From assembly GCF_900107975.1 (NCBI RefSeq), contig NZ_FNVF01000004.1, positions 62,001 to 126,000 on the forward strand: a DNA stretch of 64,000 nucleotides, given 5' to 3'. Positions 1-64,000 of the stretch are shown piece after piece; within the stretch, counting starts at the first letter, position 1; each line of letters starts with the position of its first letter. The position numbers were made by a program, and so were the translations under genes. This DNA comes from Paenibacillus sp. UNC499MF (GTDB taxonomy: Bacteria > Bacillota > Bacilli > Paenibacillales > NBRC-103111). The notes beneath the pieces were generated by a model. The model worked only from the letters and a program-made list of their open reading frames with translations, was not told the origin of the DNA and did not search any database.

Positions 1-100
1 AAGAGCTGATTAAAAGGCTTTAAAGGACAACCCTCGAAGTGAGGTCAGTTAGCAATAAAACATGATGATAGTGGAAAAATATCAATGATGTAACCCAAAT

Positions 101-131
101 AAACCACTCCATTCCCGGAAGTGGTTTGTTT
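101..131 (+). terminator. Possible terminator of a gene off the left edge
   Basis: An 8-bp inverted repeat (AAACCACT / AGTGGTTT) with an 11-nt loop is followed by GTTTGTTTG. The T tract is interrupted, so termination is only plausible. No confident coding sequence is visible in bases 1-100; a short open tail ending in TAA at 22-24 could be the end of an upstream gene. Confidence 0.35.
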
Positions 132-257
132 GAATTCCCAACTGCACTAATAATGTATTCAATGCGACGCAGGACGTTGCCGCCATCTTCCCCCAATTAT
201 AGGCAGTTTGATGATACAATAACGGGACAAGATTACGGCGAATACGGAGGGATGCGC

Positions 258-1118
258 ATGGAAAATAATCCGAGTCGAAACAAAGAGAACTCTCTTTCTC
301 ATTCCGAAGAGAAGCAAGAACATGAGAATGACCACCCATATGCAGACGAGGAGTGGGACTTTGAGTCGGAAGAGGAGGACGACGACGGGGGTTCATCGGC
401 CAACCGACGGAAGTGGATCAGAAATACGGTCATATTTCTGCTCGTTGCCGGTCTAGTCGGAAATATATTGGCCTTCTGGCCGCAAATCTACAACATGAAG
501 ACGCTCCCGCTCTTGTTCGGGTCGAGGGAATTATCCAGCCAAGCTGAAATCCAAAGCTATAAAGAAGCGGTTGTTACAGTCAGCACGGACAACGGCAAGG
601 GCACCGGATTTCACATTAACGGCGGCTATATTGTGACCAACTACCACGTCATCGAAGATAACCGCTATATTATAGTGAAATTCCCGGGGCAAAGTCAGAG
701 TTATAAAGCGGAGCTGTCGGGCAGTGATCCCGATCTGGATATCGCCATACTGAAGGCGGACATCGGGGATCAACGGCTGCCGTTTATTGAAGTCGAGCGA
801 GACAACAAACAGTGGGAGCCTGATGAACAAATCTACGTGATCGGCAATCCGCTTCATCTCACGCAAATCGCCATCAAAGGGGCTATTATCGGCTTGGTCC
901 CGATCCAAGGCCGTCAGACGCCGGTCATGGCCCTCGATGCGCCGGTCTATAACGGCAATAGCGGCTCTCCCGTTATTAACAAGCGTGGCAAAGCCATCGC
1001 CGTTGTATTCGCTACTGCCGGTGTCGAGCATCAAGACCAAATGATAGAGGCCGGTTTGGCCGTACCGATTGCCGACATGGAGACCCTGCTGCGAACTTCG
1101 CTGCCGCCAGTAGAATAA
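258..1118 (+). CDS. Membrane-anchored trypsin-like serine protease (HtrA/DegP-like, no PDZ)
   Basis: Predicted 286-residue S1C-type serine protease acting outside the membrane. Residues 1-53 are very acidic and hydrophilic, about 56-75 form one transmembrane anchor, and the protease core spans about 100-285. The triad is visible: His130 in TNYHVIED, Asp161 in DLDIAIL and Ser235 in GNSGSPV. Family HtrA proteins usually carry a PDZ domain after the protease; here the chain stops after the core, so regulation by PDZ is absent. The ATG at 258 was chosen because GGAGGG lies 6 bases upstream; an in-frame ATG at 252 is too close to it, and an open extension to 126 lacks a ribosome binding site. By family knowledge such enzymes degrade or signal misfolded envelope proteins; the substrate is not evident here. 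Confidence 0.85.
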   Translation: MENNPSRNKENSLSHSEEKQEHENDHPYADEEWDFESEEEDDDGGSSANRRKWIRNTVIFLLVAGLVGNILAFWPQIYNMKTLPLLFGSRELSSQAEIQSYKEAVVTVSTDNGKGTGFHINGGYIVTNYHVIEDNRYIIVKFPGQSQSYKAELSGSDPDLDIAILKADIGDQRLPFIEVERDNKQWEPDEQIYVIGNPLHLTQIAIKGAIIGLVPIQGRQTPVMALDAPVYNGNSGSPVINKRGKAIAVVFATAGVEHQDQMIEAGLAVPIADMETLLRTSLPPVE

Positions 1119-1163
1119 AAACTTTAATAGTTTCGATATCTTGCTAAAGTAAGGGTGATAGCC

Positions 1164-2738
1164 ATGAGCGTAATACGTTTGGAGAACGTCACGAAGAAGT
1201 ATGAAGGGTCCATGATCTTTCGCGATATTTATTTTCGAGTTATGCAAGGGGAACGTATCGGCCTGATCGGACGAAACGGTGCCGGCAAGTCGACGGTATT
1301 TAAGCTCATTATGGGCAAAGAGGAGCCGACTTCCGGCAGAGTAGAAATAAATCCTCAGTTGAAAATCGGATATTTCTCTCAATTCTCGGAATTGAGCGGA
1401 AGCCTGTCTGTTCAGCAAGAACTGGAAATGTGCTTCGAGCAGGTTGTCCTTATCGAACGAGAGCTACTAGAGGTAGGAGATAAGCTGGGTTTGGTTACAG
1501 ACAATAACGAAATGGAGGGGCTGCTAGCGAGGCAGGCGGAGTTATTCGAGCAAATGGATCATCTCGATGGCTGGAACGTGTCCGTCGAGATTAACACAGT
1601 GCTCATGAAGCTAGGGTTCAACGACAGATCTCGCAATCAGCCGATCGATGAGTTGTCCGGGGGATGGCGTAACCGTGCGGCGCTCGCGAAGTTACTAATC
1701 GAGCTGCCCGATGTCGTTCTGCTCGACGAGCCTACGAATTACTTGGATATGGAAGGCATTGCATGGCTGGAGCAGTGGCTGTACCGGTTCAAGGGAGCCA
1801 TGATTCTGGTGTCGCATGACCGGCAATTCATCGATAAGGTCGTCACGCGTACGATCGAGATCGAGAATTATCATTTTCAGGAATACGAAGGCAACTACAC
1901 CGATTACGTCCGTAAGAAGAAGATGCGCAAGAAGGAGCTGGACCGTCAGTTCGAATGGGAGGAAGAGCTGCTGCTCATGGAGTCTGAGGCGATCGACGAC
2001 CGCGCGAGCAGGAAATCCGCTTCCAAGGACCGTCTCTCACGGAAGCTGGCGGATAACAAGAAGCGGATCGAGCCGCATCCCGTTAACGTACTGATTACCG
2101 ATATTTACGAGAGGCTGCGTTTCCCGGATAAGCTATGCGAAGTGAAGAAGATCGGACAGACCTACGAGGGCAGGCAGATCTTCGAGAACGTTAGCTTCGA
2201 TATTCAGAAGGAAGATCGCTTGGTCATCGCGGGGCCGAACGGAAGCGGGAAGTCCACGCTCATCAAGACGCTTACCGGGGCGGAGAAGCCGGAGTCGGGA
2301 GAGGTTATCTGGGAGAAGGGCGTTAGCTACGCCTACTTCAACCGGATGTGGGAGGAGCTTGATCCCAAGGATACCGTTAGCCACGCGGTGAATACGTATG
2401 GATTGGGGCTGGACGCCCCGCGCAAAAAGGTGGCCAAATTTCTATCGATGCTGCAATTCTCGGAGGCGGATCTGAGCAAGGAGATCGGCAATCTGTCCGG
2501 CGGACAGAAGGCTCGGGTGGCGCTGGCCAAGTGTCTTCTATCGGGTTCGGCGGTTATCATCTTGGACGAGCCTACCAACCATCTGGATCTCATGAGTATT
2601 CAGGTCATGGAGCAAGCTCTAATCCATTTTCCCGGCGCCGTCATTACGGTCAGTCATGATCGCTTCTTCATCGATAAGATAGGGACGAAAATGCTGACCT
2701 TCGATCCGGTGACGGGAGTGACCGAACAAAGTCTATAA
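1164..2738 (+). CDS. ABC-F family ATPase (two ABC domains, no membrane segment)
   Basis: About 524 residues with two ATP-binding cassettes and no transmembrane domain, the hallmark of ABC-F proteins, which act on ribosomes (translation factors or antibiotic protection). Walker A motifs are GRNGAGKS and GPNGSGKS; Walker B motifs are VVLLDEPTNYLD and VIILDEPTNHLD; signatures are LSGGWRNR and LSGGQKAR. A charged interdomain linker (about residues 240-300, rich in K/R/E) matches the P-site tRNA interaction motif region. The ATG at 1164 follows AAGGGTGAT with short spacing; a GTG at 1155 overlaps that ribosome binding site. The first signature has Trp and Asn where most members have Gln and Lys. 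Whether it is a housekeeping or a resistance ABC-F cannot be decided from sequence alone. Confidence 0.88.
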   Translation: MSVIRLENVTKKYEGSMIFRDIYFRVMQGERIGLIGRNGAGKSTVFKLIMGKEEPTSGRVEINPQLKIGYFSQFSELSGSLSVQQELEMCFEQVVLIERELLEVGDKLGLVTDNNEMEGLLARQAELFEQMDHLDGWNVSVEINTVLMKLGFNDRSRNQPIDELSGGWRNRAALAKLLIELPDVVLLDEPTNYLDMEGIAWLEQWLYRFKGAMILVSHDRQFIDKVVTRTIEIENYHFQEYEGNYTDYVRKKKMRKKELDRQFEWEEELLLMESEAIDDRASRKSASKDRLSRKLADNKKRIEPHPVNVLITDIYERLRFPDKLCEVKKIGQTYEGRQIFENVSFDIQKEDRLVIAGPNGSGKSTLIKTLTGAEKPESGEVIWEKGVSYAYFNRMWEELDPKDTVSHAVNTYGLGLDAPRKKVAKFLSMLQFSEADLSKEIGNLSGGQKARVALAKCLLSGSAVIILDEPTNHLDLMSIQVMEQALIHFPGAVITVSHDRFFIDKIGTKMLTFDPVTGVTEQSL

Positions 2739-2779
2739 GGGAGAATGATTCTCTCGATACCTCTCAACCTTACTCTTCA

Positions 2780-2902
2780 TTATGAGGCTGACGCTTTAGC
2801 TCTCTTTAAGTAGGGAAGCAATGAAATTAAGCCCAAGATCGCCAGAATAAAACCGACCCATAACGGAGAGTCGAGCCCGAATCCGCTGTCGATGGTCAGT
2901 CC
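2780..2902 (-). pseudogene. 3' remnant of an MFS transporter gene
   Basis: Read on the minus strand, the 39 codons before a TAA encode a peptide containing DSGFGLDSPLWVGFILAI, then GLISLLPYLKRAKA and a stop. This has the look of the last transmembrane helix and basic tail of an MFS drug/sugar exporter (AraJ/YdhP style). An in-frame stop lies directly upstream and no other transporter sequence is present, so only the tail survives. It lies just downstream of two YobU-like genes on the same strand and may once have belonged to that operon; that is inference. Confidence 0.6.
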
Positions 2903-2932
2903 TCAAATAGGTGGTATACACTTGCCATCCTA

Positions 2933-3409
2933 TTATTTTTTAACCACGGGGACCCAAAATTCTCCATAGAAAGTGCCGTTACCGTTTTCTTTGCGATAAG
3001 TCGCATTTGGACCGCCGATGTAAGCATAGTCAGTGATTTGTGCCAAGACTTCGCCAAAAGCGCGGTAAGTCAGCTGATCAAACAAAGTTTCCTTTTCGCC
3101 GGTTCCTGCGAGCACGATGTACTCGCTTTCCGGAAATTCGATGATACGTGTTGCGTCAGCCACCGATTTGCTGGCTTCTACCGCGAAATAATTCCACGGT
3201 CTGCCTTGATAAACCTCATTGACGGACCATTCGCGATTATCTTTTGCGGCCGCCTTGAGCTTATCAAAACGTCCGTCGGCCTTGAGTCCTGCCCAAAACG
3301 CTGCTTTTTCCTTTTGCAGAGCTGGGGCGTCTTGAAAATTCGATTGAAGTGAAAAACCATAAGCGGTCAATGTAAATGATTTTTTGTGTTCAACTGTGTA
3401 ATTTGCCAT
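2933..3409 (-). CDS. Effector-binding (AraC_E_bind/GyrI-like) domain protein, YobU-like
   Basis: 158 residues made of a single stand-alone effector-binding domain of the GyrI/AraC_E_bind type, without any DNA-binding domain. It is clearly paralogous to the gene directly upstream: both contain an ALxxEITDYxYxGxxNxTF-like pattern and end in a GxFYGExW motif. The start has AAAGGAGG 6 bases upstream. The two genes are 22 bp apart and co-oriented, so an operon is likely. In B. subtilis a gene of this type (yobU) sits next to a WYL-type regulator (yobV), and the same pairing occurs here with the divergent gene at 4073. Such domains bind small hydrophobic or cationic ligands; the ligand here is unknown. 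Confidence 0.75.
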   Translation of the reverse strand: MANYTVEHKKSFTLTAYGFSLQSNFQDAPALQKEKAAFWAGLKADGRFDKLKAAAKDNREWSVNEVYQGRPWNYFAVEASKSVADATRIIEFPESEYIVLAGTGEKETLFDQLTYRAFGEVLAQITDYAYIGGPNATYRKENGNGTFYGEFWVPVVKK

Positions 3410-3431
3410 GAGAGACCTCCTTTGACTGAGA

Positions 3432-3911
3432 TTAGTCTACTACTTTTTTTACACGAAGCCACATTTCTCCGTAGAATTTACCGTCTTCAATTGCTTTGAC
3501 GAATGTCGAGTTACCTGGACCAACGTATTTGTAGTCCGTGATTTCTTGCAGCAGGCCACCGAAAACTTTGCCTGTTATTTCGTCAGCAAGGCGGTCTTTG
3601 TCAGAGCCTGCGCTAGGCACCACGAGGTAATCCCCAGCGAGGAAGTCGAGGACGACCGCGTCTTCCACGTCGTATGCACCCTTCACGCCGAAGCCGCGCC
3701 AGGCTTTGCCGTCGATAACGTAGTTGATTTGAGATTCCTGCCCGTCAGCGAGTGCGAGAAGTTTGGCAAGCTTGCCGTTTTCAGTGATTTCAGCTTTTTT
3801 CGCCGCAGTTTTGGCGGCATTACCTGCCCAGTCGTTGTAGTCCTCAAGTGAAACACCGAAAGCAGTCATTTTGTAGTTTTCCGAGATGGTTTGGATGGAG
3901 TAGGTAGACAT
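3432..3911 (-). CDS. Effector-binding (AraC_E_bind/GyrI-like) domain protein, YobU-like paralogue
   Basis: 159 residues, same fold family as the downstream neighbour. It shares a YKMTAFGVSLEDYN-like N-terminus (LTAYGFSLQSNF in the partner) and the GKFYGEMWLRV end. The ATG at 3911 was chosen because GGAGAG lies 8 bases upstream; an open N-terminal extension to 4040 is hydrophobic, would cover the promoter, and is not conserved in the paralogue. It is the first gene of the pair and is divergent from the WYL regulator across a 161-bp intergenic region containing TGATAC repeats. It probably works as a ligand-binding partner or sensor in that regulatory unit. Confidence 0.75.
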   Translation of the reverse strand: MSTYSIQTISENYKMTAFGVSLEDYNDWAGNAAKTAAKKAEITENGKLAKLLALADGQESQINYVIDGKAWRGFGVKGAYDVEDAVVLDFLAGDYLVVPSAGSDKDRLADEITGKVFGGLLQEITDYKYVGPGNSTFVKAIEDGKFYGEMWLRVKKVVD

Positions 3912-3945
3912 TTTAATCTCTCCTTTAGGGTCATATCTTACAAGA

Positions 3946-3971
3946 TTGATACTATTCGCTAAATGTATCAA
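3946..3971. promoter_or_regulatory. Candidate operator: TTGATAC-N12-GTATCAA
   Basis: A perfect 7-bp inverted repeat lies in the divergent region between the YobU-like pair and the WYL regulator. A further TGATAC copy is found at 4058-4063 next to the regulator start. Arm spacing and position suit a dimeric repressor acting on the leftward promoter. Binding is inferred. Confidence 0.4.
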
Positions 3972-4072
3972 AAAATGAAACCTTTTGTCCGATATCAAAA
4001 AGTAGTGCAAAAACAGAATCAAAACCAGAACCAAAATCATTATGGATGCTACAATTCTGATACAATAAAATC

Positions 4073-5068
4073 ATGAAAAAGATAGAACGAGTGAACCTGA
4101 TCATGCGCTTCATCAATAACCGCGCGCATTTCACGATTGCAGAGATTCAGCGTGAGTTCAAGATTTCCCGCGCGACGGCGATTCGCGACATTAACGAGAT
4201 TCAGGCGATGGGTTTTCCGCTGACGACCGAGCTTGGGCGCGGGGGTGGATACAATGTCCTGCAAAATCAGTATCTGTCCGCTGTCCGTTTCACACCGGAA
4301 GAGCTGAAAGCGATATTTATCAGCTTTATCGCTTCGAAAAACTCGCAGTTGCCCTATTTGCAAAATCGCCGTTCCATCACTGAAAAACTCATCGGCATCG
4401 CTTCGCAAACCCAGCACGACGAGTTGATCGAGCTGAATAATATCTTGCTTTTTGAAAATACAAATCCTGCTAATCCGAATCTGTTGGAACTCGATGACGC
4501 GGCGCCTGCGGAGTTGAACCAGTTGATTTCGCTTGCTGCGCGGGATAAGCACTTGCGTTTGACTTATGAGCCGAGTCCTGGGTGGCCACAGTTAATGGAC
4601 GTTTTTTTGATTCATATTTTTAATTCAAACGCTCATTGGCTGGTTGAGGTTTATGATCTTGATACCGACGAGTTTCGTTATCTGCCCGTTGAGATGCTGC
4701 GGGATTCGGCAATTTCTAAGCAGGAGATGAAGCGGTCTGAGCAAGAGATTTTAAGCAAAAAACGGCTTGATGCACGTGAATCCAATCTGGTTGTAAAGCT
4801 TGATACGACTGGAGTTCAGCGCTTTAAGCGCTTGCATCCGCCGGGGATTATTTTGTCCTTTACGGGGATGTTCCAGTCGAGTGGGATTTTCAATGTTCAA
4901 CTGAATGTGACCGATGTTGAGGCGCTAGAGTATTACGCGGATTGGCTTTTGTTTTTGGGGAAAGGAGTCGAGTATGAACGGATTCCTGATGAACTGCGTT
5001 TGATTTTGGAAGAGCGGTTAAGGGGAAGTGCGGACACTTTAACAAAATACACGCTAGGCACAAGTTAA
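4073..5068 (+). CDS. HTH-WYL domain transcriptional regulator (YobV/YafY-like)
   Basis: 331 residues. Residues 1-60 form a winged helix (HTH_11 type; FKISRATAIRDINEI is the recognition helix) and a GRGGGYNV wing; the rest is a WYL-type ligand-binding region with its extension. It belongs to the DeoR-like WYL regulators and is divergent from two YobU-like effector-binding genes, matching the yobU-yobV arrangement of B. subtilis. There is no Shine-Dalgarno sequence; instead TACAAT ends only 6 bases before the ATG, so the mRNA may be leaderless. The TGATAC motif next to the start and the inverted repeat at 3946-3971 suggest autoregulation. The effector is unknown. Confidence 0.8.
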   Translation: MKKIERVNLIMRFINNRAHFTIAEIQREFKISRATAIRDINEIQAMGFPLTTELGRGGGYNVLQNQYLSAVRFTPEELKAIFISFIASKNSQLPYLQNRRSITEKLIGIASQTQHDELIELNNILLFENTNPANPNLLELDDAAPAELNQLISLAARDKHLRLTYEPSPGWPQLMDVFLIHIFNSNAHWLVEVYDLDTDEFRYLPVEMLRDSAISKQEMKRSEQEILSKKRLDARESNLVVKLDTTGVQRFKRLHPPGIILSFTGMFQSSGIFNVQLNVTDVEALEYYADWLLFLGKGVEYERIPDELRLILEERLRGSADTLTKYTLGTS

Positions 5069-5095
5069 GGCTATCCTGCTGCAGGATGGCCTTAA
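5065..5095. terminator. Bidirectional hairpin between convergent genes
   Basis: A 14-bp stem (TTAAGGCTATCCTG / CAGGATGGCCTTAA, one G-T pair) with a CTG loop starts in the stop codon of the WYL regulator. The T tract after it is weak (CAATTATATTTT). It separates that gene from the convergent TPR gene. Confidence 0.6.
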
Positions 5096-5214
5096 CAATT
5101 ATATTTTAGTAGGCGGAACTTTCAAGCTTAAAATTTGGGTTGATGTCAAATTCCGCTGGCCTCTTCTTATCTGCCTTTCGCAAGAGGCAGAATTCGGAAT
5201 GGTAAACCTGAATT

Positions 5215-5637
5215 TCATATCTCTATGTTTGTCTCCAAAAACTCAAGATACTTGGGGTCGTCTTCCATAAAAATTTCAATACCGGCACCCATGTAAGCCC
5301 GGGTTAACTCATCAGCTGCCTTTTCAAAGTTTTCCAGTTCGTAATATAACTGCCCCAACCGAAGATGAATATACGGATTCCCCAACCCGTTCGGACACTG
5401 CACGGCATTAAAAAAGCACTTGAAGGCCTTATCGTAATTCTTCAAACGATAGTGGACATCCCCAATAGCTGCATATATCCAGGTAGCGGCCTCCCATTCT
5501 TGATGATTTTCAGGCAATAAACGGAGGGCGGCCATATAATTTTGCTTGGCGGCGTCAAAATCGCCTGTCTTCACTAAATCATCGCCTTGTTTACATAGAG
5601 CCCTAATTGCGGAATAAGTGGAATCTGGGAGCTGCAA
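5215..5637 (-). CDS. Small tetratricopeptide-repeat protein
   Basis: 140 residues, almost entirely TPR helices: about three repeats, with patterns such as DDLVKTGDFDAAKQNYMAAL, AAIGDVHYRLKNYDKAFKCF and LRLGQLYYELENFEKAADEL. There is no signal peptide or other domain, so it is probably a cytosolic protein-binding scaffold. The start is TTG at 5637 with AGGAGA 7 bases upstream. Similar small TPR proteins are often found among toxin-immunity gene clusters in Bacillales; the location near several short orphan genes is compatible with that but does not prove it. Confidence 0.8.
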   Translation of the reverse strand: MQLPDSTYSAIRALCKQGDDLVKTGDFDAAKQNYMAALRLLPENHQEWEAATWIYAAIGDVHYRLKNYDKAFKCFFNAVQCPNGLGNPYIHLRLGQLYYELENFEKAADELTRAYMGAGIEIFMEDDPKYLEFLETNIEI

Positions 5638-6015
5638 CGTGATCTCTCCTGTTCTATTGATTGATTGGATAAACGAATGCGTTCGGCACAGTCTTTGACT
5701 TCAGGCAAACAATCCCATAGTTGTAACAAGGGGATTGTCAATTGCTAGAATTTCTGCAGGACTAAATAAGCCCCTGTTGATGGAATTGATTGGATCTGTA
5801 GCTCGGAGCATTTGCCCTCGGTCTGGTAAGGGATATTGGCAGGGAAATTAGATGCAGCCTGGCACTCGACATTTGTCGAAACTCATGAATGTCCCTTATG
5901 TTTGTAAGTCCATAATATGGGATTATTATACACCTTCCATGATATAATGTACCGCATACAGCACTGCTCGTCATCACCAACCAGCCGCTTTACATTGGAA
6001 AGGCAAAATGCGCTT
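5638..6015. other. Non-coding stretch without recognisable gene
   Basis: No open frame with a ribosome binding site was found. A TATAAT at 5943-5948 could be a -10 element of the decayed gene that follows, but no good -35 sequence is present. Confidence 0.4.
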
Positions 6016-6226
6016 CGCAGAGCTTTGCTATGGCGGGACATTTATCGAAATGATACCGAACGAAAATAGGGGACCTGGAAATAGCCGGCCGAACCATTGA
6101 CGCGATGAAAGCCGTTTACACCGAACTCGGATACGAAGTAGTTGAGCTTCCGCATTGCACAGCATCGAAGACCAAGCCGAATACATCCGGTTGAGCATAC
6201 GCTGGCGAAGAATGATGAAGTGTTAG
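6016..6226 (+). pseudogene. Decayed AAA_28 (NadR/TTD14-like) ATPase, C-terminal part
   Basis: Three forward frames read in turn give pieces of one C-terminal region. Bases 6016-6066 give LLWRDIYRNDTERK before a TAG, 6072 onward gives DLEIAGRTIDAMKAVYTELG then YEVVELPHC, and 6161 onward gives SIEDQAEYIRLSI. This order is typical of P-loop proteins annotated AAA_28, whose C-termini read W-x-x-I-Y-x-x-D-x-E-R-K and then xYxxLGYExVELP. At least two frameshifts and stops separate the pieces, and the P-loop half is missing. It is therefore a dead remnant. Family knowledge places such proteins as nucleotide or phosphotransfer ATPases. Confidence 0.6.
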
Positions 6227-6338
6227 GCATTAGCAATGAAATGTAAGTAGAATGGTACGGGATCAAAAAGTGAGCATCGGATTAAGGGGAAACGGGAACG
6301 GTAGTTCCAATATACTGAAAAAAGAGGGGAAATGTAGC

Positions 6339-6692
6339 ATGGGGGTTTCTGTTTATTACACTTGTATGAGAAATCATAACCTTACCAGCAGTGAGGAGCA
6401 AGAGATAACAGCCATCATTGATAAATACAATGCGGGTTTTGAAATGAAGGATATTGGAGAAACATTTTGTGTTTATGACTATGATCAGGATGAACCAACC
6501 GTGATCTTTGCAGGATCGACAAAGCTGCCCTCTTCAGATGATTTTGAAGTGATATTGAATGCGCTGTATTATTGGTTGACCTGTTTGACGTATATTAGAA
6601 GAAGTATTTCTAAGGGGGATTGGCATGTTCATCTAGATGATACAGATGCCATTTGGGATGAAGAAACGGGTTGGCAAATGCCACAATATTAG
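6339..6692 (+). CDS. Unrecognised small acidic protein
   Basis: 117 residues, acidic and soluble, with no signal peptide. It starts MGVSVYYTCMRNHNLTSSEE and ends with an acidic stretch DDTDAIWDEETGWQMPQY. The ATG at 6339 has GAGGGG about 9 bases upstream; an open extension to 6252 has no ribosome binding site. The composition (D/E/Y/W rich, about 120 residues) and the two unrelated short co-directional genes that follow resemble an immunity-type gene array, but no named family was recognised. Confidence 0.6.
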   Translation: MGVSVYYTCMRNHNLTSSEEQEITAIIDKYNAGFEMKDIGETFCVYDYDQDEPTVIFAGSTKLPSSDDFEVILNALYYWLTCLTYIRRSISKGDWHVHLDDTDAIWDEETGWQMPQY

Positions 6693-6828
6693 TACTCTTA
6701 TTCCCAACAAAGTAATGGAGGGATCTTATTTAGGTACCGTTAGAAAAGGAGGATTCTATAATTCTCCTGCATGATTTGATTAAGTTGAATTTATAGCTTT
6801 GAGATAAAAGAGGAAAAAGGAGCTTTAA

Positions 6829-7395
6829 ATGATCTGCAAATTTACAGAAGTGCTGAATGATCTGATAGACTATTTCATTCTCGGGGATATTTTGCTGCTG
6901 GAGAGCTGGAAACAGTCCAATCATCTTTCGGACAACTTAGCCATGGAGTTTACAACAAACGAAAGCGGCGATCATGCCGTGCTTGATGGTATCGTACTTC
7001 CAATGGCAGGGATTGAAAACTATCCCTATACAATTATATTTAATCTTTCTGGTGATACACCGGAGTTGTTGAGATCAGATAGCCATTTACAATTTAGACG
7101 TGGTGGTTATTCGCTTAAAGTTGAAAACAACATACTGATGCTGTTTACTTGGCGAATACTAGAACAATTCACTAACGAGAGAGTCAACGCTTTACTTAAT
7201 CATTACCGGCAATACAAAAAGCCGATGATTGAAATTGAAAACGGCTGGTACAGCATAGAAGTATTGGGTGGAGAAACGTTGCAGGATTCATATTATGAAC
7301 CCACATTTGAGTTTGTTTTGCAAAAGACAGAAAGGAAAGGGACAGCGGAAATTGACATCAATTTAGATTTTAAGATTGAAAGTACCACCTACTAA
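6829..7395 (+). CDS. Unrecognised 188-residue cytosolic protein
   Basis: Starts at ATG 6829 with AAAGGAG 7 bases upstream. The chain alternates beta-rich segments (GYSLKVENNILMLFTWRIL; ENGWYSIEVLGGETL; FEFVLQKTE; EIDINLDFKIES), suggesting a beta-sandwich or barrel with few helices. It is acidic, with no signal peptide or membrane segment. It lies between two other short unrecognised genes on the same strand. An immunity or accessory role is only a guess from context. Confidence 0.6.
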   Translation: MICKFTEVLNDLIDYFILGDILLLESWKQSNHLSDNLAMEFTTNESGDHAVLDGIVLPMAGIENYPYTIIFNLSGDTPELLRSDSHLQFRRGGYSLKVENNILMLFTWRILEQFTNERVNALLNHYRQYKKPMIEIENGWYSIEVLGGETLQDSYYEPTFEFVLQKTERKGTAEIDINLDFKIESTTY

Positions 7396-7485
7396 ATAGA
7401 AAGTTTGCCAGCCCTCGCATCGGTAAAGCATTTAAGGGACGATCTTCATAAGGTAGACTATTCTGGAGATAAGGGAGCACGTGGT

Positions 7486-7893
7486 ATGCTTAAACGGGTA
7501 TTGGATAAAGAGAAAGATATCATTCGGGCGTTCGCAAAAGAGATTGTTGACTCCATCGCAGATGGACGATATGAGGAAATTGCTCAAAAAGTTGATGATA
7601 TGCAGGATTGGGACGTTGAGCTATTAAAAGAGGTCATCGAGAGTTTTAAGGAAGATAATGAGTTGGGGCAGATCGATAGGTTTGATGTAGAATGTACCTT
7701 TAGGCCTGTTTATAAAGACGGCAGTGTTTATCAACAAGAATCCTTCTATTACTTTAACGATGGAAGCGGAATTGCTTACGAATATGCATTGACGACAAAT
7801 GGCGAACCCAATGATTTGACTTTGAGTTTTGAGTTTCACTTTGAGGGTGACTCTCTGAGAGTCATTTTTAACAGTGGGATTACTGTACTTTAA
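7486..7893 (+). CDS. Unrecognised small protein
   Basis: 135 residues from ATG 7486, which has AAGGGAG 8 bases upstream. The frame is open further back to a TTG at 7405 that lacks a clear ribosome binding site. The N-terminal half is helical and charged (MLKRVLDKEKDIIRAFAKEI, then WDVELLKEVIESFKEDN), the C-terminal half beta-rich and acidic (FYYFNDGSGIAYEYALTT; LSFEFHFEGDSLRVIF). Such helix-plus-sheet acidic proteins are common among DUF immunity families; no specific family was identified. The gene is separated from the convergent spore-coat operon by a bidirectional terminator. Confidence 0.6.
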   Translation: MLKRVLDKEKDIIRAFAKEIVDSIADGRYEEIAQKVDDMQDWDVELLKEVIESFKEDNELGQIDRFDVECTFRPVYKDGSVYQQESFYYFNDGSGIAYEYALTTNGEPNDLTLSFEFHFEGDSLRVIFNSGITVL

Positions 7894-7986
7894 TGACATC
7901 GTATTTTATATGAAAAATATTGTTTTGGGTCAACCCAATTGAATTCGGGGAACATTTTATTCTACAGAGTCTTCGGCTAAAATCAA

Positions 7987-8021
7987 AAAACGCGCCTGAA
8001 CCAGGGTGGTTTGCGCGTTTT
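7987..8021 (-). terminator. Bidirectional terminator, end of the spore-coat operon
   Basis: AAAACGCGC pairs with GCGCGTTTT, with an inner AACCA/TGGTT helix. The flanking A run reads as a T run on the minus strand, so it best serves the leftward yra-type operon. Confidence 0.75.
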
Positions 8022-8039
8022 GTTGGGACGAATACGGTG

Positions 8040-8336
8040 TCAGGACGGAATGTTCATAGCGGTCTGAATATTTTTCAAATCAAGCTGAATTTGCTCCGGA
8101 GTATGGTAGGGGTGGTATAGGCCCCGCTGCATCATGTAGTTGGTTATCTTTTCATGGGAGTCTATAGCTTCGTTGAGCTGTTTCATCAAAATTTGCTTGA
8201 TTTCCGGGGTGGCACATTCGGTTACGGCCATGGCATAGTTTCTGACTCCGCTCTTGGCGTTCATCAAAAAATCCATTGCGATCACGTCGTCGGTCAACGT
8301 ATCAAGCCCTGTCAAGTGTTCTAATAGGATGTTCAT
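8040..8336 (-). CDS. yraD: CotF-type spore coat protein, YraD-like
   Basis: 98 residues of the coat-F fold: helical, with AMDFLMNAKSGVRNYAMAVTE followed by a second helix pair ending in a HPY motif (RGLYHPYHTPEQIQLD). Coat-F proteins are ferritin-like helical bundles found in the spore coat of Bacillales. AAAGGAG precedes the ATG. It is the last gene of a five-gene leftward operon in the order YraG, YraF, AdhB, YraE, YraD, the same order as the B. subtilis yra locus; the symbol is given by that synteny and similarity. Expression in the mother cell late in sporulation is expected from the family, not shown here. Confidence 0.75.
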   Translation of the reverse strand: MNILLEHLTGLDTLTDDVIAMDFLMNAKSGVRNYAMAVTECATPEIKQILMKQLNEAIDSHEKITNYMMQRGLYHPYHTPEQIQLDLKNIQTAMNIPS

Positions 8337-8350
8337 TGTTTCTATCTCCT

Positions 8351-8554
8351 TTAGGTTAGGGTCACTTTAGACAGCACTCCACCGAGCTCCTGAAGCTGCT
8401 GCTGTGATAATTGCACGTCTTGCTGTAAAATTTGCTTGAGCTCCGGGTCGGTTACCAGAGCTTGCATGGTTTTGGATTTGGTCAGGCAGACGGTCTTGAA
8501 CGCAGCCATTTCATGAACCTCCAGCGTCTCATGCAAAGCGTAATTAGAATTCAT
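8351..8554 (-). CDS. yraE: Small spore coat protein, YraE-like
   Basis: 67 residues. The pattern LHETLEVHEMAAFKTVCLTKSKTMQALVTDPELKQILQQDVQLS matches the N-terminal helical half of coat-F proteins, and it is paralogous to the first gene of this operon (AFKTVCLTKSK versus NFKTLCLAKSK). It lies between the dehydrogenase and the YraD-like gene with gaps of 31 and 14 bp. These half-length coat proteins probably pair with the YraD/YraF-type halves to complete a helical bundle; that is inference. Confidence 0.75.
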   Translation of the reverse strand: MNSNYALHETLEVHEMAAFKTVCLTKSKTMQALVTDPELKQILQQDVQLSQQQLQELGGVLSKVTLT

Positions 8555-8585
8555 TCGGATTTTCCTCCCCTGTATTTACCCGTAC

Positions 8586-9722
8586 TCAGGGCTTTAAGAT
8601 GACTTTGATGCAATTGTCCGTTTTCGTATCGAACTTTTCATAGCCTTGCTTGGCTTCACTAAGCGGAATGACATGCGTAACAATATCCCCAGGGTCTACT
8701 TTGCCCGATGTTACCAGCTCGTACATATACGGCATGTAGTGAATGACCGGGGCTTGTCCGGAACGGATATTCACGTTGCGCTGCATGATGTCGCCGAGCG
8801 GGAATCCGTTATAGCGTCCGCCGTATACCCCAGTGACTTGGATGGTCCCGCCTTTACGGACAGCCTGAGACGCAATGATAAATGCGCTCATGGTGCCGCC
8901 CTGCAGTTTCAAACCGCTGGCCAGAAATTCAAGATCGCTCATCTTGCCATCCATCCCTACCGCGTCAATCACGACATCGGCGCCGCCTTTGGTCATTTCC
9001 TTAAGATTGTTGCCGATATTCTTATCCTGTTCGAAGTTTACGATTTCCACATGGTTCGTTCGCTTCGCATGCTGTAAGCGGTAATCGACATAGTCTACGG
9101 CGATGACCCGCTTTGCTCCCTTCAGCCAGCAGAATTTCTGGGCCAGAAGTCCGACCGGACCGCAGCCCAGCACGATGACTGTATCTCCGTTCTTGACGCC
9201 GGCGTTATCTACGCTCCAGAATGCCGTCGTCATGGCATCGGCGATCAAGCTTAGCTTTTCGTCCGGTTGCTCGCAGTTTTCAGGAATCTTGAAGTGGGTA
9301 AAATTAGCAAACGGAACACGTAAATACTCAGCTTGCCCCCCGGGGTAACCACCGGTCGTTCCGGAGTAGCCGAAATAGGCGCCCATATCCCCGTTATCGT
9401 TTGAATTGTCGCATTGGCTTTCCAGCTGATTCTTACAATAGAAGCAGTCTCCGCATGCGATGTTGAAAGGGATGATCACTCGGTCGCCTTTCTTTACCTT
9501 GGTCACTCCAGAGCCTACCTCTTCTACAATCCCCATCGGTTCATGCCCGATTACATAGTTTTCCTGAAGGTTAGGGATCATCCCGTGAATCAGGTGAAGG
9601 TCCGAACCGCAAATGGCGGAACTGGTCACTCTTACGATCATATCGTCGGGTTTCTCAATCTTCGGATCCGGCACCTCTTTGACCACGACATTTTTAATCC
9701 CTTGATACGTTACCGCCTTCAT
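8586..9722 (-). CDS. adhB: Zinc-dependent alcohol dehydrogenase in a spore-coat operon
   Basis: 378 residues of the medium-chain dehydrogenase family, formaldehyde-dehydrogenase-like branch. Catalytic zinc ligands are seen in [12 protein letters not shown] and IGHEPMG, the structural zinc cluster in [15 protein letters not shown], and the NAD-binding Rossmann motif in [12 protein letters not shown]. Length is normal. Its ATG overlaps the stop of the upstream YraF-like gene by 4 bases (ATGA), so the two are translationally coupled. The same enzyme type sits in the same place in the B. subtilis yra locus. The physiological substrate is unknown; a role in mother cell or spore-coat chemistry is inferred from the operon. 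Confidence 0.85.
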
Positions 9723-10105
9723 GCTTTATGTCCTCCAATATGTTCATCTGGGGTCCGATCAAACATCCCTTTACGCGATGTATCCTCCGGGAACAAATTC
9801 ATCTGCCCGATCATCACCGTATTGTTCGCTGAAAGCTGGTCGAGTTGGTACTGTTCGTTCAGCTCGTAAGGATGAAACCATTTTTTGCGAATCATAAGCT
9901 CCGAGATTTCCTGGTGCAGTGCAATCCCCTGCATTAGATGATTGCGCAGCAGTGCTCTTACATCGGGAGAAGCCGTTTCCGTCAGGGCGATGGACAAATT
10001 TCGTACACCCTCCTTGGCACGAATAAGGAAATCCATTGCGAATGTCATGTCTGCCATCTCTGGCATATTTAATGAATTAATCGGATCTAAATAATCGGTA
10101 TTCAT
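9719..10105 (-). CDS. yraF: CotF-type spore coat protein, YraF-like
   Basis: 128 residues with the coat-F core ([21 protein letters not shown], then a helix and [18 protein letters not shown]), close to the YraD-like protein at the operon end but with a 25-30 residue C-terminal extension ending in EHIGGHKA. It overlaps adhB by 4 bases. It follows the YraG-like gene by 12 bp. The protein is probably a structural component of the spore coat. Confidence 0.78.
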
Positions 10106-10117
10106 TGGCGCTCCCCT

Positions 10118-10360
10118 TTAATGAGTGATAGGTGTCGGGTTATTCGGAACAGGCGCTTGGAATGGAGCTCTTGCGTAGATGGCCTGGAGCTCGGCGATCT
10201 GTTGCGTGGATAATATGACGTCCTTCTGCATTAACGCTTTCAGCTCTTGGTCAAAGACCAAGCCTTGCATTAGTTTTGATTTAGCGAGACAGAGCGTTTT
10301 GAAGTTTAAGGCTTCATGCAGTTCCATCGATTCGTGTGGCGCTAGCGTTGGTTTATTCAT
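10118..10360 (-). CDS. yraG: Small spore coat protein, YraG-like
   Basis: 80 residues: a helical segment (ESMELHEALNFKTLCLAKSK, MQKDVILSTQQIAELQAIYA) followed by a Pro/Asn tail. It is paralogous to the YraE-like protein. The ATG at 10360 was chosen because GGAAGGGG lies upstream (11-base spacing); an in-frame ATG at 10396 has no ribosome binding site. It is the first gene of the operon, so the promoter must lie in the divergent region 10361-10556. No unambiguous sigma-K or sigma-E element was found on this strand. Confidence 0.72.
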   Translation of the reverse strand: MNKPTLAPHESMELHEALNFKTLCLAKSKLMQGLVFDQELKALMQKDVILSTQQIAELQAIYARAPFQAPVPNNPTPITH

Positions 10361-10480
10361 TGAGAAATTATCCCCTTCCTTGCTTTCTTTCATCAAAGTT
10401 AGATTTTCCTACGCATTGGATTCCTATACTAAAATGGATTGCCGGAAATGTAGGTCCGAATATTCCCATGCAGTCGCAAG

Positions 10481-10510
10481 AATATAAACAAAATCTCAAC
10501 CGCATACTTA
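10481..10510 (+). promoter_or_regulatory. Candidate sigma-E-type promoter
   Basis: GAATATA (10481-10487) and CATACTTA (10503-10510), 15 bases apart, resemble the sigma-E consensus (GHATATT, CATACAnT). The elements lie about 45 bases upstream of a small gene divergent from the spore-coat operon, which makes mother-cell expression plausible. Confidence 0.4.
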
Positions 10511-10556
10511 TTTCTGTTTAAGTTATTGATCTTTGCTCAGGGAAGGAGGAATCATC

Positions 10557-10838
10557 TTGCCCAATGAAAACAAAATTGGTCTAGCTACCGAAAATGCAAG
10601 AAAACCGGCAGAAGGTACACTTCACTCGAGCGGCAATACGCTGGAGAAGCATGCATCTAATGCGGTTTCTGATGCGCAAACGGCTTTAAATCAGGCAATA
10701 AACTCAATAAGTGAATCTAATGCGGCAACAAATTCACAAGCTTTGGAGACGGCCCGGCAGCATTTGACCCAAGCAGAGGAATTTTTAGATCAAGCGCAAA
10801 CTTCGGCAAACGCATTACGTCTGCCGGACCAACAATAA
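10557..10838 (+). CDS. Small Ala/Asn/Gln-rich protein of unknown function
   Basis: 93 residues from a TTG at 10557 with AAGGAGG 7 bases upstream. The chain is hydrophilic and rich in Ala, Asn, Gln and Ser (SDAQTALNQAINSISE; ETARQHLTQAEEFLDQAQ), probably two long amphipathic helices forming a hairpin. It has no signal peptide. It is divergent from the yra-type coat operon and preceded by a sigma-E-like promoter, so a sporulation role is plausible. A short copy of its 3' end follows at 10945-10986. Confidence 0.65.
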   Translation: MPNENKIGLATENARKPAEGTLHSSGNTLEKHASNAVSDAQTALNQAINSISESNAATNSQALETARQHLTQAEEFLDQAQTSANALRLPDQQ

Positions 10839-10944
10839 AACAGTAGCTTTGGTAGTGGCAGAGATTCTCCTTCTTTTTCGGATACACTTGGAATCAAGCT
10901 CACTAATGTCGAGGTATGGTCGCCATATACACGGAGAGGCACCG

Positions 10945-10986
10945 ACGAACGCGCTTGATTTACCGGACCAGCGCAGCGAATTATGA
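10945..10986 (+). pseudogene. Duplicate of the 3' end of the preceding small gene
   Basis: The 13 codons before TGA read TNALDLPDQRSEL, close to the end of the preceding protein (ANALRLPDQQ). The DNA matches in part as well. It appears to be the surviving end of a tandem paralogue, now cut by the MITE-like element that starts 14 bases later. Confidence 0.4.
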
Positions 10987-10999
10987 CATGGGAAAGGGG

Positions 11000-11130
11000 C
11001 TGTCCCAAAAGTTTTTTTGGTTTTTTGCCCTAACAAAACGAAGCCTTCAATTCCACTTTAATAGTGGTTTTGAAGGCTTCTTCAATATAATTCTGGAACT
11101 GGCCCACTGCACTATATTCTTTTGGGACAG
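11000..11130. mobile_element. MITE-like element with 12-bp terminal inverted repeats
   Basis: CTGTCCCAAAAG at 11000-11011 and its exact reverse complement at 11119-11130 bound a 131-bp segment that codes for nothing. An internal near-perfect palindrome (11040-11080, arms GAAGCCTTCAA / TTGAAGGCTTC) lies inside. The ends resemble those of IS elements ending in GGGGCTGTCCCAAAA. No clear target-site duplication was seen. The element lies between two gene fragments. Confidence 0.5.
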
Positions 11131-11269
11131 TGGGGGATTTGCCGTTTATGACAAGAACGGAATACCTGTGAACTTTTCAAAGGCAACTAACAATCATTCC
11201 ATAGTACTGCCTGAAGATGGGATGATCGTTTTTGGCGGGAAGGCGGATATTGAATTAAAGACTAAATAG
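11131..11269 (+). pseudogene. 3' fragment of an unidentified gene
   Basis: About 44 codons following the right end of the MITE-like element read GGFAVYDKNGIPVNFSKATN, then NHSIVLPEDGMIVFGGKADI and ELKTK before TAG, a beta-rich protein-like sequence. No start or ribosome binding site exists, and a terminator follows directly. This is the expected picture of the tail of a gene truncated by insertion or deletion. The family was not identified. Confidence 0.5.
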
Positions 11270-11281
11270 AATAAGAAAAAT

Positions 11282-11314
11282 GACTGGAGAGCTGATGTTC
11301 ATCCGGTCTTTTTT
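11282..11314 (+). terminator. Terminator after the gene fragment
   Basis: GACTGGA pairs with TCCGGTC (one G-T pair) and is followed by TTTTTT. Confidence 0.6.
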
Positions 11315-11426
11315 AATAACTTCATAAGACAAACCCCTACTCCGTTGCCGTTCCTTCCGCCGCGGAGAACCCTATCCTAAGTGACGAAAATTTGCTTAGG
11401 AAAAGGCATACCTTGCCGGGAGTTGT

Positions 11427-11438
11427 TATAATAGATCC
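11427..11438 (+). promoter_or_regulatory. -10 element directly before the MalT-like start
   Basis: A perfect TATAAT at 11427-11432 ends 6 bases before the ATG at 11439, and no ribosome binding site is present. No convincing -35 box was found 16-18 bases upstream. The arrangement suggests a leaderless mRNA. Confidence 0.45.
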
Positions 11439-13583
11439 ATGTTAACTCCTATAATCGCCTCCAAGTTATATATCCCTGCGCCTCGGTCGAAAGCGGTACT
11501 GCGCCAAAGATTAACCGAAAGGCTGAATAAGGGCTTGCACCGAAAACTGACCCTTATTTCGGCCCCCGCGGGCTACGGCAAAACGACTTTAGTCTGTGAA
11601 TGGATAGCTGGCTGCGACCGGCCGGCCGCATGGCTTTCCCTTGAACAAGGGGACAACGAACTTACGCGTTTTTTGACTTATATGATCTCCGCTCTTCAGA
11701 CCCTATCGGGGAATATAGGAGAAGGCGTACTTTCCGTACTTCAATCACTTCAATTGGCATCGACAGAGTTGGTGCTTACGGCTCTTCTAGATGAACTCAC
11801 GGCTATGCCGTCTCCTTTTATCCTTGTCCTTGACGATTATCATGCGGCGAGTTCGAAAGAGGTCGACGAAGCTCTAATGTTCCTGCTGAGCCACCTTCCC
11901 AAACAGATGCACCTAGTGATAACGACTCGCGAAGACCCTGCAATTTCTCTGCCGCGATTACGGGTTCTGGACCAAATAACCGAGCTGCGCACTGCCGACA
12001 TTAGATTTACGTTTTCGGAAGCCGAAGCTTTTTTTAATCATGTAATGAACCTCAATCTCTCGACAGATCACATAACCGAGTTTCAATCACTCACCGAAGG
12101 GTGGGCTGCGGGTCTGCGCTTGGCTGCGATCTCCATAGAGGAAGATCAGGACGCCGGTCAACTCCTCCAGTCTTTCACAGGCAATCACCATTTCGTGTTG
12201 GATTATCTGGTAGAAGAAGTACTGCAGCGACAGCCCGAAAACATACAGGCTTTTTTATTGCAAACTTCCCAACTCGACCGGCTTTGCGGACCGTTATGCG
12301 ATGACCTGTTACTTGATCCTAAGGTAGCCGGTAAGGAAATGTTAATCGATCTGGAACGTAAAAATTTGTTCGTCATTCCTCTGGATAAAGAACGGCGTTG
12401 GTATCGTTATCATCATTTGTTCGCGGATATTCTTCGTAAAAAGTCGCTGGATAACTATGGTGCGGACCATATCGCAGAATTGCACAAACGAGCGAGCACC
12501 TGGTACGAAGGCAGCGGATTCGAGCTCGATGCGTTCCGTCATGCCATAGAAGCGGGGGATATAGAACGAAGTTCACGTCTGCTTCAAGGCAGCGGGATGC
12601 CGCTGCATCTGCGAGGGGCTGCCAGAATGACGCTCAACTGGCTGGAGTCGCTGCCTGTCAATGAGCTGGATGCCAGACCCGAATTATGGGTGTTTTATGG
12701 TTCCGCTCTATTGATTGCCGGTAAGCCGACAGGGGTTGAACACAAGCTCCAAGCGGCAGAGGCGGCCATGGAGGGCATGGAACAAGACGCCGGTATCAGG
12801 GACATGATCGGATGGATTGCGGCGACCCGTGCTACACTGGCATCTTTAAGCTTGACCGATAGTCACGACCTTGCCGAACTAAATCTTCAATCAGCCGAAG
12901 AGGCTTTGCAAGACACGGAGCTTGAAGACAAGACCGAGGGGCTTGTCGGATTGATTGGGTCTGCACGGAATGCGGAGGTAAGAGGAACCAACGGAATAGA
13001 TGATGTTATCGCCCAATCACGCCGCGCGCTTGCCTATCTGCATCCGGATAACCTGCCTGCCCGGACGGCATCCGCCTGGATGCTGGGCGTGGCTTGCCAG
13101 CGACGGGGAGATTATGCCGGTGCATGTGAAGCCTATAACGAAGTCATATCGAACTGCCTAAAGATTGATCATCAACTGATGGCTGTAACGGCCATGATTG
13201 GATTCGCTCAAATCAGGGAAGCGGAAGGGCGGCCCGATCTGGCGGCAGAGCGTTACCGGACGGCCCTGAAGCTGGCCGGTGATCTGCCGCACCCTGTAAT
13301 TAAAGAAGCTCAAACGGGTTTGGAGCGCGTGAACCGCGTCCTTGAGGACGGAATGAGGGGCAGCCGGATTGAGCCGCTCAGCCAACGCGAAATCGAAGTG
13401 CTGGAGCTCATAGCCCAGGGACTCTCCAACCGGGAAATCGCCGAGAAGCTTTTCCTGGCCTTGGATACGGTGAAAGGACACAACCGAAGAATTTTCGAAA
13501 AGCTTCACGTGCAGCGGCGCACGGAGGCGATCGCCCGCGCCCGTGAGTTAAATTTGTTCACGAACACCCCTAAACCACACTAA
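11439..13583 (+). CDS. MalT-like LuxR-family ATP-dependent transcriptional regulator (LAL type)
   Basis: 714 residues. An STAND NTPase domain is at the N-terminus with Walker A SAPAGYGKTT (41-50) and Walker B FILVLDDYH (126-134), followed by the winged-helix and TPR-like region typical of MalT (repeats about 380-630). A C-terminal LuxR HTH (about 646-706) contains LSQREIEVLELIAQGLSNRE. The N-terminal TPIIASKLYIPAPR segment is conserved in these regulators, so the ATG at 11439 is right despite the missing Shine-Dalgarno. These proteins activate transcription on binding ATP and an inducer. The DUF4386 gene 66 bp downstream, with its own promoter, is the most likely target or partner. Confidence 0.9.
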   Translation: MLTPIIASKLYIPAPRSKAVLRQRLTERLNKGLHRKLTLISAPAGYGKTTLVCEWIAGCDRPAAWLSLEQGDNELTRFLTYMISALQTLSGNIGEGVLSVLQSLQLASTELVLTALLDELTAMPSPFILVLDDYHAASSKEVDEALMFLLSHLPKQMHLVITTREDPAISLPRLRVLDQITELRTADIRFTFSEAEAFFNHVMNLNLSTDHITEFQSLTEGWAAGLRLAAISIEEDQDAGQLLQSFTGNHHFVLDYLVEEVLQRQPENIQAFLLQTSQLDRLCGPLCDDLLLDPKVAGKEMLIDLERKNLFVIPLDKERRWYRYHHLFADILRKKSLDNYGADHIAELHKRASTWYEGSGFELDAFRHAIEAGDIERSSRLLQGSGMPLHLRGAARMTLNWLESLPVNELDARPELWVFYGSALLIAGKPTGVEHKLQAAEAAMEGMEQDAGIRDMIGWIAATRATLASLSLTDSHDLAELNLQSAEEALQDTELEDKTEGLVGLIGSARNAEVRGTNGIDDVIAQSRRALAYLHPDNLPARTASAWMLGVACQRRGDYAGACEAYNEVISNCLKIDHQLMAVTAMIGFAQIREAEGRPDLAAERYRTALKLAGDLPHPVIKEAQTGLERVNRVLEDGMRGSRIEPLSQREIEVLELIAQGLSNREIAEKLFLALDTVKGHNRRIFEKLHVQRRTEAIARARELNLFTNTPKPH

Positions 13584-13589
13584 AGTGTC

Positions 13590-13618
13590 TACAGGCCGAT
13601 TCCTCTTCGAGCTATACT
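13590..13618 (+). promoter_or_regulatory. Promoter of the DUF4386 gene
   Basis: TCTACA (13590-13595) and TATACT (13613-13618) are separated by 17 bases, a reasonable sigma-A arrangement, 31 bases upstream of the start. Confidence 0.5.
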
Positions 13619-13649
13619 GCAAATAAATAGCTCAGAGAGGGGATAAGGC

Positions 13650-14309
13650 ATGAGAAAAGCTGAAAGAGCGGCAGGGGTGTTATTTTTGTTGTCGACGGCT
13701 GCATTCCTGATTGGAAGCGGGATATTGGATCCTATTTTGCATCGGACTGATTTACTCAGCAGTATGTATTCCGAACGAACAAGCGTGTTTACGGGGTTGC
13801 TCTTGGAGTTGATCAATGCCATCGCAGTTGTGGGGATTGCCGTGCTGCTGCACCCGATATTAAAGAAACATCATGAAACGTTTACGATGGGGTACTTCGC
13901 TTCCCGGGTTATGGAGTCTGCCTTGCTTATTTTGAGCTTATTAGGACCGCTTGTTCTCCTTGCGTTGAGCAATAAATCCATATCGGGTGGAACCTCCGAC
14001 GATTCCTATTTGCAAATGATGGGGAATTTAGCGGTGGACGTTCATTTCCTGTTATTTGACATGGCCATGATTGCGCTGAGTTTAGGCAGCTTGTTGTTTT
14101 GTTATATCCTCATTCGATCGAGACTGGTTCCACGATTATTGTCCATCATTGGCCTGATTGGATATACGGGACTGTTGGTAAGCAGCTCTCTGTCGATCAT
14201 CGGCCTGGATTTAGGAAACGTTCTCTATATTCCTGGAGCGATATTCGAAATCGTTCTACCGGTCTGGCTTATCGCTAAGGGATTTAATTTGCGCACGGAG
14301 GAAAACTGA
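13650..14309 (+). CDS. DUF4386-type integral membrane protein
   Basis: 219 residues with six hydrophobic segments (about 8-26, 47-68, 90-110, 133-156, 162-184, 190-208). The opening RKAERAAGVLFLLSTAAFLIG and overall spacing match the DUF4386 family. The ATG has GAGAGGGG about 8 bases upstream. It follows a MalT-like regulator and ends in a good terminator, so it is probably a single-gene unit controlled by that regulator. Function is unknown for the family. Confidence 0.8.
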   Translation: MRKAERAAGVLFLLSTAAFLIGSGILDPILHRTDLLSSMYSERTSVFTGLLLELINAIAVVGIAVLLHPILKKHHETFTMGYFASRVMESALLILSLLGPLVLLALSNKSISGGTSDDSYLQMMGNLAVDVHFLLFDMAMIALSLGSLLFCYILIRSRLVPRLLSIIGLIGYTGLLVSSSLSIIGLDLGNVLYIPGAIFEIVLPVWLIAKGFNLRTEEN

Positions 14310-14356
14310 TTTGTGGAAATGAGAATGAGTAAGTTTTCCTCAGACATAACTCTAAA

Positions 14357-14382
14357 CAAGCCTGCCCAGTGGCGGGCTTTTG
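14357..14382 (+). terminator. Terminator of the DUF4386 gene
   Basis: AAGCCTGCC and GGCGGGCTT form a 9-bp stem with a CAGT loop and a following T run. Confidence 0.75.
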
Positions 14383-14470
14383 ATGTTCTACTAGACTGGA
14401 ATTATTACATACACATTCCATAGATTGAAAGCAAAACTAGCAGAGGCATAGTATAATATAGGAAAAAAGT

Positions 14471-17400
14471 ATGAGTAATAGGCCGCAGGGGGTAACGGGA
14501 AGTATGAGAATCAACCGAAGAAATATGTTGAAAGCGCTCAAATTTCTTTTTCCTGAGTATCAACTTGTTGAACTGATTCGGGAAGAAGGATTTTTCGATA
14601 AAAAAGAAGCCCCTCCAGCTCCAACGAGACAAGCGCAGCCGACGCAACCCTATCATAGAGGCTCGGGAGTCAGAAGTGCAGGTCCGAACTATTCCGGGCA
14701 GACCGCAGCGGGACGGAACGTTACTTCATCGACTTCCCGCCCTACTCAGACCCCAGCCCGTGCGTCACATGGAGAAGGCCGGAATGACGCGCAGAGCGAT
14801 TTATCTCCCAAGCAATTGGACCAATTGTTCCGGGAAGCAGGAAAGAACGTTAATAGTCATGTAATGGGACAGCCGCTGTTCGTCGACGATTTGGTTGCGG
14901 GGTATAAGCAGGGATATATGAATGGGCGCCAAAGTAATAAGCCAAGGAACGTGATCCTACTGGCCGGGGCCCCGGGAACGGGCAAAAAAACAGCTTTGGA
15001 ATGGCTGGTTCGGGAGATATATGCACGCGGACTAACATCCGGGCCACATCTTTCGGAAATTGATTTACAGCGTTATGAGGCCGATGAACTATCAGGAAAT
15101 TTTATCAGTGATATGGCGGAGGCTTTCCAGCATTCCGAGGGCACGGTGTTGTTCCGCGGGATCAAAGGGGCTGACCCGGCTTTTATCAGCCTAATCGCCA
15201 AGCTTGCCGGGGAAGGCAGCTTCCGAACCAAAGAAGGGGTTCGCATCAGCGCCGCCGATTATTTCATCGTGTTCTATGTCGATGAACATGCAGAGAGAGA
15301 AAGCGAATATGGGCAAGTTCCGGCCGTGCTGGCAAAGCTTCTCCCCGTGTCTATCTTACAAACTGTCCTTGCATCGGCAATATCGTCACCGATAGAGCGG
15401 GAGACGATGAAGCAGATCGCCGAGATCTTACTCGGGAAAGCGATAGAAGATCTGTCAAGGGATATGCAGACAAAGATTGCCGTCCATCCTTCCACGTATG
15501 AGGCGCTGGCCGATATAGCCGCAGCCAATAAAACGTTCGGCGAGGCTGTGCAGCACTGGATTGATAAGGAGCTCATCCCCATATTATCTGGTCTGCGGGC
15601 CCGTAATGAGATTCGTGGCAATGAGAGTGTACGAATCCATTTCAAGAACGGTTCTTTTGTTGTGGCGTCGAATTCGTTTGAAATCCCGATCAAAGCCGTA
15701 TCTTTCGTTCGTCAGGAGTCGATTGACGATGTTTTGGAGGAATTAAATGCGCTAACGGGTCTGGAACCTGTTAAAAAGTTCGTCTACGAGCTGATGGAAA
15801 CGGTCCAGGTTAACCGGCTGAGGGCCAGGGAAGGCGAGGGCTCTGTGGCAATGTCGCTTCACATGGTGTTTACCGGGAATCCGGGAACCGGTAAAACGAC
15901 GGTCGCCCGCTTGATCGGACGCATTCTGAAGGCGCTCGGTTTACTGCCGCAAGGTCAATTGATCGAAGTGACAAGACAGGATCTTGTCGGACAATATGTG
16001 GGCTCTACCGCTCCGAAAACGATGGCACAAGTCAATGAGGCCTTGGGAGGCGTATTGTTCATCGACGAGGCATACACGCTCGCCCGTCACGACCACGATA
16101 CGTTCGGCATCGAAGCGATCGACACGATTGTCAAGGCGATGGAGGACCACCGGGATCAGCTTGTTGTCGTGCTGGCAGGGTATACCCAGGAGATGGAGAC
16201 TTTTCTGCGGTCGAATCCGGGTTTGCGCTCCAGATTTCCATTCATCGTGGAATTCCCGGATTACAAGGCGGCAGATATGCTGGACATTATGATTCAGATG
16301 GCGAGCAAGAACGGTTTCCGGATAGAAGAGGACGCTTACGAGGGTTTAATCGAGCTGTTCGATCAACGGCAAATCCCCGGCCGCAACGACAGCGGCAACG
16401 GCCGGCTTGTCCGCAATTTGTTCGAGGAGGCGGTCCGCAAGCAGGCGACCCGGCTTAGAGAGCTGATGTCAGGGGCAGCTGCAGCTGCAGACTTGCAAGT
16501 ATTGACCGGGGCAGACTTCGGGATCGGGGAGAAGGAAGCCTTTAATATCGAGAATGAGCTCGCCGGAATTGTCGGATTGGAGAAGGTCAAACTATTCGTC
16601 CGAACGTTAGAGAAACAGCTTATTGTTGATCGAAGGCGGAAGGAAGCCGGGATTCATGTCGACACCGGGCAGACTCTCAACATGATTTTTTCGGGGAATC
16701 CCGGTACGGGCAAGACGACGATGGCGCGGCTGGTGGCAGGGATGCTCCGGTCCATGGGCTATTTGAAAAAAGGACACCTCGTTGAGGTGGACCGGTCCGA
16801 TCTGGTAGCGGAATACGTCGGCCAGACGGCCAATAAGACCAAGCTGGTTGTCGAATCTGCTCTCGGCGGCGTGCTCTTCATCGACGAAGCCTATGCGCTT
16901 GCGCAGGATGGCGTGCAGGGCGGGGGCTTCGGTAAAGAAGCGATCGATTCCTTGGTTCGTCTTATCGAGCTGCATAAAGACAACCTAGTTGTCATTTTGG
17001 CGGGATACACGGAAGATATGCAGCGGTTTGTTCAAGTAAATCCGGGTCTGTCCTCGCGCTTCCCGCTGCAAATCGAGTTTCCCGATTATACGGCAGGGGA
17101 AATGCAGCAAATCGCTTCGATTATGGTGAAGGCGCGTGGCTTCAGCTTAGCTCCGGGTGTAGCGGGTTTACTCGAACCCTATTTTAACGGGAAGCAAATC
17201 CCGGGCAGAAAGGACGGGGGCAACGGCCGGCTCGTCCGTAATACGCTGGAGGGAGCGATACGCAAGCAAGCGGAACGATTGGCCGATCACCCCGATATTG
17301 CGGCGGATCGGTTAAATGAGCTGACTGTAGAGGATTTTGGATTGTCGGTACCTGTTGACCTTGCGGTGAAGCAGGCGAGTGCGCTTGGAGCGCTCGACGA

Positions 17401-18172
17401 CGTTGTCGGTCTGTCCTCCGTTAAGGAATTTGTGAGAAGCCTATCGGCTCAAATTGAGGTGGCCAAGCGCCGTGAAGAGTTGGGGCTGCCCAAGGCTTCC
17501 GCTCAAGCCCTTCATATGGTGTTTAAGGGAAATCCGGGAACCGGCAAAACGACCATTGCCCGTATTTTGGCCCAGCGATTTAAAGAATTGGGCGTGACCA
17601 AGGCCGACACGCTGGTAGAGACGGATCGTTCCGGCCTGGTTGCCGGTTATGTGGGGCAAACCGCGCTCAAGACGAAAGAAGTTATCGAGCGCGCTCTGGG
17701 CGGAATCCTGTTTGTGGATGAGGCTTACGCTCTGGCGGAAGGGGATCAATTCGGACAGGAAGCGATCGATACGCTAGTCAAGGCCATGGACGATTACCGG
17801 GACAGGCTCATCGTGATATTGGCCGGCTACGACGAAGATATGGAGCGTTTCTTGAACCGCAATGCGGGGCTCCGCTCCAGGTTTCCCAATATGATTACTT
17901 TCCCCGACTATACAGCCGGAGAAATGCTGCAAATTGCCCGTCTCCTGGTAAAGGCGCAAGGGTATGTGATCGTCCCTGAAGCGGAAGCCGCGCTGCTCTC
18001 CATTTTGGAGACCTATGAAGGAGATAGGACCGCAGGCAATGGACGGCTTGTTCGCAATTTGGTCGAGAAAGCGATTCGAGGCCACGCCTTGCGTATGAGC
18101 ATGAAGGCCGATGCCACAGCCGAGGAATTGTCCGCATTGATGCCTGAAGACTTTCAAGGAAAGACGGGGTGA
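14471..18172 (+). CDS. Multi-module AAA+ ATPase with three CbbX/SpoVK-type modules
   Basis: 1233 residues. A short helical head (about 12-45) and a disordered Pro/Ser/Gln linker (46-110) precede an N-terminal AAA module with Walker A GAPGTGKK near 166-173. Three tandem CbbX/SpoVK-type AAA+ modules follow, with Walker A GNPGTGKTT near residues 470, 741 and 1018. Each has a VLFIDEAYTLA- or ILFVDEAYALA-type Walker B and an NPGLRSRFP-type arginine finger segment. The first module is divergent: it has no DEAx-type Walker B in register (TVLFRGIKGAD instead), so it may not hydrolyse ATP. CbbX/SpoVK proteins normally have one such module. No signal peptide is present. A weak AGGA lies 8 bases before ATG 14471; an in-frame ATG at 14504 with an upstream GGGGG is the alternative start. 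It heads a co-directional gene cluster and probably remodels or assembles a protein made by that cluster. Confidence 0.85.
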   Translation: MSNRPQGVTGSMRINRRNMLKALKFLFPEYQLVELIREEGFFDKKEAPPAPTRQAQPTQPYHRGSGVRSAGPNYSGQTAAGRNVTSSTSRPTQTPARASHGEGRNDAQSDLSPKQLDQLFREAGKNVNSHVMGQPLFVDDLVAGYKQGYMNGRQSNKPRNVILLAGAPGTGKKTALEWLVREIYARGLTSGPHLSEIDLQRYEADELSGNFISDMAEAFQHSEGTVLFRGIKGADPAFISLIAKLAGEGSFRTKEGVRISAADYFIVFYVDEHAERESEYGQVPAVLAKLLPVSILQTVLASAISSPIERETMKQIAEILLGKAIEDLSRDMQTKIAVHPSTYEALADIAAANKTFGEAVQHWIDKELIPILSGLRARNEIRGNESVRIHFKNGSFVVASNSFEIPIKAVSFVRQESIDDVLEELNALTGLEPVKKFVYELMETVQVNRLRAREGEGSVAMSLHMVFTGNPGTGKTTVARLIGRILKALGLLPQGQLIEVTRQDLVGQYVGSTAPKTMAQVNEALGGVLFIDEAYTLARHDHDTFGIEAIDTIVKAMEDHRDQLVVVLAGYTQEMETFLRSNPGLRSRFPFIVEFPDYKAADMLDIMIQMASKNGFRIEEDAYEGLIELFDQRQIPGRNDSGNGRLVRNLFEEAVRKQATRLRELMSGAAAAADLQVLTGADFGIGEKEAFNIENELAGIVGLEKVKLFVRTLEKQLIVDRRRKEAGIHVDTGQTLNMIFSGNPGTGKTTMARLVAGMLRSMGYLKKGHLVEVDRSDLVAEYVGQTANKTKLVVESALGGVLFIDEAYALAQDGVQGGGFGKEAIDSLVRLIELHKDNLVVILAGYTEDMQRFVQVNPGLSSRFPLQIEFPDYTAGEMQQIASIMVKARGFSLAPGVAGLLEPYFNGKQIPGRKDGGNGRLVRNTLEGAIRKQAERLADHPDIAADRLNELTVEDFGLSVPVDLAVKQASALGALDDVVGLSSVKEFVRSLSAQIEVAKRREELGLPKASAQALHMVFKGNPGTGKTTIARILAQRFKELGVTKADTLVETDRSGLVAGYVGQTALKTKEVIERALGGILFVDEAYALAEGDQFGQEAIDTLVKAMDDYRDRLIVILAGYDEDMERFLNRNAGLRSRFPNMITFPDYTAGEMLQIARLLVKAQGYVIVPEAEAALLSILETYEGDRTAGNGRLVRNLVEKAIRGHALRMSMKADATAEELSALMPEDFQGKTG

Positions 18173-18176
18173 TGGA

Positions 18177-18620
18177 ATGAATGTCCTGAAATGGCTGCTT
18201 GCTCTCTTATTTTTTCATCCCCTCATGATCGGGGTTATTTTCCTTACGTTTCTCATGCCTTTCATGATATATGCCGATCTAAATAATATTCTGGTAAACG
18301 AGGTTCCGGTCGCTGGTGGCGGTGTGATCGTACTTAGCCTTTTCGCTTTTTTTATTTATTTGACCATGAGGGTCAAATTTTTAGGTATCCCCTATCGTAA
18401 AATTACGATCTTGCTTCCAGCCTTGCAAATGCTCATTTATACCAGCTTCGCTCTATCGGTAGGAGTTATCATTCTCAACAAATGGGCGGACGAGGGGCTT
18501 TATTCCAAAGGATGGGCCATTACGCTTCTGCTGCTTGCGATTACGGCTATCCGATTATGCATGTCTCTGCTGTACTGGAAATACCCGGTTGTTCGGCGGA
18601 CAAATCGATATAAGGAATAG
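18177..18620 (+). CDS. Four-helix integral membrane protein, family unknown
   Basis: 147 residues with four predicted membrane segments (about 4-30, 45-64, 78-101, 112-133) and a basic C-terminus. It begins 4 bases after the stop of the AAA+ gene, with GGGGTGATGG serving as ribosome binding site within the upstream coding end, so the two are surely co-transcribed. A membrane partner or substrate for the AAA+ protein is a reasonable inference. No family was recognised. Confidence 0.7.
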   Translation: MNVLKWLLALLFFHPLMIGVIFLTFLMPFMIYADLNNILVNEVPVAGGGVIVLSLFAFFIYLTMRVKFLGIPYRKITILLPALQMLIYTSFALSVGVIILNKWADEGLYSKGWAITLLLLAITAIRLCMSLLYWKYPVVRRTNRYKE

Positions 18621-18634
18621 TGAGGAGAAGGAAA

Positions 18635-19264
18635 TTGACAGATCACCGACAAGATGAGCAAAGACCGAAGTCAAACGAGCCCGACCCATATGAGCTTCGG
18701 CAAACGGAAAATGAGGATGTCCCTAAGGAATTTACAGGGGCGTCAGACAATCGTAAGTCATCTTCTAACGGAAAAAAAGGAAATAAGCAACGATTTTGGA
18801 TCGGAATTACGGCGCTTATCACGTTTGGGATGTTCATGTATTTCCAAGGTCCAAACGGCAGTATAAAAGATGTTCAATCGAATGGTATCGGTAAAGGGAT
18901 GAAGGCGGGTATCCAACTGGTCGCGGCCGATGATTCGGCGGGACTCGAAGCCAGGGATTTCAACATTGAGATGAAGAAAAATACGACGACAGGCCGCATG
19001 CTGATCTGGGATTTCGCCGCGGAAGACGGCGATGTCGTTACGGTGAAGGTAGACGGCAATATTCTTCAATCGAACATAACTATCATGCACAGCCCGGTGG
19101 CGCTTGATATTCCGATTCCAAGCGTGGTTGAAATTACAGGTGTCAAGGACGGCGGAGGCGGGATTACATACGGGGTTAAGTTCCCCGGAGCCGTTCAGAA
19201 TAACGCTTATTTCAATGCGGCGCCGGTAGGCTCCTCTAACGTCTATACGATAACCGGGCAGTAG
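18635..19264 (+). CDS. Single-pass membrane protein with extracellular beta-rich domain
   Basis: 209 residues from a TTG at 18635; GAGGAG lies 7 bases upstream, overlapping the end of the preceding gene. Residues 1-50 are charged and cytosolic, a single helix (about 53-73, FWIGITALITFGMFMYF) spans the membrane, and about 130 residues of beta-rich sequence face outside (MLIWDFAAEDGDVVTVKVDG; ALDIPIPSVVEITGVKDGGG). The fold of the outer domain was not recognised. It is the third gene of the AAA+ operon and could be the envelope-facing part of a complex. Confidence 0.65.
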   Translation: MTDHRQDEQRPKSNEPDPYELRQTENEDVPKEFTGASDNRKSSSNGKKGNKQRFWIGITALITFGMFMYFQGPNGSIKDVQSNGIGKGMKAGIQLVAADDSAGLEARDFNIEMKKNTTTGRMLIWDFAAEDGDVVTVKVDGNILQSNITIMHSPVALDIPIPSVVEITGVKDGGGGITYGVKFPGAVQNNAYFNAAPVGSSNVYTITGQ

Positions 19265-19281
19265 GGAAAGCGCTAACCATA

Positions 19282-19932
19282 ATGGAAATAAGAGACATAG
19301 ATAGCACCGTAGGATATGAACAAGAACTAGCGGGAAAGACCATTCGAGGAGGCCGTCACGTGGGAAGATCATTTGCAAATTTGCATATCAAGTCGGGAAA
19401 CCTTGAGAAGACTGTCGAAGCATTAAGAGAGCTGAGCAAAGCGCATGGCCATGTTTTAGGCAAACGAAATAATGAGGCTCAAGCGACCAAAGATGTCATG
19501 TATATAAGCAAAAGCAACGAGAACTGGATCAGCGTGCTCCACGACTATTTTGTATGGGGTACGGTGAAGAAGGCCGGCAAAGCGTTGTCCCAGCTTATCG
19601 AGGGGCCGGTAATGACCGCCTCATACATGAATGAGGAAATATTCGAGTTGTCGATTTTCGAGAATGGAGAGATAGTGGGTGAAAGAATCTTTTGTGAGCA
19701 GTGGACGAGGGAAGAATATGAACAACTGAAAGAAGAGCGCATGAATGATGACTACCTGCGGAAAGCGTTGGATATTTCTAATGAGGATTTTGACGACTTA
19801 ATTAGCATTACGAGTCCGGCCCAAGCCGTAGATAAGCTGTCCGAACTCGTGGGAGTGTCTTTATGGAGTGATTCGGAGTGGATACCGCACGAAGAAACTC
19901 TCAGAGAACAATTTGAGAAATATATATTTTAA
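19282..19932 (+). CDS. Unrecognised acidic cytosolic protein in the AAA+ operon
   Basis: 216 residues, start ATG 19282 with AGGGAAAG upstream; a GTG at 19360 is an alternative. The N-terminal part reads LEKTVEALRELSKAHGHVLG, the middle is beta-rich (MTASYMNEEIFELSIFENGE), and the acidic C-terminus reads LRKALDISNEDFDDLISITS. There is no signal peptide or membrane segment. The gene is 17 bp from the previous gene and followed by the broken tail of another. It resembles DUF-type immunity proteins in size and composition only; no function assigned. Confidence 0.6.
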   Translation: MEIRDIDSTVGYEQELAGKTIRGGRHVGRSFANLHIKSGNLEKTVEALRELSKAHGHVLGKRNNEAQATKDVMYISKSNENWISVLHDYFVWGTVKKAGKALSQLIEGPVMTASYMNEEIFELSIFENGEIVGERIFCEQWTREEYEQLKEERMNDDYLRKALDISNEDFDDLISITSPAQAVDKLSELVGVSLWSDSEWIPHEETLREQFEKYIF

Positions 19933-19940
19933 GATGCTCT

Positions 19941-20042
19941 GAAGGAACAAAACCGTCTGTGCGTATAAGCCAAGATGCGATTTACGATTTGAGCAAATCG
20001 TGGATTTTCAGCAAATATGAACTTGTGATCGATGGCAATTAG
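19941..20042 (+). pseudogene. 3' remnant of a paralogue of the gene at 60133
   Basis: The frame ending in TAG at 20040-20042 reads EGTKPSVRISQDAIYDLSKS and then WIFSKYELVIDGN. The intact protein encoded at 60133-60756 ends KPPVRISENAANELAASWIF and then KKYELVMNGKQ. The similarity shows that a relative of that gene stood here and was deleted except for its last 30 codons. No start or ribosome binding site remains. Confidence 0.7.
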
Positions 20043-20055
20043 GGAGGGTTTATGA

Positions 20056-21066
20056 ATGCGTAAGATATGGAAAAGAAGGATTCTGATCGATAACCCTGCT
20101 GCGCTGGACCGGGTTCAGATCGAGCAGGACTTGCACAGCGGCAACCAAGTGATTGTCCAGTTCTCTCACCCGGATTTTTATGGCTCCATCCTGGAAGAAG
20201 TGGATGAGCTCTGCGCGCGCTGGAATGAGGATTTCGGAGTACGTTTCTACGCCCACTATTCTCTGTCTTTCGATTGCCATACTCTCTTGCGGATTCCTCA
20301 TGTCAAAATGCTGCAGCTTAATAGTCTCGTTCAGGCACATAACACAGAAGCATTGGCCAAGCTGGACAACCTGTCCAGTTTAAGTTTGGAGATATACGAG
20401 CTGGAGAATTCGGAAATTCTCGGGATGGATACGCTGCGTTCTCTTAAAATTTTAAACGTTATCTTCGATAAAAAGACCCTTAACCTGCAATATTTTAAAG
20501 AATTCTCTTGTCTGGAAGAGCTGCATGTAGGGGGCAAGGTTAAAAACCTTGATGCCATCGGTTATCTGGAGGATTTGAATTATCTCGCGCTGCATTCGAT
20601 CAGCAAACTGCCGTTACATTTTATTAACCGGCTGAGGAAGCTGAAGCACCTTCGCATTTTGCTTGGAGGCCGGGAGCATATTCAGGAAATTGAAGAGAAT
20701 GAAATCGGGGATCTGGAGATCGTTAGAGTCCGCGGTTTTCATGACCTGACCAATATTACGGCCTTTCAAGCGCTGAATAGGCTGGTTATTGAGGATCAGA
20801 TCCAACTGCAAGAAATCAGCTTTGATCAGGAAATGAAGGCACTGGAGGAGCTGTCTATCCGGAATTGTAAAGGCTTGTCTCGCTTGACGGGATTGGAGCG
20901 ACTGCCTGTGCTGCACAAGCTTCGCCTTTTAAAAACGGCAATCGATTTTGATTCCTTTATCAATCAGAAACTTCCGAATTCCTTATCTTCAGTGGAGTTT
21001 GCGACTTTCAAAAGTAAAGCAGACCGGGAAATACAACAATCTCTATTAAAATTGGGTTATCAATAA
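20056..21066 (+). CDS. Leucine-rich-repeat protein
   Basis: 336 residues, start ATG 20056 behind GGGAGGG. From about residue 85 the chain is a run of LRR-like units (HVKMLQLNSL; NLSSLSLEIYEL; TLRSLKILNVIF; CLEELHVGGKVKNLDAIGYL; DLNYLALHSI; KLKHLRILLGG; ALEELSIRNCKGLSRL). There is no signal peptide or anchor, so it is probably cytosolic. LRR proteins of this type bind other proteins and occur in polymorphic-toxin immunity clusters. It shares strand and spacing with the rest of the AAA+ cluster. Confidence 0.75.
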   Translation: MRKIWKRRILIDNPAALDRVQIEQDLHSGNQVIVQFSHPDFYGSILEEVDELCARWNEDFGVRFYAHYSLSFDCHTLLRIPHVKMLQLNSLVQAHNTEALAKLDNLSSLSLEIYELENSEILGMDTLRSLKILNVIFDKKTLNLQYFKEFSCLEELHVGGKVKNLDAIGYLEDLNYLALHSISKLPLHFINRLRKLKHLRILLGGREHIQEIEENEIGDLEIVRVRGFHDLTNITAFQALNRLVIEDQIQLQEISFDQEMKALEELSIRNCKGLSRLTGLERLPVLHKLRLLKTAIDFDSFINQKLPNSLSSVEFATFKSKADREIQQSLLKLGYQ

Positions 21067-21163
21067 AAGGATTAGTCTTGGCGGCCGCTTCGTTTCTCCG
21101 GAATCCCTGTGCTTTCCGGTTAAGTTGACTTAAGTATAACTAAGGAAGATGGGGGCCGAAATC

Positions 21164-21439
21164 ATGGTTGCGTTAAAGTTTATCTGTACCTGGATATTGC
21201 TCGTTGCATCATGTTCGGCGGTATGGTGGAGCTTCAGAACAGAAAAGCTTATAACGGTCTCTTGGCTGGCGTTTCTGCTTCCCGCCGTCTTCCAGTTCGC
21301 GGCCGCTTTTCGGATCGGCCCCGGCCAAGCGAAGTCGCTGATCGTTTTCGGCTGCATAAATCTTGTGCTTACTGCCCTTGTGGGTGTGGCTGTCTGGTAC
21401 CTAGTCCAAGTGGCTAATGCGTATAAAAGAGGCAAATGA
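21164..21439 (+). CDS. Small three-helix membrane protein
   Basis: 91 residues from ATG 21164 with GGGGG 7 bases upstream; an ATG at 21149 is in frame but sits directly on AAGGAAG. Three membrane segments (about 3-22, 31-50, 60-82) and a short basic tail are predicted. The gene lies between the LRR gene and a SUKH gene. Function unknown. Confidence 0.6.
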   Translation: MVALKFICTWILLVASCSAVWWSFRTEKLITVSWLAFLLPAVFQFAAAFRIGPGQAKSLIVFGCINLVLTALVGVAVWYLVQVANAYKRGK

Positions 21440-21466
21440 TTCGTATAGGAAGAGAGGACCGAACTT

Positions 21467-21925
21467 ATGTATGAGCGTTTGGCAGAAAAACTGAAAACGA
21501 CTTCCGCACTAAAATGGTTTCCTAACCGTGGTGCGGAAGAGAGCTGGATAGCGGAAGTCGAGGAAGAATTAGGATTTCCCCTGCCGCCATCTTATCGCTG
21601 GTGGCTGGTTCATTACGGTAATGCCCGGTTAAGTGGCGGGAATATTCTAACGATCGCTCCTCCGGAATACAGAGAGGACTATGACGGCGACCTTCTTTAC
21701 ATCCATAGACTGAATAAAGCCGAGGAGTGGTGGGTAGACCGGTTTCCCCACAGACTGGACTTGTTCGTGCCGGATAGCGACGAGCTTTACTATTTTGATA
21801 CGTCTACTAGAGATGAACAGGGAGAATTTCCGATCATGTGTTATGATCTTATGAATGATATGATCGACAAGTATGCTTCCACGTTTGCGGAGTTTCTGGA
21901 ACGGCTGATTGACGAGCGTTCTTAA
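21467..21925 (+). CDS. SMI1/KNR4 (SUKH-1) family protein
   Basis: 152 residues with the SUKH signature: AEESWIAEVEEELGFPLPPSYRWWLVHYGN at the N-terminus, a central ILTIAPPEYRED strand, LFVPDSDELYYFDTS, and a C-terminal helix ASTFAEFLERLI. SUKH proteins are a widespread immunity superfamily neutralising nuclease and other polymorphic toxins; they are also used as general binding modules. The ribosome binding site GAGAGGA precedes the ATG. No toxin gene is found nearby. Confidence 0.85.
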   Translation: MYERLAEKLKTTSALKWFPNRGAEESWIAEVEEELGFPLPPSYRWWLVHYGNARLSGGNILTIAPPEYREDYDGDLLYIHRLNKAEEWWVDRFPHRLDLFVPDSDELYYFDTSTRDEQGEFPIMCYDLMNDMIDKYASTFAEFLERLIDERS

Positions 21926-22079
21926 ATAAATGATAAGCAGGCTGGAAGCTGCGCGCTGCCGCCGGCTGGATTTGAGATCCGCCGCGCCCGGGCGATCTTG
22001 GCTCGATTGAAGGCGAAATAAGGCTGGCGCAACTAGAAGACGGCTTGAGCTGATCGACCAACGGAAAGGAGGGCCTTTC

Positions 22080-22640
22080 ATGAAGCCGATGCAAGAAATA
22101 GAGAGGCTGGCGATAGAGATCGCCGATGCTGCCAGAACGTCTTTTCGCGCTCTTTTTGAAAATGGTGAACGTTATTATTACTGTACGCTCTATACTACAG
22201 GCGAGGGACATGCGCCAAGCATCTCTGCCTGGTCGTGGGAAGCTTTGGAAATGGAATCGGCCAGACAAGGAGACGAAAGTGGCACACCGGGATCGACGAT
22301 TGCGGAACTCATCAAATGGTCCTATGCCGATTCGCCCTATTGTTGTTTCGGGGATGAGAACTTCGATCACGTTAAACAACGATTTATGGAGCGTCCTATC
22401 CTTGGGGATCTTGCAAATGACGAGGGGAACCGCGAGTTTGATTTGAGGCTGAAGGCCATGGAAATGGCGATGAAAATGCTCGATGATGAAGGCGTGTTTG
22501 CCTTGAATCAACCGCGGGAGTCAGTATGCGTCCTTGTCGAAGTCATGCCGCCGGATGAGATCAATACTGAAATCGCCCTGCGTCTGAACCGGGCGGACTC
22601 TCAGGCTATGCAGGTATGGCTGGCGGAAGCGGCGGAGTAG
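22080..22640 (+). CDS. DUF4303 domain protein
   Basis: 186 residues; AAAGGAGG precedes the ATG at 22080. The sequence has features of DUF4303: a helical N-terminus (ERLAIEIADAARTSFRALFE), RYYYCTLYTTGEGHAPSISA, a WSYADSPYCCFGDENFDHV segment and a conserved C-terminal region. DUF4303 proteins are found in immunity gene clusters. It is the last gene before the terminator that ends this cluster. The 154-bp gap before it contains no recognised gene. Confidence 0.8.
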   Translation: MKPMQEIERLAIEIADAARTSFRALFENGERYYYCTLYTTGEGHAPSISAWSWEALEMESARQGDESGTPGSTIAELIKWSYADSPYCCFGDENFDHVKQRFMERPILGDLANDEGNREFDLRLKAMEMAMKMLDDEGVFALNQPRESVCVLVEVMPPDEINTEIALRLNRADSQAMQVWLAEAAE

Positions 22641-22815
22641 AAGCATCCGCTTCGGGAACTCTGGCGTCTATTACGTTTCGACTAATATGATGCTTAAGCA
22701 GAGTTTAAGCCTTGCAGCTCTAGGGAACATGCTTTTCGTTTCCTCAAGAAGAACGTTTAAGAAGAACCGTTCAAGGAGAGCGACTTCATGAGCGCAGGAG
22801 ATACCTAAAACGCCC

Positions 22816-22850
22816 AAAACACCTCCCAAAAGGAGGTGTTTTGACTTTTT
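22816..22850. terminator. Bidirectional terminator between the AAA+ cluster and the MFS gene
   Basis: AAAACACCTCC and GGAGGTGTTTT form a perfect 11-bp stem with loop CAAAA; GACTTTTT follows on the plus strand and the A-rich left arm serves the minus strand. Confidence 0.85.
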
Positions 22851-22868
22851 AAGCTAAAGGTATGTTAC

Positions 22869-24206
22869 TTACTTAGACTCCGTGAGCCGGCCTACAAGCA
22901 GCCCATACATCAATAGAGCGAACAAGGTAATTGCAGCAAGGATCCATAACACCGTTCCGAAAGAGACTGCATCCATGAGGGACGCGGTGTAGGTGATGCC
23001 GATGGAAACGGCCACATTCAACACCAGGTTATAGAACCCGATGGCGGTTCCCGATCTTTCTACGGGAATGGAGCGGATACACGAATCCAGCATAGGCGCG
23101 TACATGAAAGCGAAGGACCCCGAGAACAGCAGCATGGAGAGAACATATACAAGAACTGAGCCTCCGATAAGGCCGGGTAAAGCCAGGCTGCATACGATAA
23201 TGATCATAGCGATGGAAACCGCTTGCTTATTGGTCAATACTTTTGCTATTTTTCCTGACAGAGATCCGACCAGTATCGCCGTTACATAACCGGGTATCAG
23301 CAGCAGTGAGATCGTGTCGAGCTGGAGATTATACATTTTCTGAAGCAGGAACGGGAAAATAAAGATGTAGCCCAGTTGAACGGAATAAATCACAAAGGCG
23401 ATGGCAAGAACCGCCGCAAATCGTTTATTTTGGAAAAAGGAAATTCCGATAAACGACTTCTTGCTCTTGCTGATATAGCCAAGAAATAGTGCGGCTGCGG
23501 CTATGAAAATCACAATAAAAATCCAGTTGAAATCCGTTAAATACATCATGACTGAAGTAGTAATGGCGGATATTAGAAGCAGTCCGATAAAATCAACATG
23601 ACTCTTCCGGGATTGTTCCTTCGGCAAATATTTAAGAATGAAGGGAAGCAGGATTAAGGACAGCAGCGGGATTAAGAATAACGTGGACCAATTTAAATAG
23701 GTGGACACGTAACCTCCCGTAATGGAACCGATAACAAGAGAAAGCGAATAGCTGCTTGTGCTGAGTCCGAGGAACTTTTTCTGCTCCTCTTTGGGCAGGT
23801 GTTTCGTTACATAGATCACATATAAAGTTTCAGCCGCGGCCAGCCCTGCTGTCTGGATCAAACGGGCAATAATAACGAGCAGATAAGAGTGTTGAAAAAT
23901 AAAACCGATAACAGAGCCGATGCAGATTAAGATAATCCCTGCACTTAGCAGCTTTCTGATACTGATCGTGTCCGCCAAAGAGGCATAGATGACAGCGCCG
24001 ATTCCAATCACAAGTCCGGCCAATGAGGCTTGCCAGCTGACCGCAGCCGCCGAGATTCCCAGATCTTCGGCTATAGCTACCGAAACCAGCTTGAATGAGT
24101 TATCGACGATCAAGGCAAAAACGAAAAAGAGCAAAATGACAGGCACAGCCCTTTTCGCGTGAAAGGATGGGGTAGTTTGCGGTGTTTGTTCAGTTATTGC
24201 AGCCAT
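22869..24206 (-). CDS. MFS transporter (14-helix DHA2-like)
   Basis: About 445 residues with 12-14 hydrophobic helices spread over the chain. Conserved MFS features include LADTISIRKLLSAGI (loop 2-3 motif variant) and GSITGGYVSTYLNWSTLFLI (motif C-like, helix 5), similar to TetL/DHA2 exporters. The ATG at 24206 has AGGA 9 bases upstream; an ATG 9 bases earlier lies on that site. It is 30 bp downstream of deoD on the same strand, and a GntR regulator lies above, so the set may export or import nucleosides or bases. Specificity is inferred from context only. Confidence 0.78.
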   Translation of the reverse strand: MAAITEQTPQTTPSFHAKRAVPVILLFFVFALIVDNSFKLVSVAIAEDLGISAAAVSWQASLAGLVIGIGAVIYASLADTISIRKLLSAGIILICIGSVIGFIFQHSYLLVIIARLIQTAGLAAAETLYVIYVTKHLPKEEQKKFLGLSTSSYSLSLVIGSITGGYVSTYLNWSTLFLIPLLSLILLPFILKYLPKEQSRKSHVDFIGLLLISAITTSVMMYLTDFNWIFIVIFIAAAALFLGYISKSKKSFIGISFFQNKRFAAVLAIAFVIYSVQLGYIFIFPFLLQKMYNLQLDTISLLLIPGYVTAILVGSLSGKIAKVLTNKQAVSIAMIIIVCSLALPGLIGGSVLVYVLSMLLFSGSFAFMYAPMLDSCIRSIPVERSGTAIGFYNLVLNVAVSIGITYTASLMDAVSFGTVLWILAAITLFALLMYGLLVGRLTESK

Positions 24207-24236
24207 TAGCCACATTCCTTTCTTGGGATGGAAGGA

Positions 24237-24953
24237 TTAAGCAAGTTCCAGTGCAATTTCCATCATTTTAGTGAAAGCTGTCTGTCTCTCTTCAGGCGTC
24301 GTGGATTCATGTCTGAAAATATGATCGCTGATCGTCAAGATGCAGAGTGCGTTAACGCCCGCATGAGCCGCGTTCATATACAAGCCGGCGGATTCCATCT
24401 CGGCGCATAGAATGCCCATTTCACTCCATTTCTTCAGCGCCGTTGGGTCCGCATTATAGAAGATGTCACTGGAGAGCACATTGCCTACATGAACCTTCTG
24501 TCCCTGCGCATCCGCTATTTTCTTGGCTTTTTCCAACAGCTCAAATGAGGCCGTAATCGAATAGTGACCGGGAAGATTGTACTGGTGTCCATAATTGGAA
24601 TCGGTTGCAGAACCCATTGCGAAAACGATGTCATACAGGTTCAAATGATCTTGAATCGCCCCGGCGGAACCGATTCGGATGAGATTCTTAACACCGAATA
24701 CATGAATCAGCTCCCATGAATACAGGCTCATGCTTGGAGTTCCCATTCCGGTTCCCATCACGGATATTTTTCTGCCCTTGAAAGTTCCCGTGTAGCCCAG
24801 CATACCGCGGACTTCATTGAACTGGACGACATTCTCCAAAAAGTTCTCTGCAATAAACTTCGCTCTTAAGGGATCGCCCGGCAATAGAATCGTCTCGGCG
24901 ATCTCCGCTCCTCCAGGTTGGATATGCGGCGTTTCTTTAGGGGATATACTCAT
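24237..24953 (-). CDS. deoD: Purine nucleoside phosphorylase, DeoD type
   Basis: 238 residues, the usual length for hexameric PNP. Visible motifs are ILLPGDPLRAKFIAENFLE at the N-terminus (phosphate binding), GTGMGTPSMSLYSWELI, IRIGSAGAIQ, LCAEMESAGLY (ribose binding) and TISDHI with the catalytic aspartate. It cleaves purine (deoxy)ribonucleosides by phosphorolysis in the cytosol. ATG 24953 has GGGAG 7 bases upstream. Its own promoter lies at 25020-25049, downstream of the GntR regulator's terminator. Together with the MFS gene it forms a purine-nucleoside uptake/salvage or detoxification unit. Confidence 0.93.
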   Translation of the reverse strand: MSISPKETPHIQPGGAEIAETILLPGDPLRAKFIAENFLENVVQFNEVRGMLGYTGTFKGRKISVMGTGMGTPSMSLYSWELIHVFGVKNLIRIGSAGAIQDHLNLYDIVFAMGSATDSNYGHQYNLPGHYSITASFELLEKAKKIADAQGQKVHVGNVLSSDIFYNADPTALKKWSEMGILCAEMESAGLYMNAAHAGVNALCILTISDHIFRHESTTPEERQTAFTKMMEIALELA

Positions 24954-25019
24954 TTTAAATCTCCCTTTCTTTACAAAATGGTATAGTTGTATATTAAGTT
25001 GTCTAATTTGTACACAGAT

Positions 25020-25049
25020 AAAGTACCATACATCGCATTCTTTTATCAA
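25020..25049 (-). promoter_or_regulatory. Promoter of deoD-MFS
   Basis: Read leftward, TTGATA (25049-25044) and TACTTT (25025-25020) are 18 bases apart. The downstream segment 24976-25016 carries repeated TTGT-containing elements (TTGTATA, TTGTC, TTGTACA) that could be the GntR operator. Confidence 0.45.
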
Positions 25050-25104
25050 CTTATTTTTTCTGGATAAATTTCGAATATTCTATTCTTTAGGGAGTCTGTT
25101 ATGC

Positions 25105-25147
25105 AAAAAGGGCAGTGATCTCTCCTTTATGGAGAAACCACTGCCCT
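25105..25147 (-). terminator. Terminator of the GntR gene
   Basis: AGGGCAGTG and CACTGCCCT form a 9-bp stem with an inner CTCC/GGAG helix; the flanking AAAAA reads TTTTT on the minus strand. Confidence 0.8.
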
Positions 25148-25162
25148 GCAGTTGGATACGTC

Positions 25163-25906
25163 CTATTTCCTCGAAGCGTTGATCACAATCCGGCTAAATT
25201 CTTTAGGAATATAATATTTATTGTATACGATAGGGTATTGTTCATTTACATACAGACTTTCCAGCAGCAAGTCACACCCCTCGGAGGCATTAAGTTCAAA
25301 TTTTTGAGAGGAGGTATTCATCACCGTGGAATGTTTGACCTCCACCGTTGCGGAATTAGCCAACTCATATACTTTATTCTCCAGCATGTCCAACAGCTGC
25401 TTTTCATTTTGGAGGTCCAGGTTCAGTTCGGTAACGGCCTCAATTGCCATAAAGGTAAAGCCGAAAGCCACCGCCTGTCCTTTACTCATATACCAGCGCT
25501 CAACGGCTACCACGGCCGTGGCTTTCCTTTTCAGGACCTCTTTGGTGTAGTCACTTTCCAAGTCCAGTCTGAACTGGATGTCGACATGGTCAATGTCTTC
25601 TGTATGGCACTTATAAATAGGGTTTCCGATTTTATCCAGCCCGTCGTTTCTCTGCACCATCCGAGATTGGGTAACAAAGTTTCCTTTACCGTGAATACTT
25701 TTTACCAGCCCGTCATCCTGCAAGAGAGCTAATGCCTGTCTTAACGTCATTCTGCTTACGTCGAACATTTTGGCAAGTTCAGGTTCAGTAGGCAATTGAC
25801 TGTTGGAGGGGAACACACCGTTCATGATTTTATTGAAAAGTTCATTGTATACGGTAAGGTATAGCGGTTGTTTTACTTTGGCTGGAGGTTCCGGCTTTAT
25901 TTCCAT
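25163..25906 (-). CDS. GntR/HutC-family transcriptional regulator (UTRA domain)
   Basis: 247 residues. The winged helix occupies about 10-75, with the typical LPTEPELAKMFDVSRMTLRQAL stretch and wing GLVKSIHGKGNFV. A UTRA ligand-binding domain (about 95-245) contains VERWYMSKGQAVAFGFTFMA. ATG 25906 has a weak AGGTG upstream; a GTG at 25918 is an alternative. It lies upstream of deoD and the MFS gene on the same strand but is separated by a terminator, so it most likely represses their separate promoter in response to a nucleoside-related effector. The ligand is not evident. Confidence 0.85.
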   Translation of the reverse strand: MEIKPEPPAKVKQPLYLTVYNELFNKIMNGVFPSNSQLPTEPELAKMFDVSRMTLRQALALLQDDGLVKSIHGKGNFVTQSRMVQRNDGLDKIGNPIYKCHTEDIDHVDIQFRLDLESDYTKEVLKRKATAVVAVERWYMSKGQAVAFGFTFMAIEAVTELNLDLQNEKQLLDMLENKVYELANSATVEVKHSTVMNTSSQKFELNASEGCDLLLESLYVNEQYPIVYNKYYIPKEFSRIVINASRK

Positions 25907-26086
25907 CGGTCCACACACCTGTTCTCTAAATTCATCCGTTAGGGCTTATTATATCACACCTGTAATCGTTGAGTTTAAACGGATCTTGCTGCCAGACTTG
26001 TTCATTTTATTAAATGGCCTGCCCAAAGGAACACATCCGCTTCACCTGCAATATGATGAGTCTAGAAATCTAAAGAGGTGAGCCGA

Positions 26087-26530
26087 ATGGCAGTCGTAAA
26101 AGCCAGAGACCAGGATGTTGATATGTTGGCGAGGTTGCTTCGAGCCGAAGCTGAGACCGAAGGCGAAAAGGGCATGCTCCTTGTCGGAAATGTCGGCATT
26201 AACCGGATCAGAGCGAATTGCTCCGATTTTAAAGGCATCCGGACCATTCCCCAAATGATCAACCAGGCGCATGCGTTCGAAGCATTGCAGCACGGTTTGT
26301 ACTATCAAAAAGCAAGAGACAGGGAACGCCGTCTGGCGCGGCGGGCTGTGAACGGGGAGCGGAATTGGCCGGGGAAATTCTCCCTGTGGTATTTCCGTCC
26401 GGGAACGTTCGAAAATCCCGGACCATGTCCGCCGACTTGGTATAATCAGCCGCTCGCAGGACGATGGAAGAAGCACTGTTTTTATGAACCGACCGCGGGA
26501 GAATGTGAAAATATCTATAACACGTTTTAA
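26087..26530 (+). CDS. cwlJ: Spore cortex-lytic cell wall hydrolase CwlJ
   Basis: 147 residues, close to the 142 of B. subtilis CwlJ, and without signal peptide as usual for CwlJ (unlike SleB). The Hydrolase_2 fold is visible: DVDMLARLLRAEAETEGEKG with the catalytic glutamate, LVGNVGINRIRANC, INGER-like VNGERNWPGKFSLWYFRP, and CFYEPTAGECENIYNTF at the end. CwlJ is made in the mother cell and degrades cortex peptidoglycan during germination. The ATG at 26087 has AGAGGTGA upstream; a GTG at 26078 is within that site. No gerQ gene is adjacent. Expression by sigma E is known in B. subtilis, but I found no clear sigma-E promoter here. Confidence 0.92.
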   Translation: MAVVKARDQDVDMLARLLRAEAETEGEKGMLLVGNVGINRIRANCSDFKGIRTIPQMINQAHAFEALQHGLYYQKARDRERRLARRAVNGERNWPGKFSLWYFRPGTFENPGPCPPTWYNQPLAGRWKKHCFYEPTAGECENIYNTF

Positions 26531-26552
26531 TTTATAATCTATCTCATTTAAT

Positions 26553-26575
26553 GCCGCGTACATCGCGGCTTTTTT
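26553..26575 (+). terminator. Terminator of cwlJ
   Basis: GCCGCG-TACAT-CGCGGC followed by TTTTTT. Confidence 0.85.
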
Positions 26576-26725
26576 GAGTTTCGTATAACAAGGAAGTTCA
26601 ACACGTGAGAGGGGAAATAAGGGTTAGTCGACAAAGGATGGAATTATTAATGTTGCTTCCTTGTAACTACGTGTGGTATTAGAAGGTAAAGGAAGTGGTT
26701 AGAAAACGGTTGGAAGGTGATGAAC

Positions 26726-27223
26726 ATGAATAAAAAAATCGGCGAATTTATTAGTTGGGCTAAAGAAAACGGTTGGGATATAACCGAAAAATCCGGATCT
26801 CCATTAAATTTAGATAGCAGCATTATAACTAGATACAAAGAAATCCCAAAGGAATATTTGGATTTTTTAAGTGTGGTTGATAAATGTGTGACACCCGATG
26901 AGAAGACTTGGTTTATTTGTGAGGATGAGTTCAACAATAGCTCGGATGGTGCTTTTAAATGGAATGAAGTTGAGTTGCTCAGTTTAGAAGCGGCAATGGA
27001 TGATAGTAACTGGAAATCGGAAATAACTACGTGGTGGCATAGTTACTTGCCCATAGTTATGTCCGTTGATGGTGGATATTCCTTCTATGCGATTGATTTA
27101 ACAAACGATAAAGGTGCTATTGTACATGGGTGTGAACCCGAATTCGAAGAAGTTGAAAAAGCGGCAAATACTCTTGAAGAATTTTTGGCATTAATTATGT
27201 CGAATTCAATAAGATTCCAGTGA
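26726..27223 (+). CDS. SMI1/KNR4 (SUKH) family protein
   Basis: 165 residues with SUKH features: an N-terminal helix, EIPKEYLDFLSVVDKC (the core I/LPxxYxxFL motif), a WFICEDEF strand, WWHSYLPIVMSVDGGYSFYA, DLTNDKGAIVHGCEPEF and a final helix NTLEEFLALIM. ATG 26726 has AAGGTG 6 bases upstream. Base composition is more AT-rich than most neighbours, which may indicate recent acquisition. It is followed by a DUF4304 gene on the same strand. Likely an immunity or binding protein without an identifiable toxin partner. Confidence 0.82.
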   Translation: MNKKIGEFISWAKENGWDITEKSGSPLNLDSSIITRYKEIPKEYLDFLSVVDKCVTPDEKTWFICEDEFNNSSDGAFKWNEVELLSLEAAMDDSNWKSEITTWWHSYLPIVMSVDGGYSFYAIDLTNDKGAIVHGCEPEFEEVEKAANTLEEFLALIMSNSIRFQ

Positions 27224-27288
27224 TACATAAAGGTATATTAAATGGTCAATATCATCTCACTTGTATAGCAATCTTCTAAGGAGGGATC

Positions 27289-27900
27289 ATGTTGCAGCAG
27301 CTCTTTAAAGATCTGATTAAGCACGATGTAAAGCCGTTCCTTGCTAAGCATGGCTTCGCAAAGAAGAGTTTGACTTTCAGTAAAACAACAGAAGGTCTCA
27401 TCTACATAATCAATTTCCAAAAATCGTCCGGAAATGCGGCGGACAATGTCATGTTCTATGTGAATTGCGGCATTTATTCGGCGGAGTTAGCGCAGATCCA
27501 ATCGAAAGAGATTGTGACGACGCCTCAGGAAACGGATTGTCACTTCAGAGCAAGAATCGGGGAAATTGCCCGGGCTGTGCCGGACCGATTCGCAATCACT
27601 CCCGATACGAATATGGATGATTTGAGAAAAACGCTGCTAAGCGGATTGGAAGAAGTTATTCATTTCTATGAGACGATGACGAGTGCGAGATCCATTGCAG
27701 ATTATTATATGGCGGGTCCGTTTCTGCATCTGGGCGAAGAGAGCTTTCATTTGCTGTTGAAATCCGACGATGCGGCAGCGGCTAAACGTTATTTGAAGGC
27801 ATTGCATGAAAAATACGGAGCGGAAAGTCGATGGACCATATTCGAAAATAAGTACAAGACCATCTTCGATAAATACGGAGTGGAATTCGATAAGCATTAA
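27289..27900 (+). CDS. DUF4304 domain protein
   Basis: 203 residues, start ATG 27289 with AAGGAGG upstream. The opening LFKDLIKHDVKPFLAKHGFAKKSLTF and the following strand IYIINFQKSSGNAADNVMFYVNCGIYS are characteristic of DUF4304. The rest is helical. DUF4304 proteins occur in immunity gene neighbourhoods and their biochemical activity is unknown. It ends in a strong bidirectional terminator. Confidence 0.8.
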   Translation: MLQQLFKDLIKHDVKPFLAKHGFAKKSLTFSKTTEGLIYIINFQKSSGNAADNVMFYVNCGIYSAELAQIQSKEIVTTPQETDCHFRARIGEIARAVPDRFAITPDTNMDDLRKTLLSGLEEVIHFYETMTSARSIADYYMAGPFLHLGEESFHLLLKSDDAAAAKRYLKALHEKYGAESRWTIFENKYKTIFDKYGVEFDKH

Positions 27901-27915
27901 GCTCAGACGAAAAAA

Positions 27916-27955
27916 CCGGCATCGCCCTCGAACAAAGGGTACGATGCCGGATTTT
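27916..27955. terminator. Bidirectional terminator
   Basis: CCGGCATCG and CGATGCCGG form a 9-bp stem with an inner CCT/AGG pair; ATTTT follows on plus and AAAAA precedes for minus. It separates the DUF4304 gene from the convergent serine hydrolase. Confidence 0.8.
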
Positions 27956-27958
27956 AAA

Positions 27959-30115
27959 TTAACGGCTAAATTCCTTGTTGAATATTTTGTCCCTGCCCGT
28001 GATAACATCCGGACCAACCGCGTTGATAACCGTTACCAAAATGTGATCCCCGCCCAGAGGGCCGCCGGCTCTCGACTCAAATCCGAAAGTGCCTCCGGCA
28101 TGTCCCCAATAAGATTGCCCGTCCGGTGTTTTCTCTTCATATACGCCTAGTCCGACTTTACCGATTGGGCTGTCTACTGTTGTGAGCATCTGGTCCATCA
28201 TCTCCTTATTAAGGAGCTTTCCGCCTAAAAGGGCGCTGAAAAAGGTGGTCAGGTCATCGATTGTCGAAACCATATCTCCGGCTGCATTTGCCCAGGATTG
28301 ATTTACATCCGTCATATCATACAAATGGCCCGACCTGTCCATGTTGTATCCCCTGGCGTGATTACCGGGAATCTGGGTATTGGCTTCCGTAACGAAGGTC
28401 CCCTTCAGCCCAAGCGGTTCGATGATCCGTTTTCTGATCTGCTCCGCATACGTATCCCCGGTTACTTTCCGGATAATTTGACCGGCCAGCACGGTATTAA
28501 TGTTGGAATAGCTCCAGCCCTCTCCCGGCGCGAATACAGGCGGTTTTGCAAGTGACTTGCCTATGAGTTCATCCACGCTGTAATAGCGGAATGGATTTTG
28601 AGGCAGGACAATGTCCCGCATATCCAAATCGGTGTAGTTCGCAAGCCCGCTCGTATGATTCAATAACTGACGAATCGTAATTTTATTGCCGTCATATCCG
28701 TTGCCTTGTACGACACCCGGCAGCCATTTTTCGACCGAGTCATCCAAGTTTAATTGCTTTTCTTCGGCCAGCTGTAAGACGACCGTAGCGGTGAACGTCT
28801 TCGTGATACTTCCTATGCGGAATGAAAAGTCTGGCCGGACCGGGCGCGGCACCTCCAAGCTGGCTGTGCCTTTGGCATAAGACCAGCGTTCTCCATCCTT
28901 AAGTCCGCCTGCCGTTACACTCGGAATGTTCTTGTTGGTTACCACTTGATCCACGACAAGTTTGACTTCATCGCGTTGCTTTTTTTTCTTCTCCTCCTCC
29001 GTCAGGTCTCCCTTGGTTTCTACAGCGAATTCAGGTGTCAAAATATCGTTGATATGGGTTTCCGCACCGCCCAGCACATTGAAATTGATCGAGATGACAT
29101 GTTGGCCGTCCGCTGTTCCGCCTGCAAAATTGGTAAATCCGGGAATTCCGCCGCCGTGTCCCCATACGCTGACGCCATTCGGCAGCTTTGTTTCATGCAA
29201 GCCAAGTCCGTAATTCCCAAGCGGGCTGTCGACTGTGGTTAGCATTTCCTTCTGCATTTCCGGCGTCAGCAGCTTTCCGCTCAATAAGGCACGGAAAAAT
29301 GTCGTCAAATCTTCCCCGGTCGAGATCATTTCCCCGGCGGCATTGGTGAAAGACGGATTAAGCCAAGTAATATCCACTAATTTGTCTCCGGTGTTCAGGT
29401 AGCCCCGGGCATTTTTTTTCGGAATATCTGCCGAGCTGCCAGGCAAAAATGTTTCTTTAAGCTTAAGCGGCTCAATAATTCGTTTCTTGATCTGCTCGGC
29501 ATACGTATCTCCGGTGACCTTCTTGATAATGAGCCCCACAAGGGCTGTGTTCGTGTTCGAATACTGGAAGCCTGTTACCGGCTTCATCGCTAAAGAGCGG
29601 GCTATTAATTGTTCGGCTGTGAAATTTTGATCCGGATTTGCAAGCAAACTATCCTTGAGCGATCCGTCCAAATAGTCCGGAATTCCGCTCGTATGATTTA
29701 GCAGCTGGCGGATCGTCACTTTATTGCCGTCATGCCCATTGCCCTGCACGACACCCGGCAGCCATTTCTCGACCGTATCATCGAGGCTGATTTTTTTCTC
29801 GCCGGCAAGCTGCAAGGCAACCGTGGCGACAAACGTCTTCGTTGTGCTCCCGATCCGGAAAGCGGAATCCGCATCCAATTTATGATTCTTCTCGATATTG
29901 GCTTCGCCGGCAGCATACGACCAGCTTGCATCGCCCTTCTTTACGGTAACAATAACGCCGGGAATGTTCTTCGTATTGGCAGCTTTATCGATAGCTTGCT
30001 GGACGGGCGTTTGATTCGCCGTGCGGGCACTTCCATAACTAGGGAAGATTAGCGTCCCTGCCACTATCGCGGACAAAGTTAAGGCAATTCCCTTTTGAAT
30101 AGTAAATGATTTCAT
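27959..30115 (-). CDS. Secreted tandem serine hydrolase (two beta-lactamase class C domains)
   Basis: 718 residues: signal peptide (about 1-30), beta-lactamase-family domain 1 (36-365), Lys/Glu linker (370-384), domain 2 (385-716). Both copies are complete: SxxK at Ser90-Lys93 and Ser436-Lys439; YxN at Tyr185-Asn187 and Tyr536-Asn538; HxG-type motif at 320-322 and 672-674. The copies share long identical stretches such as VEKWLPGVVQGNG and IRQLLNHTSG, so the protein arose by an internal duplication. Single-domain relatives are D-alanyl-D-alanine carboxypeptidases, esterases or D-aminopeptidases; the substrate cannot be told. The gene is divergent from a kinase-regulator fusion, with an inverted repeat between, suggesting control by that sensor. 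Confidence 0.87.
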   Translation of the reverse strand: MKSFTIQKGIALTLSAIVAGTLIFPSYGSARTANQTPVQQAIDKAANTKNIPGVIVTVKKGDASWSYAAGEANIEKNHKLDADSAFRIGSTTKTFVATVALQLAGEKKISLDDTVEKWLPGVVQGNGHDGNKVTIRQLLNHTSGIPDYLDGSLKDSLLANPDQNFTAEQLIARSLAMKPVTGFQYSNTNTALVGLIIKKVTGDTYAEQIKKRIIEPLKLKETFLPGSSADIPKKNARGYLNTGDKLVDITWLNPSFTNAAGEMISTGEDLTTFFRALLSGKLLTPEMQKEMLTTVDSPLGNYGLGLHETKLPNGVSVWGHGGGIPGFTNFAGGTADGQHVISINFNVLGGAETHINDILTPEFAVETKGDLTEEEKKKKQRDEVKLVVDQVVTNKNIPSVTAGGLKDGERWSYAKGTASLEVPRPVRPDFSFRIGSITKTFTATVVLQLAEEKQLNLDDSVEKWLPGVVQGNGYDGNKITIRQLLNHTSGLANYTDLDMRDIVLPQNPFRYYSVDELIGKSLAKPPVFAPGEGWSYSNINTVLAGQIIRKVTGDTYAEQIRKRIIEPLGLKGTFVTEANTQIPGNHARGYNMDRSGHLYDMTDVNQSWANAAGDMVSTIDDLTTFFSALLGGKLLNKEMMDQMLTTVDSPIGKVGLGVYEEKTPDGQSYWGHAGGTFGFESRAGGPLGGDHILVTVINAVGPDVITGRDKIFNKEFSR

Positions 30116-30237
30116 CTCGCATCGCTCCTGTTATTTGGAATGTTGTGTGTTCGTTTACGTTTTCACCTTACCCGGAGTCCTGTAAAAACGGATAGCAGCA
30201 AAACCGCCCGATTTTTAATGACATTGTACTTAGGCGT

Positions 30238-30280
30238 GTCACATTTTCGTTATGACAAACTGTCAATTGTCTGATGTGAC
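30238..30280. promoter_or_regulatory. Nested inverted repeats in the divergent promoter region
   Basis: An outer repeat GTCACAT (30238-30244) / ATGTGAC (30274-30280) encloses TGACA-AAC-TGTCA (30253-30265). It lies between the serine hydrolase and the kinase-regulator fusion, a natural site for the LuxR-type output domain. Binding is inferred. Confidence 0.4.
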
Positions 30281-30411
30281 GTGCTCGTCCGGACATTACT
30301 ATTCTTCTAACTGTCCTTTTCTTGACGAAGCGGGAAAGCATGAGGCATGATAAATTTGAGTTACACTCGGAATGGTCCCCCACAAAAAATAAAAGCAGGT
30401 GCATATAATCG

Positions 30412-32205
30412 GTGTTGCCCATCATAAAAAAGTGGTTCTGGTACGATTGGATCGTTTTTGCGATACGTACGTTCTGGCTGGTCGTTATCTTAAGCGCCGG
30501 ATTTATCAACCCGTCCTTGATCGTTATGCCGTTCTGGACGGTAGTCATCCTGGCCTCTGTGGTCTATGTCCTTCCGTTAATCATCCGATTCCGAAAAGAA
30601 AGCTGGTATCTTGGGGCCGAAGTCATAGCGGCGGGCGTCTTCCATCTTTATTTAGCCTACGCGGCGCCGGGATTGCTCTGGACTTTCACTTTACTCGTCA
30701 TGATTATCGGCTTAGGCAGCAACCGGAGGACGTACGTGTGGACGGGAATCCCGGTCGGGATCGTTTTTCCTGCTATCAACGGCTGGATAGCCGACCGCTC
30801 CCCGTTTGAGTTTATCCTCAGCTGCTGCTTTGGTTTTGCCATCGGTTTCGCGTTTAACGTATTAATTCAGTCGAACAAGCAGGCCCGGATTATTCAAGAG
30901 CAGAAGCAACTGCTGGAGCAGCATATTACACGGATTGAGGAGCTTACCTTAATGGAGGAGCGCAATCGGTTGTCACATGAGCTTCATGACACGATTGGCC
31001 ATACGTTAACTTCGATGATCATCGGGGTAGAATCGCTGAGACCGTCCGTCCCCGACTCGGAAATTGAGAGGATCGATTCCCTTGTCAGTGCTGCACGGCG
31101 AAGTCTGGACGATATTCGTAAGCACCTGCACCAGCTTTCTCCTGTTTCGCCGGGCCCTTCGTCAGGTGAGTCGCTGCGGCAATTGTCGGATGAGTTTATG
31201 AAGTCAACCGGAGTGGCGGTCAGCTTCCGGGTAATTGGAAGTGAAATTCGCCTGATGCAAAAAATAAACTTTTGTTTATATCGCTGTCTGCAAGAGTCTC
31301 TTACCAATGCGGTTCGTCACGGTCAGGCGACCGCGATATCCGTTCAGCTCCATTTCGATAGCCAACAGCTCCGGTTACAGATTGAAGATAACGGTGTTGG
31401 AGCGGAAAACATCCGCTTCGGGTTCGGCTTGAACGGTATCCGGGAACGGCTTGATCTGCTTCATGGAACACTGACCGTTCACTCTCAAGTAGAACAGGGA
31501 ACCGTCATTATATGTAACATCCCTCTGCAGACAGAGCCTGTACAAGGTATGATCCGGCTGCTGATTGTTGACGATCAGGAGATCATTGCCGACGGCTTGA
31601 AGCAAGTTTTTGACCAGCACGCCGATTTTCTTGTCGTGGGTACGGCGGGGAACGGTCAAGCGGCATTAGAATGCTGTGAGCAATCCGAGCCGGATGTCGT
31701 GCTCATGGATATCCGGATGCAGGGAATGAACGGGCTTGAAGCTTTAATTGAGATCAAGCACCGCTGGCCCGCCATGAAGGTTGTGCTTATGACGACGTTT
31801 GAGGACTCCATACCGGCGGCAACCGCACTGGAGCACGGGGCGGAAGGCTATATGCTGAAGTCGATTCATCCGCGGGAGATGAAGGAAGCCTTGAGGCTGA
31901 TCTATAACGGAGGTACGTGGATCGACCAATCGATCGCCACGCGGTTATTCGAAGAGATGAAGCGTCAGCGTGAGCAGTTGGAGAAGTACAGCTCAAGTCC
32001 GGAGCATTATCCGTATGGACTCACGAAACGCGAGATGGAGATTTTAAGGCATCTTTCGAACGGACTGCGCTACAAGTCGATCGCCGCCAAAATGTGTTTG
32101 TCGGAGGGGACGATCCGCAATTATTGCTCGATTCTCTACTCGAAGCTCGGGGTCAGCAAGCGTGAAGAAGCAGTAGGCTTGGCGCGAACGGAAAGTATTT
32201 TATGA
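30412..32205 (+). CDS. Fused NarL-type histidine kinase and LuxR response regulator
   Basis: 597 residues from a GTG start (AGGTG 10 bases upstream). Five to six membrane segments (about 11-31, 40-60, 68-102, 108-125, 133-152) form the sensor. A HisKA_3 dimerisation domain has His192 in LSHELHDTIGH; the HATPase domain has the N box ESLTNAVRH (295-303), G1 IEDNGVG (324-330) and G2 GFGLNGI. A receiver domain follows without a stop, starting at Met380 (MIRLLIVDDQE) with phospho-acceptor Asp433 (LMDIRM) and Lys483, and then a LuxR HTH (about 536-595). Kinase and regulator of this DesK/NarL type are normally separate genes. As a membrane-bound protein with a DNA-binding end it would act as a one-protein two-component system. 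Likely target: the divergent serine hydrolase. Confidence 0.88.
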   Translation: MLPIIKKWFWYDWIVFAIRTFWLVVILSAGFINPSLIVMPFWTVVILASVVYVLPLIIRFRKESWYLGAEVIAAGVFHLYLAYAAPGLLWTFTLLVMIIGLGSNRRTYVWTGIPVGIVFPAINGWIADRSPFEFILSCCFGFAIGFAFNVLIQSNKQARIIQEQKQLLEQHITRIEELTLMEERNRLSHELHDTIGHTLTSMIIGVESLRPSVPDSEIERIDSLVSAARRSLDDIRKHLHQLSPVSPGPSSGESLRQLSDEFMKSTGVAVSFRVIGSEIRLMQKINFCLYRCLQESLTNAVRHGQATAISVQLHFDSQQLRLQIEDNGVGAENIRFGFGLNGIRERLDLLHGTLTVHSQVEQGTVIICNIPLQTEPVQGMIRLLIVDDQEIIADGLKQVFDQHADFLVVGTAGNGQAALECCEQSEPDVVLMDIRMQGMNGLEALIEIKHRWPAMKVVLMTTFEDSIPAATALEHGAEGYMLKSIHPREMKEALRLIYNGGTWIDQSIATRLFEEMKRQREQLEKYSSSPEHYPYGLTKREMEILRHLSNGLRYKSIAAKMCLSEGTIRNYCSILYSKLGVSKREEAVGLARTESIL

Positions 32206-32229
32206 CACGCTGGGAGGCGATCCAAGGCT

Positions 32230-32601
32230 ATGCAGGAACCCGATAAAACCTACAATACTGCTGTGGAGGCCACTCTCGAAGTGATTGGAGGCAAGTGGAA
32301 GCCGGTCATTCTGTTTCACCTAACGTTCGGTAAAAAGCGCAATGGCGAGCTGATGCAGCTGATGCCCGCGGTCACGCAGAAAGTGCTGACCCAGCAGTTA
32401 AAGGAATTGGTGGAGGACGGGATAGTATCCCGTATTTCTTATAACCAAGTGCCGCCGAGAGTCGAGTACGAGTTGACGGACTATGGCTGGGGCCTGAAGG
32501 ATATTCTTCATCTCATGTGCAGATGGGGCGATACGCATATTGAAAAGGTGTACGGGGGTAGAGGAAAGGTATTATTCGTACCGCCGCAATCCGACATATG
32601 A
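32230..32601 (+). CDS. HxlR-family transcriptional regulator
   Basis: 123 residues with the HxlR winged helix: TLEVIGGKWKPVILFHLTFG, NGELMQLMPAVTQKVLTQQL, VEDGIVSRISYNQVPPRVEY and ELTDYGWGLK. The ribosome binding site GGGAGG lies 14 bases before the ATG, a little far. These dimeric regulators respond to reactive electrophiles, aldehydes or redox stress. No cysteine is present near the N-terminus, so a thiol switch like that of YodB is not obvious. The convergent SDR enzymes or the upstream kinase fusion are possible targets; none is proven. Confidence 0.88.
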   Translation: MQEPDKTYNTAVEATLEVIGGKWKPVILFHLTFGKKRNGELMQLMPAVTQKVLTQQLKELVEDGIVSRISYNQVPPRVEYELTDYGWGLKDILHLMCRWGDTHIEKVYGGRGKVLFVPPQSDI

Positions 32602-32615
32602 GGTACAAAAGACAC

Positions 32616-32652
32616 ATAAAACCGGTTCCTGGACATGAGGAACCGGTTTTAT
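32616..32652. terminator. Bidirectional terminator
   Basis: A perfect 15-bp stem, ATAAAACCGGTTCCT and its complement, with a 7-nt loop. It separates the HxlR gene from the convergent SDR gene. Confidence 0.85.
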
Positions 32653-32667
32653 GCATTTATCCCTAGA

Positions 32668-33738
32668 TTACGGGATTACTTTACGCTTACGGAAGTCCTC
32701 AAAGATGTCCATAAACATCTTCTCCGTATCGATGAAATCGTGGAAGCCGAAACGGCGGGCTTTGGTGCCGTCGGCAAAAAAGTCGTAATCCCAGGAGAAT
32801 ACAAAGTCCCCGAACCGCCAGGAGGAAACGTCTTGGAAGCTGTTATCCGCCAAATCGTATTTCTCCACCATGGTGTTCCACAGCGCCTCTTTGTCCGCCA
32901 TAACGACTTCCAAAGACATCGGCAGCGGTGGAGCTGTCTCCAGCCCGAAAAATGCCGCGATCTTCGGCCAAAGCTCATTCCAGCGGAAAAGGTCCCCGTT
33001 CGTGATGTTAAATGCCTGATTCGCGCAGCGTTCATCGGTTGCCGCCCATACCGTCGCCCGGGCCAGCAGACCTGCATCGGTCATTTCCAGCAGGCTGTTA
33101 TAGGCGCCCGGCTTACCTGGAAAACGGAGCGGCAGATGAAGCTCTTTAGACATGGAAGCGTAAATCGCGATAACCATGGCGAGATTCATCGGATTGCCCA
33201 AGGCAAATCCGCAAACGACCGATGGGCGAAGAGCCGACCAAGTCCACTTGCTGCCCGGCTGCCGCTGCTCAAGGAATTGCTGCTGGTCAACGTTGAACTC
33301 CGGCGGCATATGATGGGCATCCGTTTCGCGCGCAGGCGTCTTGAAGGGACCGAGGTGTGCCCCGTACACCTTGTAACCTTGCATGAGACTGATATGCTCC
33401 AGTTTAGGGGCAATCGGTTCGATCGCGTTAACCGTGTTTACGAGCATGGCCAAGTTGGGCGGAACCAGTTCGGCCCATGTAGGGCGGTCCTGGTAAGCGG
33501 CATAGAAGATATGAGTGACTTCGGTCAGATTGCCCAGCTTATCCCGGGTATCCTCCTCATTTAGCAGATCGGCCGCCACATACCGTACCCGGGGCGTATC
33601 CTTTCCGCCGCGCCGGGAAACTCCGATAATATCCCACTCGGGGAGCGTCATCAAATGCTCGATGAGGTTCCGTCCGATTACTCCGTTAGCTCCAATGACA
33701 AGAGCGGTTTTACGTGAAAAGGCTGCTTCCGGTTTCAT
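32668..33738 (-). CDS. Atypical SDR / NAD-dependent epimerase-like protein (PRISE-like)
   Basis: 356 residues. The Rossmann motif is ALVIGANGVIGRNLIEHL, and the protein has the large C-terminal half typical of extended SDRs. The segments VTHIFYAAYQDRPTW, LQGYKVYGAHLGPFKTPARE-like MQGYKVYGAHLGPF and WTWSALRPSVVCGFALGNPMN resemble the progesterone-5-beta-reductase/iridoid-synthase-like (PRISE) branch, where a Tyr in a YKVYG-type segment replaces the classical YxxxK. ATG 33738 has AAGGAGGAG upstream. It is 128 bp downstream of another SDR gene under a MerR-type promoter and is probably co-regulated. Activity is probably enone or aldehyde reduction; substrate unknown. Confidence 0.78.
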   Translation of the reverse strand: MKPEAAFSRKTALVIGANGVIGRNLIEHLMTLPEWDIIGVSRRGGKDTPRVRYVAADLLNEEDTRDKLGNLTEVTHIFYAAYQDRPTWAELVPPNLAMLVNTVNAIEPIAPKLEHISLMQGYKVYGAHLGPFKTPARETDAHHMPPEFNVDQQQFLEQRQPGSKWTWSALRPSVVCGFALGNPMNLAMVIAIYASMSKELHLPLRFPGKPGAYNSLLEMTDAGLLARATVWAATDERCANQAFNITNGDLFRWNELWPKIAAFFGLETAPPLPMSLEVVMADKEALWNTMVEKYDLADNSFQDVSSWRFGDFVFSWDYDFFADGTKARRFGFHDFIDTEKMFMDIFEDFRKRKVIP

Positions 33739-33866
33739 AGGGCTCTCCTCCTTCTTCTTATAGTCGCTATTATGAGAGGGAAGAGGAAGTTTGAGAAGTA
33801 CGCACTTTGGAATCACATAAGCACTTGAAAGTAACGTAGGGGGCCTGGAAGAGCTGTTGATCGAAC

Positions 33867-34631
33867 TTATAAATGCGATCCGCCCGTGGCATCGACCATT
33901 TGTCCGGTAACCCAACGAGCGTCCGATGAAGAGAGGAAAGCCGCGATGTCCGCAATATCCGCAGGCTCGCCGACCCTGCCGAGGGCAGACATTTCGGCCG
34001 CATGCTGCTGGCCCTCCGGTGTATGCAGCCATTCCGCATTCACGTCCGTATCGACGATTCCGGGGAGCACGGCGTTAACGGTAATCCCACGGGGTCCTAA
34101 CAGTTTCGCAAGATGCAAGGTAAACGTGTTTACGGCACCTTTCGTCAAGTTGTACGCCATAATATGGGGATATGCGATTCGCGTCACGCCTGAAGAGATA
34201 TTGATAATTCGCCCTCCGTCTCGAAGAAGCCGCAAGGACTGCTGGACGAGGAAAAACGGCGCTTTTACATTCACGGCAAATATCGCGTCAAAATCCTCCT
34301 CTGTGGTCTCCTCCAGTGTTTTGGAAGTTCCTATACCGGCATTATTCACGAGAATGTCGATCCGGTTCTGACCTGTTAGGCGAAGGAGCGTTTGCTCCAT
34401 GACTTGAACCAAATCCGTTACCCCGGCAACGGTTTCGAGATTGGCTCCTATAGCCACAGCCCTTCCGCCTCGGGCTTCAATGGCTCGAACAACTTCCTCC
34501 CCCGCAGCTCTTCGGCTGCCATAGTGTACGATCACCAGAGCGCCCTCTTCCGCAAGCCGCAGCGAAATTCCCTTTCCGATACCGCGGCTTCCGCCTGTGA
34601 CCAATGCGATTTTTCCTTCCAGCCGTTTCAT
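33867..34631 (-). CDS. Classical short-chain dehydrogenase/reductase (FabG-like)
   Basis: 254 residues with all classical SDR motifs: TGGSRGIGKG (cofactor), DILVNNAG, INISSG with the catalytic serine, YNLTK with Tyr and Lys, and PGIVDTDVNAEW. The Arg/Ser residues after the second strand (HYGSRRAAGEE) favour NADP(H). ATG 34631 has AAGGAG 8 bases upstream. A MerR-type promoter lies upstream and a divergent-neighbouring MerR/GyrI regulator gene precedes it, so expression is likely induced by a small hydrophobic ligand. Substrate unknown. Confidence 0.88.
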   Translation of the reverse strand: MKRLEGKIALVTGGSRGIGKGISLRLAEEGALVIVHYGSRRAAGEEVVRAIEARGGRAVAIGANLETVAGVTDLVQVMEQTLLRLTGQNRIDILVNNAGIGTSKTLEETTEEDFDAIFAVNVKAPFFLVQQSLRLLRDGGRIINISSGVTRIAYPHIMAYNLTKGAVNTFTLHLAKLLGPRGITVNAVLPGIVDTDVNAEWLHTPEGQQHAAEMSALGRVGEPADIADIAAFLSSSDARWVTGQMVDATGGSHL

Positions 34632-34661
34632 AGCTCTCACTCCTTTATGATGGGTAGGACT

Positions 34662-34693
34662 ACTGTACACCTTCCCGTAAAGGGGAGAGTCAA
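34662..34693 (-). promoter_or_regulatory. MerR-type promoter with long spacer before the SDR gene
   Basis: Read leftward, TTGACT (34693-34688) and TACAGT (34667-34662) are 20 bases apart, too long for sigma A unaided. The spacer holds an imperfect dyad (CTCCCCTTTACGGGAAG). Long spacers with a CTCCCC-type dyad are the signature of MerR-family activated promoters (BmrR/BltR class), and such a regulator gene is adjacent. Confidence 0.7.
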
Positions 34694-34758
34694 GAGGAGA
34701 TGAACCTATCTTATTCAGAAAAAAAGAACCTCCAAGGAGGCATGGAGATGCAATGACT

Positions 34759-35580
34759 TTATCCGAGCTCAAGAGGAATGAGCAATTCTGCCAATCGCAT
34801 TTTTCCGTAAATATCTTTGTCCGAGGTTAAATAGATTTCGCGGATCGGCTCTTTACAGGACTGGATATAACCTTGAGACGAGATCCACGAGACTAACTGA
34901 TCGGCGGCAAGGCAAGAGTTGTCATAAGGGTTGCAGCGGTGCACAAGGGAAGCGGCCGCTTGTAACTCGGGCATAAGGCGTACGTTCACTCTTCCGCTGC
35001 TTGGAATAGACTTTGTTAGCGGTAAGGCGACCTCAAGATCGGCCAGATCCGTATCCGAGTTGTCATGACCGTACCATAAAACAGTCAAATCTCGTCCTTC
35101 GTCCTCCACGTACGAATTAACGTACCGGGTGAGCTCATCAAGCAGAAGGCATAGGTGCGTCCGTGGAACCGTATCGCGAATAGAAGCCGTAAGCTGCGGT
35201 TGTACGTTACGAACGATTATCGGCATTTCCTGCTGGCGCGTATCCGCTTGTTCGACACGGGTAATGCGGTTATTGATTTCTTTCAGCTGCTGCTGCGCTT
35301 CCAGGATGGAACGCTCCAGTTCGTTCTTTTTATCAACCAACTTCAGTTTTACGTCGGGTATCGGGTGCTCTTCCAGGAAGTGTTTAATTTGCTCCAGCGT
35401 GAATCCGTGTTCTTTAAAGGCGGTAATGCGCTTAACGGTCAGAAGCTGTTTCTGAGTATAGTACCGATAGCCGTTATTTGAGTCTATGGCGGCCGGTTCA
35501 AGCAGTTTCAACTTATTGTAAAATCTTAATGCTTTGACAGAAACACCGCTCAACTTGGAAAATTCACTGATCTTTAGCAT
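34759..35580 (-). CDS. MerR-family regulator with GyrI-like effector domain (BmrR/BltR-like)
   Basis: 273 residues. An N-terminal MerR HTH (1-70; ISEFSKLSGVSVKALRFYNK, NGYRYYTQKQL), a coiled-coil dimerisation helix (about 80-112, LVDKKNELERSILEAQQQLKEI) and a C-terminal GyrI-like ligand-binding domain (about 120-273). This architecture binds hydrophobic cations or other drugs and twists the long-spacer promoter to activate it. The matching promoter lies at 34662-34693 before the SDR gene. The regulator is upstream of the SDR gene on the same strand, about 128 bp away. Confidence 0.9.
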   Translation of the reverse strand: MLKISEFSKLSGVSVKALRFYNKLKLLEPAAIDSNNGYRYYTQKQLLTVKRITAFKEHGFTLEQIKHFLEEHPIPDVKLKLVDKKNELERSILEAQQQLKEINNRITRVEQADTRQQEMPIIVRNVQPQLTASIRDTVPRTHLCLLLDELTRYVNSYVEDEGRDLTVLWYGHDNSDTDLADLEVALPLTKSIPSSGRVNVRLMPELQAAASLVHRCNPYDNSCLAADQLVSWISSQGYIQSCKEPIREIYLTSDKDIYGKMRLAELLIPLELG

Positions 35581-35862
35581 TCCACAACGGGCTCCTTTCT
35601 TATAATCAAATGTCCTATATTTATACTATAAGGCAGCTACATGTAATCGTTCCATCTATAATACAACGATTGTTGGTGAAACGTGGGGCTTATCCGAACC
35701 GTTGGATATTCCGGCATTACAAAAGAACCGTTACCTAATAGCCGCTTTCATAAAGGCATCCCGTCTGGCTGTCAGAAACTATGGCCGGAGATTAACCAGA
35801 TTACAAGAGCATTTCCTATTGACAACGAGAAAAAGAAAAGATAAAGTAACTTCATGTGAGAT

Positions 35863-35877
35863 TGATAATCATTATCA
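35863..35877. promoter_or_regulatory. Fur box (perfect 7-1-7)
   Basis: TGATAATCATTATCA is a perfect 7-1-7 palindrome matching the Bacillus Fur consensus, 21 bases before the start of a siderophore-binding lipoprotein. Iron-starvation induction is expected. Confidence 0.9.
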
Positions 35878-35898
35878 TTATAAGGGGATAAATAAAAC

Positions 35899-36870
35899 AT
35901 GAAGAAAAAGCTCCTCCTTCCGTTGTTTCTGCTGCTGCTGACTGTAATTAGCGCGTGCGGAAACAAAGCCGCTAACGACAATCAGGCGGGCTCCGCCTCA
36001 TCAAATGCGGGTCAAACGGCCAATTCCGCAGCGAACTCCGACACGGCGTCCAAATCGAATGCCGGTACAAAGACATACCAGTCCGAGACCGGTCCCATAG
36101 AGGTTCCGGCCAATCCCAAGCGAATCGTCGCACTGACGAATGCGCCGAACGTGCTTTCGCTTAACGGTACGCTGGTGGGTGTCGACGAATGGACGAACAA
36201 GAACCCGTTGTTCACCGGCAAGCTGTCGGGCGTAAAGGTCGTATCGCCGGACAATCTGGAAAAGATTATCGAGCTGGATCCGGACCTCATTATTACCGGT
36301 ACCGAGACCAAAAATATAGACAAGCTCAAAGAGATCGCACCAACCGTCGCGTATACATGGGGAAAGCTGGATTATCTGAACCAGCAATTGGAAATCGGAA
36401 AGCTGCTGAACAAGGAGAAGGAAACCCAGACCTGGATCGACGGCTTCAAACAGCGGGCCGCCGAGGCAGGCAAGGAGATCAAGGCGAAGTTCGGGGACAA
36501 GGTGTCCGTGTCCGTTATAGAGACGGACTCGAAGAGTTTCTATGTATTCGGCGACAAATGGGCGCGGGGAACCGAAGTGCTTTATCAGGCGATGGGACTG
36601 GGCATGCCGGAGAAGGTCAAAGCCGAAACAACGGGCCCCGGCTATTATACGCTATCATCTGAGGTGCTTGGCGATTACGCCGGTGATTTCCTGGTTCTGA
36701 GCAGAAGCTCCAAGGGTGATAATTCGTTCATGAAAACGGCGACCTGGAACAACATCCCGGCTGTCAAAAACAAGCATGTCATCGAGATCGACACGGAATC
36801 GTCCACATACAGCGATCCGACGACGCTTGAGTACTTGCTCGGCATTTTTAAAACCGCTTTTCTTCAATAA
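35899..36870 (+). CDS. Siderophore/iron ABC transporter substrate-binding lipoprotein (FeuA-like)
   Basis: 323 residues. A type II signal peptide with lipobox VISAC (Cys20) and an Ala/Asn/Ser-rich tether (21-58) precede a FecB/periplasmic-binding-type domain. Typical features are IEVPANPKRIVAL at the first strand, VVSPDNLEKIIELDPDLIIT and a GxKWARGTEVLYQAMGLGMP segment. It captures ferric siderophores at the outer membrane face of the cell membrane. AAGGGG precedes the ATG and a Fur box covers the promoter. No permease or ATPase gene follows: a terminator comes next, so it is an orphan receptor that must use a transporter encoded elsewhere. Confidence 0.9.
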   Translation: MKKKLLLPLFLLLLTVISACGNKAANDNQAGSASSNAGQTANSAANSDTASKSNAGTKTYQSETGPIEVPANPKRIVALTNAPNVLSLNGTLVGVDEWTNKNPLFTGKLSGVKVVSPDNLEKIIELDPDLIITGTETKNIDKLKEIAPTVAYTWGKLDYLNQQLEIGKLLNKEKETQTWIDGFKQRAAEAGKEIKAKFGDKVSVSVIETDSKSFYVFGDKWARGTEVLYQAMGLGMPEKVKAETTGPGYYTLSSEVLGDYAGDFLVLSRSSKGDNSFMKTATWNNIPAVKNKHVIEIDTESSTYSDPTTLEYLLGIFKTAFLQ

Positions 36871-36894
36871 TCAGAGAAATATTTCATAGAATGC

Positions 36895-36962
36895 AGCGGG
36901 GTTTTCCGCCCCGCTATCCAGGAATCCGGCGTTTTTATAACGCATGGATTCCTTTTATTTTT
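36895..36962 (+). terminator. Two consecutive hairpins ending the lipoprotein gene
   Basis: AGCGGGG / CCCCGCT (36895-36915) is followed by AGGAATCC / GGATTCCT (36920-36953) with an inner GCGTT/AACGC and a T-rich tail TTTTATTTTT. The second is a convincing intrinsic terminator. Confidence 0.75.
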
Positions 36963-37059
36963 GTAGCGCTGAAACTGGACAAAATTACATCCATAATGTC
37001 GGATGGATAACAGGCTAAGTAATTGGGTGTATAGGGGTTATTTTTCGTTCCGTCTCCAC

Positions 37060-38130
37060 CTACAAATAAAAACTCCTTGCTCTCTCGTTGAAAAAATCAG
37101 TTACATTGCTATACTCCGCTATGTCTATACGGTTCTGCCGCAGTATTTTCTGAATAAAGATCGTGTCGGTGAAAATGGCGTTGATGATCTTTTCGCACCA
37201 TAGAGGGGCAGTTTTGAAGTAATCTACCAGGGCGTTAATTTCCTCAAAATTAAAATAAAGGATATACGCGACATAATTCTGAAGCAGCGTTTTGAAACAA
37301 TGGTCGCGATAAGAGCTGGAGTGGTGGTCAGAGAGAAAGTCCGCCATCACGTTAAACAGCTCGGCTTTATTTTGCGCATACCTATGGATCAGCCAATCGA
37401 CGTTATTGATCCCCTGCAGGATATCCTCTAACCCTTCTTTGTGCGGCATCGCCAGCCTGGATTTACCCTCGATTGCACTTAACAGCTCCAGGGTGACATT
37501 TTTGCACGTTTGGATTTCATGGGGGGCCAGGTCCATTTGGTCCTTATACTTGTCGAAATTTTCGCTGTAGTAGTCATGATAGTTTGAAAAATAGCGTTCC
37601 ACGCTAATGCCGGTCCTGGTATGAACCAAATTGTGCCCAAGGAATGAAAAGGAATAGAGGGTTTCCTCGTTAACCGGGTGACAATAAAGGTAGAAAAAGA
37701 AAAAGAAGTCCCTAAGCTGAGCCCGCTGTTCTGTGCTTAGTGCGGTGATATCGTTCAATTGGGATAACTGGAAAAAACAATAGTTTTTCATAAAATCATT
37801 CATTTCGTTGTACGCGTTAACCTTAACAATTGACGTTGTCGTGTTAACCGTAAACAGCAGGTAATAGAAGATCAGTTCTTCGTATACATCCAACTGTGCA
37901 AAAGCCGTCGAGAGCACAGGCTTCCAGTCCGGGTTAGCCGTGTAATTGGGATCTCTCGGCTGTAATTCAGAGATCCATTCGCTGAATGGCAGACTCTCCC
38001 GGCCTGCCAAAAACAGCTCTATACTCTCATCTTCACATAAACCGTATTCGAAGCCTCCCGTTAGTACGGGCGGTAATTTCCTGTTGAATTTTAAATTCAG
38101 GTAGTCCTGGTACAGCAATTGAAGTTTCAT
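37060..38130 (-). CDS. Unrecognised 356-residue soluble protein
   Basis: A largely helical, aromatic-rich protein without signal peptide. Segments include EELIFYYLLFTVNTTTSIVK, LRDFFFFFYLYCHPVNEETL, and SSYRDHCFKTLLQNYVAYIL near the C-terminus. The hydrophobic stretches are interrupted by charged residues, so they look like a helical core rather than membrane spans. GAGGGATC precedes the ATG. It is monocistronic, flanked by an iron-binding lipoprotein and an S-layer-type protein on opposite strands. No family was recognised; coding is well supported by length and codon pattern. Confidence 0.65.
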   Translation of the reverse strand: MKLQLLYQDYLNLKFNRKLPPVLTGGFEYGLCEDESIELFLAGRESLPFSEWISELQPRDPNYTANPDWKPVLSTAFAQLDVYEELIFYYLLFTVNTTTSIVKVNAYNEMNDFMKNYCFFQLSQLNDITALSTEQRAQLRDFFFFFYLYCHPVNEETLYSFSFLGHNLVHTRTGISVERYFSNYHDYYSENFDKYKDQMDLAPHEIQTCKNVTLELLSAIEGKSRLAMPHKEGLEDILQGINNVDWLIHRYAQNKAELFNVMADFLSDHHSSSYRDHCFKTLLQNYVAYILYFNFEEINALVDYFKTAPLWCEKIINAIFTDTIFIQKILRQNRIDIAEYSNVTDFFNERARSFYL

Positions 38131-38368
38131 GGTCCGATCCCTCGTTTGTTGATGGAGTTTTGGTCAAACAGCTCTTTTCCGGATTCTATGCTGTGTCCAT
38201 CATAGCGGCTCTTTGACGCTTGTTCAAATAACATTTTTGCCGGTACAACATTTTATCCTTTCAAGAAATAAATGGAACATTTTAAAAAGGAGTACATAAT
38301 TAGATGTCGAATTTATTTGTCGAAAAATAGCAAAAAAGAAAGAATGGTGGACAAACCCACTCGCTAGA

Positions 38369-38395
38369 TATATACACCCGAAGGTGTCATATATA
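38369..38395. promoter_or_regulatory. Inverted repeat in the leader of the SLH protein gene
   Basis: ATATATACACC-CGAA-GGTGTCATATAT, with one mismatch in the arms and a CGAA tetraloop, lies about 33 bases before the start. It could form a stable 5' hairpin in the mRNA, as known for strongly expressed S-layer genes, or be an operator. The rest of the 298-bp intergenic region shows nothing else. Confidence 0.4.
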
Positions 38396-38428
38396 AATCT
38401 GAACCCAATAATATAAGGAGGATGTTAC

Positions 38429-41185
38429 TTGAAAGAAGGAAGGTTAAGACCGGTTTTAGCGTTGGTGTTATCGATCCTGCTGTTACTGCCAGCCCAATTC
38501 GCCTACGGTGCCAAGGACGCAGGGACAGGGGATGTATACGATTTTTCATTGACTGTCAGCGAAATCGTCAGCAGCGGCAGCAACGGAACGAGCGTCGTTG
38601 TCGAAAAAGCTCCCTTACAAGGGGTAAAGGTATCCGTTGACGGAAAAGAATATACAACAGACAGTTCGGGCCTCACTGTGACGGCTTTGTCTAATGGGAC
38701 TTACGGTTTTTCGATATCCAAAGACGGGTATCAGGGACAAACGGGAACCGTTACGATCAATGGCGGTTCCCAAACTCTAACGCGGACATTGACCCGAATG
38801 TCGCCGCCAACCGTCAAGCTGGCTCCGGTGGGCCAGATTACTACGACTACCGCGGATGTCGGCGGTAAGGTGACGAACGACGGCGGGGCAGCCGTGACCG
38901 AACACGGAATCGTGTACAGCACGGTGCGCAATTTTGCGCCGGAGAACGGCACGAAGGTTATCTCAAGCGGCACGGCCGGGACGAACGAAGTGTTCATGGC
39001 CGCTTTGTCCGGGCTGCTTCCGGGGGAGAACTACTACTATTTCCGTGCGTACGCAGCAAACAGCGTAGGAACGGGTTACAGCGATGAATTTTCTTTCTAC
39101 ACGAAGCGCACCGAGCCGACGGTGACCACATCGGTCTACACCGCTTCGGTGACCAGCGTCACGGCGACCGTATACGGTAATGTGCTGAGCACCGGCATAT
39201 GGCCCTTTGTTGAGCGCGGTATCGAAGTGAAGACTCAATATCCGACGATGAAAACAACGAAGTATCCGGTGGCGGGTACAACCGGCGAATTCAGTGTACC
39301 GCTCGCCGATTTACAGCAGGGCATCCGCTATACGGTGCGAGCCTACGCAAAGACAACCCATGATTATGCCTACGGGGATGAACTGGCCTTCGACACCACA
39401 CCGAAGGAGCCGGAGCTCACGACAGAGGTTGTTACCGTAGATTACATGAACGTTGTTTTGGCGAGCAAAATCAAGTATATCGGCAGCAATGTAACGTCGA
39501 TTAAGGATAGCCATAACAGCCGTGGTTTTGTTATAGATACCAACCCGAATCCGACGCTTGAATCCGGTATGAAGATTCGTGCGGGTTACGGAGAACCGCA
39601 TAAAGAATTCGTAACGTATATGCTGGCGCAGGAGCTAGCCAGAGGAACGACGTATTATGTGCGCTCTTTTGCAACGAACGATGAAGGTTTGACCGGCTAC
39701 GGCAATGAAGTCTCTTTTACGACGGTAAGCTTAGCTCCGACGGTGACGACACCGGAAGCTTCGCTAGTCACGGCGACAACCGCTACCATTGGCGGTAACG
39801 TGACCATGGACGGCGGTGCTGCCGTTACAGAGCGCGGCGTGCTTTACAGTACGGACCCGAGCCTTACCGTCAGTAGGGGTACGAAAGTGACGGCTCCGGG
39901 CACGACGGGCGAGTTCAGCGTCCCTTTAACCAACTTGACGCCCAATAAGACCTATTACATGCGCGCCTATGCGATCAACAAAAACGGGACGAGCTATGGC
40001 GCCGAGAAGTTTTTTGAAACATTAGGAGCTTCGCCGACGCCTACCCCGACACCGCCAACGACGCCAAACACCAAAACTCCGACGTTGACGACTATAACGA
40101 ATATGCTGAATCCTTCTCAGCAGGGACAGTCGGTCACGTTTATGGTGAAAACTACTTCGCATCCGCAGACGTCCGGCACTTTAACCGGAACGGTTAAGCT
40201 TATGGACGGTTCGGTATTGCTGGATACTCTGACGCTGGAGCCCAAAGGAATATCAAACGGATATGCGATAGCAGCGTACACGACAAGCGCTCTAAGCGTG
40301 GGAGACCATTCGCTTACGGCTGTATACAGCGGAGACAATCAGTTCGCCGAAGGTACGTCCGCGCCGTTTATTCAGACGGTAAAGGGAACGACAAACCCAG
40401 GCGGCGGTGGGGGTGGCGGCCATGACCAGGACGATGAGCCGTCTCCGCCACCGGCCGAGCAGAAGCCGGAGCCTGTTCCGCCGACTCCTTCACCGGAAGT
40501 GAAGCCGAAGCCGGAACCGACACCGGTTCCGCCGAAGCCGACGCCTGCGCCGGAGGACGACATTTTCAAGAAGGATGTCTTCAAATCGGGCAAAAATGTC
40601 GTTCAGGACATACAGGCCAAAATCAACGAGGCTCTTAAAAACCCGAAACCGGCGTTTACTCCTGCCGATACGAAGAATCATTGGGCCGAGCAGACCATCG
40701 ATATTTTCTTGAAGCTTAATATTATTTATGGCTACGAGGACAACACCATTAAACCGAACCGCGAGATGTCCCGCGGGGAATTTGTCGCGATTCTTTCCCG
40801 TATCTTTGACGTCGGAGGCACGAATCCGACCGGTTTGAAGGACGTAAAAGGACACTGGGCACAAGAGCCGATTGAGAGGTTTGTGCAAGCGGGAATCATC
40901 GGCGGATTTGGTGACGGAACGTTCAAACCGGACCGATTCATAACCCGCGAAGAGATGGTCGTGATTATGTCCAGGATCGTTAATCTTCAGGGTGCGGGTC
41001 ATACGGGCGATTCAAACGCCGATCCGATTGACTTGGCCGCTCAGGCGGGTATTATCGAAGGCAGCGGCGACGGGAAGTTAAACCCCGGCGGCACGGCCGG
41101 TCGTGCCGATGCGCTGCAGCTTATCCTGAATACGTTGAAACTCAACTCAAGTATTAAGACGATGCTTGAAATCATGGCGGATTAA
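38429..41185 (+). CDS. SLH-domain cell surface protein with fibronectin-like repeats
   Basis: 918 residues from a TTG start behind AAGGAGG. A signal peptide (about 1-28) is followed by a carboxypeptidase-regulatory-like domain (45-120, VKVSVDGKEYTTDSSGLTV). Four fibronectin-III-like repeats follow (about 125-535), recognisable by the recurring VTxxTATVGG(NV)T and AxNxxGTGYGxExxFxT patterns. An Ig-like repeat comes next (about 550-655, GQSVTFMVKTTS), then a Gly/Pro-Lys-Glu linker (660-715) and three SLH domains (about 735-915). The first two SLH contain HWAEQTIDIF and HWAQEPIERF; the third lacks the HWA motif. SLH domains bind pyruvylated secondary cell wall polymer. It is probably an adhesion or scaffold protein; no enzyme domain is visible. 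The next gene is a glycosyltransferase, then a second SLH protein. Confidence 0.85.
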   Translation: MKEGRLRPVLALVLSILLLLPAQFAYGAKDAGTGDVYDFSLTVSEIVSSGSNGTSVVVEKAPLQGVKVSVDGKEYTTDSSGLTVTALSNGTYGFSISKDGYQGQTGTVTINGGSQTLTRTLTRMSPPTVKLAPVGQITTTTADVGGKVTNDGGAAVTEHGIVYSTVRNFAPENGTKVISSGTAGTNEVFMAALSGLLPGENYYYFRAYAANSVGTGYSDEFSFYTKRTEPTVTTSVYTASVTSVTATVYGNVLSTGIWPFVERGIEVKTQYPTMKTTKYPVAGTTGEFSVPLADLQQGIRYTVRAYAKTTHDYAYGDELAFDTTPKEPELTTEVVTVDYMNVVLASKIKYIGSNVTSIKDSHNSRGFVIDTNPNPTLESGMKIRAGYGEPHKEFVTYMLAQELARGTTYYVRSFATNDEGLTGYGNEVSFTTVSLAPTVTTPEASLVTATTATIGGNVTMDGGAAVTERGVLYSTDPSLTVSRGTKVTAPGTTGEFSVPLTNLTPNKTYYMRAYAINKNGTSYGAEKFFETLGASPTPTPTPPTTPNTKTPTLTTITNMLNPSQQGQSVTFMVKTTSHPQTSGTLTGTVKLMDGSVLLDTLTLEPKGISNGYAIAAYTTSALSVGDHSLTAVYSGDNQFAEGTSAPFIQTVKGTTNPGGGGGGGHDQDDEPSPPPAEQKPEPVPPTPSPEVKPKPEPTPVPPKPTPAPEDDIFKKDVFKSGKNVVQDIQAKINEALKNPKPAFTPADTKNHWAEQTIDIFLKLNIIYGYEDNTIKPNREMSRGEFVAILSRIFDVGGTNPTGLKDVKGHWAQEPIERFVQAGIIGGFGDGTFKPDRFITREEMVVIMSRIVNLQGAGHTGDSNADPIDLAAQAGIIEGSGDGKLNPGGTAGRADALQLILNTLKLNSSIKTMLEIMAD

Positions 41186-41221
41186 CAGGTCATCCAACTA
41201 ATTTTACAGTCTCGGAAGAGC

Positions 41222-41260
41222 ACCCCGATTGTATTCTTATGGAATAGATCGGGGTTTTTT
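41222..41260 (+). terminator. Terminator of the SLH protein gene
   Basis: ACCCCGAT / ATCGGGGT with an inner TATTC/GAATA helix and TTTTTT. Confidence 0.85.
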
Positions 41261-41376
41261 ATGTTTAAGAGGCTGTGCAGGGGAACCGGCAGCCCGAGAA
41301 TTAGAGTTATGGAGATAGAGATGAGCGGATTGTGAAATTGAGAGACACCGTTTTTGCACGATAGCGACAAGGCGAG

Positions 41377-41402
41377 GCTGTCCCGGAGGGGGCAGCTTTT
41401 TT
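41377..41402 (+). terminator. Second hairpin of the GGCTGTCCC family
   Basis: GCTGTCCC-GGAG-GGGGCAGC followed by TTTTTT. No gene lies between it and the previous terminator. Similar hairpins are at 42736 and 53533. Confidence 0.55.
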
Positions 41403-41517
41403 ACTTAAAGTTTTGAGATTTCCGGAAATTGTAATATGATAGATATGTTACCATTATATGTATAGATGGCGTTGCTCTTACACGATTTAGAGAACCGTAA
41501 CCTAAGGAGTGATAGAA

Positions 41518-42711
41518 ATGGCGCGTGTATTATTTATTAACGCGGGATCAGAGGGACATATCAATCCGACGATCGGCGTTGTGCAGGAGCTTATTTCGCG
41601 TGGGGAAGAGGTAGTGTACTTCTGTAATGGAGCTTATCGGGAACGCATCGAGAAGACGGGAGCTTCGGTACGGACATTTGACGACCAAAAATTTATAGAA
41701 GCCTTTATTTCCGGTGGAAGAGATTATCTGCTCGAAAGAGCCAACGGTCTTCTGCTGACGGCGGATGTAGTTATCCCGGTCGTTCTGGAGCAAACCCGGG
41801 GAGAGCATTATGATTACATGATCCATGATTCCATGTTCGGATGCGGGCGGCTCCTTGCCGGGATTCTTAAGCTTCCCGCGATCAGTTCCTGCACTTCTTT
41901 TGCGCATACAAAAGAAACGTTCGATAAGATCCTGGAACCGTCTTCGGTAACCCCCGCAGAAATCGTTGGACGGTTTCAAAGCCTGGCGGCAGCGGTGAGC
42001 GAAAAATATGGGGTGGAGATCCGATCCCCTTACGAGGTGTTTTATAACCCTGCTCCGTTTACCATCGTGTATACGACAAGGGAGTTTCAAACGGATGAAG
42101 AGGTATTCGATCAAACGTACAAATTTGTCGGTCCGTCTATCTCTTCACGGGCGGTTCAACAAAATTTCGACCTGGCTGCAATCAAGGGGAAAAACCCGAT
42201 TTACATTTCATTGGGCACCGTTTTTAACGAGGCTGTTGATTTCTACAAGCTTTGTTTCGAGGCGTTCGGGAACACGGAGCATACGATTGTCATGTCTATA
42301 GGAAACAACACCCTGATTTCCGAATTGGGGGAGATACCCGGTAACTTCATCGTCAAAAATTATGTTCCGCAAACGGAGCTTCTGCCCCACACGAAGTTGT
42401 TTATCACACACGGGGGCATGAACAGTGCCCATGAAGGTCTTTATTACGGGGTTCCGCTCGTTGTTATCCCGCAAAGCGCCGACCAGCCGATGGTTGCGGG
42501 GCAAGTCGTCAAGATCGGAGCAGGTCTCTCCTTACAGATGCAAGGTTTGACTGCATCTCAACTGCGTGAAGCTGCCGACAGAGTGCTAAGCCTCCCGTCT
42601 TTTCAAAAAGCCGTTGCGCATATCGGCGAATCTTTTCGAAATTCAGGCGGGTATCGTCAAGCCGTTGATGAGATTTTCGAATTCAAAAACCGGTTTCATG
42701 TCCGGGTATAA
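41518..42711 (+). CDS. MGT-family UDP-glycosyltransferase (YjiC/macrolide type)
   Basis: 397 residues. GT-B fold: the N-terminal half starts ARVLFINAGSEGHINPTIGV, with the catalytic histidine in EGHINP, and the C-terminal nucleotide-sugar half has YISLGTVF, VPQTELLPHTKLFITHGGMN and GVPLVVIPQSADQPMVA, the donor-binding signature. These enzymes transfer glucose or other sugars to macrolides, flavonoids and other small molecules. ATG 41518 has AAGGAG 8 bases upstream; an in-frame GTG at 41509 overlaps that site. It lies between two SLH protein genes but has its own promoter region and terminator. The natural acceptor is unknown. Confidence 0.88.
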   Translation: MARVLFINAGSEGHINPTIGVVQELISRGEEVVYFCNGAYRERIEKTGASVRTFDDQKFIEAFISGGRDYLLERANGLLLTADVVIPVVLEQTRGEHYDYMIHDSMFGCGRLLAGILKLPAISSCTSFAHTKETFDKILEPSSVTPAEIVGRFQSLAAAVSEKYGVEIRSPYEVFYNPAPFTIVYTTREFQTDEEVFDQTYKFVGPSISSRAVQQNFDLAAIKGKNPIYISLGTVFNEAVDFYKLCFEAFGNTEHTIVMSIGNNTLISELGEIPGNFIVKNYVPQTELLPHTKLFITHGGMNSAHEGLYYGVPLVVIPQSADQPMVAGQVVKIGAGLSLQMQGLTASQLREAADRVLSLPSFQKAVAHIGESFRNSGGYRQAVDEIFEFKNRFHVRV

Positions 42712-42735
42712 AATTTTTCAAGCAGTGAAGAGATA

Positions 42736-42763
42736 AGGCTGTCCCGAAAGGGACGGCCTTTTG
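42736..42763 (+). terminator. Terminator of the glycosyltransferase gene
   Basis: AAGGCTGTCCC-GAAA-GGGACGGCCTT, an 11-bp stem with one G-T pair and TTTT after it. Confidence 0.85.
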
Positions 42764-42922
42764 TGCGTATCAACCGTTGAGGCTTTGAATACTGGTCATT
42801 TTACACTCCAAGCCGTTTTTCCAGGAGAGAGTTTTATTTAACAATCCAATGACATATTGCCGGATTTACCATAACAATCTATTCCTACAATAGTCCTATT
42901 ACACTGTGGATGGGGCGATTAC

Positions 42923-45900
42923 TTGCTTATGTCAATCAAAGGGTTTAAAAAAAGCTTAGCCATCTTTCTAACGATTATGGTCGTGTTTCAAACATTTTTA
43001 AGCGGTATTGTCGTAAGCGCTGCCGGAGAACCGTCGGTATCGGATGCGGCTTCCGTGAAATTGATCGATAAAGGCTCCTCCTGGAGCTACAGCGATGAGG
43101 GGCTCGACTATGGATATGCGATGAAAGGTCCTTTTGACTTCTCAAAATGGAAGGTAAGTTCGGCTCCTTTCGGCTATAAAGTGACGGGCGGGGTAGCCAC
43201 GGGAGACGTTGGGCCTCAAACCGATTTCGGCAAAGCCGCAACCGTGCTCAGCTTTGGCGGTAACGAGAAGAAAAAGCACATTACGACTTATTTCAGTAAA
43301 ACCGTGCCGATCAGCGACATCAACGCTTACGAATCGTATAAAGCGGCGCTGGGAGTAGACGACGGTGTTGTTCTTTACGCGAACGGAATCGAAGTATACC
43401 GGGCGGGGATGTCCGTAACGGAAGCGACGTACACGACGTATGCGACTTCGAATAAATCCGATCCGGTCGTATACAAGGAGGATTTAAGCGTAAACCTCAA
43501 GGCGGCATTGAAAAACGGCGACAACGTGATTACCGCCGAAATTCACAATTCGAGCGATTCCAGCTCCGATTTGTATTTCGACATGGAGCTGACCGCAACG
43601 CTCAAGCAGAGCGGCAGCGGTGGCACGGGCAACGGTCCGGGAACAGGGCCTGCTGAAGGGAAAAACATCGTTTTGCTGCCTCAGAACGCGGCATGGAAAT
43701 ATCTCGATAACGGAACCGATCAGGCATCTGCGTGGAGGGGAGAGCAATTCGCCGACTCCGCCTGGAACATTCAAACCGGACCTTTCGGTTATCCCGCAGG
43801 AAAGGCGACAGACACATTCGGCAGCGTTAAGCAGCCGATCAGCTACGGGAATAACGCCAGTATGAAGTATCGGACTTCCTACTTCCGCACCACGATAGAC
43901 GTGAAGAATCTCGACGATTATAAGAAAATCGCAGGCACGTTCGGCATCGATGACGGGGCCGTCCTCTATGTCAACGGCAAGGAAGTTTACCGTTTTAATA
44001 TGCCGGATGGCGAACCGAATTTTCAAACGCTCAGCTCCGCCACGATCAACGAGCCCGCGACAGAAACGGTGGATTTAACGGCCGTGCTAGATGGAGTGTT
44101 ACATAACGGTGTCAACGTGCTGGCGGCGGAAGTCCATCAGCGCAGTGACAGCAGCTCGGATCTCTACTGGGACATGAAACTCGTCGCGAATCCGGAGGAG
44201 ACGCCTTCAGGCGGAGGGGCAATTAAAGGTCCCGTCGTTCCGTCCGCCGTCGCCTTGACGTTTAACGGTGATCCGAAGACATCGCAAGGATTCGCCTGGT
44301 ATACGGATCCCAGCATAACGGGCACTAAGCTGGAGATTGCGGAATCCGGTAAAGTCGTCAACGGCGCGTTCCCGTCCGGTACGGCACAAACGTTCGAGGG
44401 AACGGCACTGCCGGTCAGCGTCTACCAGTCCAGTACGGACAAGGGTTCAGGCAAGCTCACGACTTATGCCAGCCATAAGGTAACGGCGTCCGGTCTCAAG
44501 CCGGGAACGGCTTACAGCTACCGGATCGGTGACGGACAAGACGGACATTGGAGCGACATTCGCAGCTTTGCCACGGAGGGGTCCGGAGATTCGTTTACAT
44601 TCCTGTATACAACGGATCCTCAAGGGACGACGGAAAGTGAATACGTCACATGGAAGCACACTTTAGAGGAAGCCCTTAACAAGTTCCCGACTTCCAAGTT
44701 CGTAACCATCACAGGCGACCTCGTCGACAACGGGGATATCGAAAACCAATGGATGTGGCTGCTGAACCAGCCGAAGGATATCTTCTCCAAGCTGCCGGTC
44801 GTACCGGCACTCGGTAATCATGAGAGTAAGGCAAACAATAATTTCACGTATCATTTCAATTTGCCCAACACTTCAAACACGGAAGCGAAGCCGGACGGAT
44901 CGGTTTACTCATTCGATTACGGTCCCGCTCACTTTATGGTGATTAACACCGAGTATAACGAAGCCAAAGGCATCGATACCGTCTACAAGAAACAAGAAGA
45001 ATGGTTACGTGCGGAAGCGGCCAAAACGGACAAGAAGTGGAAAGTCGTAATGTTCCATAAATCGCCGTACTCCGTGGCGAGTCACACGAACGACAGCGAT
45101 GTCCTGTTCTTCCGTAAAAAGCTGACGGCTCTGTTCGATGAATTGGGTATCGATGTCGTGCTTAGCGGACATGATCACACCTATACGAGAACGTATCCGA
45201 TGTTTGATAACGTGCCGGAGAAGACATCGACCAACGAGAATAACCAGATAATCAACCCGAAAGGGACCTTGTATCTGGTGAGCAATGCGGCGGGAGATAA
45301 GCGTTATACGCCAAAAGCGGGACCGTTCCCTTTTGCCGCTAAGTATGGGCAGCCCGGCAAAGAAATGTTCACGGGTATAACGGTCACGGATAATTCGATG
45401 TCGTTCCAAGTGTATACGACGACGGAGACGGGAACGACGGATCTGTACGATCAATTCAGTGTTCAAAAAACGGGTGCCAAACCTAACCCGGTTAGAGACG
45501 CCCGGATGAGTACCATTCAAAACGGGCAGTCCACGCTCACGTGGAATGCTCCGCAAGGCGGGCCGGCGCCGACGGCTTACCGGATCTATGAAAAAAATGA
45601 CCAATTGGGAGCAAACTGGAACGCAAGTGTTGTTCCGACGGTAAGCTCTGCGACGTATGCTTTGACTAATCTTGACCCGTCCAAGACATATCGATTTGCT
45701 ATTAAGGCTTTGAGCGGCAAGTACAGCTCGGATGAAGTTATCGCTGCTTATGGAAATACCGGTAACGGCGGCAACAGCGGCAGCGGTAACAGTGGTAACG
45801 ACAACAACAGCAGCGGAAACAACGGCAGCGGCGGCAATGTCGGCAACAATGGCAGCAGCGGTAATGGCAGCAATGGCAATAACGGTAACAGTGGCAATAA

Positions 45901-46504
45901 CGGCAATAACGGCAGTAACGGGAACACTAATGCAGGCGGGGGAAAACCGGTACCGAAGCCGCAAGTGCAATTAACGGATATTAAAGATCATTGGGCTTAT
46001 TCCGTCATTGTCCAAGCGCTTGAAAAAGGATTTATCGCGGGATACGACGATGGTTCGTTCAAGCCGGATAAGCAAATTAACCGCGTTGAGATTATCTCGA
46101 TGCTTGCCAGGGCGCTTCAATTGAAAAACACAGGGACGGAAGTCGCTTTTGCGGATGCGGACACAGTTCCGGAGTGGGCGCAGGCATACGTTTCTCAGGC
46201 TGTGAGTGCAGGGTTAATTGACGGGTTTTCGGACCATACACTCCGGCCGAATCAATCACTTTCCCGGCTGGAGTTGGTTACTCTAATCGTTCGCGCTTCT
46301 AAAATCGCCGTTGATCCGAGTGCTCAACCTGCCTTCTCGGATTCGGACAAGATTCCTGCGTGGGGAGCTCCTTATGTCGCGGCGGCGGCTAAAGCGGGAC
46401 TCGTTCAGGGAATGGGTGACAATAAATTCGAACCGGCAGCCACGGCTACGAGGGCCGAATCGGTGACCATGATCGTATCTTTGCTGAAATACCTTAAAAT
46501 GTAA
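42923..46504 (+). CDS. SLH-anchored purple-acid-phosphatase-like metallophosphoesterase
   Basis: 1193 residues from a TTG (GGGG 7 bases upstream; ATG 42929 is the alternative). After a signal peptide (about 1-33) come two copies of a beta-sandwich module (about 45-235 and 250-430), both with a DDGxVLYxNGxEVYR core and an SDSSSDLYxDMxL end. A purple-acid-phosphatase N-terminal FN3-like domain follows (about 440-560), then the metallophosphoesterase domain (about 560-800) with TTDPQG, GDLVDNG (near 596), GNHE (near 629), HKSPY and GHDHTYTR (near 748). An FN3 domain (about 855-945), an Asn/Gly/Ser linker (945-1007) and three SLH domains (1010-1193) complete it. It should hydrolyse phosphate esters at the cell surface, supplying phosphate. 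The enzyme lacks no visible metal ligand. Confidence 0.88.
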   Translation: MLMSIKGFKKSLAIFLTIMVVFQTFLSGIVVSAAGEPSVSDAASVKLIDKGSSWSYSDEGLDYGYAMKGPFDFSKWKVSSAPFGYKVTGGVATGDVGPQTDFGKAATVLSFGGNEKKKHITTYFSKTVPISDINAYESYKAALGVDDGVVLYANGIEVYRAGMSVTEATYTTYATSNKSDPVVYKEDLSVNLKAALKNGDNVITAEIHNSSDSSSDLYFDMELTATLKQSGSGGTGNGPGTGPAEGKNIVLLPQNAAWKYLDNGTDQASAWRGEQFADSAWNIQTGPFGYPAGKATDTFGSVKQPISYGNNASMKYRTSYFRTTIDVKNLDDYKKIAGTFGIDDGAVLYVNGKEVYRFNMPDGEPNFQTLSSATINEPATETVDLTAVLDGVLHNGVNVLAAEVHQRSDSSSDLYWDMKLVANPEETPSGGGAIKGPVVPSAVALTFNGDPKTSQGFAWYTDPSITGTKLEIAESGKVVNGAFPSGTAQTFEGTALPVSVYQSSTDKGSGKLTTYASHKVTASGLKPGTAYSYRIGDGQDGHWSDIRSFATEGSGDSFTFLYTTDPQGTTESEYVTWKHTLEEALNKFPTSKFVTITGDLVDNGDIENQWMWLLNQPKDIFSKLPVVPALGNHESKANNNFTYHFNLPNTSNTEAKPDGSVYSFDYGPAHFMVINTEYNEAKGIDTVYKKQEEWLRAEAAKTDKKWKVVMFHKSPYSVASHTNDSDVLFFRKKLTALFDELGIDVVLSGHDHTYTRTYPMFDNVPEKTSTNENNQIINPKGTLYLVSNAAGDKRYTPKAGPFPFAAKYGQPGKEMFTGITVTDNSMSFQVYTTTETGTTDLYDQFSVQKTGAKPNPVRDARMSTIQNGQSTLTWNAPQGGPAPTAYRIYEKNDQLGANWNASVVPTVSSATYALTNLDPSKTYRFAIKALSGKYSSDEVIAAYGNTGNGGNSGSGNSGNDNNSSGNNGSGGNVGNNGSSGNGSNGNNGNSGNNGNNGSNGNTNAGGGKPVPKPQVQLTDIKDHWAYSVIVQALEKGFIAGYDDGSFKPDKQINRVEIISMLARALQLKNTGTEVAFADADTVPEWAQAYVSQAVSAGLIDGFSDHTLRPNQSLSRLELVTLIVRASKIAVDPSAQPAFSDSDKIPAWGAPYVAAAAKAGLVQGMGDNKFEPAATATRAESVTMIVSLLKYLKM
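45757..45945 (+). repeat. In-frame low-complexity repeat coding a Gly/Asn/Ser linker
   Basis: Degenerate GGCAAY/AGY/GGT triplet and hexamer repeats encode the flexible linker between the FN3 and SLH domains of the phosphatase. Length variation between strains would be expected. Confidence 0.7.
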
Positions 46505-46515
46505 CGGATCGAGAG

Positions 46516-46556
46516 ATAAGCTTCCCCGTAATTAATTTAGGGGAAGCTTATTTTTT
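46516..46556 (+). terminator. Terminator of the phosphatase gene
   Basis: ATAAGCTTCCCC / GGGGAAGCTTAT, 12-bp perfect stem, then TTTTTT. Confidence 0.9.
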
Positions 46557-46677
46557 GCTGCAGTATAGATCAAATAAAATTGCGTTGAATTCGTTGCCGG
46601 CGGCAAAGAAAACCGTTTGAGGCTGCCCGTAATTTTACAAGTCATGCAGGCGTCCGGGACAAGCAGACAGAATGTTG

Positions 46678-46706
46678 TTGTCAAATTCATTTCTCCGTGG
46701 TACTAT
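46678..46706 (+). promoter_or_regulatory. Promoter of the LacI-type regulator
   Basis: TTGTCA and TACTAT with a 17-base spacer. The operator GTTAAACGATTAAC starts 12 bases downstream, so the regulator likely represses itself. Confidence 0.65.
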
Positions 46707-46718
46707 GTTTTCAAATAA

Positions 46719-46732
46719 GTTAAACGATTAAC
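46719..46732. promoter_or_regulatory. LacI-family operator 1 (autoregulation)
   Basis: GTTAAACGATTAAC, one mismatch from a perfect palindrome centred on CG, as usual for LacI-family sites. It matches two sites upstream of the adjacent amidohydrolase gene. A cre-like CGAAAGCGTTACCA overlaps its end at 46732-46745. Confidence 0.75.
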
Positions 46733-46766
46733 GAAAGCGTTACCAACTGCTAAGGGGGGAGGTTGT

Positions 46767-47744
46767 ATGGCAACTCTAAAGGATATTGCCAAGCATGCGA
46801 ATGTGAGCGCCTGTACGGTTTCGAGATATTTAAATTCCAATATCGTGGTTAAAAAAACGACGGAAGCCCGGATTCAGCAGGCCATCAAAGAGCTTGGATA
46901 TATACCCAATGTAGTGGCCAAAGCGCTCAAACGTAATGAAACTTCTAATGTTGCCGTCATTTTGCCCAAGATTAACAATCTGTACTACTCCGAGATAACC
47001 TCCGGGATCAGTCAAACGTTAAGCAGTCATCATTACAATCTTTTTGTCTATGAAGTAGACAATCAGAATATGAATGAAGAGGACATTCTTCAGCTCATGC
47101 GTGAGAATATGATAGCGGGAATCATCTTTATCGGATTATTTTCGGATAAGTCTTTTCAAGAAAGCATTCAGAGTGTTCTCGAATGGGAAATTCCCGTTGT
47201 GTATGCGAACAGATGCATTCCTTATAAAGGTTTTCCGCTGGTATACCCGGATCTGGTAAAGGCAGGGAAACTAGGTGCGGAGCATCTTTTCTCAAAAGGA
47301 AAAAGTAAGCTGGCTATCGTTCATAAGCATTTGCCGAACCCGCTGCTTGATTACTTTATCGAGGGGTTTAGACAAGCCGGAGACGGGGCATGCGAACCGG
47401 TGATCATGGTCATTGAAGAGGGCAGGGATTTGCCTGACAATTGCGTCTCCACGCTCCTTGAGAATAAGATTGACGGCGTTTTTGTACTGAATGAATTGAG
47501 CGCGATTTATTTGACCAAGGCTTTAAACAAATCCGATATCCGGATTGTGCAGGATATGGCGGTATTAAGTCTCGGGAATTCCCTGATGTCTGAAATCTCT
47601 ACGCCGGAGCTTAGTTGTGTGGATTTGCAGAACCGGGAACTGGGCGTCAGAAGCGCGGAAATGATTTTAGGCCAGATCCGGAAACAGGAAATTGAACCGG
47701 TAACGGTTTTGGAGCCTTTGATTATCGAACGAAACTCTACCTGA
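46767..47744 (+). CDS. LacI-family transcriptional regulator
   Basis: 325 residues. The HTH is at 1-55 (ATLKDIAKHANVSACTVSRY, then GYIPNVVAKALKR hinge), followed by a periplasmic-binding-protein-like effector domain (60-322; VAVILPKINNLYYSEITSGI, GIIFIGLFSD, LVYPDLVKAGKLGAEHLF). The GGGGGGAGG ribosome binding site precedes ATG 46767. Three operator copies, one in its own promoter and two flanking the promoter of the amidohydrolase gene downstream, indicate the regulon. The inducer is probably related to the amidohydrolase substrate, perhaps a purine or a modified base; that is inference. Confidence 0.9.
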   Translation: MATLKDIAKHANVSACTVSRYLNSNIVVKKTTEARIQQAIKELGYIPNVVAKALKRNETSNVAVILPKINNLYYSEITSGISQTLSSHHYNLFVYEVDNQNMNEEDILQLMRENMIAGIIFIGLFSDKSFQESIQSVLEWEIPVVYANRCIPYKGFPLVYPDLVKAGKLGAEHLFSKGKSKLAIVHKHLPNPLLDYFIEGFRQAGDGACEPVIMVIEEGRDLPDNCVSTLLENKIDGVFVLNELSAIYLTKALNKSDIRIVQDMAVLSLGNSLMSEISTPELSCVDLQNRELGVRSAEMILGQIRKQEIEPVTVLEPLIIERNST

Positions 47745-47836
47745 TTTATGGAAACGGCAGGAGCCGAATCGGGCAGCCGCGTAAGCGGAAAAAGCCGGTT
47801 TCGTATTTTAGAGTGGAGCGTTCTTCTACCCATTTA

Positions 47837-47850
47837 GTTAAACGATTAAC
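47837..47850. promoter_or_regulatory. LacI-family operator 2
   Basis: GTTAAACGATTAAC, identical to the copy before the regulator, located just upstream of the -35 region of the amidohydrolase gene. Confidence 0.75.
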
Positions 47851-47859
47851 TTAACTTTT

Positions 47860-47888
47860 TTGCAAGTCTGCAAGATCGTTTTTTTAAA
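47860..47888 (+). promoter_or_regulatory. Promoter of the amidohydrolase gene, between two operators
   Basis: TTGCAA and TTTAAA with a 17-base spacer, flanked on both sides by LacI-type operators whose centres are 60 bp apart. Confidence 0.45.
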
Positions 47889-47893
47889 CCCAA

Positions 47894-47913
47894 TTAGTTA
47901 ATCGATTAACTAA
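47894..47913. promoter_or_regulatory. LacI-family operator 3 (perfect palindrome)
   Basis: TTAGTTAATCGATTAACTAA is a perfect 20-bp palindrome containing the GTTAATCGATTAAC core, 9 bases downstream of the -10 element. Confidence 0.8.
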
Positions 47914-47998
47914 CTTGTTGTGAAACGGTTATTGAGTCCGGATAAGTCTTGAGCCCAGCTCTGCTTATACATTTCTTTTTACAAAGGAGAACGAACCT

Positions 47999-49726
47999 AT
48001 GAAACAAACGGAAGTCAATCATCTTGCTAAAGTTCATGCCATTTTTGATGTTTTAAACGGCAAAGAAGAAGCCGATCTCCTTCTGAAAAACCTGAACATT
48101 CTGGATGTGCATGGCGAAACGGTCTACCAGGGTTCTATCTTGGTCTATGATAAACGCATCGTCGCACTTAACCCGGACGAGTCTCTGATTCGAGTAAAAG
48201 AAATTTTCGACGGACAAGGGCTGTACGCCATTCCCGGTCTGATTGATGCGCACCTTCATTTTGAATCTCAGCTAGCAAATCCGACGGCGCTGGCGGAGGC
48301 GATGGTTCCGTGCGGAACTACAACGATCTATGCGGAATGCCTGGATCTTCTTAGCGCGGCGGGCGATAACGGCATTCAAGCGGCTCGGGATTTGTTCAAA
48401 GATTACGACAAGCTGCCTTATCGGTTGTATGCGTTTGCACCGGGTAAAAAAACGGCCGCCGAAGTCACAAAAGCAGTCCTGGACATGGAGCCGGTAATCG
48501 GTCTGGGTGAGTTTGAGCACTTCACCTACAGCTCGGGCGACGAGGACGATTTCCGCAAAGCCGCATGGATCAGGGAAAAAGGCGGTTTTATGAACGGGCA
48601 TTGGGGAGTGACCGCTCTTTCCGACATGATCTTGAACTATTTGCCTGCGATCGGCGTTTCGAATAATCACGACGTCTGGACGGGGGACGATATTGAGAAA
48701 AGCATCCGCTACGGCCTGGCCACTCAAATCAAGTTCGGCGTAGGCAGCAGCGAAGTGATCAAAACCCTGCTTAGGTCGATTGTGGACCGCAAGTTCCCGA
48801 CGGATAACTTTATGCTGTGCACGGACAATATTTCCATCGAACGGCTGTTAAAGATGGGACATATGGACTGGATTATCTCCCTCTGTACCGAAATGGGCAT
48901 TCCTCCTATCAAGGCCATCAAAATGGCTTCCTACAATACGGCAAAATCGTTCCATATGGAGGATCAGATCGGATCCTTGACGCCCGGACGCTTTGCGGAT
49001 ATCGTCTTGACCGACAGCCTGTCTAAAATAAATCCTCTCTATGTGTTTAAAGACGGCGAACTGATCGCGAAGGATAAAAAAATGCTTAAAAACGCGGATA
49101 TCGACTACTCTTCGATGCGCACGAAAGGGAAGCCTGGACTGGATGACCTGTCACCGGAGCAGCTCGATATCGTGCCCCTGGAAATATCGGAAGACGGGAC
49201 GCAGGCAAAAGTGTATTTATTTGACGTCTACGGCCGCGGCCATGCCAAATTCTATCATGAAGTATGGGTTCCGCTGAAAGACGGCAAAGTTATTCCGGAG
49301 TATGAAGGAGAGAAGTACAGCCGCCTGTCGGTCATTCAGCGCTATGCCAATGGAAAACGGCACGTAGTCAACGGTCTGTTCAAAGGCGTGTCCATAGAGC
49401 GCGGCGCGGTCGCCACTTTCTGGCCGGCTCCGAAGCCATACTTTGTCGTTGTCGGACAGGACAGCGAAGAAATGTGCTGCTGTGCCAAAGAGGTGGATCA
49501 GTACTCGGGAGCTTGCATCGTAACGGAGAACAAAATCAGTAAAGCCGTCATGCCTCTCGAAATTTACGGGGTGATGGCCGATATGACCGTGAACGAACTA
49601 ACGTCCAGCGCAGATGCGATCGATGCTGCCTTGGAGGAATTCGGCAACCGTAATGAAGGCGAGCCGGTCGTGAACAAGCTCCTGAGCCTGTTTATTTCCC
49701 TGCACCGCTTCCGCTTCATGGAGTAG
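47999..49726 (+). CDS. Adenine-deaminase-type amidohydrolase
   Basis: 575 residues, close to the usual length of adenine deaminase (Ade). The family pattern is present: ADLLLKNLNILDVHGETVYQ at the start, the metal-binding GLIDAHLHFES (HxH), a GTTTIYAE strand, GLGEFEHF, GHWGVTALSDMI (in place of the usual GHAPGL-type histidine segment), NNHDVW and TDNIS. The C-terminal Ade_C region contains RGHAKFYHEVW. AAAGGAG precedes the ATG. Some Ade-type signatures differ from the B. subtilis enzyme, so a related purine or other cyclic amide could be the substrate. The gene is controlled by the adjacent LacI regulator, and a YczE-like membrane protein follows 215 bp later. Confidence 0.75.
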   Translation: MKQTEVNHLAKVHAIFDVLNGKEEADLLLKNLNILDVHGETVYQGSILVYDKRIVALNPDESLIRVKEIFDGQGLYAIPGLIDAHLHFESQLANPTALAEAMVPCGTTTIYAECLDLLSAAGDNGIQAARDLFKDYDKLPYRLYAFAPGKKTAAEVTKAVLDMEPVIGLGEFEHFTYSSGDEDDFRKAAWIREKGGFMNGHWGVTALSDMILNYLPAIGVSNNHDVWTGDDIEKSIRYGLATQIKFGVGSSEVIKTLLRSIVDRKFPTDNFMLCTDNISIERLLKMGHMDWIISLCTEMGIPPIKAIKMASYNTAKSFHMEDQIGSLTPGRFADIVLTDSLSKINPLYVFKDGELIAKDKKMLKNADIDYSSMRTKGKPGLDDLSPEQLDIVPLEISEDGTQAKVYLFDVYGRGHAKFYHEVWVPLKDGKVIPEYEGEKYSRLSVIQRYANGKRHVVNGLFKGVSIERGAVATFWPAPKPYFVVVGQDSEEMCCCAKEVDQYSGACIVTENKISKAVMPLEIYGVMADMTVNELTSSADAIDAALEEFGNRNEGEPVVNKLLSLFISLHRFRFME

Positions 49727-49859
49727 CAGAGAAAGGATTCGAAGTTCAGCGAGGTTTTTGATCGAGAGGCGAACCGATGTCCTAACGCGAGGATGCCGAC
49801 GAGGCATTCTCCGGGGGACGGGATGAGCTCAAGAGTAAACCGCTGTGATTTTTATATTG

Positions 49860-49873
49860 TGTAAGCGCTTCCG
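49860..49873. promoter_or_regulatory. cre-like site before the YczE-like gene
   Basis: TGTAAGCGCTTCCG fits the CcpA consensus TGWNANCGNTNWCA at 12 of 14 positions with the core AAGCGCTT. It lies about 70 bases before the start, suggesting carbon catabolite control. A G-C stem-loop without T tract (GAGGATGCC / GGCATTCTC, 49789-49811) precedes it. Confidence 0.5.
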
Positions 49874-49941
49874 TTACTGAGATAATAGTTCGACCAGGCA
49901 AGCCGGGATCACCAAAAAACATGTAGGAAGAGGGAAGGTAT

Positions 49942-50640
49942 ATGCAACCAACCAATACGGCACCCGCAGAGCTGCAAGGCAACAGTTTGACCAGGCGCTG
50001 GATCTTGTACTTAATCGGCATTTATATCCTGACTTTAGGCGTCAGCCTTGCAATAAGAGCCGGTATCGGGATCTCGCCCCAAAGCAGTCTTACCCGGGTA
50101 ATGACGGTCATCCAGCCTAACCTGAGCCAGGGTACTTATAATTTTATTCTGGAACTCTTCATGCTGCTGTTGACTTATCTGGTTTTACCGAAGGATTTTA
50201 AGTTAAAGAACTTTGCTTCCCTGATTCCGGCCTTGGCCCTGGCTTTTTTCCTGGATTTTAATTTGCAGCTCACCAGCTTTATTAAATTGGACGTGTATTA
50301 TACAAAGCTAATGCTTCTCGTTTTCGGAGACGCAGCTTTGGCTCTCGGTCTCTTCATGATGATTCAGGCGAACCTGGTCCTTATGCCTATCGACATGTTT
50401 GTTAACACGGTTTTCAAAAGAACCGGTAAGAAGTGGGGCAACATTAAAACCGTTTTTGACTGCTCCCTGCTCCTGCTTGCGGCGTGTATCGGTTTGATTT
50501 TCCTGCATAAAATCATGTTCATTCGCGAGGGGACGATACTTAACGCCATCCTCGTCGGGCAATATATCAAGTTGTACACGTATCTGTTTAACCGCTCAAG
50601 AGCGAAGAAGGGACTGGCTCCCAAGATTGTGAAGCACTAA
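49942..50640 (+). CDS. YczE/YyaS/YitT-type membrane protein
   Basis: 232 residues with five to six hydrophobic segments (about 20-40, 62-82, 92-108, 122-150, 174-192). The first reads RWILYLIGIYILTLGVSLAI and continues RAGIGISPQSSL, the conserved family opening. GGAAGG precedes the ATG. Family members are uncharacterised integral membrane proteins, some linked to regulation of secondary metabolism (YczE). Sharing a locus with a purine-type deaminase suggests transport or sensing of its substrate; this is inference. A cre-like site lies upstream. Confidence 0.75.
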   Translation: MQPTNTAPAELQGNSLTRRWILYLIGIYILTLGVSLAIRAGIGISPQSSLTRVMTVIQPNLSQGTYNFILELFMLLLTYLVLPKDFKLKNFASLIPALALAFFLDFNLQLTSFIKLDVYYTKLMLLVFGDAALALGLFMMIQANLVLMPIDMFVNTVFKRTGKKWGNIKTVFDCSLLLLAACIGLIFLHKIMFIREGTILNAILVGQYIKLYTYLFNRSRAKKGLAPKIVKH

Positions 50641-50661
50641 AAAGATACGGCGGCATCGCCC

Positions 50662-50702
50662 TTTGCCTGCAAGGACTCCGGTTGCGGAGTTCCGCAGGCA
50701 AA
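50662..50702. repeat. REP-like palindrome
   Basis: TTTGCCTGC / GCAGGCAAA forms a perfect 9-bp outer stem, with a second helix (GGACTCCG / CGGAGTTCC) inside and a GTTG loop. No T tract follows. It may be a repetitive extragenic palindrome or a 3'-end stabiliser. Confidence 0.45.
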
Positions 50703-50806
50703 CCGGCAAAGTGCGGGAGCTTATCCGTCCCTTGCAATACAAGAAGGCAGCCCGCGATTAAAGCGGCCCCCTATACATGTTCAAGCCTCTCTTGAACACC
50801 TAGCGG

Positions 50807-50833
50807 AAAATCCCGGACAACCGGGATTTTTTG
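50807..50833 (+). terminator. Terminator after the YczE-like gene
   Basis: AAAATCCCGG-ACAA-CCGGGATTTT and TTT; it also functions on the minus strand thanks to the AAAA start, although the pentapeptide gene ends 126 bases to the right. Confidence 0.85.
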
Positions 50834-50958
50834 TGTCTGTGTACGTGTTCGCCAAAAAGAATCCGGGATGAACTATTCAGACCGCGGCAGGCTGGAGCCG
50901 GTACCCGAAGCAGGAGGTTGGAGCTTGCGTTCGTCTCATTTGCCCCCGTTTCCGGCGG

Positions 50959-51597
50959 TTATGTCAGCTTCTCCCCATTGATCCTCACACCATCGAGAAT
51001 CGTATTCCCCCAAACCGGAAGCAGGCCGGTCTCTCCCGTAAAACGGCTTCCGGCTAACGAGCCGTTATGAAAAACAGCCCCTTCGAAGCTGCATTCCTCA
51101 AACCGGCAATGCATAAACATGGCGCCGCGAAAATTAACATCGGAAAAACGGCATCGTATAAACGACACGTCGTTTGCTATAGCTTTGCTTAAATTACTTC
51201 CCGTAAAATCACAGTCCTCAAACCGTTCGCTGATCCTGGCATTGTTCAGCTTGGCTCCCCGAAACGAGCAGCCGCTGAATTCACGTGTCACATACCGGCT
51301 ATCCAGTTTTACCATGTTAAAACAGCAATTTGTAAATGTCGAGGTGTTCAGACTTGCGGCCTCCACGAAGCGGGCATAAGACAGATCGACGCCCTGTACC
51401 GTCAGGTACTGAATCGTCTCTGTGAGTTCGACTCCCCGAAAGTCCTCCAATCCGGCAGCTGTCTGACCGAAGGGGGAGGAAGGGAAGGGCCGTTCTTTTT
51501 TGTGCAGGTTTTGTTTGCCTGTAACGGCGGCCAAGGACCGGTTCGCTTCAGCGAGCTGCTCGTCATCCCACCTTGTAATGAATGGCTTTTTACTCAA
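50959..51597 (-). CDS. Pentapeptide-repeat protein
   Basis: 212 residues from a TTG start with GGGGG about 9 bases upstream. Residues about 65-195 are pentapeptide repeats of the A(D/N)LXX type: DLSYARF, CSFRGAKLNNARI, CDFTGSNLSKAI, CRFSDVNFRGAMFMHCRF, CSFEGAVFHNGSLAG. These fold into a right-handed quadrilateral beta-helix. Some family members mimic DNA and protect gyrase from quinolones (Qnr), but most are of unknown function. No signal peptide is present. It is monocistronic. Confidence 0.85.
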   Translation of the reverse strand: MSKKPFITRWDDEQLAEANRSLAAVTGKQNLHKKERPFPSSPFGQTAAGLEDFRGVELTETIQYLTVQGVDLSYARFVEAASLNTSTFTNCCFNMVKLDSRYVTREFSGCSFRGAKLNNARISERFEDCDFTGSNLSKAIANDVSFIRCRFSDVNFRGAMFMHCRFEECSFEGAVFHNGSLAGSRFTGETGLLPVWGNTILDGVRINGEKLT

Positions 51598-51888
51598 AAT
51601 GATAACCCCCGTTTCACCGGTGAAGTTTAGGCGCGTAAGAGCAATGCGGATTTCAACTCTTTTTTATAAGTTCAGTTAATAGTAACATAAATACCGGAAG
51701 GCAAAAAAAATAACGTACAGACAACACAATGAGTGCTACCCTGAATAACAGCGGCGGAGAAGATGCCGTGAGCATACGCGAACGGGCAATAGCCAGGGTT
51801 TTGATACAAGGTGTATAAAAAAAGGACTTATTGATGTAAGTTATACGTAGAGGCAATTCAATGACTTCCAGAGAGCAGGAACGATGAA

Positions 51889-53448
51889 ATGACAGATAAT
51901 AAGAAAGAGCGGTACCGCTTCAGTGAAGCGCCTATATGGAATATCCAGCGGAAATATTATGAAGAAGCGGGAACGAAGGCCTGGAACAATGACCAGGTTC
52001 CTCAATACATAACGAGTAATCCGATGATCGGAGCCGCCTATGCGGAAATGATCTTTGGATTTCTTCAAGACCGGGCGAATAAGGGGTATGGTTCGGAGCC
52101 GGTTACAATTGTAGAGCTTGGAGCCGGAGCCGGACGTTTCGCTTACCATGTGCTGTATGAGTTGTGTCAGATGAGAGACTACGCGGGAATACCGCTGCCC
52201 CCGTTCCGCTATGTCATGACGGATTTGGCGATGAGCAATGTTCTGGCTTGGAAGGAGCATCCCGCCCTGCAATCTTTCATAACCGAGGGATTGCTCGATT
52301 TTGCGCAGTTTGACGCTGTCCATGGTACGGTGCTGAACCTCGTTGTGTCGGGTGACACCATTGACAAAGGAGATTTAAAACAGCCGTTAATCATTGTGGC
52401 CAACTACTTTTTTGACGGCATCCCGCAAGAGTTGATTTATGTGAGCGAGGGGCAGATTTATGAGGCCGATGTCGATGTCGAGTATCCCGAACATAAGGAT
52501 TCCCTTAAACCGTCGGAATGGTTAAATCAAATCACTTTACACTATGAGCATCGGCGGGCCCCCGAGTACGAACAAGAAACTTATCCTTACCGCGATGTCA
52601 TCTCCCTTTATCAGGAACAGCTGGAGGATTCCCATATTTTATTTCCGGCCGCGGGATTAACTTGTTTACAACGTTTGAACTCATTATCTCAGGCAGGCTT
52701 TCTATTGATAACGGCAGACAAAGGAGATCATCTGCTGGATAACTGGAAATTCGCGGAACCGCCGGAGTTGGTCTTGCATGGCAGTTTTTCTTTAACGGCC
52801 AACTACCATGCGTTCATACATGTTTTTGAACAAAGAGGAGCCGAGGCGTTATTTCCTCCCCACCATTATAAAAATATAAATATCGGTTGTATCCTCCATT
52901 TGGACAAACCGACGGACTATGCAAATATGAGATTGGCTTACCGCCGGTGCATCGAACGCTTTGGTCCGGATGAGTTTTTTAGTATGAAGGGTTGGGTAGA
53001 CCGGAATCTGGAAAGCATAAGGCTGGAGCAAATCTTAAGCTTCTGGCGTCTGGGCGGATATGATGCGGAATTTTTCATTCAGAGCGCGAAGCAGATCTCC
53101 AGTCTGTTACCGGATGCGGACGATGAAGAAAAGCTGGATTTGCTGAGAGGCATAGAGCTGATGTGGTCATCGTATTACGTCATGGAGCAGCGTTATGATC
53201 TCGCGCTTGATGCCGGATTGATCCTGTTTGAGATGGACATGTATGAGCATTCCAAACGGTATTTGGAAATTTCGGTACAACAAGAGCAGGATGAGGTCGT
53301 ATCCACCGTTTTTTATTGTCTGGCCATTTGTTGTTTCGAATTAGAATTAGTGGAAGATGCAGTGAGTTATACGAGAAAACTGTTGGAACTTGAGCCCCAT
53401 CATGAAGAGGCGTTGGCGTTGATCAGCCATTTTGATGAGCCCGAATAA
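51889..53448 (+). CDS. SAM-dependent methyltransferase with C-terminal TPR
   Basis: 519 residues. A class I methyltransferase region comes first with motif I VELGAGAGRF (75-84), and a MidA/DUF185-like IVANYFFDGIPQELIYV segment at about 165-182. The C-terminal part (about 390-515) consists of TPR-like helices (DLALDAGLILFEMDMYEHSK; STVFYCLAICCFELELVEDA). MidA-like proteins methylate arginine in respiratory complex subunits in mitochondria; bacterial functions are largely unknown. ATG 51889 lies behind GGAACG, a weak site. Its neighbours give no hint of the substrate. A long stem terminator ends it. Confidence 0.72.
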   Translation: MTDNKKERYRFSEAPIWNIQRKYYEEAGTKAWNNDQVPQYITSNPMIGAAYAEMIFGFLQDRANKGYGSEPVTIVELGAGAGRFAYHVLYELCQMRDYAGIPLPPFRYVMTDLAMSNVLAWKEHPALQSFITEGLLDFAQFDAVHGTVLNLVVSGDTIDKGDLKQPLIIVANYFFDGIPQELIYVSEGQIYEADVDVEYPEHKDSLKPSEWLNQITLHYEHRRAPEYEQETYPYRDVISLYQEQLEDSHILFPAAGLTCLQRLNSLSQAGFLLITADKGDHLLDNWKFAEPPELVLHGSFSLTANYHAFIHVFEQRGAEALFPPHHYKNINIGCILHLDKPTDYANMRLAYRRCIERFGPDEFFSMKGWVDRNLESIRLEQILSFWRLGGYDAEFFIQSAKQISSLLPDADDEEKLDLLRGIELMWSSYYVMEQRYDLALDAGLILFEMDMYEHSKRYLEISVQQEQDEVVSTVFYCLAICCFELELVEDAVSYTRKLLELEPHHEEALALISHFDEPE

Positions 53449-53532
53449 AGCAGAGGTAACTGCAAAAAGGTTCGGCACACAATTCAGGATTTGGCTATAG
53501 CTAACCGGGAAAGCAAGGCTGGCTGTACCGAG

Positions 53533-53583
53533 AAAGGGCTGTCCTCCGGTCATTTGAGATGACGGGTAAGGGCGGCCCTTTTG
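53533..53583 (+). terminator. Terminator of the methyltransferase gene
   Basis: AAAGGGCTGTCC / GGGCGGCCCTTT enclosing a second helix (GGTCAT / ATGACG) and followed by TTTTG. It belongs to the GGCTGTCC family of hairpins seen elsewhere in the window. Confidence 0.7.
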
Positions 53584-53706
53584 TATGCCTAAAAGCCGAT
53601 TTTACAAATATCAGATTATGAAAATAAGGGTTCCACTGATATAGAAATCATCGATCTATCAAGAAATTATGTTGAAAAAAGCTGTATTTACATATTTTTA
53701 ATACGT

Positions 53707-53731
53707 ATGTCATTGAATATGTCAGTGACAT
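53707..53731. promoter_or_regulatory. Inverted repeat upstream of the GntR/LacI regulator
   Basis: ATGTCA-N13-TGACAT with an additional ATGTCA copy inside, in an AT-rich region 150 bases before the regulator gene. It may be its operator. The rest of 53584-53882 shows no gene. Confidence 0.3.
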
Positions 53732-53882
53732 TAAGTAAGCTCAATTTAGATCACCTGTAATTAAGCGTCAGGGAGCAAGGGAGACAAGTAAAACGACGCC
53801 CAATAACTCAGGAAGGGGAAAGTCCGACATCTATGGATAAATATGCCGACAGAGAGAAGTCATTGGCCAGGGAACACCTTAC

Positions 53883-55025
53883 ATGAAACATGTACAGGCG
53901 ACCAAGAAACCGAATCTGCTGTATCTGCAAATTGCCGATAAGGTCCTGGAGATTATCCAGAGCCGCAGGCTTCAACCGCATGATCCCGTCCCTTCGGAAG
54001 GAGAGCTCGCGAAGCTGTTCGGCGTAAGCCGGATGACGAGCAAGCTGGCGCTGGAACAGCTGGCCGAGAAGGGGCTGGTGTACCGTTTGCCGAGAAGAGG
54101 GACCTTTCTCTCCGGAAAACAGGACGGCGTGCCTGAAAGCGGACTGCTGCCAGCAGAAAAGAAAGCGCTTCCAGAAGAAAAGAAACAGAGTAATCAGATG
54201 GCTCTCATCGTGCCCCATCTATCTGACTACACTTCAAGAATCATTGCCGCAGCCGAGAACGAAGCACGAAAGCACGATTGCGATCTTATTCTGAAAATCA
54301 GCCGGAATAAAGAGGATGAGGACCGCTGCCTGCAGAGGCTTGTGGATGGGGGAATAAGCGGCATCATTCTATTTCCCCAAGGGCGCAAGACGTGCAGTGA
54401 CCAAGTGCTGAGATTAAAATTGATGCAATTTCCGATTGTTATTATCGACCGCATTTTTCACGAGGTTCAGATTGATTGCGTGTATCACGATCATTATCTG
54501 GGCTCTTACCAGATGACCAAGTATCTGATCGGGAAGGGACACAGGGAAATCGGATACACGTCGAACTCGCTGGATAATATCACGAGCCGGGAAGAGCGGT
54601 ATCAAGGTTATATCCAGGCGCTGCTTGATCATGCGATTCCGGTCAAAAACCAATCTATTCATTTTAGAAGCGTCCCTTGCAATCCGAGCAATATCAACGA
54701 GGGAGACCCGGAACAGGAACGGTTTATTCATGAGAATCCGCAGATGACAGCCGTTATGTGCGGGGATGATCATGTTGCCATCTCAACCTTGTATACAGCT
54801 TTGCGTATGGAGATTCCCGTCCCTGAAAAGCTTTCTATTGTCGGGTTCTCCGATATCCAATTATCGGCTTTGACTCCGATTCCTCTTACAACGGTCAGAC
54901 AGGATACCGAGCAGCTTGCCCAATCGGCATTTAATCTTCTTATGAAGAGGGTCAAACATTCTCTTGAGAAACAGATTACCATCAAAATTCAAACGACGAT
55001 CGTAGAGAGGAAATCCGTTCTTTAG
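53883..55025 (+). CDS. GntR-HTH / LacI-type regulator (AraR-like architecture)
   Basis: 380 residues. A GntR winged helix (about 10-80; VPSEGELAKLFGVSRMTSKL, YRLPRRGTFLSG) is joined by a charged linker to a LacI/periplasmic-binding-type effector domain (about 108-378; MALIVPHLSDYTSRIIAAAE, GISGIILFPQGRK, GHREIGYTSN, VMCGDDHVAISTLYTAL). This is the AraR architecture, typical of sugar-responsive repressors in Firmicutes. The start has no strong ribosome binding site (AGGGAACACC). It precedes a PhnP-like enzyme and an ABC importer on the same strand and probably controls them. Confidence 0.87.
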   Translation: MKHVQATKKPNLLYLQIADKVLEIIQSRRLQPHDPVPSEGELAKLFGVSRMTSKLALEQLAEKGLVYRLPRRGTFLSGKQDGVPESGLLPAEKKALPEEKKQSNQMALIVPHLSDYTSRIIAAAENEARKHDCDLILKISRNKEDEDRCLQRLVDGGISGIILFPQGRKTCSDQVLRLKLMQFPIVIIDRIFHEVQIDCVYHDHYLGSYQMTKYLIGKGHREIGYTSNSLDNITSREERYQGYIQALLDHAIPVKNQSIHFRSVPCNPSNINEGDPEQERFIHENPQMTAVMCGDDHVAISTLYTALRMEIPVPEKLSIVGFSDIQLSALTPIPLTTVRQDTEQLAQSAFNLLMKRVKHSLEKQITIKIQTTIVERKSVL

Positions 55026-55045
55026 GATTGACAGAAGGAGTTTAT

Positions 55046-55864
55046 ATGAAAATTCATTTTCTGGGAACAGCGGCCGCAGAGGGCTTTCCGAATGCATTTT
55101 GCCGCTGTGAATATTGCCTCAAAGCACGGGAGCTCGGAGGAAGAAACATCCGTACACGAAGCTCGGCCATCATTGACGATGTGATCAAATTCGACTATGG
55201 CCCCGATTCTTATATGCAGGCGCTTCGCGACAACATTGATTTGGGCGCCATCGAGCACCTGCTCGTCACCCATACGCACTCGGATCATTATAACGCTTAT
55301 GATTTGGAATGCCGCAGAGCGGGAATCGCTCACAACCTTCCGTATCCGTTGCATATTTACGGGAACGATGCCGTGATGCATCATACGCGTGCTGCCATCG
55401 GCCGATTTGAAGGGGAGCGGTTTGCCTTTCATCTCCTTCGGCCGTTTGAGACGATAACGGTAGGCGATGCGAGGGTTACTCCCCTGCTGGCGGACCATGA
55501 CAAGATGGAAACCTGCTTGTTGTACGTGATTGAGAAGGAGGGCAAAAGCCTGCTGTACGGGCACGATTCGGGCTGGTTCCCGGAAGCTACGTGGGCGTGG
55601 TTAAAGGGAAGAAACCTGGACGGAGCCATACTCGACTGCACGCACGGATACACCGGGAAATCCCGCGATCGCAATCATATGTGTATCGAGACGGTATTGG
55701 AGGCCCAGCGTGAGTTTCGGAGCGAGCAGATTTTAAAAGAAGAAGGACGCATCATCGTCACGCACTTCAGCCATAATTCCAAACTGCTTCACGATGAATT
55801 TGAAGATATATTCAAACCAACCGGGGTCGTGGTGGCCTATGACGGAATGATCCTGCACATCTAG
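55046..55864 (+). CDS. PhnP-like metallo-beta-lactamase-fold phosphodiesterase
   Basis: 272 residues; GAAGGAG lies 5 bases before ATG 55046. The metallo-beta-lactamase signature is THTHSDHY (near 73-80), with later metal ligands in LADHD, YGHDSG and THFSHN. A Cys cluster CRCEYC (19-24) matches the structural zinc site of PhnP, which hydrolyses 5-phosphoribosyl 1,2-cyclic phosphate in phosphonate use. Here it sits between a sugar-type regulator and an ABC importer whose binding protein resembles the iron/2-aminoethylphosphonate class. Processing of an imported cyclic or diester phosphate is therefore a reasonable hypothesis, not a demonstrated role. Confidence 0.78.
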   Translation: MKIHFLGTAAAEGFPNAFCRCEYCLKARELGGRNIRTRSSAIIDDVIKFDYGPDSYMQALRDNIDLGAIEHLLVTHTHSDHYNAYDLECRRAGIAHNLPYPLHIYGNDAVMHHTRAAIGRFEGERFAFHLLRPFETITVGDARVTPLLADHDKMETCLLYVIEKEGKSLLYGHDSGWFPEATWAWLKGRNLDGAILDCTHGYTGKSRDRNHMCIETVLEAQREFRSEQILKEEGRIIVTHFSHNSKLLHDEFEDIFKPTGVVVAYDGMILHI

Positions 55865-55939
55865 CCATACAGACGGGGCCTATGAAATACTATCGTTTTA
55901 TAAAAATTCCAACTACATGAATAGGGAGTGTGAATCAGA

Positions 55940-57031
55940 ATGTTCAAGAAAATGATAAGTGCATCTTTGTTAACGATCCTGTGTCTGGCGGTAACTGCTT
56001 GCGGTGGAAGCAATAACAACGGGAATGCGGAGGGGACTGCCCCATCGGCCAATGCCTCGTCCGCACCGGTTAAGAACGATAAGCTCATTGTTTATACAAA
56101 CGCGAATTCGGACGGCCGCGGCGAATGGCTGGTTGACAAAGCGAAAAGCGCCGGCTTTGAGATTGAGCTTGTCGGCGCAGGCGGTGCCAATTTAACCAAC
56201 CGGTTGATTGCCGAGAAGAACAATCCGATCGCGGACGTTGTGTTCGGCTTGAACAACATGCTTTATGAAAATTTGAAGAAAGAAAATGTTCTGTCCAAGT
56301 ATGTTCCGAAATGGGCCGGAGATGTGGAGCCGGGCTTAAACGATCCGGACGGTTTTTATCACGGACTAGTGAAGCAGGCTATTCTGCTCAGCTACAATCC
56401 GGATAAATTCACGGCCGAAACTGCACCGAAGGATTGGACGGAGCTCTATAAAATTGATGCGTTTAAAGGCAAATATGAAGCTCCAACCCTGCTGGGCCAA
56501 ATTACGCCGCAGCTCGTAGTGGCGGGCATTCTGACCCGCTACCAGGATCCGAACGGTGAACTCGGCATTTCCAAAGAAGGCTGGAATGAAGTTAAGCAAT
56601 TGTTTGACAACGGAGTGCGCGCGGTAGAAGGGGAAGACTTCTATGCCAATCTGGCAAGCGGCAAGACGCCGCTTGGGGCGGTGGTTTCCGGCACACTAAG
56701 CAAGAAGGAAGAACAGTATAAAGTGAAAGCAGGCATCGTAAGTCCGCAAATCGGCGTGCCTATGATTGTGGAACATGCGGCTATCATTAACGGTACGAAG
56801 AAGAAAGCAACGGCAGAACGGTTCGTCGAGTGGATAGGAACTGCCGAAGTCCAAGGGGAATTTGCCTCTAAATTCAATTCCATGCCCGCGAATACCCAGG
56901 CTGCCGCAAAGGCTAACGAGTCCGTGAAGGCCTTATATGCCAATTTAAAAGCACAGCCTATGGACTGGGGCTTTATTGCCGGCAACATCGGAAAGTGGGT
57001 AGAGAAAATCGAATTGCAGATCATGAAATAA
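55940..57031 (+). CDS. ABC transporter substrate-binding lipoprotein (Fe3+/phosphonate-type)
   Basis: 363 residues with lipobox LAVTAC and an Asn/Ala/Ser tether, followed by a type 2 binding protein: KLIVYTNANSDGRGEWLVDK, FEIELVGAGGANLTNRLIAE, ADVVFGLNNMLYENLKKENV, and VEHAAIINGTKKKATAERFV. The opening and the ANLTNRL stretch match the FbpA/AfuA/PhnS class, which binds ferric iron, 2-aminoethylphosphonate, thiamine or phosphosugars. AGGGAGTG precedes the ATG. A strong hairpin separates it from the ATPase gene, which would allow a higher level of this subunit. Confidence 0.85.
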   Translation: MFKKMISASLLTILCLAVTACGGSNNNGNAEGTAPSANASSAPVKNDKLIVYTNANSDGRGEWLVDKAKSAGFEIELVGAGGANLTNRLIAEKNNPIADVVFGLNNMLYENLKKENVLSKYVPKWAGDVEPGLNDPDGFYHGLVKQAILLSYNPDKFTAETAPKDWTELYKIDAFKGKYEAPTLLGQITPQLVVAGILTRYQDPNGELGISKEGWNEVKQLFDNGVRAVEGEDFYANLASGKTPLGAVVSGTLSKKEEQYKVKAGIVSPQIGVPMIVEHAAIINGTKKKATAERFVEWIGTAEVQGEFASKFNSMPANTQAAAKANESVKALYANLKAQPMDWGFIAGNIGKWVEKIELQIMK

Positions 57032-57053
57032 ACAGAGCGGGATGAACGACAGA

Positions 57054-57079
57054 CTGCATATTGGGGGGCCAATATGCAG
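57054..57079 (+). terminator. Intercistronic hairpin between binding-protein and ATPase genes
   Basis: CTGCATATTGG-GGGG-CCAATATGCAG, a perfect 11-bp stem with a 4-nt loop, followed by TTATTCTTT. It is probably a partial terminator or 3' stabiliser that raises the yield of the binding protein over the rest of the operon. Confidence 0.65.
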
Positions 57080-57112
57080 TTATTCTTTAAGAAAATAAGG
57101 ATAGGGGTAACT

Positions 57113-58120
57113 ATGATAACATTTAATGAAATTCAAATTAAATTCGGTCATTTCCACGCCATCAAAAACCTCAATCTGCAAATAAAAGAAGGCGAGTTCT
57201 TCACCTTTCTCGGTCCGTCGGGGTGTGGAAAAACTACGATTCTGCGCAGCCTCGTCGGATTTATTAAACCCACGAGCGGACACATTATGCTCGACGGCAG
57301 AGATATTACCCATGTGCCTATCGAAAAAAGAGGAATCAGCATGGTGTTCCAGAGCTATGCCCTGTTTCCGACTATGAATGTTTATGATAATCTCGCTTTC
57401 GGCATGCGTGTCAAGAAGGCTTCCAAGGCCGATATAGACCGGGAAGTGAGGGACATTGCGCAGAAGGTGGATCTGAAGGAAGACCAGCTTTTTAAGAAAG
57501 TGTCGGAATTGTCCGGCGGCCAGCAGCAGCGCGTAGCGATTGCCAGAGCGCTGGTTCTAAAGCCGAGTATTCTGGCGCTGGACGAGCCTTTGTCCAATTT
57601 GGACGCCAAGCTGAGGGTGCAATTGCGAAATGAGTTAAAAAATCTTCAGAAGAAGTTCGGGATCACCACGATCTATGTCACGCACGATCAAGAAGAAGCG
57701 CTGACCTTGTCGGATCGCATCGCTGTCTTCAATAACGGGATCGTCGAGCAAGTCGGCAGCCCCCAAGAAGTATACAATCAGTCCAAAACGGAGTTCGTCT
57801 GTAACTTTATAGGCGATATCAACAGGATCGACCCGCTGATTATTCGAAACAGCCGATTGAAGGATTTCATCGACCCTAACAAAATTGCCTATATCCGCAA
57901 CGAAAAAGTGAGCCTGCTGCCCCTGCCCGCTGCGGAAGCCGTACAAATGAAAGGCAAAATCGTAGATCAGGAGTTTTATGGGCTGTACAGCAAATATGTA
58001 ATAGAGGCGGCCGGAGGGGGATTCATCAAGACCATCGAGAAAGAAAGCGGGTTTGCTCCCAATAAAGTCGGCGACGATATTGATATGTATATCCGTATCG
58101 GCGATATTCTGCAGTACTAA
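57113..58120 (+). CDS. ABC transporter ATP-binding protein (PotA/FbpC-like)
   Basis: 335 residues. Walker A FLGPSGCGKTTILR, Q-loop MVFQSYALFPTM, signature LSGGQQQRVAIARAL, Walker B LALDEPLSNLDAKLR and the switch histidine in VTHDQEEAL, followed by a TOBE domain (about 240-335). ATG 57113 was chosen because AGGGG lies 6 bases upstream and the family begins here; an ATG at 57074 lies inside the intercistronic hairpin. It energises the adjacent double permease. Confidence 0.9.
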   Translation: MITFNEIQIKFGHFHAIKNLNLQIKEGEFFTFLGPSGCGKTTILRSLVGFIKPTSGHIMLDGRDITHVPIEKRGISMVFQSYALFPTMNVYDNLAFGMRVKKASKADIDREVRDIAQKVDLKEDQLFKKVSELSGGQQQRVAIARALVLKPSILALDEPLSNLDAKLRVQLRNELKNLQKKFGITTIYVTHDQEEALTLSDRIAVFNNGIVEQVGSPQEVYNQSKTEFVCNFIGDINRIDPLIIRNSRLKDFIDPNKIAYIRNEKVSLLPLPAAEAVQMKGKIVDQEFYGLYSKYVIEAAGGGFIKTIEKESGFAPNKVGDDIDMYIRIGDILQY

Positions 58121-58137
58121 GGGAAGGAGGAAGTGTG

Positions 58138-59847
58138 TTGAACACAGAGAAATTTAAGAAAAGGCTGGCAGCCATCAATCCGACCGCATTCGTTTTTTAC
58201 GCTGTGATAGCCTGGTTTGTGATAGCCTTTCTGATTTATCCTAACCTGAACACCTATTATGAAATCTTTTTTAAGGGCGGCAAATTTTCGTTCGAAGCGG
58301 CGGAGAAGCTGTTGTCATCCGAACGTGCGATGAGGAGCTTATATAACAGTTTTATTCTGGCCGTATCCCTTGTTTTTACGGTAAACATCGTCGGCGTTAC
58401 TCTGGTTCTGATCTCGGAGTATTTCGATATTAAAGGTGCGAAGATTTTAAGGCTTGGCTATTTTACAACTCTGATCTACAGCGGCGTCGTATTGGTATCG
58501 GGGTACAAATTCGTATACGGCGAAACGGGTTTCATGACCAAGCTGTTGGTCAATCTGTTTCCTTCCTTTGATACGACATGGTTTCACGGCTACTGGGCCG
58601 TTCTGTTCGTCATGACGTTCGCCTGCACTTCCAACCACGTCCTGTTTCTAAGCAATGCCGTTCGCAAAATTGATTTTCAAACCGTAGAAGCGGCAAAAAA
58701 TATGGGGGCATCGACCTTTTATATCCTGTGGAGAGTCGTTCTCCCGGTCTTGAAGCCCACGATGTTTGCGCTGACCATCTTGATCTTCCTGACGGGACTC
58801 GCAGCAACGTCCGCTCCTCTGATCTTGGGCGGAGTGGAGTTTCAAACGATCACACCGATGATCTTAACGTTCTCGAACAGCTCGTCCTCCAAAGATTTAG
58901 CCGCGCTGCTGGCCCTCATTCTGGGCTTGGCTACTTTAATTCTGCTGACCTTTATGATCCGATTTGAACGAAAAGGCAACTTCATGTCCGTTTCCAAAGT
59001 CAAGTCGGAGCTGGTTAAGCAGAAGATCAACAATAAGCTCGGAAATATTGCCGCGCATATTCTGGCGTACTTCCTGTTTCTCCTTTATATCATTCCGGTC
59101 GTGCTCATCATCGTCTTTTCCTTTACGGATGCACACAGCATATCAACGGCCACGTTGAGTTTTCACAGCTTCTCCTTGAGCAATTATATAAATGTGTTCT
59201 CCAACATGTCCGCGTTCAAACCTTACCTTGTCAGCATTGTGTATGCCGCTGCGGCATCGGTAACCGTTGTGGCTCTGGCCTTGGCGGCATCGCGCATTTT
59301 GCATAAATACAAGAACAAGTGGACAACGGCTCTGGAGTACGCGCTGCTGATCCCGTGGATGCTGCCGTCGACTTTGATCGCAATCGGGCTCATCGTAACC
59401 TTTAACACGCCAAGACTGATTATCGGGAATTACATATTGGTGGGGTCAGCCTGGATGCTGTTTCTTGCCTATGTCATCGTGCACATACCGTTCACTCTCC
59501 GGATGGTCAAAGCGTCCTTCTTCAGTCTGGACAGCAACCTTGAAGATGCGGCGAAAAATTTGGGCGCGAAGTCTTTCTATACATTCACCAAAGTACTGCT
59601 GCCCATTATACTCCCGTCAACGCTGGCCATCCTTGCGCTGAATTTCAACGGTATTTTGGCGGATTACGATCTTACCGTATTTCTCTATCATCCTCTCTAC
59701 CAGCCTCTCGGTATCGTGATCAAGAACAGTACGGATGCACAGGCTCTGGCCGACACCAAAGCGTTAACGTTGGTCTACTCCGTCATATTGATGATTATGT
59801 CCGCTATTACGTTATACTTTGTATATGGGAGAAAAAGTAAAGTGTGA
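58138..59847 (+). CDS. ABC transporter permease, two fused permease domains
   Basis: 569 residues from a TTG with AAGGAGG 7 bases upstream (a GTG at 58135 is the alternative). Two complete binding-protein-dependent permease units with about six helices each are fused (about 15-280 and 300-565), with EAA loops EAAKNMGASTFYILWRVVLP and DAAKNLGAKSFYTFTKVLLP contacting the ATPase. FbpB-type fused permeases are known for iron transporters, whereas 2-aminoethylphosphonate systems usually have two genes (PhnU, PhnV). It completes the importer. Confidence 0.9.
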   Translation: MNTEKFKKRLAAINPTAFVFYAVIAWFVIAFLIYPNLNTYYEIFFKGGKFSFEAAEKLLSSERAMRSLYNSFILAVSLVFTVNIVGVTLVLISEYFDIKGAKILRLGYFTTLIYSGVVLVSGYKFVYGETGFMTKLLVNLFPSFDTTWFHGYWAVLFVMTFACTSNHVLFLSNAVRKIDFQTVEAAKNMGASTFYILWRVVLPVLKPTMFALTILIFLTGLAATSAPLILGGVEFQTITPMILTFSNSSSSKDLAALLALILGLATLILLTFMIRFERKGNFMSVSKVKSELVKQKINNKLGNIAAHILAYFLFLLYIIPVVLIIVFSFTDAHSISTATLSFHSFSLSNYINVFSNMSAFKPYLVSIVYAAAASVTVVALALAASRILHKYKNKWTTALEYALLIPWMLPSTLIAIGLIVTFNTPRLIIGNYILVGSAWMLFLAYVIVHIPFTLRMVKASFFSLDSNLEDAAKNLGAKSFYTFTKVLLPIILPSTLAILALNFNGILADYDLTVFLYHPLYQPLGIVIKNSTDAQALADTKALTLVYSVILMIMSAITLYFVYGRKSKV

Positions 59848-59942
59848 GAGTCTTCTTGATAAGAAGGCCACGTATAGATATCGCCTAAGGCCCTGATAAG
59901 GCTCAAGTAAGGCATATGCCAAAACCTTTTATCATGAAATGG

Positions 59943-59971
59943 ACCCCCTGCTTTATAGCAAGGGGTTTTTA
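59943..59971 (+). terminator. Terminator of the ABC importer operon
   Basis: ACCCCCTGCT-TTAT-AGCAAGGGGT, one mismatch, then TTTTTATT. Confidence 0.8.
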
Positions 59972-60132
59972 TTCTAATTATGCCGCTAGAACGACCGGGA
60001 ACCGTATAAAATAATGTTCTGAGGAAGACAGGAGGACGCGGGGCCGTGTGGAATATAGGTAGCAGACATTATTAGATGCGGGGAGGCCAAACTCTGGCTT
60101 GTATCCCCAGTCTATATTTGGCGGTGAGATAA

Positions 60133-60756
60133 ATGGATCGATTGAAACACAGCGGATTTTATAAGCTGAAATTTTTTGTAACACCGGAGGAATTTAAAAA
60201 TATCTTGGAGCTCTTTAACCCAAAAGAAACGCAGTTTCAACTTAGTAATTACGCTCAGACCAAACACGACCAGAATCAGGTATACGAGGCTTATACAGCG
60301 TTTTACCGGTATTTTACGGCGCAGGAAAGGCCCGATTACCACCCTTTCTTCGTATACTCCATTTCTATTGCTAGGGGTAATGAAAGCTCCGGATTCTTTG
60401 TAAAAAATGAAGGAGTCGGGTTTCCTTATCACGGTCAGTGGGCGGAAGATGAACTGCCGTATATCATGCTTTCGCTTCCCAAAGGCTTCCAAATCAATCG
60501 GGAGGATGAAAAAGGCAAGTATTATGTGTATGAAGATATCCGGGAACACCGGCCGTTAACTTATGCGTTTTTTGAGGAACTGGCAAGCTATACGAAAAAA
60601 ATCACGAAGCCGCTTCGTTATTCAGTCCGTGAAGCGGCTGCCGGGCAAGAGCAAAAGCAAAAGCCGCCTGTGCGCATAAGCGAAAATGCGGCAAATGAAC
60701 TGGCGGCTTCGTGGATTTTCAAGAAATATGAGCTTGTTATGAATGGAAAGCAGTAG
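60133..60756 (+). CDS. Unrecognised 207-residue protein with a broken paralogue at 19.9 kb
   Basis: ATG 60133 has GGCGGTGAG 4 bases upstream. The protein is soluble with mixed structure: FYKLKFFVTPEEFKNILELF, a central GFFVKNEGVGFPYHGQWAED, IMLSLPKGFQINREDEKGKY, a Gln/Lys/Ala hinge (165-177) and a compact C-terminus PPVRISENAANELAASWIF. The same C-terminal block survives as a fragment at 19941-20042 inside the AAA+ cluster, so this is an expanding family in this genome and its C-terminal 30 residues are the best conserved part. No family name or function was recognised; the setting next to DUF4259 and SUKH genes suggests an immunity-type role. Confidence 0.65.
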   Translation: MDRLKHSGFYKLKFFVTPEEFKNILELFNPKETQFQLSNYAQTKHDQNQVYEAYTAFYRYFTAQERPDYHPFFVYSISIARGNESSGFFVKNEGVGFPYHGQWAEDELPYIMLSLPKGFQINREDEKGKYYVYEDIREHRPLTYAFFEELASYTKKITKPLRYSVREAAAGQEQKQKPPVRISENAANELAASWIFKKYELVMNGKQ

Positions 60757-60846
60757 AATACCTTTCCACTGGCGGCCATCGCAAAAGGTTGCATGATGAG
60801 GCTTGATAGGATGCCGCCGGCCGTGTTAAGCGGCGGTGTCCGGCAT

Positions 60847-61269
60847 TTACAGCCGACCCGACAAAGTACGGACCACATGCTCCATATGTACGGTCCAGTC
60901 GGAATCTCCGTCTCTCAGTTCATACAGCTCGCGGTCGCCGCCTTTATTATCGAGCACCTGCTGAACCAGCTGCTTTAATTCGCGCAGATCCTCTGTCTCC
61001 AGGACAATCTCGTTCAGGCCGTTCAGCTGCTCGTACTTCGTCTTTCCGTCTTCGATATAGGCGCATACGATTTCAGCCAGAGCGATGGCCGTATTATCGT
61101 AAAGGAAATCTTCCTCTTCAGGGTCCTCCGCAAGGAATCCGATTTCCCTGAAATGAGTGATCAGCTCTTTTAACTTGACCGATTTACGCTCCGCTGTGTA
61201 TTCCGTTAACGCATGAAGAACGTCCAGTCCTTCGTCACTTTCCAGTGATGCCGTACCCCAAGATCCCAT
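60847..61269 (-). CDS. DUF4259 domain protein
   Basis: 140 residues beginning MGSWGTASLESDEGLDVLHA, the MGxWGxxxxxxDxxxD opening that defines DUF4259. The rest is helical and acidic (AIALAEIVCAYIEDGKTKYE; ETEDLRELKQLVQQVLDNKG). AAAGGTGA precedes the ATG. It is found next to immunity-type genes in many Firmicutes; biochemical function unknown. It is convergent with the gene at 60133 and no good terminator is seen between them. Confidence 0.85.
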   Translation of the reverse strand: MGSWGTASLESDEGLDVLHALTEYTAERKSVKLKELITHFREIGFLAEDPEEEDFLYDNTAIALAEIVCAYIEDGKTKYEQLNGLNEIVLETEDLRELKQLVQQVLDNKGGDRELYELRDGDSDWTVHMEHVVRTLSGRL

Positions 61270-61562
61270 CGTTTATCTCACCTTTCGTTAACTGTTTTCC
61301 GCTAGTCTTCTCAGCTTTAAGCACACGGCGTCCAATGACAATGCCCCAGGCGAGGCCCTTTCCTTATTCGGAAATGGAAAAATGATCCTACCTAACAAGA
61401 TTAATTTAACCAAGAAAATAAGTCTATATTTTTAAACTATTTAAACATATTCATCCGGAGACGGCCGGCCGGCAGTCTGACCCCGATATCGAAAAAGCGC
61501 CGGACGAACTAAAACAAGAGGACCGAAATAGACGGTAGTCTAGAAGATTTCACAAAAAAACA
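61270..61562. other. Intergenic stretch, no recognised gene
   Basis: It holds the promoter side of the DUF4259 gene. A short hydrophilic open stretch (about 61447-61537, plus) lacks a start and ribosome binding site and was not called as a gene. Confidence 0.4.
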
Positions 61563-61625
61563 CAAACCAGACTCCTCAATTCAGCATAAACTGAGTTAAG
61601 GACTTGGTTTTTTTTGTTTTTAGGG
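61563..61625. terminator. Orphan bidirectional terminator
   Basis: A long imperfect stem (AACCA/TGGTT, TCCT/AGGA, ATTCAG/CTGAGT; loop CATAAA) is followed by TTTTTTTTGTTTTT, and preceded by an A run serving the other strand. No gene on either strand ends here, which is unusual. Confidence 0.65.
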
Positions 61626-61669
61626 CGTTTGGAAGTACTTAATGGTAGATATTTTAGTGTAAAAATAAT

Positions 61670-61799
61670 TATAATAGAGTAGATAGGGTTATAGTGGAGA
61701 CAGAATCGGTTTGTTCTTAGGTGGTGCCTTGCTTTTTTACTATACGAAGCAGGCGTGCCTGCTCTTTTTTTATAAATATAGAGGATAAGGAAGGTTATC
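61670..61799 (+). promoter_or_regulatory. Attenuator-like leader of mqo
   Basis: A perfect TATAAT (61670-61675) is followed by a leader of about 120 bases. A strong intrinsic terminator (AGCAGGC-GT-GCCTGCT, 61748-61763, then TTTTTTT) lies 31 bases before the mqo start. An upstream GCCTTGCTT (61727-61735) can pair with AAGCAGGC of the terminator, forming a possible antiterminator. No known riboswitch class was recognised. Confidence 0.5.
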
Positions 61800-63287
61800 A
61801 TGAAAACAGACGTTATCTTAATCGGTGCCGGGGTCATGAGCGCGACTCTGGGATCGTTACTGAAAGAGCTAGTGCCGGAATGGGAAATTAAAGTGTTCGA
61901 GAAACTCGCAAAGGCAGGAGAAGAAAGCTCTAACGAATGGAATAACGCGGGTACAGGCCATTCCGCACTGTGCGAGCTTAATTATACTTCCGAAAAACCG
62001 GACGGTTCCGTAGATATAAGCAAAGCGATTCAAATCAATGAACAGTTTCAGCTTTCCAGACAGTTCTGGTCTTATCTTGTAAACAAACAGCTGATCCGCA
62101 ATCCGCAGGACTTTATTATGCCGATTCCGCATATGAGCATGGTACAGGGGCAAGAGAATGTTACGTTCCTGAAAAAGCGGTTTGAAGCGATGTCGAGCAA
62201 CCCTTTGTTCCAAGGGATGGAATTTTCCGATGATCCGGAGAAACTGATGGAATGGATTCCGCTTATTATGGAAGGCCGTACTTCAAGTGAACCGATCGCG
62301 GCTACGAAAATCGACTCAGGGACGGATGTCAACTTTGGCGCTTTAACGCGCATGCTTTTTGAGTACCTGCAGACCCAGAATGTGGAGATGCATTACAAAC
62401 ATAGCGTGGACAATATTAAACGTGCCGCCGACGGATCGTGGGAATTGAAAGTACGCAACCTCGATAACGGCAGCGTCGAGCGCCATACGGCGAAATTCGT
62501 CTTTATCGGTGGCGGCGGCGGAAGCCTGCACCTGCTGCAGAAGTCCGGCATTCCCGAAGGAAAACATATCGGCGGATTCCCGGTAAGCGGGCTCTTTATG
62601 GTATGCAACAATCCGGAAGTGATCGAACAGCACCATGCCAAAGTATACGGCAAAGCAAAGGTCGGAGCTCCGCCTATGTCCGTTCCGCACTTGGATACAC
62701 GCTATATCGACAACAAAAAGTCTCTGCTGTTCGGGCCTTTTGCCGGCTTCTCGCCTAAATTCTTGAAAACCGGTTCCATGTTTGACTTGATCACGTCGGT
62801 GAAACCGGATAATGTCTTGACGATGTTAGCCGCCGGCGTCAAAGAGATGGCATTGACCAAATACCTGATTGAGCAGGTACTGCTGTCGAATGAAAAACGC
62901 GTGGAAGAATTGCGCGAGTTTATCCCGAACGCCAAAGGCGAGGACTGGGATATCGTCGTAGCGGGCCAGCGTGTGCAGGTGATCAAGGATACGGAAGCCG
63001 GCGGCAAAGGTACCCTTCAATTCGGTACGGAGGTTATTACGGCCGCCGACGGTTCGATCGCCGCACTGCTCGGCGCTTCTCCGGGGGCTTCCACCGCCGT
63101 TCACGTCATGCTTGAGATTCTGGCAAGATGCTTCCCGCAGCATATACAAGAGTGGGAGCCGAAAATCAAGGAAATGATTCCTTCTTACGGCCTGTCCCTC
63201 TTGAATAATCCCGAGCTCTTCCGGGAAATTCTTGCATCCACTGCGCAGACGCTTGGTCTGGCTGAAAAAGAATTGGCGTACAGCTGA
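61800..63287 (+). CDS. mqo: Malate:quinone oxidoreductase
   Basis: 495 residues, the length of the Staphylococcus-type enzyme. FAD-binding motif [18 protein letters not shown] at the N-terminus, the family signature [20 protein letters not shown], and the later blocks [58 protein letters not shown] and [17 protein letters not shown]. It oxidises malate to oxaloacetate and passes electrons to the quinone pool on the inner face of the membrane, an alternative to malate dehydrogenase. AAGGAAGG precedes the ATG. A terminator between promoter and start suggests attenuation. A terminator also follows the gene. Confidence 0.95.
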
Positions 63288-63296
63288 TTTTCTTAT

Positions 63297-63336
63297 AAAA
63301 AGAACCTTCTATCCTTTTTGGGTGGAAGGTTCTTTT
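63297..63336 (+). terminator. Terminator of mqo
   Basis: AGAACCTTC / GAAGGTTCT with TTTT after it and an A run before. Confidence 0.8.
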
Positions 63337-63486
63337 GCATTTGCGGCAGGAAGAGCGGCCGGATGGATAGGCAGGCCATTTTCAACAGACTGCAAACTGT
63401 AAGGGGGAGGATAGAAGCCGTTCCAATATATAGTATAATGAAGTCGTAATGAAGGTTGAAAGATCATGACACAGGAGGAAAGATGC

Positions 63487-64000
63487 ATGTATCTGGTATC
63501 CCGGCCTAAACCGCTGCCTGAGGGCATCAACCGAACGATTGCGGAGGAAGTGGCCGCTTGTTTTCCACCCGGCTATCTCCGGTTTTTACGTTCCTTCGGC
63601 GAAGGGACCTATAGCGGCTGGATGAATGTCCAGCTGCCGGACCCGGAGGTGCTTAAGCCATTTGCCGAATACGGGTTGTGGGAGCATGACGCGGACAGCC
63701 CGATTACCGAGCGCCAGATCGGAGAGTGTGTCGCTATCGGCACGACTGTGGACGGCGATTTTCTGGCGGTGCATCCCCCGACGGCCGGGCTGATCTGGCT
63801 GCCTCGTCACGGGGAACAAGTGACGGCTGTTTCTCTTCGGGCGCGTGAGCAGGAAGATGAAAGGACATACGCTTCGGTGCTGGACGAAATCTATCGTCAG
63901 GTGTACGGATGCGGCCGGGAGAGGGCCGCTTATTACGAACCGTGGACGGGGACTCGGAGCCATCTCTTTCTGCGGCTGCCGCCGGGACTGGATCAGCTTT
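63487..64000 (+). CDS. SUKH/SMI1-like protein, 3' end outside the window
   Basis: An open frame of at least 171 codons runs from ATG 63487 (GGAGG 8 bases upstream, TATAAT at 63434-63439) to the window edge without a stop. The N-terminal INRTIAEEVAACFPPGYLRFLRSFGEGTYSG matches the SUKH opening (a helix and xPxxYxxFLxxxG), followed by VGTTVDGDFLAVHPPTAGLIWLPRHGEQ-like strands and a helix TYASVLDEIYRQV. It is therefore probably a SUKH or related immunity-type protein with an extra C-terminal part. The end is unknown. Confidence 0.7.
   Translation, partial: MYLVSRPKPLPEGINRTIAEEVAACFPPGYLRFLRSFGEGTYSGWMNVQLPDPEVLKPFAEYGLWEHDADSPITERQIGECVAIGTTVDGDFLAVHPPTAGLIWLPRHGEQVTAVSLRAREQEDERTYASVLDEIYRQVYGCGRERAAYYEPWTGTRSHLFLRLPPGLDQL

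Follow-up and report, generated by a model that had tools for sequence, protein, structure and literature searches.

The window analysed here, a stretch of 64,000 nucleotides, carries on its forward strand eight open reading frames at the positions that the initial annotation gave them. The first three, named A, B and C, are tightly packed, with 4 nucleotides between A and B and an overlap of 1 nucleotide between B and C, and all three are under purifying selection (dN/dS 0.10-0.31). Their features are the following.

14440..14470, + strand: promoter-like -10 element upstream of A (tagTATAATatagg, with TATAAT at 14452-14457), seen directly; the -35 element is not clear
14504..18172, + strand: gene A, probable extent, 1222 aa (the open reading frame listed from 14471 has 1233 aa)
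14504..14593, + strand: N-terminal motif of A with the core FLFPExQL, then a variable linker, read by eye
14807..15724, + strand: Clp D2-type AAA module of A, recognised by profile match and catalytically dead by motif loss
15716..16540, + strand: CbbX/SpoVK-type module 1 of A, motifs intact
16529..17353, + strand: CbbX/SpoVK-type module 2 of A, motifs intact
17366..18169, + strand: CbbX/SpoVK-type module 3 of A, motifs intact
18177..18620, + strand: gene B, 147 aa, membrane protein with four helices and without a database family
18620..19264, + strand: gene C, 214 aa, GTG start as listed, without a database family

The start of A, first placed at 14471, is more probably at 14504, because the closest relatives start at the M of MRINR..., because an aggggg lies at 14487-14492 and because 14471 is only 13 nucleotides past the TATAAT. 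A SigA-like -10 recurs by eye ahead of A in several relatives; the promoter is treated as a lead only, since a pattern scan did not rise above chance. No sporulation sigma promoter was seen by eye ahead of A in the window and the relatives. The strong terminator reported downstream corresponds to a terminator-like hairpin at 22815-22843, a type of site that occurs near chance frequency (17 against 12.6 expected, sd 3.7).

A, B and C are inherited together in many soil bacteria. Full-length copies are found in exactly the same 9 of 104 genomes of the host family, and at 26 of 28 A loci the three genes are adjacent, in the same order and on the same strand, in varied surroundings; the 26 are the window plus 8, then 10, then 7 loci from successive searches. 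The initial annotation had proposed co-occurrence of the first three genes as the mark of a system, and this conservation is what was found. The exceptions are L099 and L100, where A has no adjacent B or C. No conserved fourth gene emerged when 463 neighbour ORFs from the 28 loci were compared all against all, and only B and C hold a fixed place. Among the 25 of 160 Pfam families listed for the neighbour proteins, the largest has 5 members; the set used for Pfam and PADLOC comprised 134 of 178 proteins, all 8 of L091, the outermost of most loci and a few long ones being left out, and the 178 themselves do not include 26 ORFs under 110 aa. At 7-8 loci, in varied places, there are genes for two-component systems and short-chain dehydrogenases, as identified by eye.

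The spread of the unit is patchy, A being carried by 21 of 392 genomes of the host's order after four weak matches (E 2.6e-4 to 6.1e-4) were dropped. In the class search the scores broke between E 6e-66 and 4e-20, and matches in 207 of 213 genomes were dropped below the break; the dropped ones that were listed were mostly ORFs of 700-930 aa, as Clp ATPases are. Of the 10 genomes positive for C in the class search, 4 have C-like DNA and no recognised A, namely an intact B-C fusion (G510), a short ORF without a transmembrane segment (G587) and two broken or marginal cases (G722, G428). A phylum-wide search with C over 209 genomes found the host only. Horizontal transfer is suggested by the tree of A, since the window copy is nearer to L090, from another family, than to L059 of its own family, and since L136, from another order, nests among Paenibacillus copies. 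A search of the literature, confined to text, found no description of an A-B-C operon; operons of the SpoVK/CbbX/EccA clade are drawn in Figure 3A of PMC10659427.

The initial annotation joined all eight genes in one operon, and of this proposal the A-B-C linkage stands and the single unit does not, as the region consists of two co-linear blocks with a break at 19264/19276. Two sister genomes are co-linear with positions 14409-19264 at their A-B-C loci, and one of the two is co-linear with positions 19276-22681 at a different place. The genes D-H (19282-22640) lie downstream of C in this second block, which begins 12 bases past the end of C. D-H are sited elsewhere in G060, and D, E and H elsewhere in G059 and G061; D, E, F and H were absent from the stretches examined around the other 27 A loci, where SUKH is represented by one 36-residue piece (L060), far from A. 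By gene order, then, D-H is a separately inherited block and not part of the A-B-C system. The SUKH and DUF4303 genes give clear matches, and the LRR assignment of E has a match that lies below the Pfam cut-off; these immunity-type genes and the acidic protein had been counted as part of the system, and they belong to the separate block. The finding named in advance as contrary to the initial reading, an AAA+ gene occurring widely without its downstream genes, thus holds for D-H and not for B and C.

The breakpoint also bears on the idea that A-B-C is a defence or inter-bacterial conflict system, a mobile and patchy operon with D-H as its immunity genes. Patchiness and suggested transfer would fit, as would the similarity of the AAA modules of A to IetA and TRIP13, but the break separates any polymorphic-toxin immunity cluster from the A-B-C unit, and the neighbourhoods do not resemble defence islands: of 134 neighbour proteins, no more than 5 match PADLOC models at E <= 1e-15, one of them a subtilase model. 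A reaches 93 bits against an IetA cut-off of 510, no IetS-type protease is present among the ten window proteins scanned, and C has no relative in 50,697 phage records. The defence suggestion is accordingly considered improbable.

Protein A opens with a motif (core FLFPExQL, by eye) that is present at all 26 A-B-C loci and in L099 and not in L100; in L101 the core reads FLFPEWNI, and L063 and L064 lack the GF that trails it. It is proposed here as a docking motif. The divergent L100 has by eye a TPR-like N-terminus; in the window copy, TPR is not among the 25 Pfam families listed, of 71. The N-terminus of A matches Torsin (PF06309, best stretch 122-190), and residues 306-383 match the end of the ClpV model. 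Against the PDB, profile A3 aligns with ClpC (3pxi, E 1e-18, positions 10-289), and ClpB and Hsp104 rank lower. The degenerate N-terminal AAA region described earlier can therefore be specified as a Clp D2-type module: homology to Clp/Hsp100 extends over D2, and working Walker A and B motifs are lacking, with no S/T after GTGK/R in any of 28 copies and the DE pair of Walker B retained by none of 21 aligned copies.

The remainder of A consists, as first described, of three tandem CbbX/SpoVK-type modules, AAA and AAA_lid_6 each being matched three times. The Walker motifs GNPGTGKT and DEAY are intact in 83 of 83 such modules among the A copies, module 2 being lost from the shorter A of L139. AGY is visible in the modules, and GY in sensor 1 is given as a signature of the SpoVK/CbbX/EccA clade in passages of PMC10659427; AAA_lid_6, Walker A/B and GY together place the modules in this higher clade. 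The best solved-structure match is CbbX (3syk, E 1e-57), and EccA1 (9lur) follows at E 4e-50. Within the clade, SpoVK is the nearest curated family for each module, and yet the modules score 302, 285 and 300 bits against TIGR02881, whose cut-off is 422.95. This cut-off is strict here, because the host's likely SpoVK (L002, 407 bits) and three other single-module proteins (range 407-421) fall just under it, and the deciding point is the gap of about 105 bits or more that separates the modules from the host's likely SpoVK. Scores against CbbX (TIGR02880: 245, 219 and 215 bits; cut-off 459.25) and EccA (TIGR03922: 236, 221 and 236 bits; cut-off 466.65) are also below cut-off, although a lone module is unlikely to reach the latter easily, since that model also spans an N-terminal part. 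Whole A reaches 873 bits against SpoVK only because the three module scores add up, and it should serve as a warning to annotators that the summed score passes the SpoVK and EccA cut-offs and no single module does. In a tree of 20 of the 28 A copies (same-genus copies excluded), a 100/100 clade that excludes modules 1-3 unites 21 of the 22 single-module proteins, and the remaining one, L016, groups with module 3 on a long branch. By this phylogeny, modules 1-3 derive from one old triplication, apart from SpoVK-like proteins. L016 lies in a gene set that looked unrelated. The predicted structure of A (pTM 0.38) is too low in confidence for the module arrangement, such as a dynein-like ring, to be read.

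These placements bear on two specialised roles. A might be a sporulation-specific chaperone, a second SpoVK, as its nearest curated family and the presence of SpoIVA in 24 of 25 A-carrying genomes would suggest. This seems quite unlikely, given that the host has another gene as its likely SpoVK, which groups in a different clade (100/100) from A, that the modules reach only 285-302 bits and that A-B-C is found in only 9/104 host-family genomes; a sporulation-only role is contradicted by G690, which has A-B-C without SpoIVA.

A link to type VII secretion, with A as an accessory ATPase like EccA in ESX systems, had been raised by the initial annotation and is now very improbable. Each module does resemble EccA (221-236 bits; EccA1 at E 4e-50), and in G510 the surroundings of the B-C fusion include, at a distance of 3.6 kb, a protein identified by eye as LXG/WXG-like. 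EssC over its curated cut-off (TIGR03928 model only) is found in 10 of 25 A-carrying genomes, against 6 of 25 A-free controls, and is thus missing from 15 carriers, of which the host is one; the host's single match below the cut-off (122 bits, 896-aa ORF) resembles an FtsK-type translocase. The modules fall under the EccA cut-off, and WXG100 and EssC families are not among the 25 commonest of 160 neighbour families. Paenibacillus appears with variants c, g and h in a survey of type VII systems, whose passages on those variants mention no triple-CbbX component (PMC11217815). As an obligatory partner of A-B-C, type VII secretion was rejected on the EssC distribution.

B and C each represent a protein family that matched nothing in the libraries searched. 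B has the four hydrophobic helices attributed to it, and positive charge in loop 2 and the tail suggests an N-in/C-in topology. C was described as a single-pass protein with an outside beta-rich domain; one hydrophobic segment and a beta fold are confirmed, and the sandwich is presumably outside the cell, as judged from charge distribution and the B-C fusion only. Its architecture comprises a variable tail, one transmembrane segment and a nine-strand beta-sandwich; the segment is under a simple hydropathy threshold in the window copy and passes in 7/7 unfused copies scored. The domain, modelled on the fused relative L115 (pLDDT 80-95 in 10-residue blocks), weakly matches a CBM60/36-like carbohydrate-binding module (2xfd, Z 7.5, 84 aligned, 2.7 A), with SpyCatcher close behind (Z 6.9), and Foldseek gave no match at E <= 0.001.

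In two genomes, G093 and G100, B and C are fused and three C domains stand in tandem behind one A. Threading of polypeptides by AAA+ proteins is usual in the Clp family, and repeated C domains are what would be expected of substrates, so that A could be a secretion or assembly machine that moves C, or a polymer bound to it, through or out of the membrane by extraction or threading. Such a role is improbable: the transmembrane segment is kept by C in 7/7 copies scored, no protease was found among the ten window proteins scanned, and the fusion of C to B in those very genomes is more in keeping with a fixed subunit.

One relative of C was found in 72,556 plasmid records, on the plasmid pB146-2 of Methylorubrum, a member of a distant phylum, where a C-core protein lies beside a membrane-anchored Clp-D2-type AAA+ protein (WP_157228058.1 and WP_152277741.1; hhalign 97.6% for the C core and 96.0% for the Clp-D2 AAA; genes overlapping by 1 nucleotide). 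Other queries with C yielded either this plasmid again or no match, so that the pair is a single instance. IMG/VR contributed a single relative of C (L153), with no A in the 12 kb that surround it, and additional IMG/VR scans gave no further match. AAA relatives of the Methylorubrum protein occur in 1992 plasmid records, and four regions were inspected (L157 and L158 by feature table only): H13/L155 has N-terminal hydrophobic segments and a different upstream gene by eye, and L156 reads as a whole ClpA-like protein.

Taken together, the conserved unit is best read, as first proposed, as an AAA+ motor paired with membrane and envelope proteins. We suggest, at a probability of roughly one half, that A-B-C is a membrane-docked, dedicated remodelling chaperone for an envelope target. 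B, with C, would be the membrane receptor on which A docks through its N-terminal motif and/or the dead Clp-like module; the extracytoplasmic sandwich of C would sense or hold an envelope ligand, and binding or release outside would be relayed via B/C to A, which may then use ATP on one specific envelope protein that faces the cytosol, remodelling or activating it. By analogy, the model for this action would be SpoVK, which is reported to act on MurG in a clade viewed as dedicated chaperones (passages of PMC10659427). The target gene would lie outside the A-B-C locus. Few members of the clade have known targets. A compact conserved operon in which a clade motor is tied to a pair of unnamed membrane proteins makes it directly testable how such chaperones reach the membrane and what they remodel there, and A is in itself a natural pseudo-ATPase fusion.

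More tentatively, the exported C-type sandwich and a cytosolic Clp-D2-type AAA+ protein may be an old cross-phylum pair. In the Bacilli the Clp partner would then have turned into a dead module for docking and recruited a fused triple CbbX motor, the product being an ATPase under control from the cell exterior. If true, this would be a new kind of transmembrane AAA+ machine. The Methylorubrum pair shares with A-B-C the C core, the Clp-D2-type AAA+ and overlapping genes, whereas its AAA+ protein keeps Walker A and B and has a transmembrane segment of its own (by eye), and both the CbbX modules and B are absent. ClpC and ClpB align with the N-terminal module of A, which is also Torsin-like, across D2 including the small domain; in A, both ATPase motifs are gone, there is no D1 domain and the module is fused to CbbX modules. 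CbbX, the Rubisco activase, is the best structural match and has a single module, whereas the modules of A are under its cut-off and no Rubisco gene was noted near A. EccA of ESX/T7SSa belongs to the same clade and is a cytosolic AAA+ protein adjoining a membrane complex, but the modules of A are below its cut-off and EssC is absent from 15/25 carriers. SpoVK, of the same clade, offers a precedent for a dedicated envelope chaperone and is described in passages of PMC10659427 as spore-specific, with one module and a short N-terminal domain, whereas A combines three modules, a dead Clp module and two membrane partners.

The unit at this locus is A-B-C. All eight ORFs claimed by the initial annotation are real in the ORF listing of the window, and the single operon drawn from them, immunity-type genes included, separates into two different blocks by distribution and by DNA alignment:

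14504-18172 (probable start; listed ORF from 14471), forward strand: A, a triple CbbX/SpoVK-type AAA+ gene
18177-18620, forward strand: B, a four-helix membrane protein gene
18620-19264, forward strand: C, a gene for a protein with a single transmembrane segment and a beta-sandwich
19276-22681: D-E-F-G-H block, encoding an acidic protein, an LRR-like protein, a small transmembrane protein, a SUKH protein and a DUF4303 protein, respectively

The host genome is Paenibacillus-type (5.84 Mb, 37 contigs; the window is C18:62001-126000). The nearest named relatives at the A-B-C locus are Paenibacillus sp. HGH0039 (86%) and P. chitinolyticus NBRC 15660 (85%), both values referring to the N-terminal module of A.

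In 104 same-family genomes, full-length A, B and C occur in nine genomes each, and the nine are identical; the chance of this is 4e-13, a figure which assumes independent genomes, as related genomes are not. An order-level search with the profile of the N-terminal module of A matched 25 of 392 genomes, 21 of which carry A after removal of four weak matches. At class level, A was found in 6 of 398 genomes, four of the six outside the order; the remaining 207 genomes with matches lay beyond a wide score gap and were excluded, those listed being mostly of Clp ATPase length. Two short peptide patterns compared with 84,980 species gave 16 loci, every one in Paenibacillus or Cohnella; 13 were already known from the genome searches, and L107, L112 and L117 are new. 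A, B and C are consecutive on a single strand in 26 of the 28 A loci in total (the window plus 8, 10 and 7). In G093 and G100 (loci L063 and L064), a single A is followed by two B-C fusions of 346-350 residues and then by one extra C. Beyond these three, the neighbour ORF comparison and Pfam scan at the A loci show no gene that keeps a set position.

A defence role is possible, since A is patchily distributed and its tree suggests transfer across families and orders, although the A-B-C neighbourhoods are unlike defence islands. T7SS-type secretion is unlikely because the T7SS ATPase EssC exceeds its cut-off in only 10 of 25 A carriers, as compared with 6 of 25 A-free controls, and the host has none above it. 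The sporulation marker SpoIVA accompanies A in 24 of 25 carriers, as a spore-only role would have it, but G690 has A-B-C without SpoIVA and such a restriction is thus unlikely.

Some loci speak against the A-B-C reading. Of the 10 genomes positive for C at class level, 4 have C-like DNA but no recognised A, and in one of these it is an intact B-C fusion; L153 likewise has a C-like gene and no A within the 12 kb examined. B and C may thus act without A, or be remnants. Conversely, A lacks adjacent B and C at two loci. The first, L099, retains the proposed docking motif and adjoins an IS transposase-like gene; in the second, L100, a TPR-like stretch replaces the usual N-terminus (both named by eye). 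By eye, L100:7792-14318 has the divergent triple-CbbX gene between genes for a J-domain/TPR-like and a TPR-like/2TM protein, flanks which carry hydrophobic segments, and L100 is possibly a sister system with different membrane partners. A separate observation concerns L151:9419-10348, an intact B-C fusion with no A nearby; about 3.6 kb away lies a putative toxin gene that is LXG/WXG-like by eye.

The second block behaves differently. D, E, F and H are absent from the stretches examined at the other 27 A loci, and the only SUKH match there is a 36-residue piece in L060, which lies about 9 kb away from A. Among 103 family genomes, D occurs in 13 and E in 16, including G059 and G061, which have no A-B-C and hold a shorter form of the block (D, E and H). 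In the DNA comparison, G060 and G058 align at 90-91% with window 14409-19264 through their A-B-C loci, and again with the right flank, from 22756 onward, through the DNA downstream of A-B-C; for window 19276-22681 the partner, at about 90%, is a different G060 contig, where D, E, F, G and H stand together. The D-H block thus sits in the host between C and a shared flank, and has the look of a separate immunity-type accessory island. Since the window scan lists no terminator-like site between C and D, read-through from the A promoter into D-H is possible. As to the names first given to these genes, G is a clear SUKH match and H a clear DUF4303 match, whereas the LRR match of E is below cut-off.

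Family-model searches of A give three AAA + AAA_lid_6 units and an N-terminal Torsin/Clp-type match. From its probable start at 14504, judged on sequence, the protein has within residues 1-30 a motif with the core FLFPExQL, recognised by eye at 26 of 26 A-B-C loci and in L099, not in L100; it varies in L101, and the trailing GF is absent from L063 and L064. After a variable linker comes a Clp D2-type module (profile matches: ClpC 3pxi at the top, E 1e-18, ClpB/Hsp104 next), from which the S/T following GTGK/R is gone in 28 of 28 copies and the Walker B acid pair in all 21 that were aligned. Behind it stand three CbbX/SpoVK-type modules; across the 28 A proteins there are 83 of them, every one with GNPGTGKT and DEAY (Walker B) retained, and the A protein of L139 has lost module 2. 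The module tree draws on 20 A proteins together with 22 single-module proteins. In it, modules 1 (97/85) and 2 (99/95) form one clade each, and so does module 3 except that L016, a single on a long branch, falls with it; the remaining 21 singles stand apart (100/100). One old triplication explains this pattern. The L016 protein (L016:1471-3030, 519 aa, single CbbX), on its long branch with module 3, adjoins two unknown genes.

It is only the summing of three modules that takes whole A (14471-18172) over the cut-offs of the SpoVK and EccA models in NCBIfam. Singly, the modules score 285-302 bits with SpoVK, 221-236 with EccA and 215-245 with CbbX, and none reaches cut-off. As a control for the SpoVK model, L002 (the likely SpoVK of the host) and three other singles score 407-421 bits, just below the cut-off of 423; the argument therefore lies in the gap of at least 105 bits to the A modules and not in the cut-off. 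The summed score carries a risk of misannotation; proteins of the family that are probably genuine SpoVK fall just short of the SpoVK cut-off.

B and C have no convincing family match in Pfam, NCBIfam or PADLOC. Selection on all three genes is purifying, with dN/dS against L057 and L059 of 0.14 and 0.11 for A, 0.28 and 0.13 for B, and 0.31 and 0.15 for C. The four helices of B, with positive charge in loop 2 and the tail, fit an N-in/C-in topology, which would place the domain of C outside, as in the B-C fusion. In the structure model of L115, a fused B-C relative (mean pLDDT 74; C domain 80-95 by blocks), this domain is predicted to be a nine-strand sandwich, with WD(F/Y)..ED.D, D.GGG(I/L)TY and N.YT conserved. 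A Ca-dependent CBM60 leads its structural neighbours at Z 7.5, followed by SpyCatcher at Z 6.9; both scores are within the search background, and Foldseek gave nothing at E <= 0.001, so that ligand binding by C is only a suggestion.

AAA+ modules of the SpoVK/CbbX/EccA clade are already known. According to PMC10659427, SpoVK, a member of this clade, activates MurG, and the clade is regarded there as one of dedicated chaperones. By analogy, we infer that B and C would form a membrane receptor, that A may dock through its N-terminal motif and dead Clp D2-type module, and that its three live modules would remodel a specific envelope protein. Searches of literature text, to which the clade figure of that paper does not belong, gave no description of the architecture of a dead Clp-D2 and three CbbX modules, or of the partners B and C.

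The only relative of C in plasmid records is from Methylorubrum sp. B1-46 (E 5e-8):

L154:5767-7349, plasmid pB146-2: C-core gene and gene for a TM-anchored Clp-D2-type AAA+ protein

The C-relative gene (162 aa) shares one base with the AAA+ gene (364 aa). Read by eye, the AAA+ product carries a hydrophobic segment at its N-terminus and the motifs GPPGSAKS (Walker A) and VVILDEFEK (Walker B); its AAA_2 match is at 1.5e-18. In profile comparison, C matches the C-core protein with 97.6% probability; the dead module of A matches the AAA+ protein with 96.0%, as expected of any Clp-D2 relative. By these matches, a Gram-negative bacterium has a C-type domain next to a Clp-D2 AAA+ that is membrane-anchored, in one instance, and a wider family of exported-domain/AAA+ pairs is possible. 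In Bacilli, by contrast, the C-type domain stands beside A, whose Clp-D2 module is dead.
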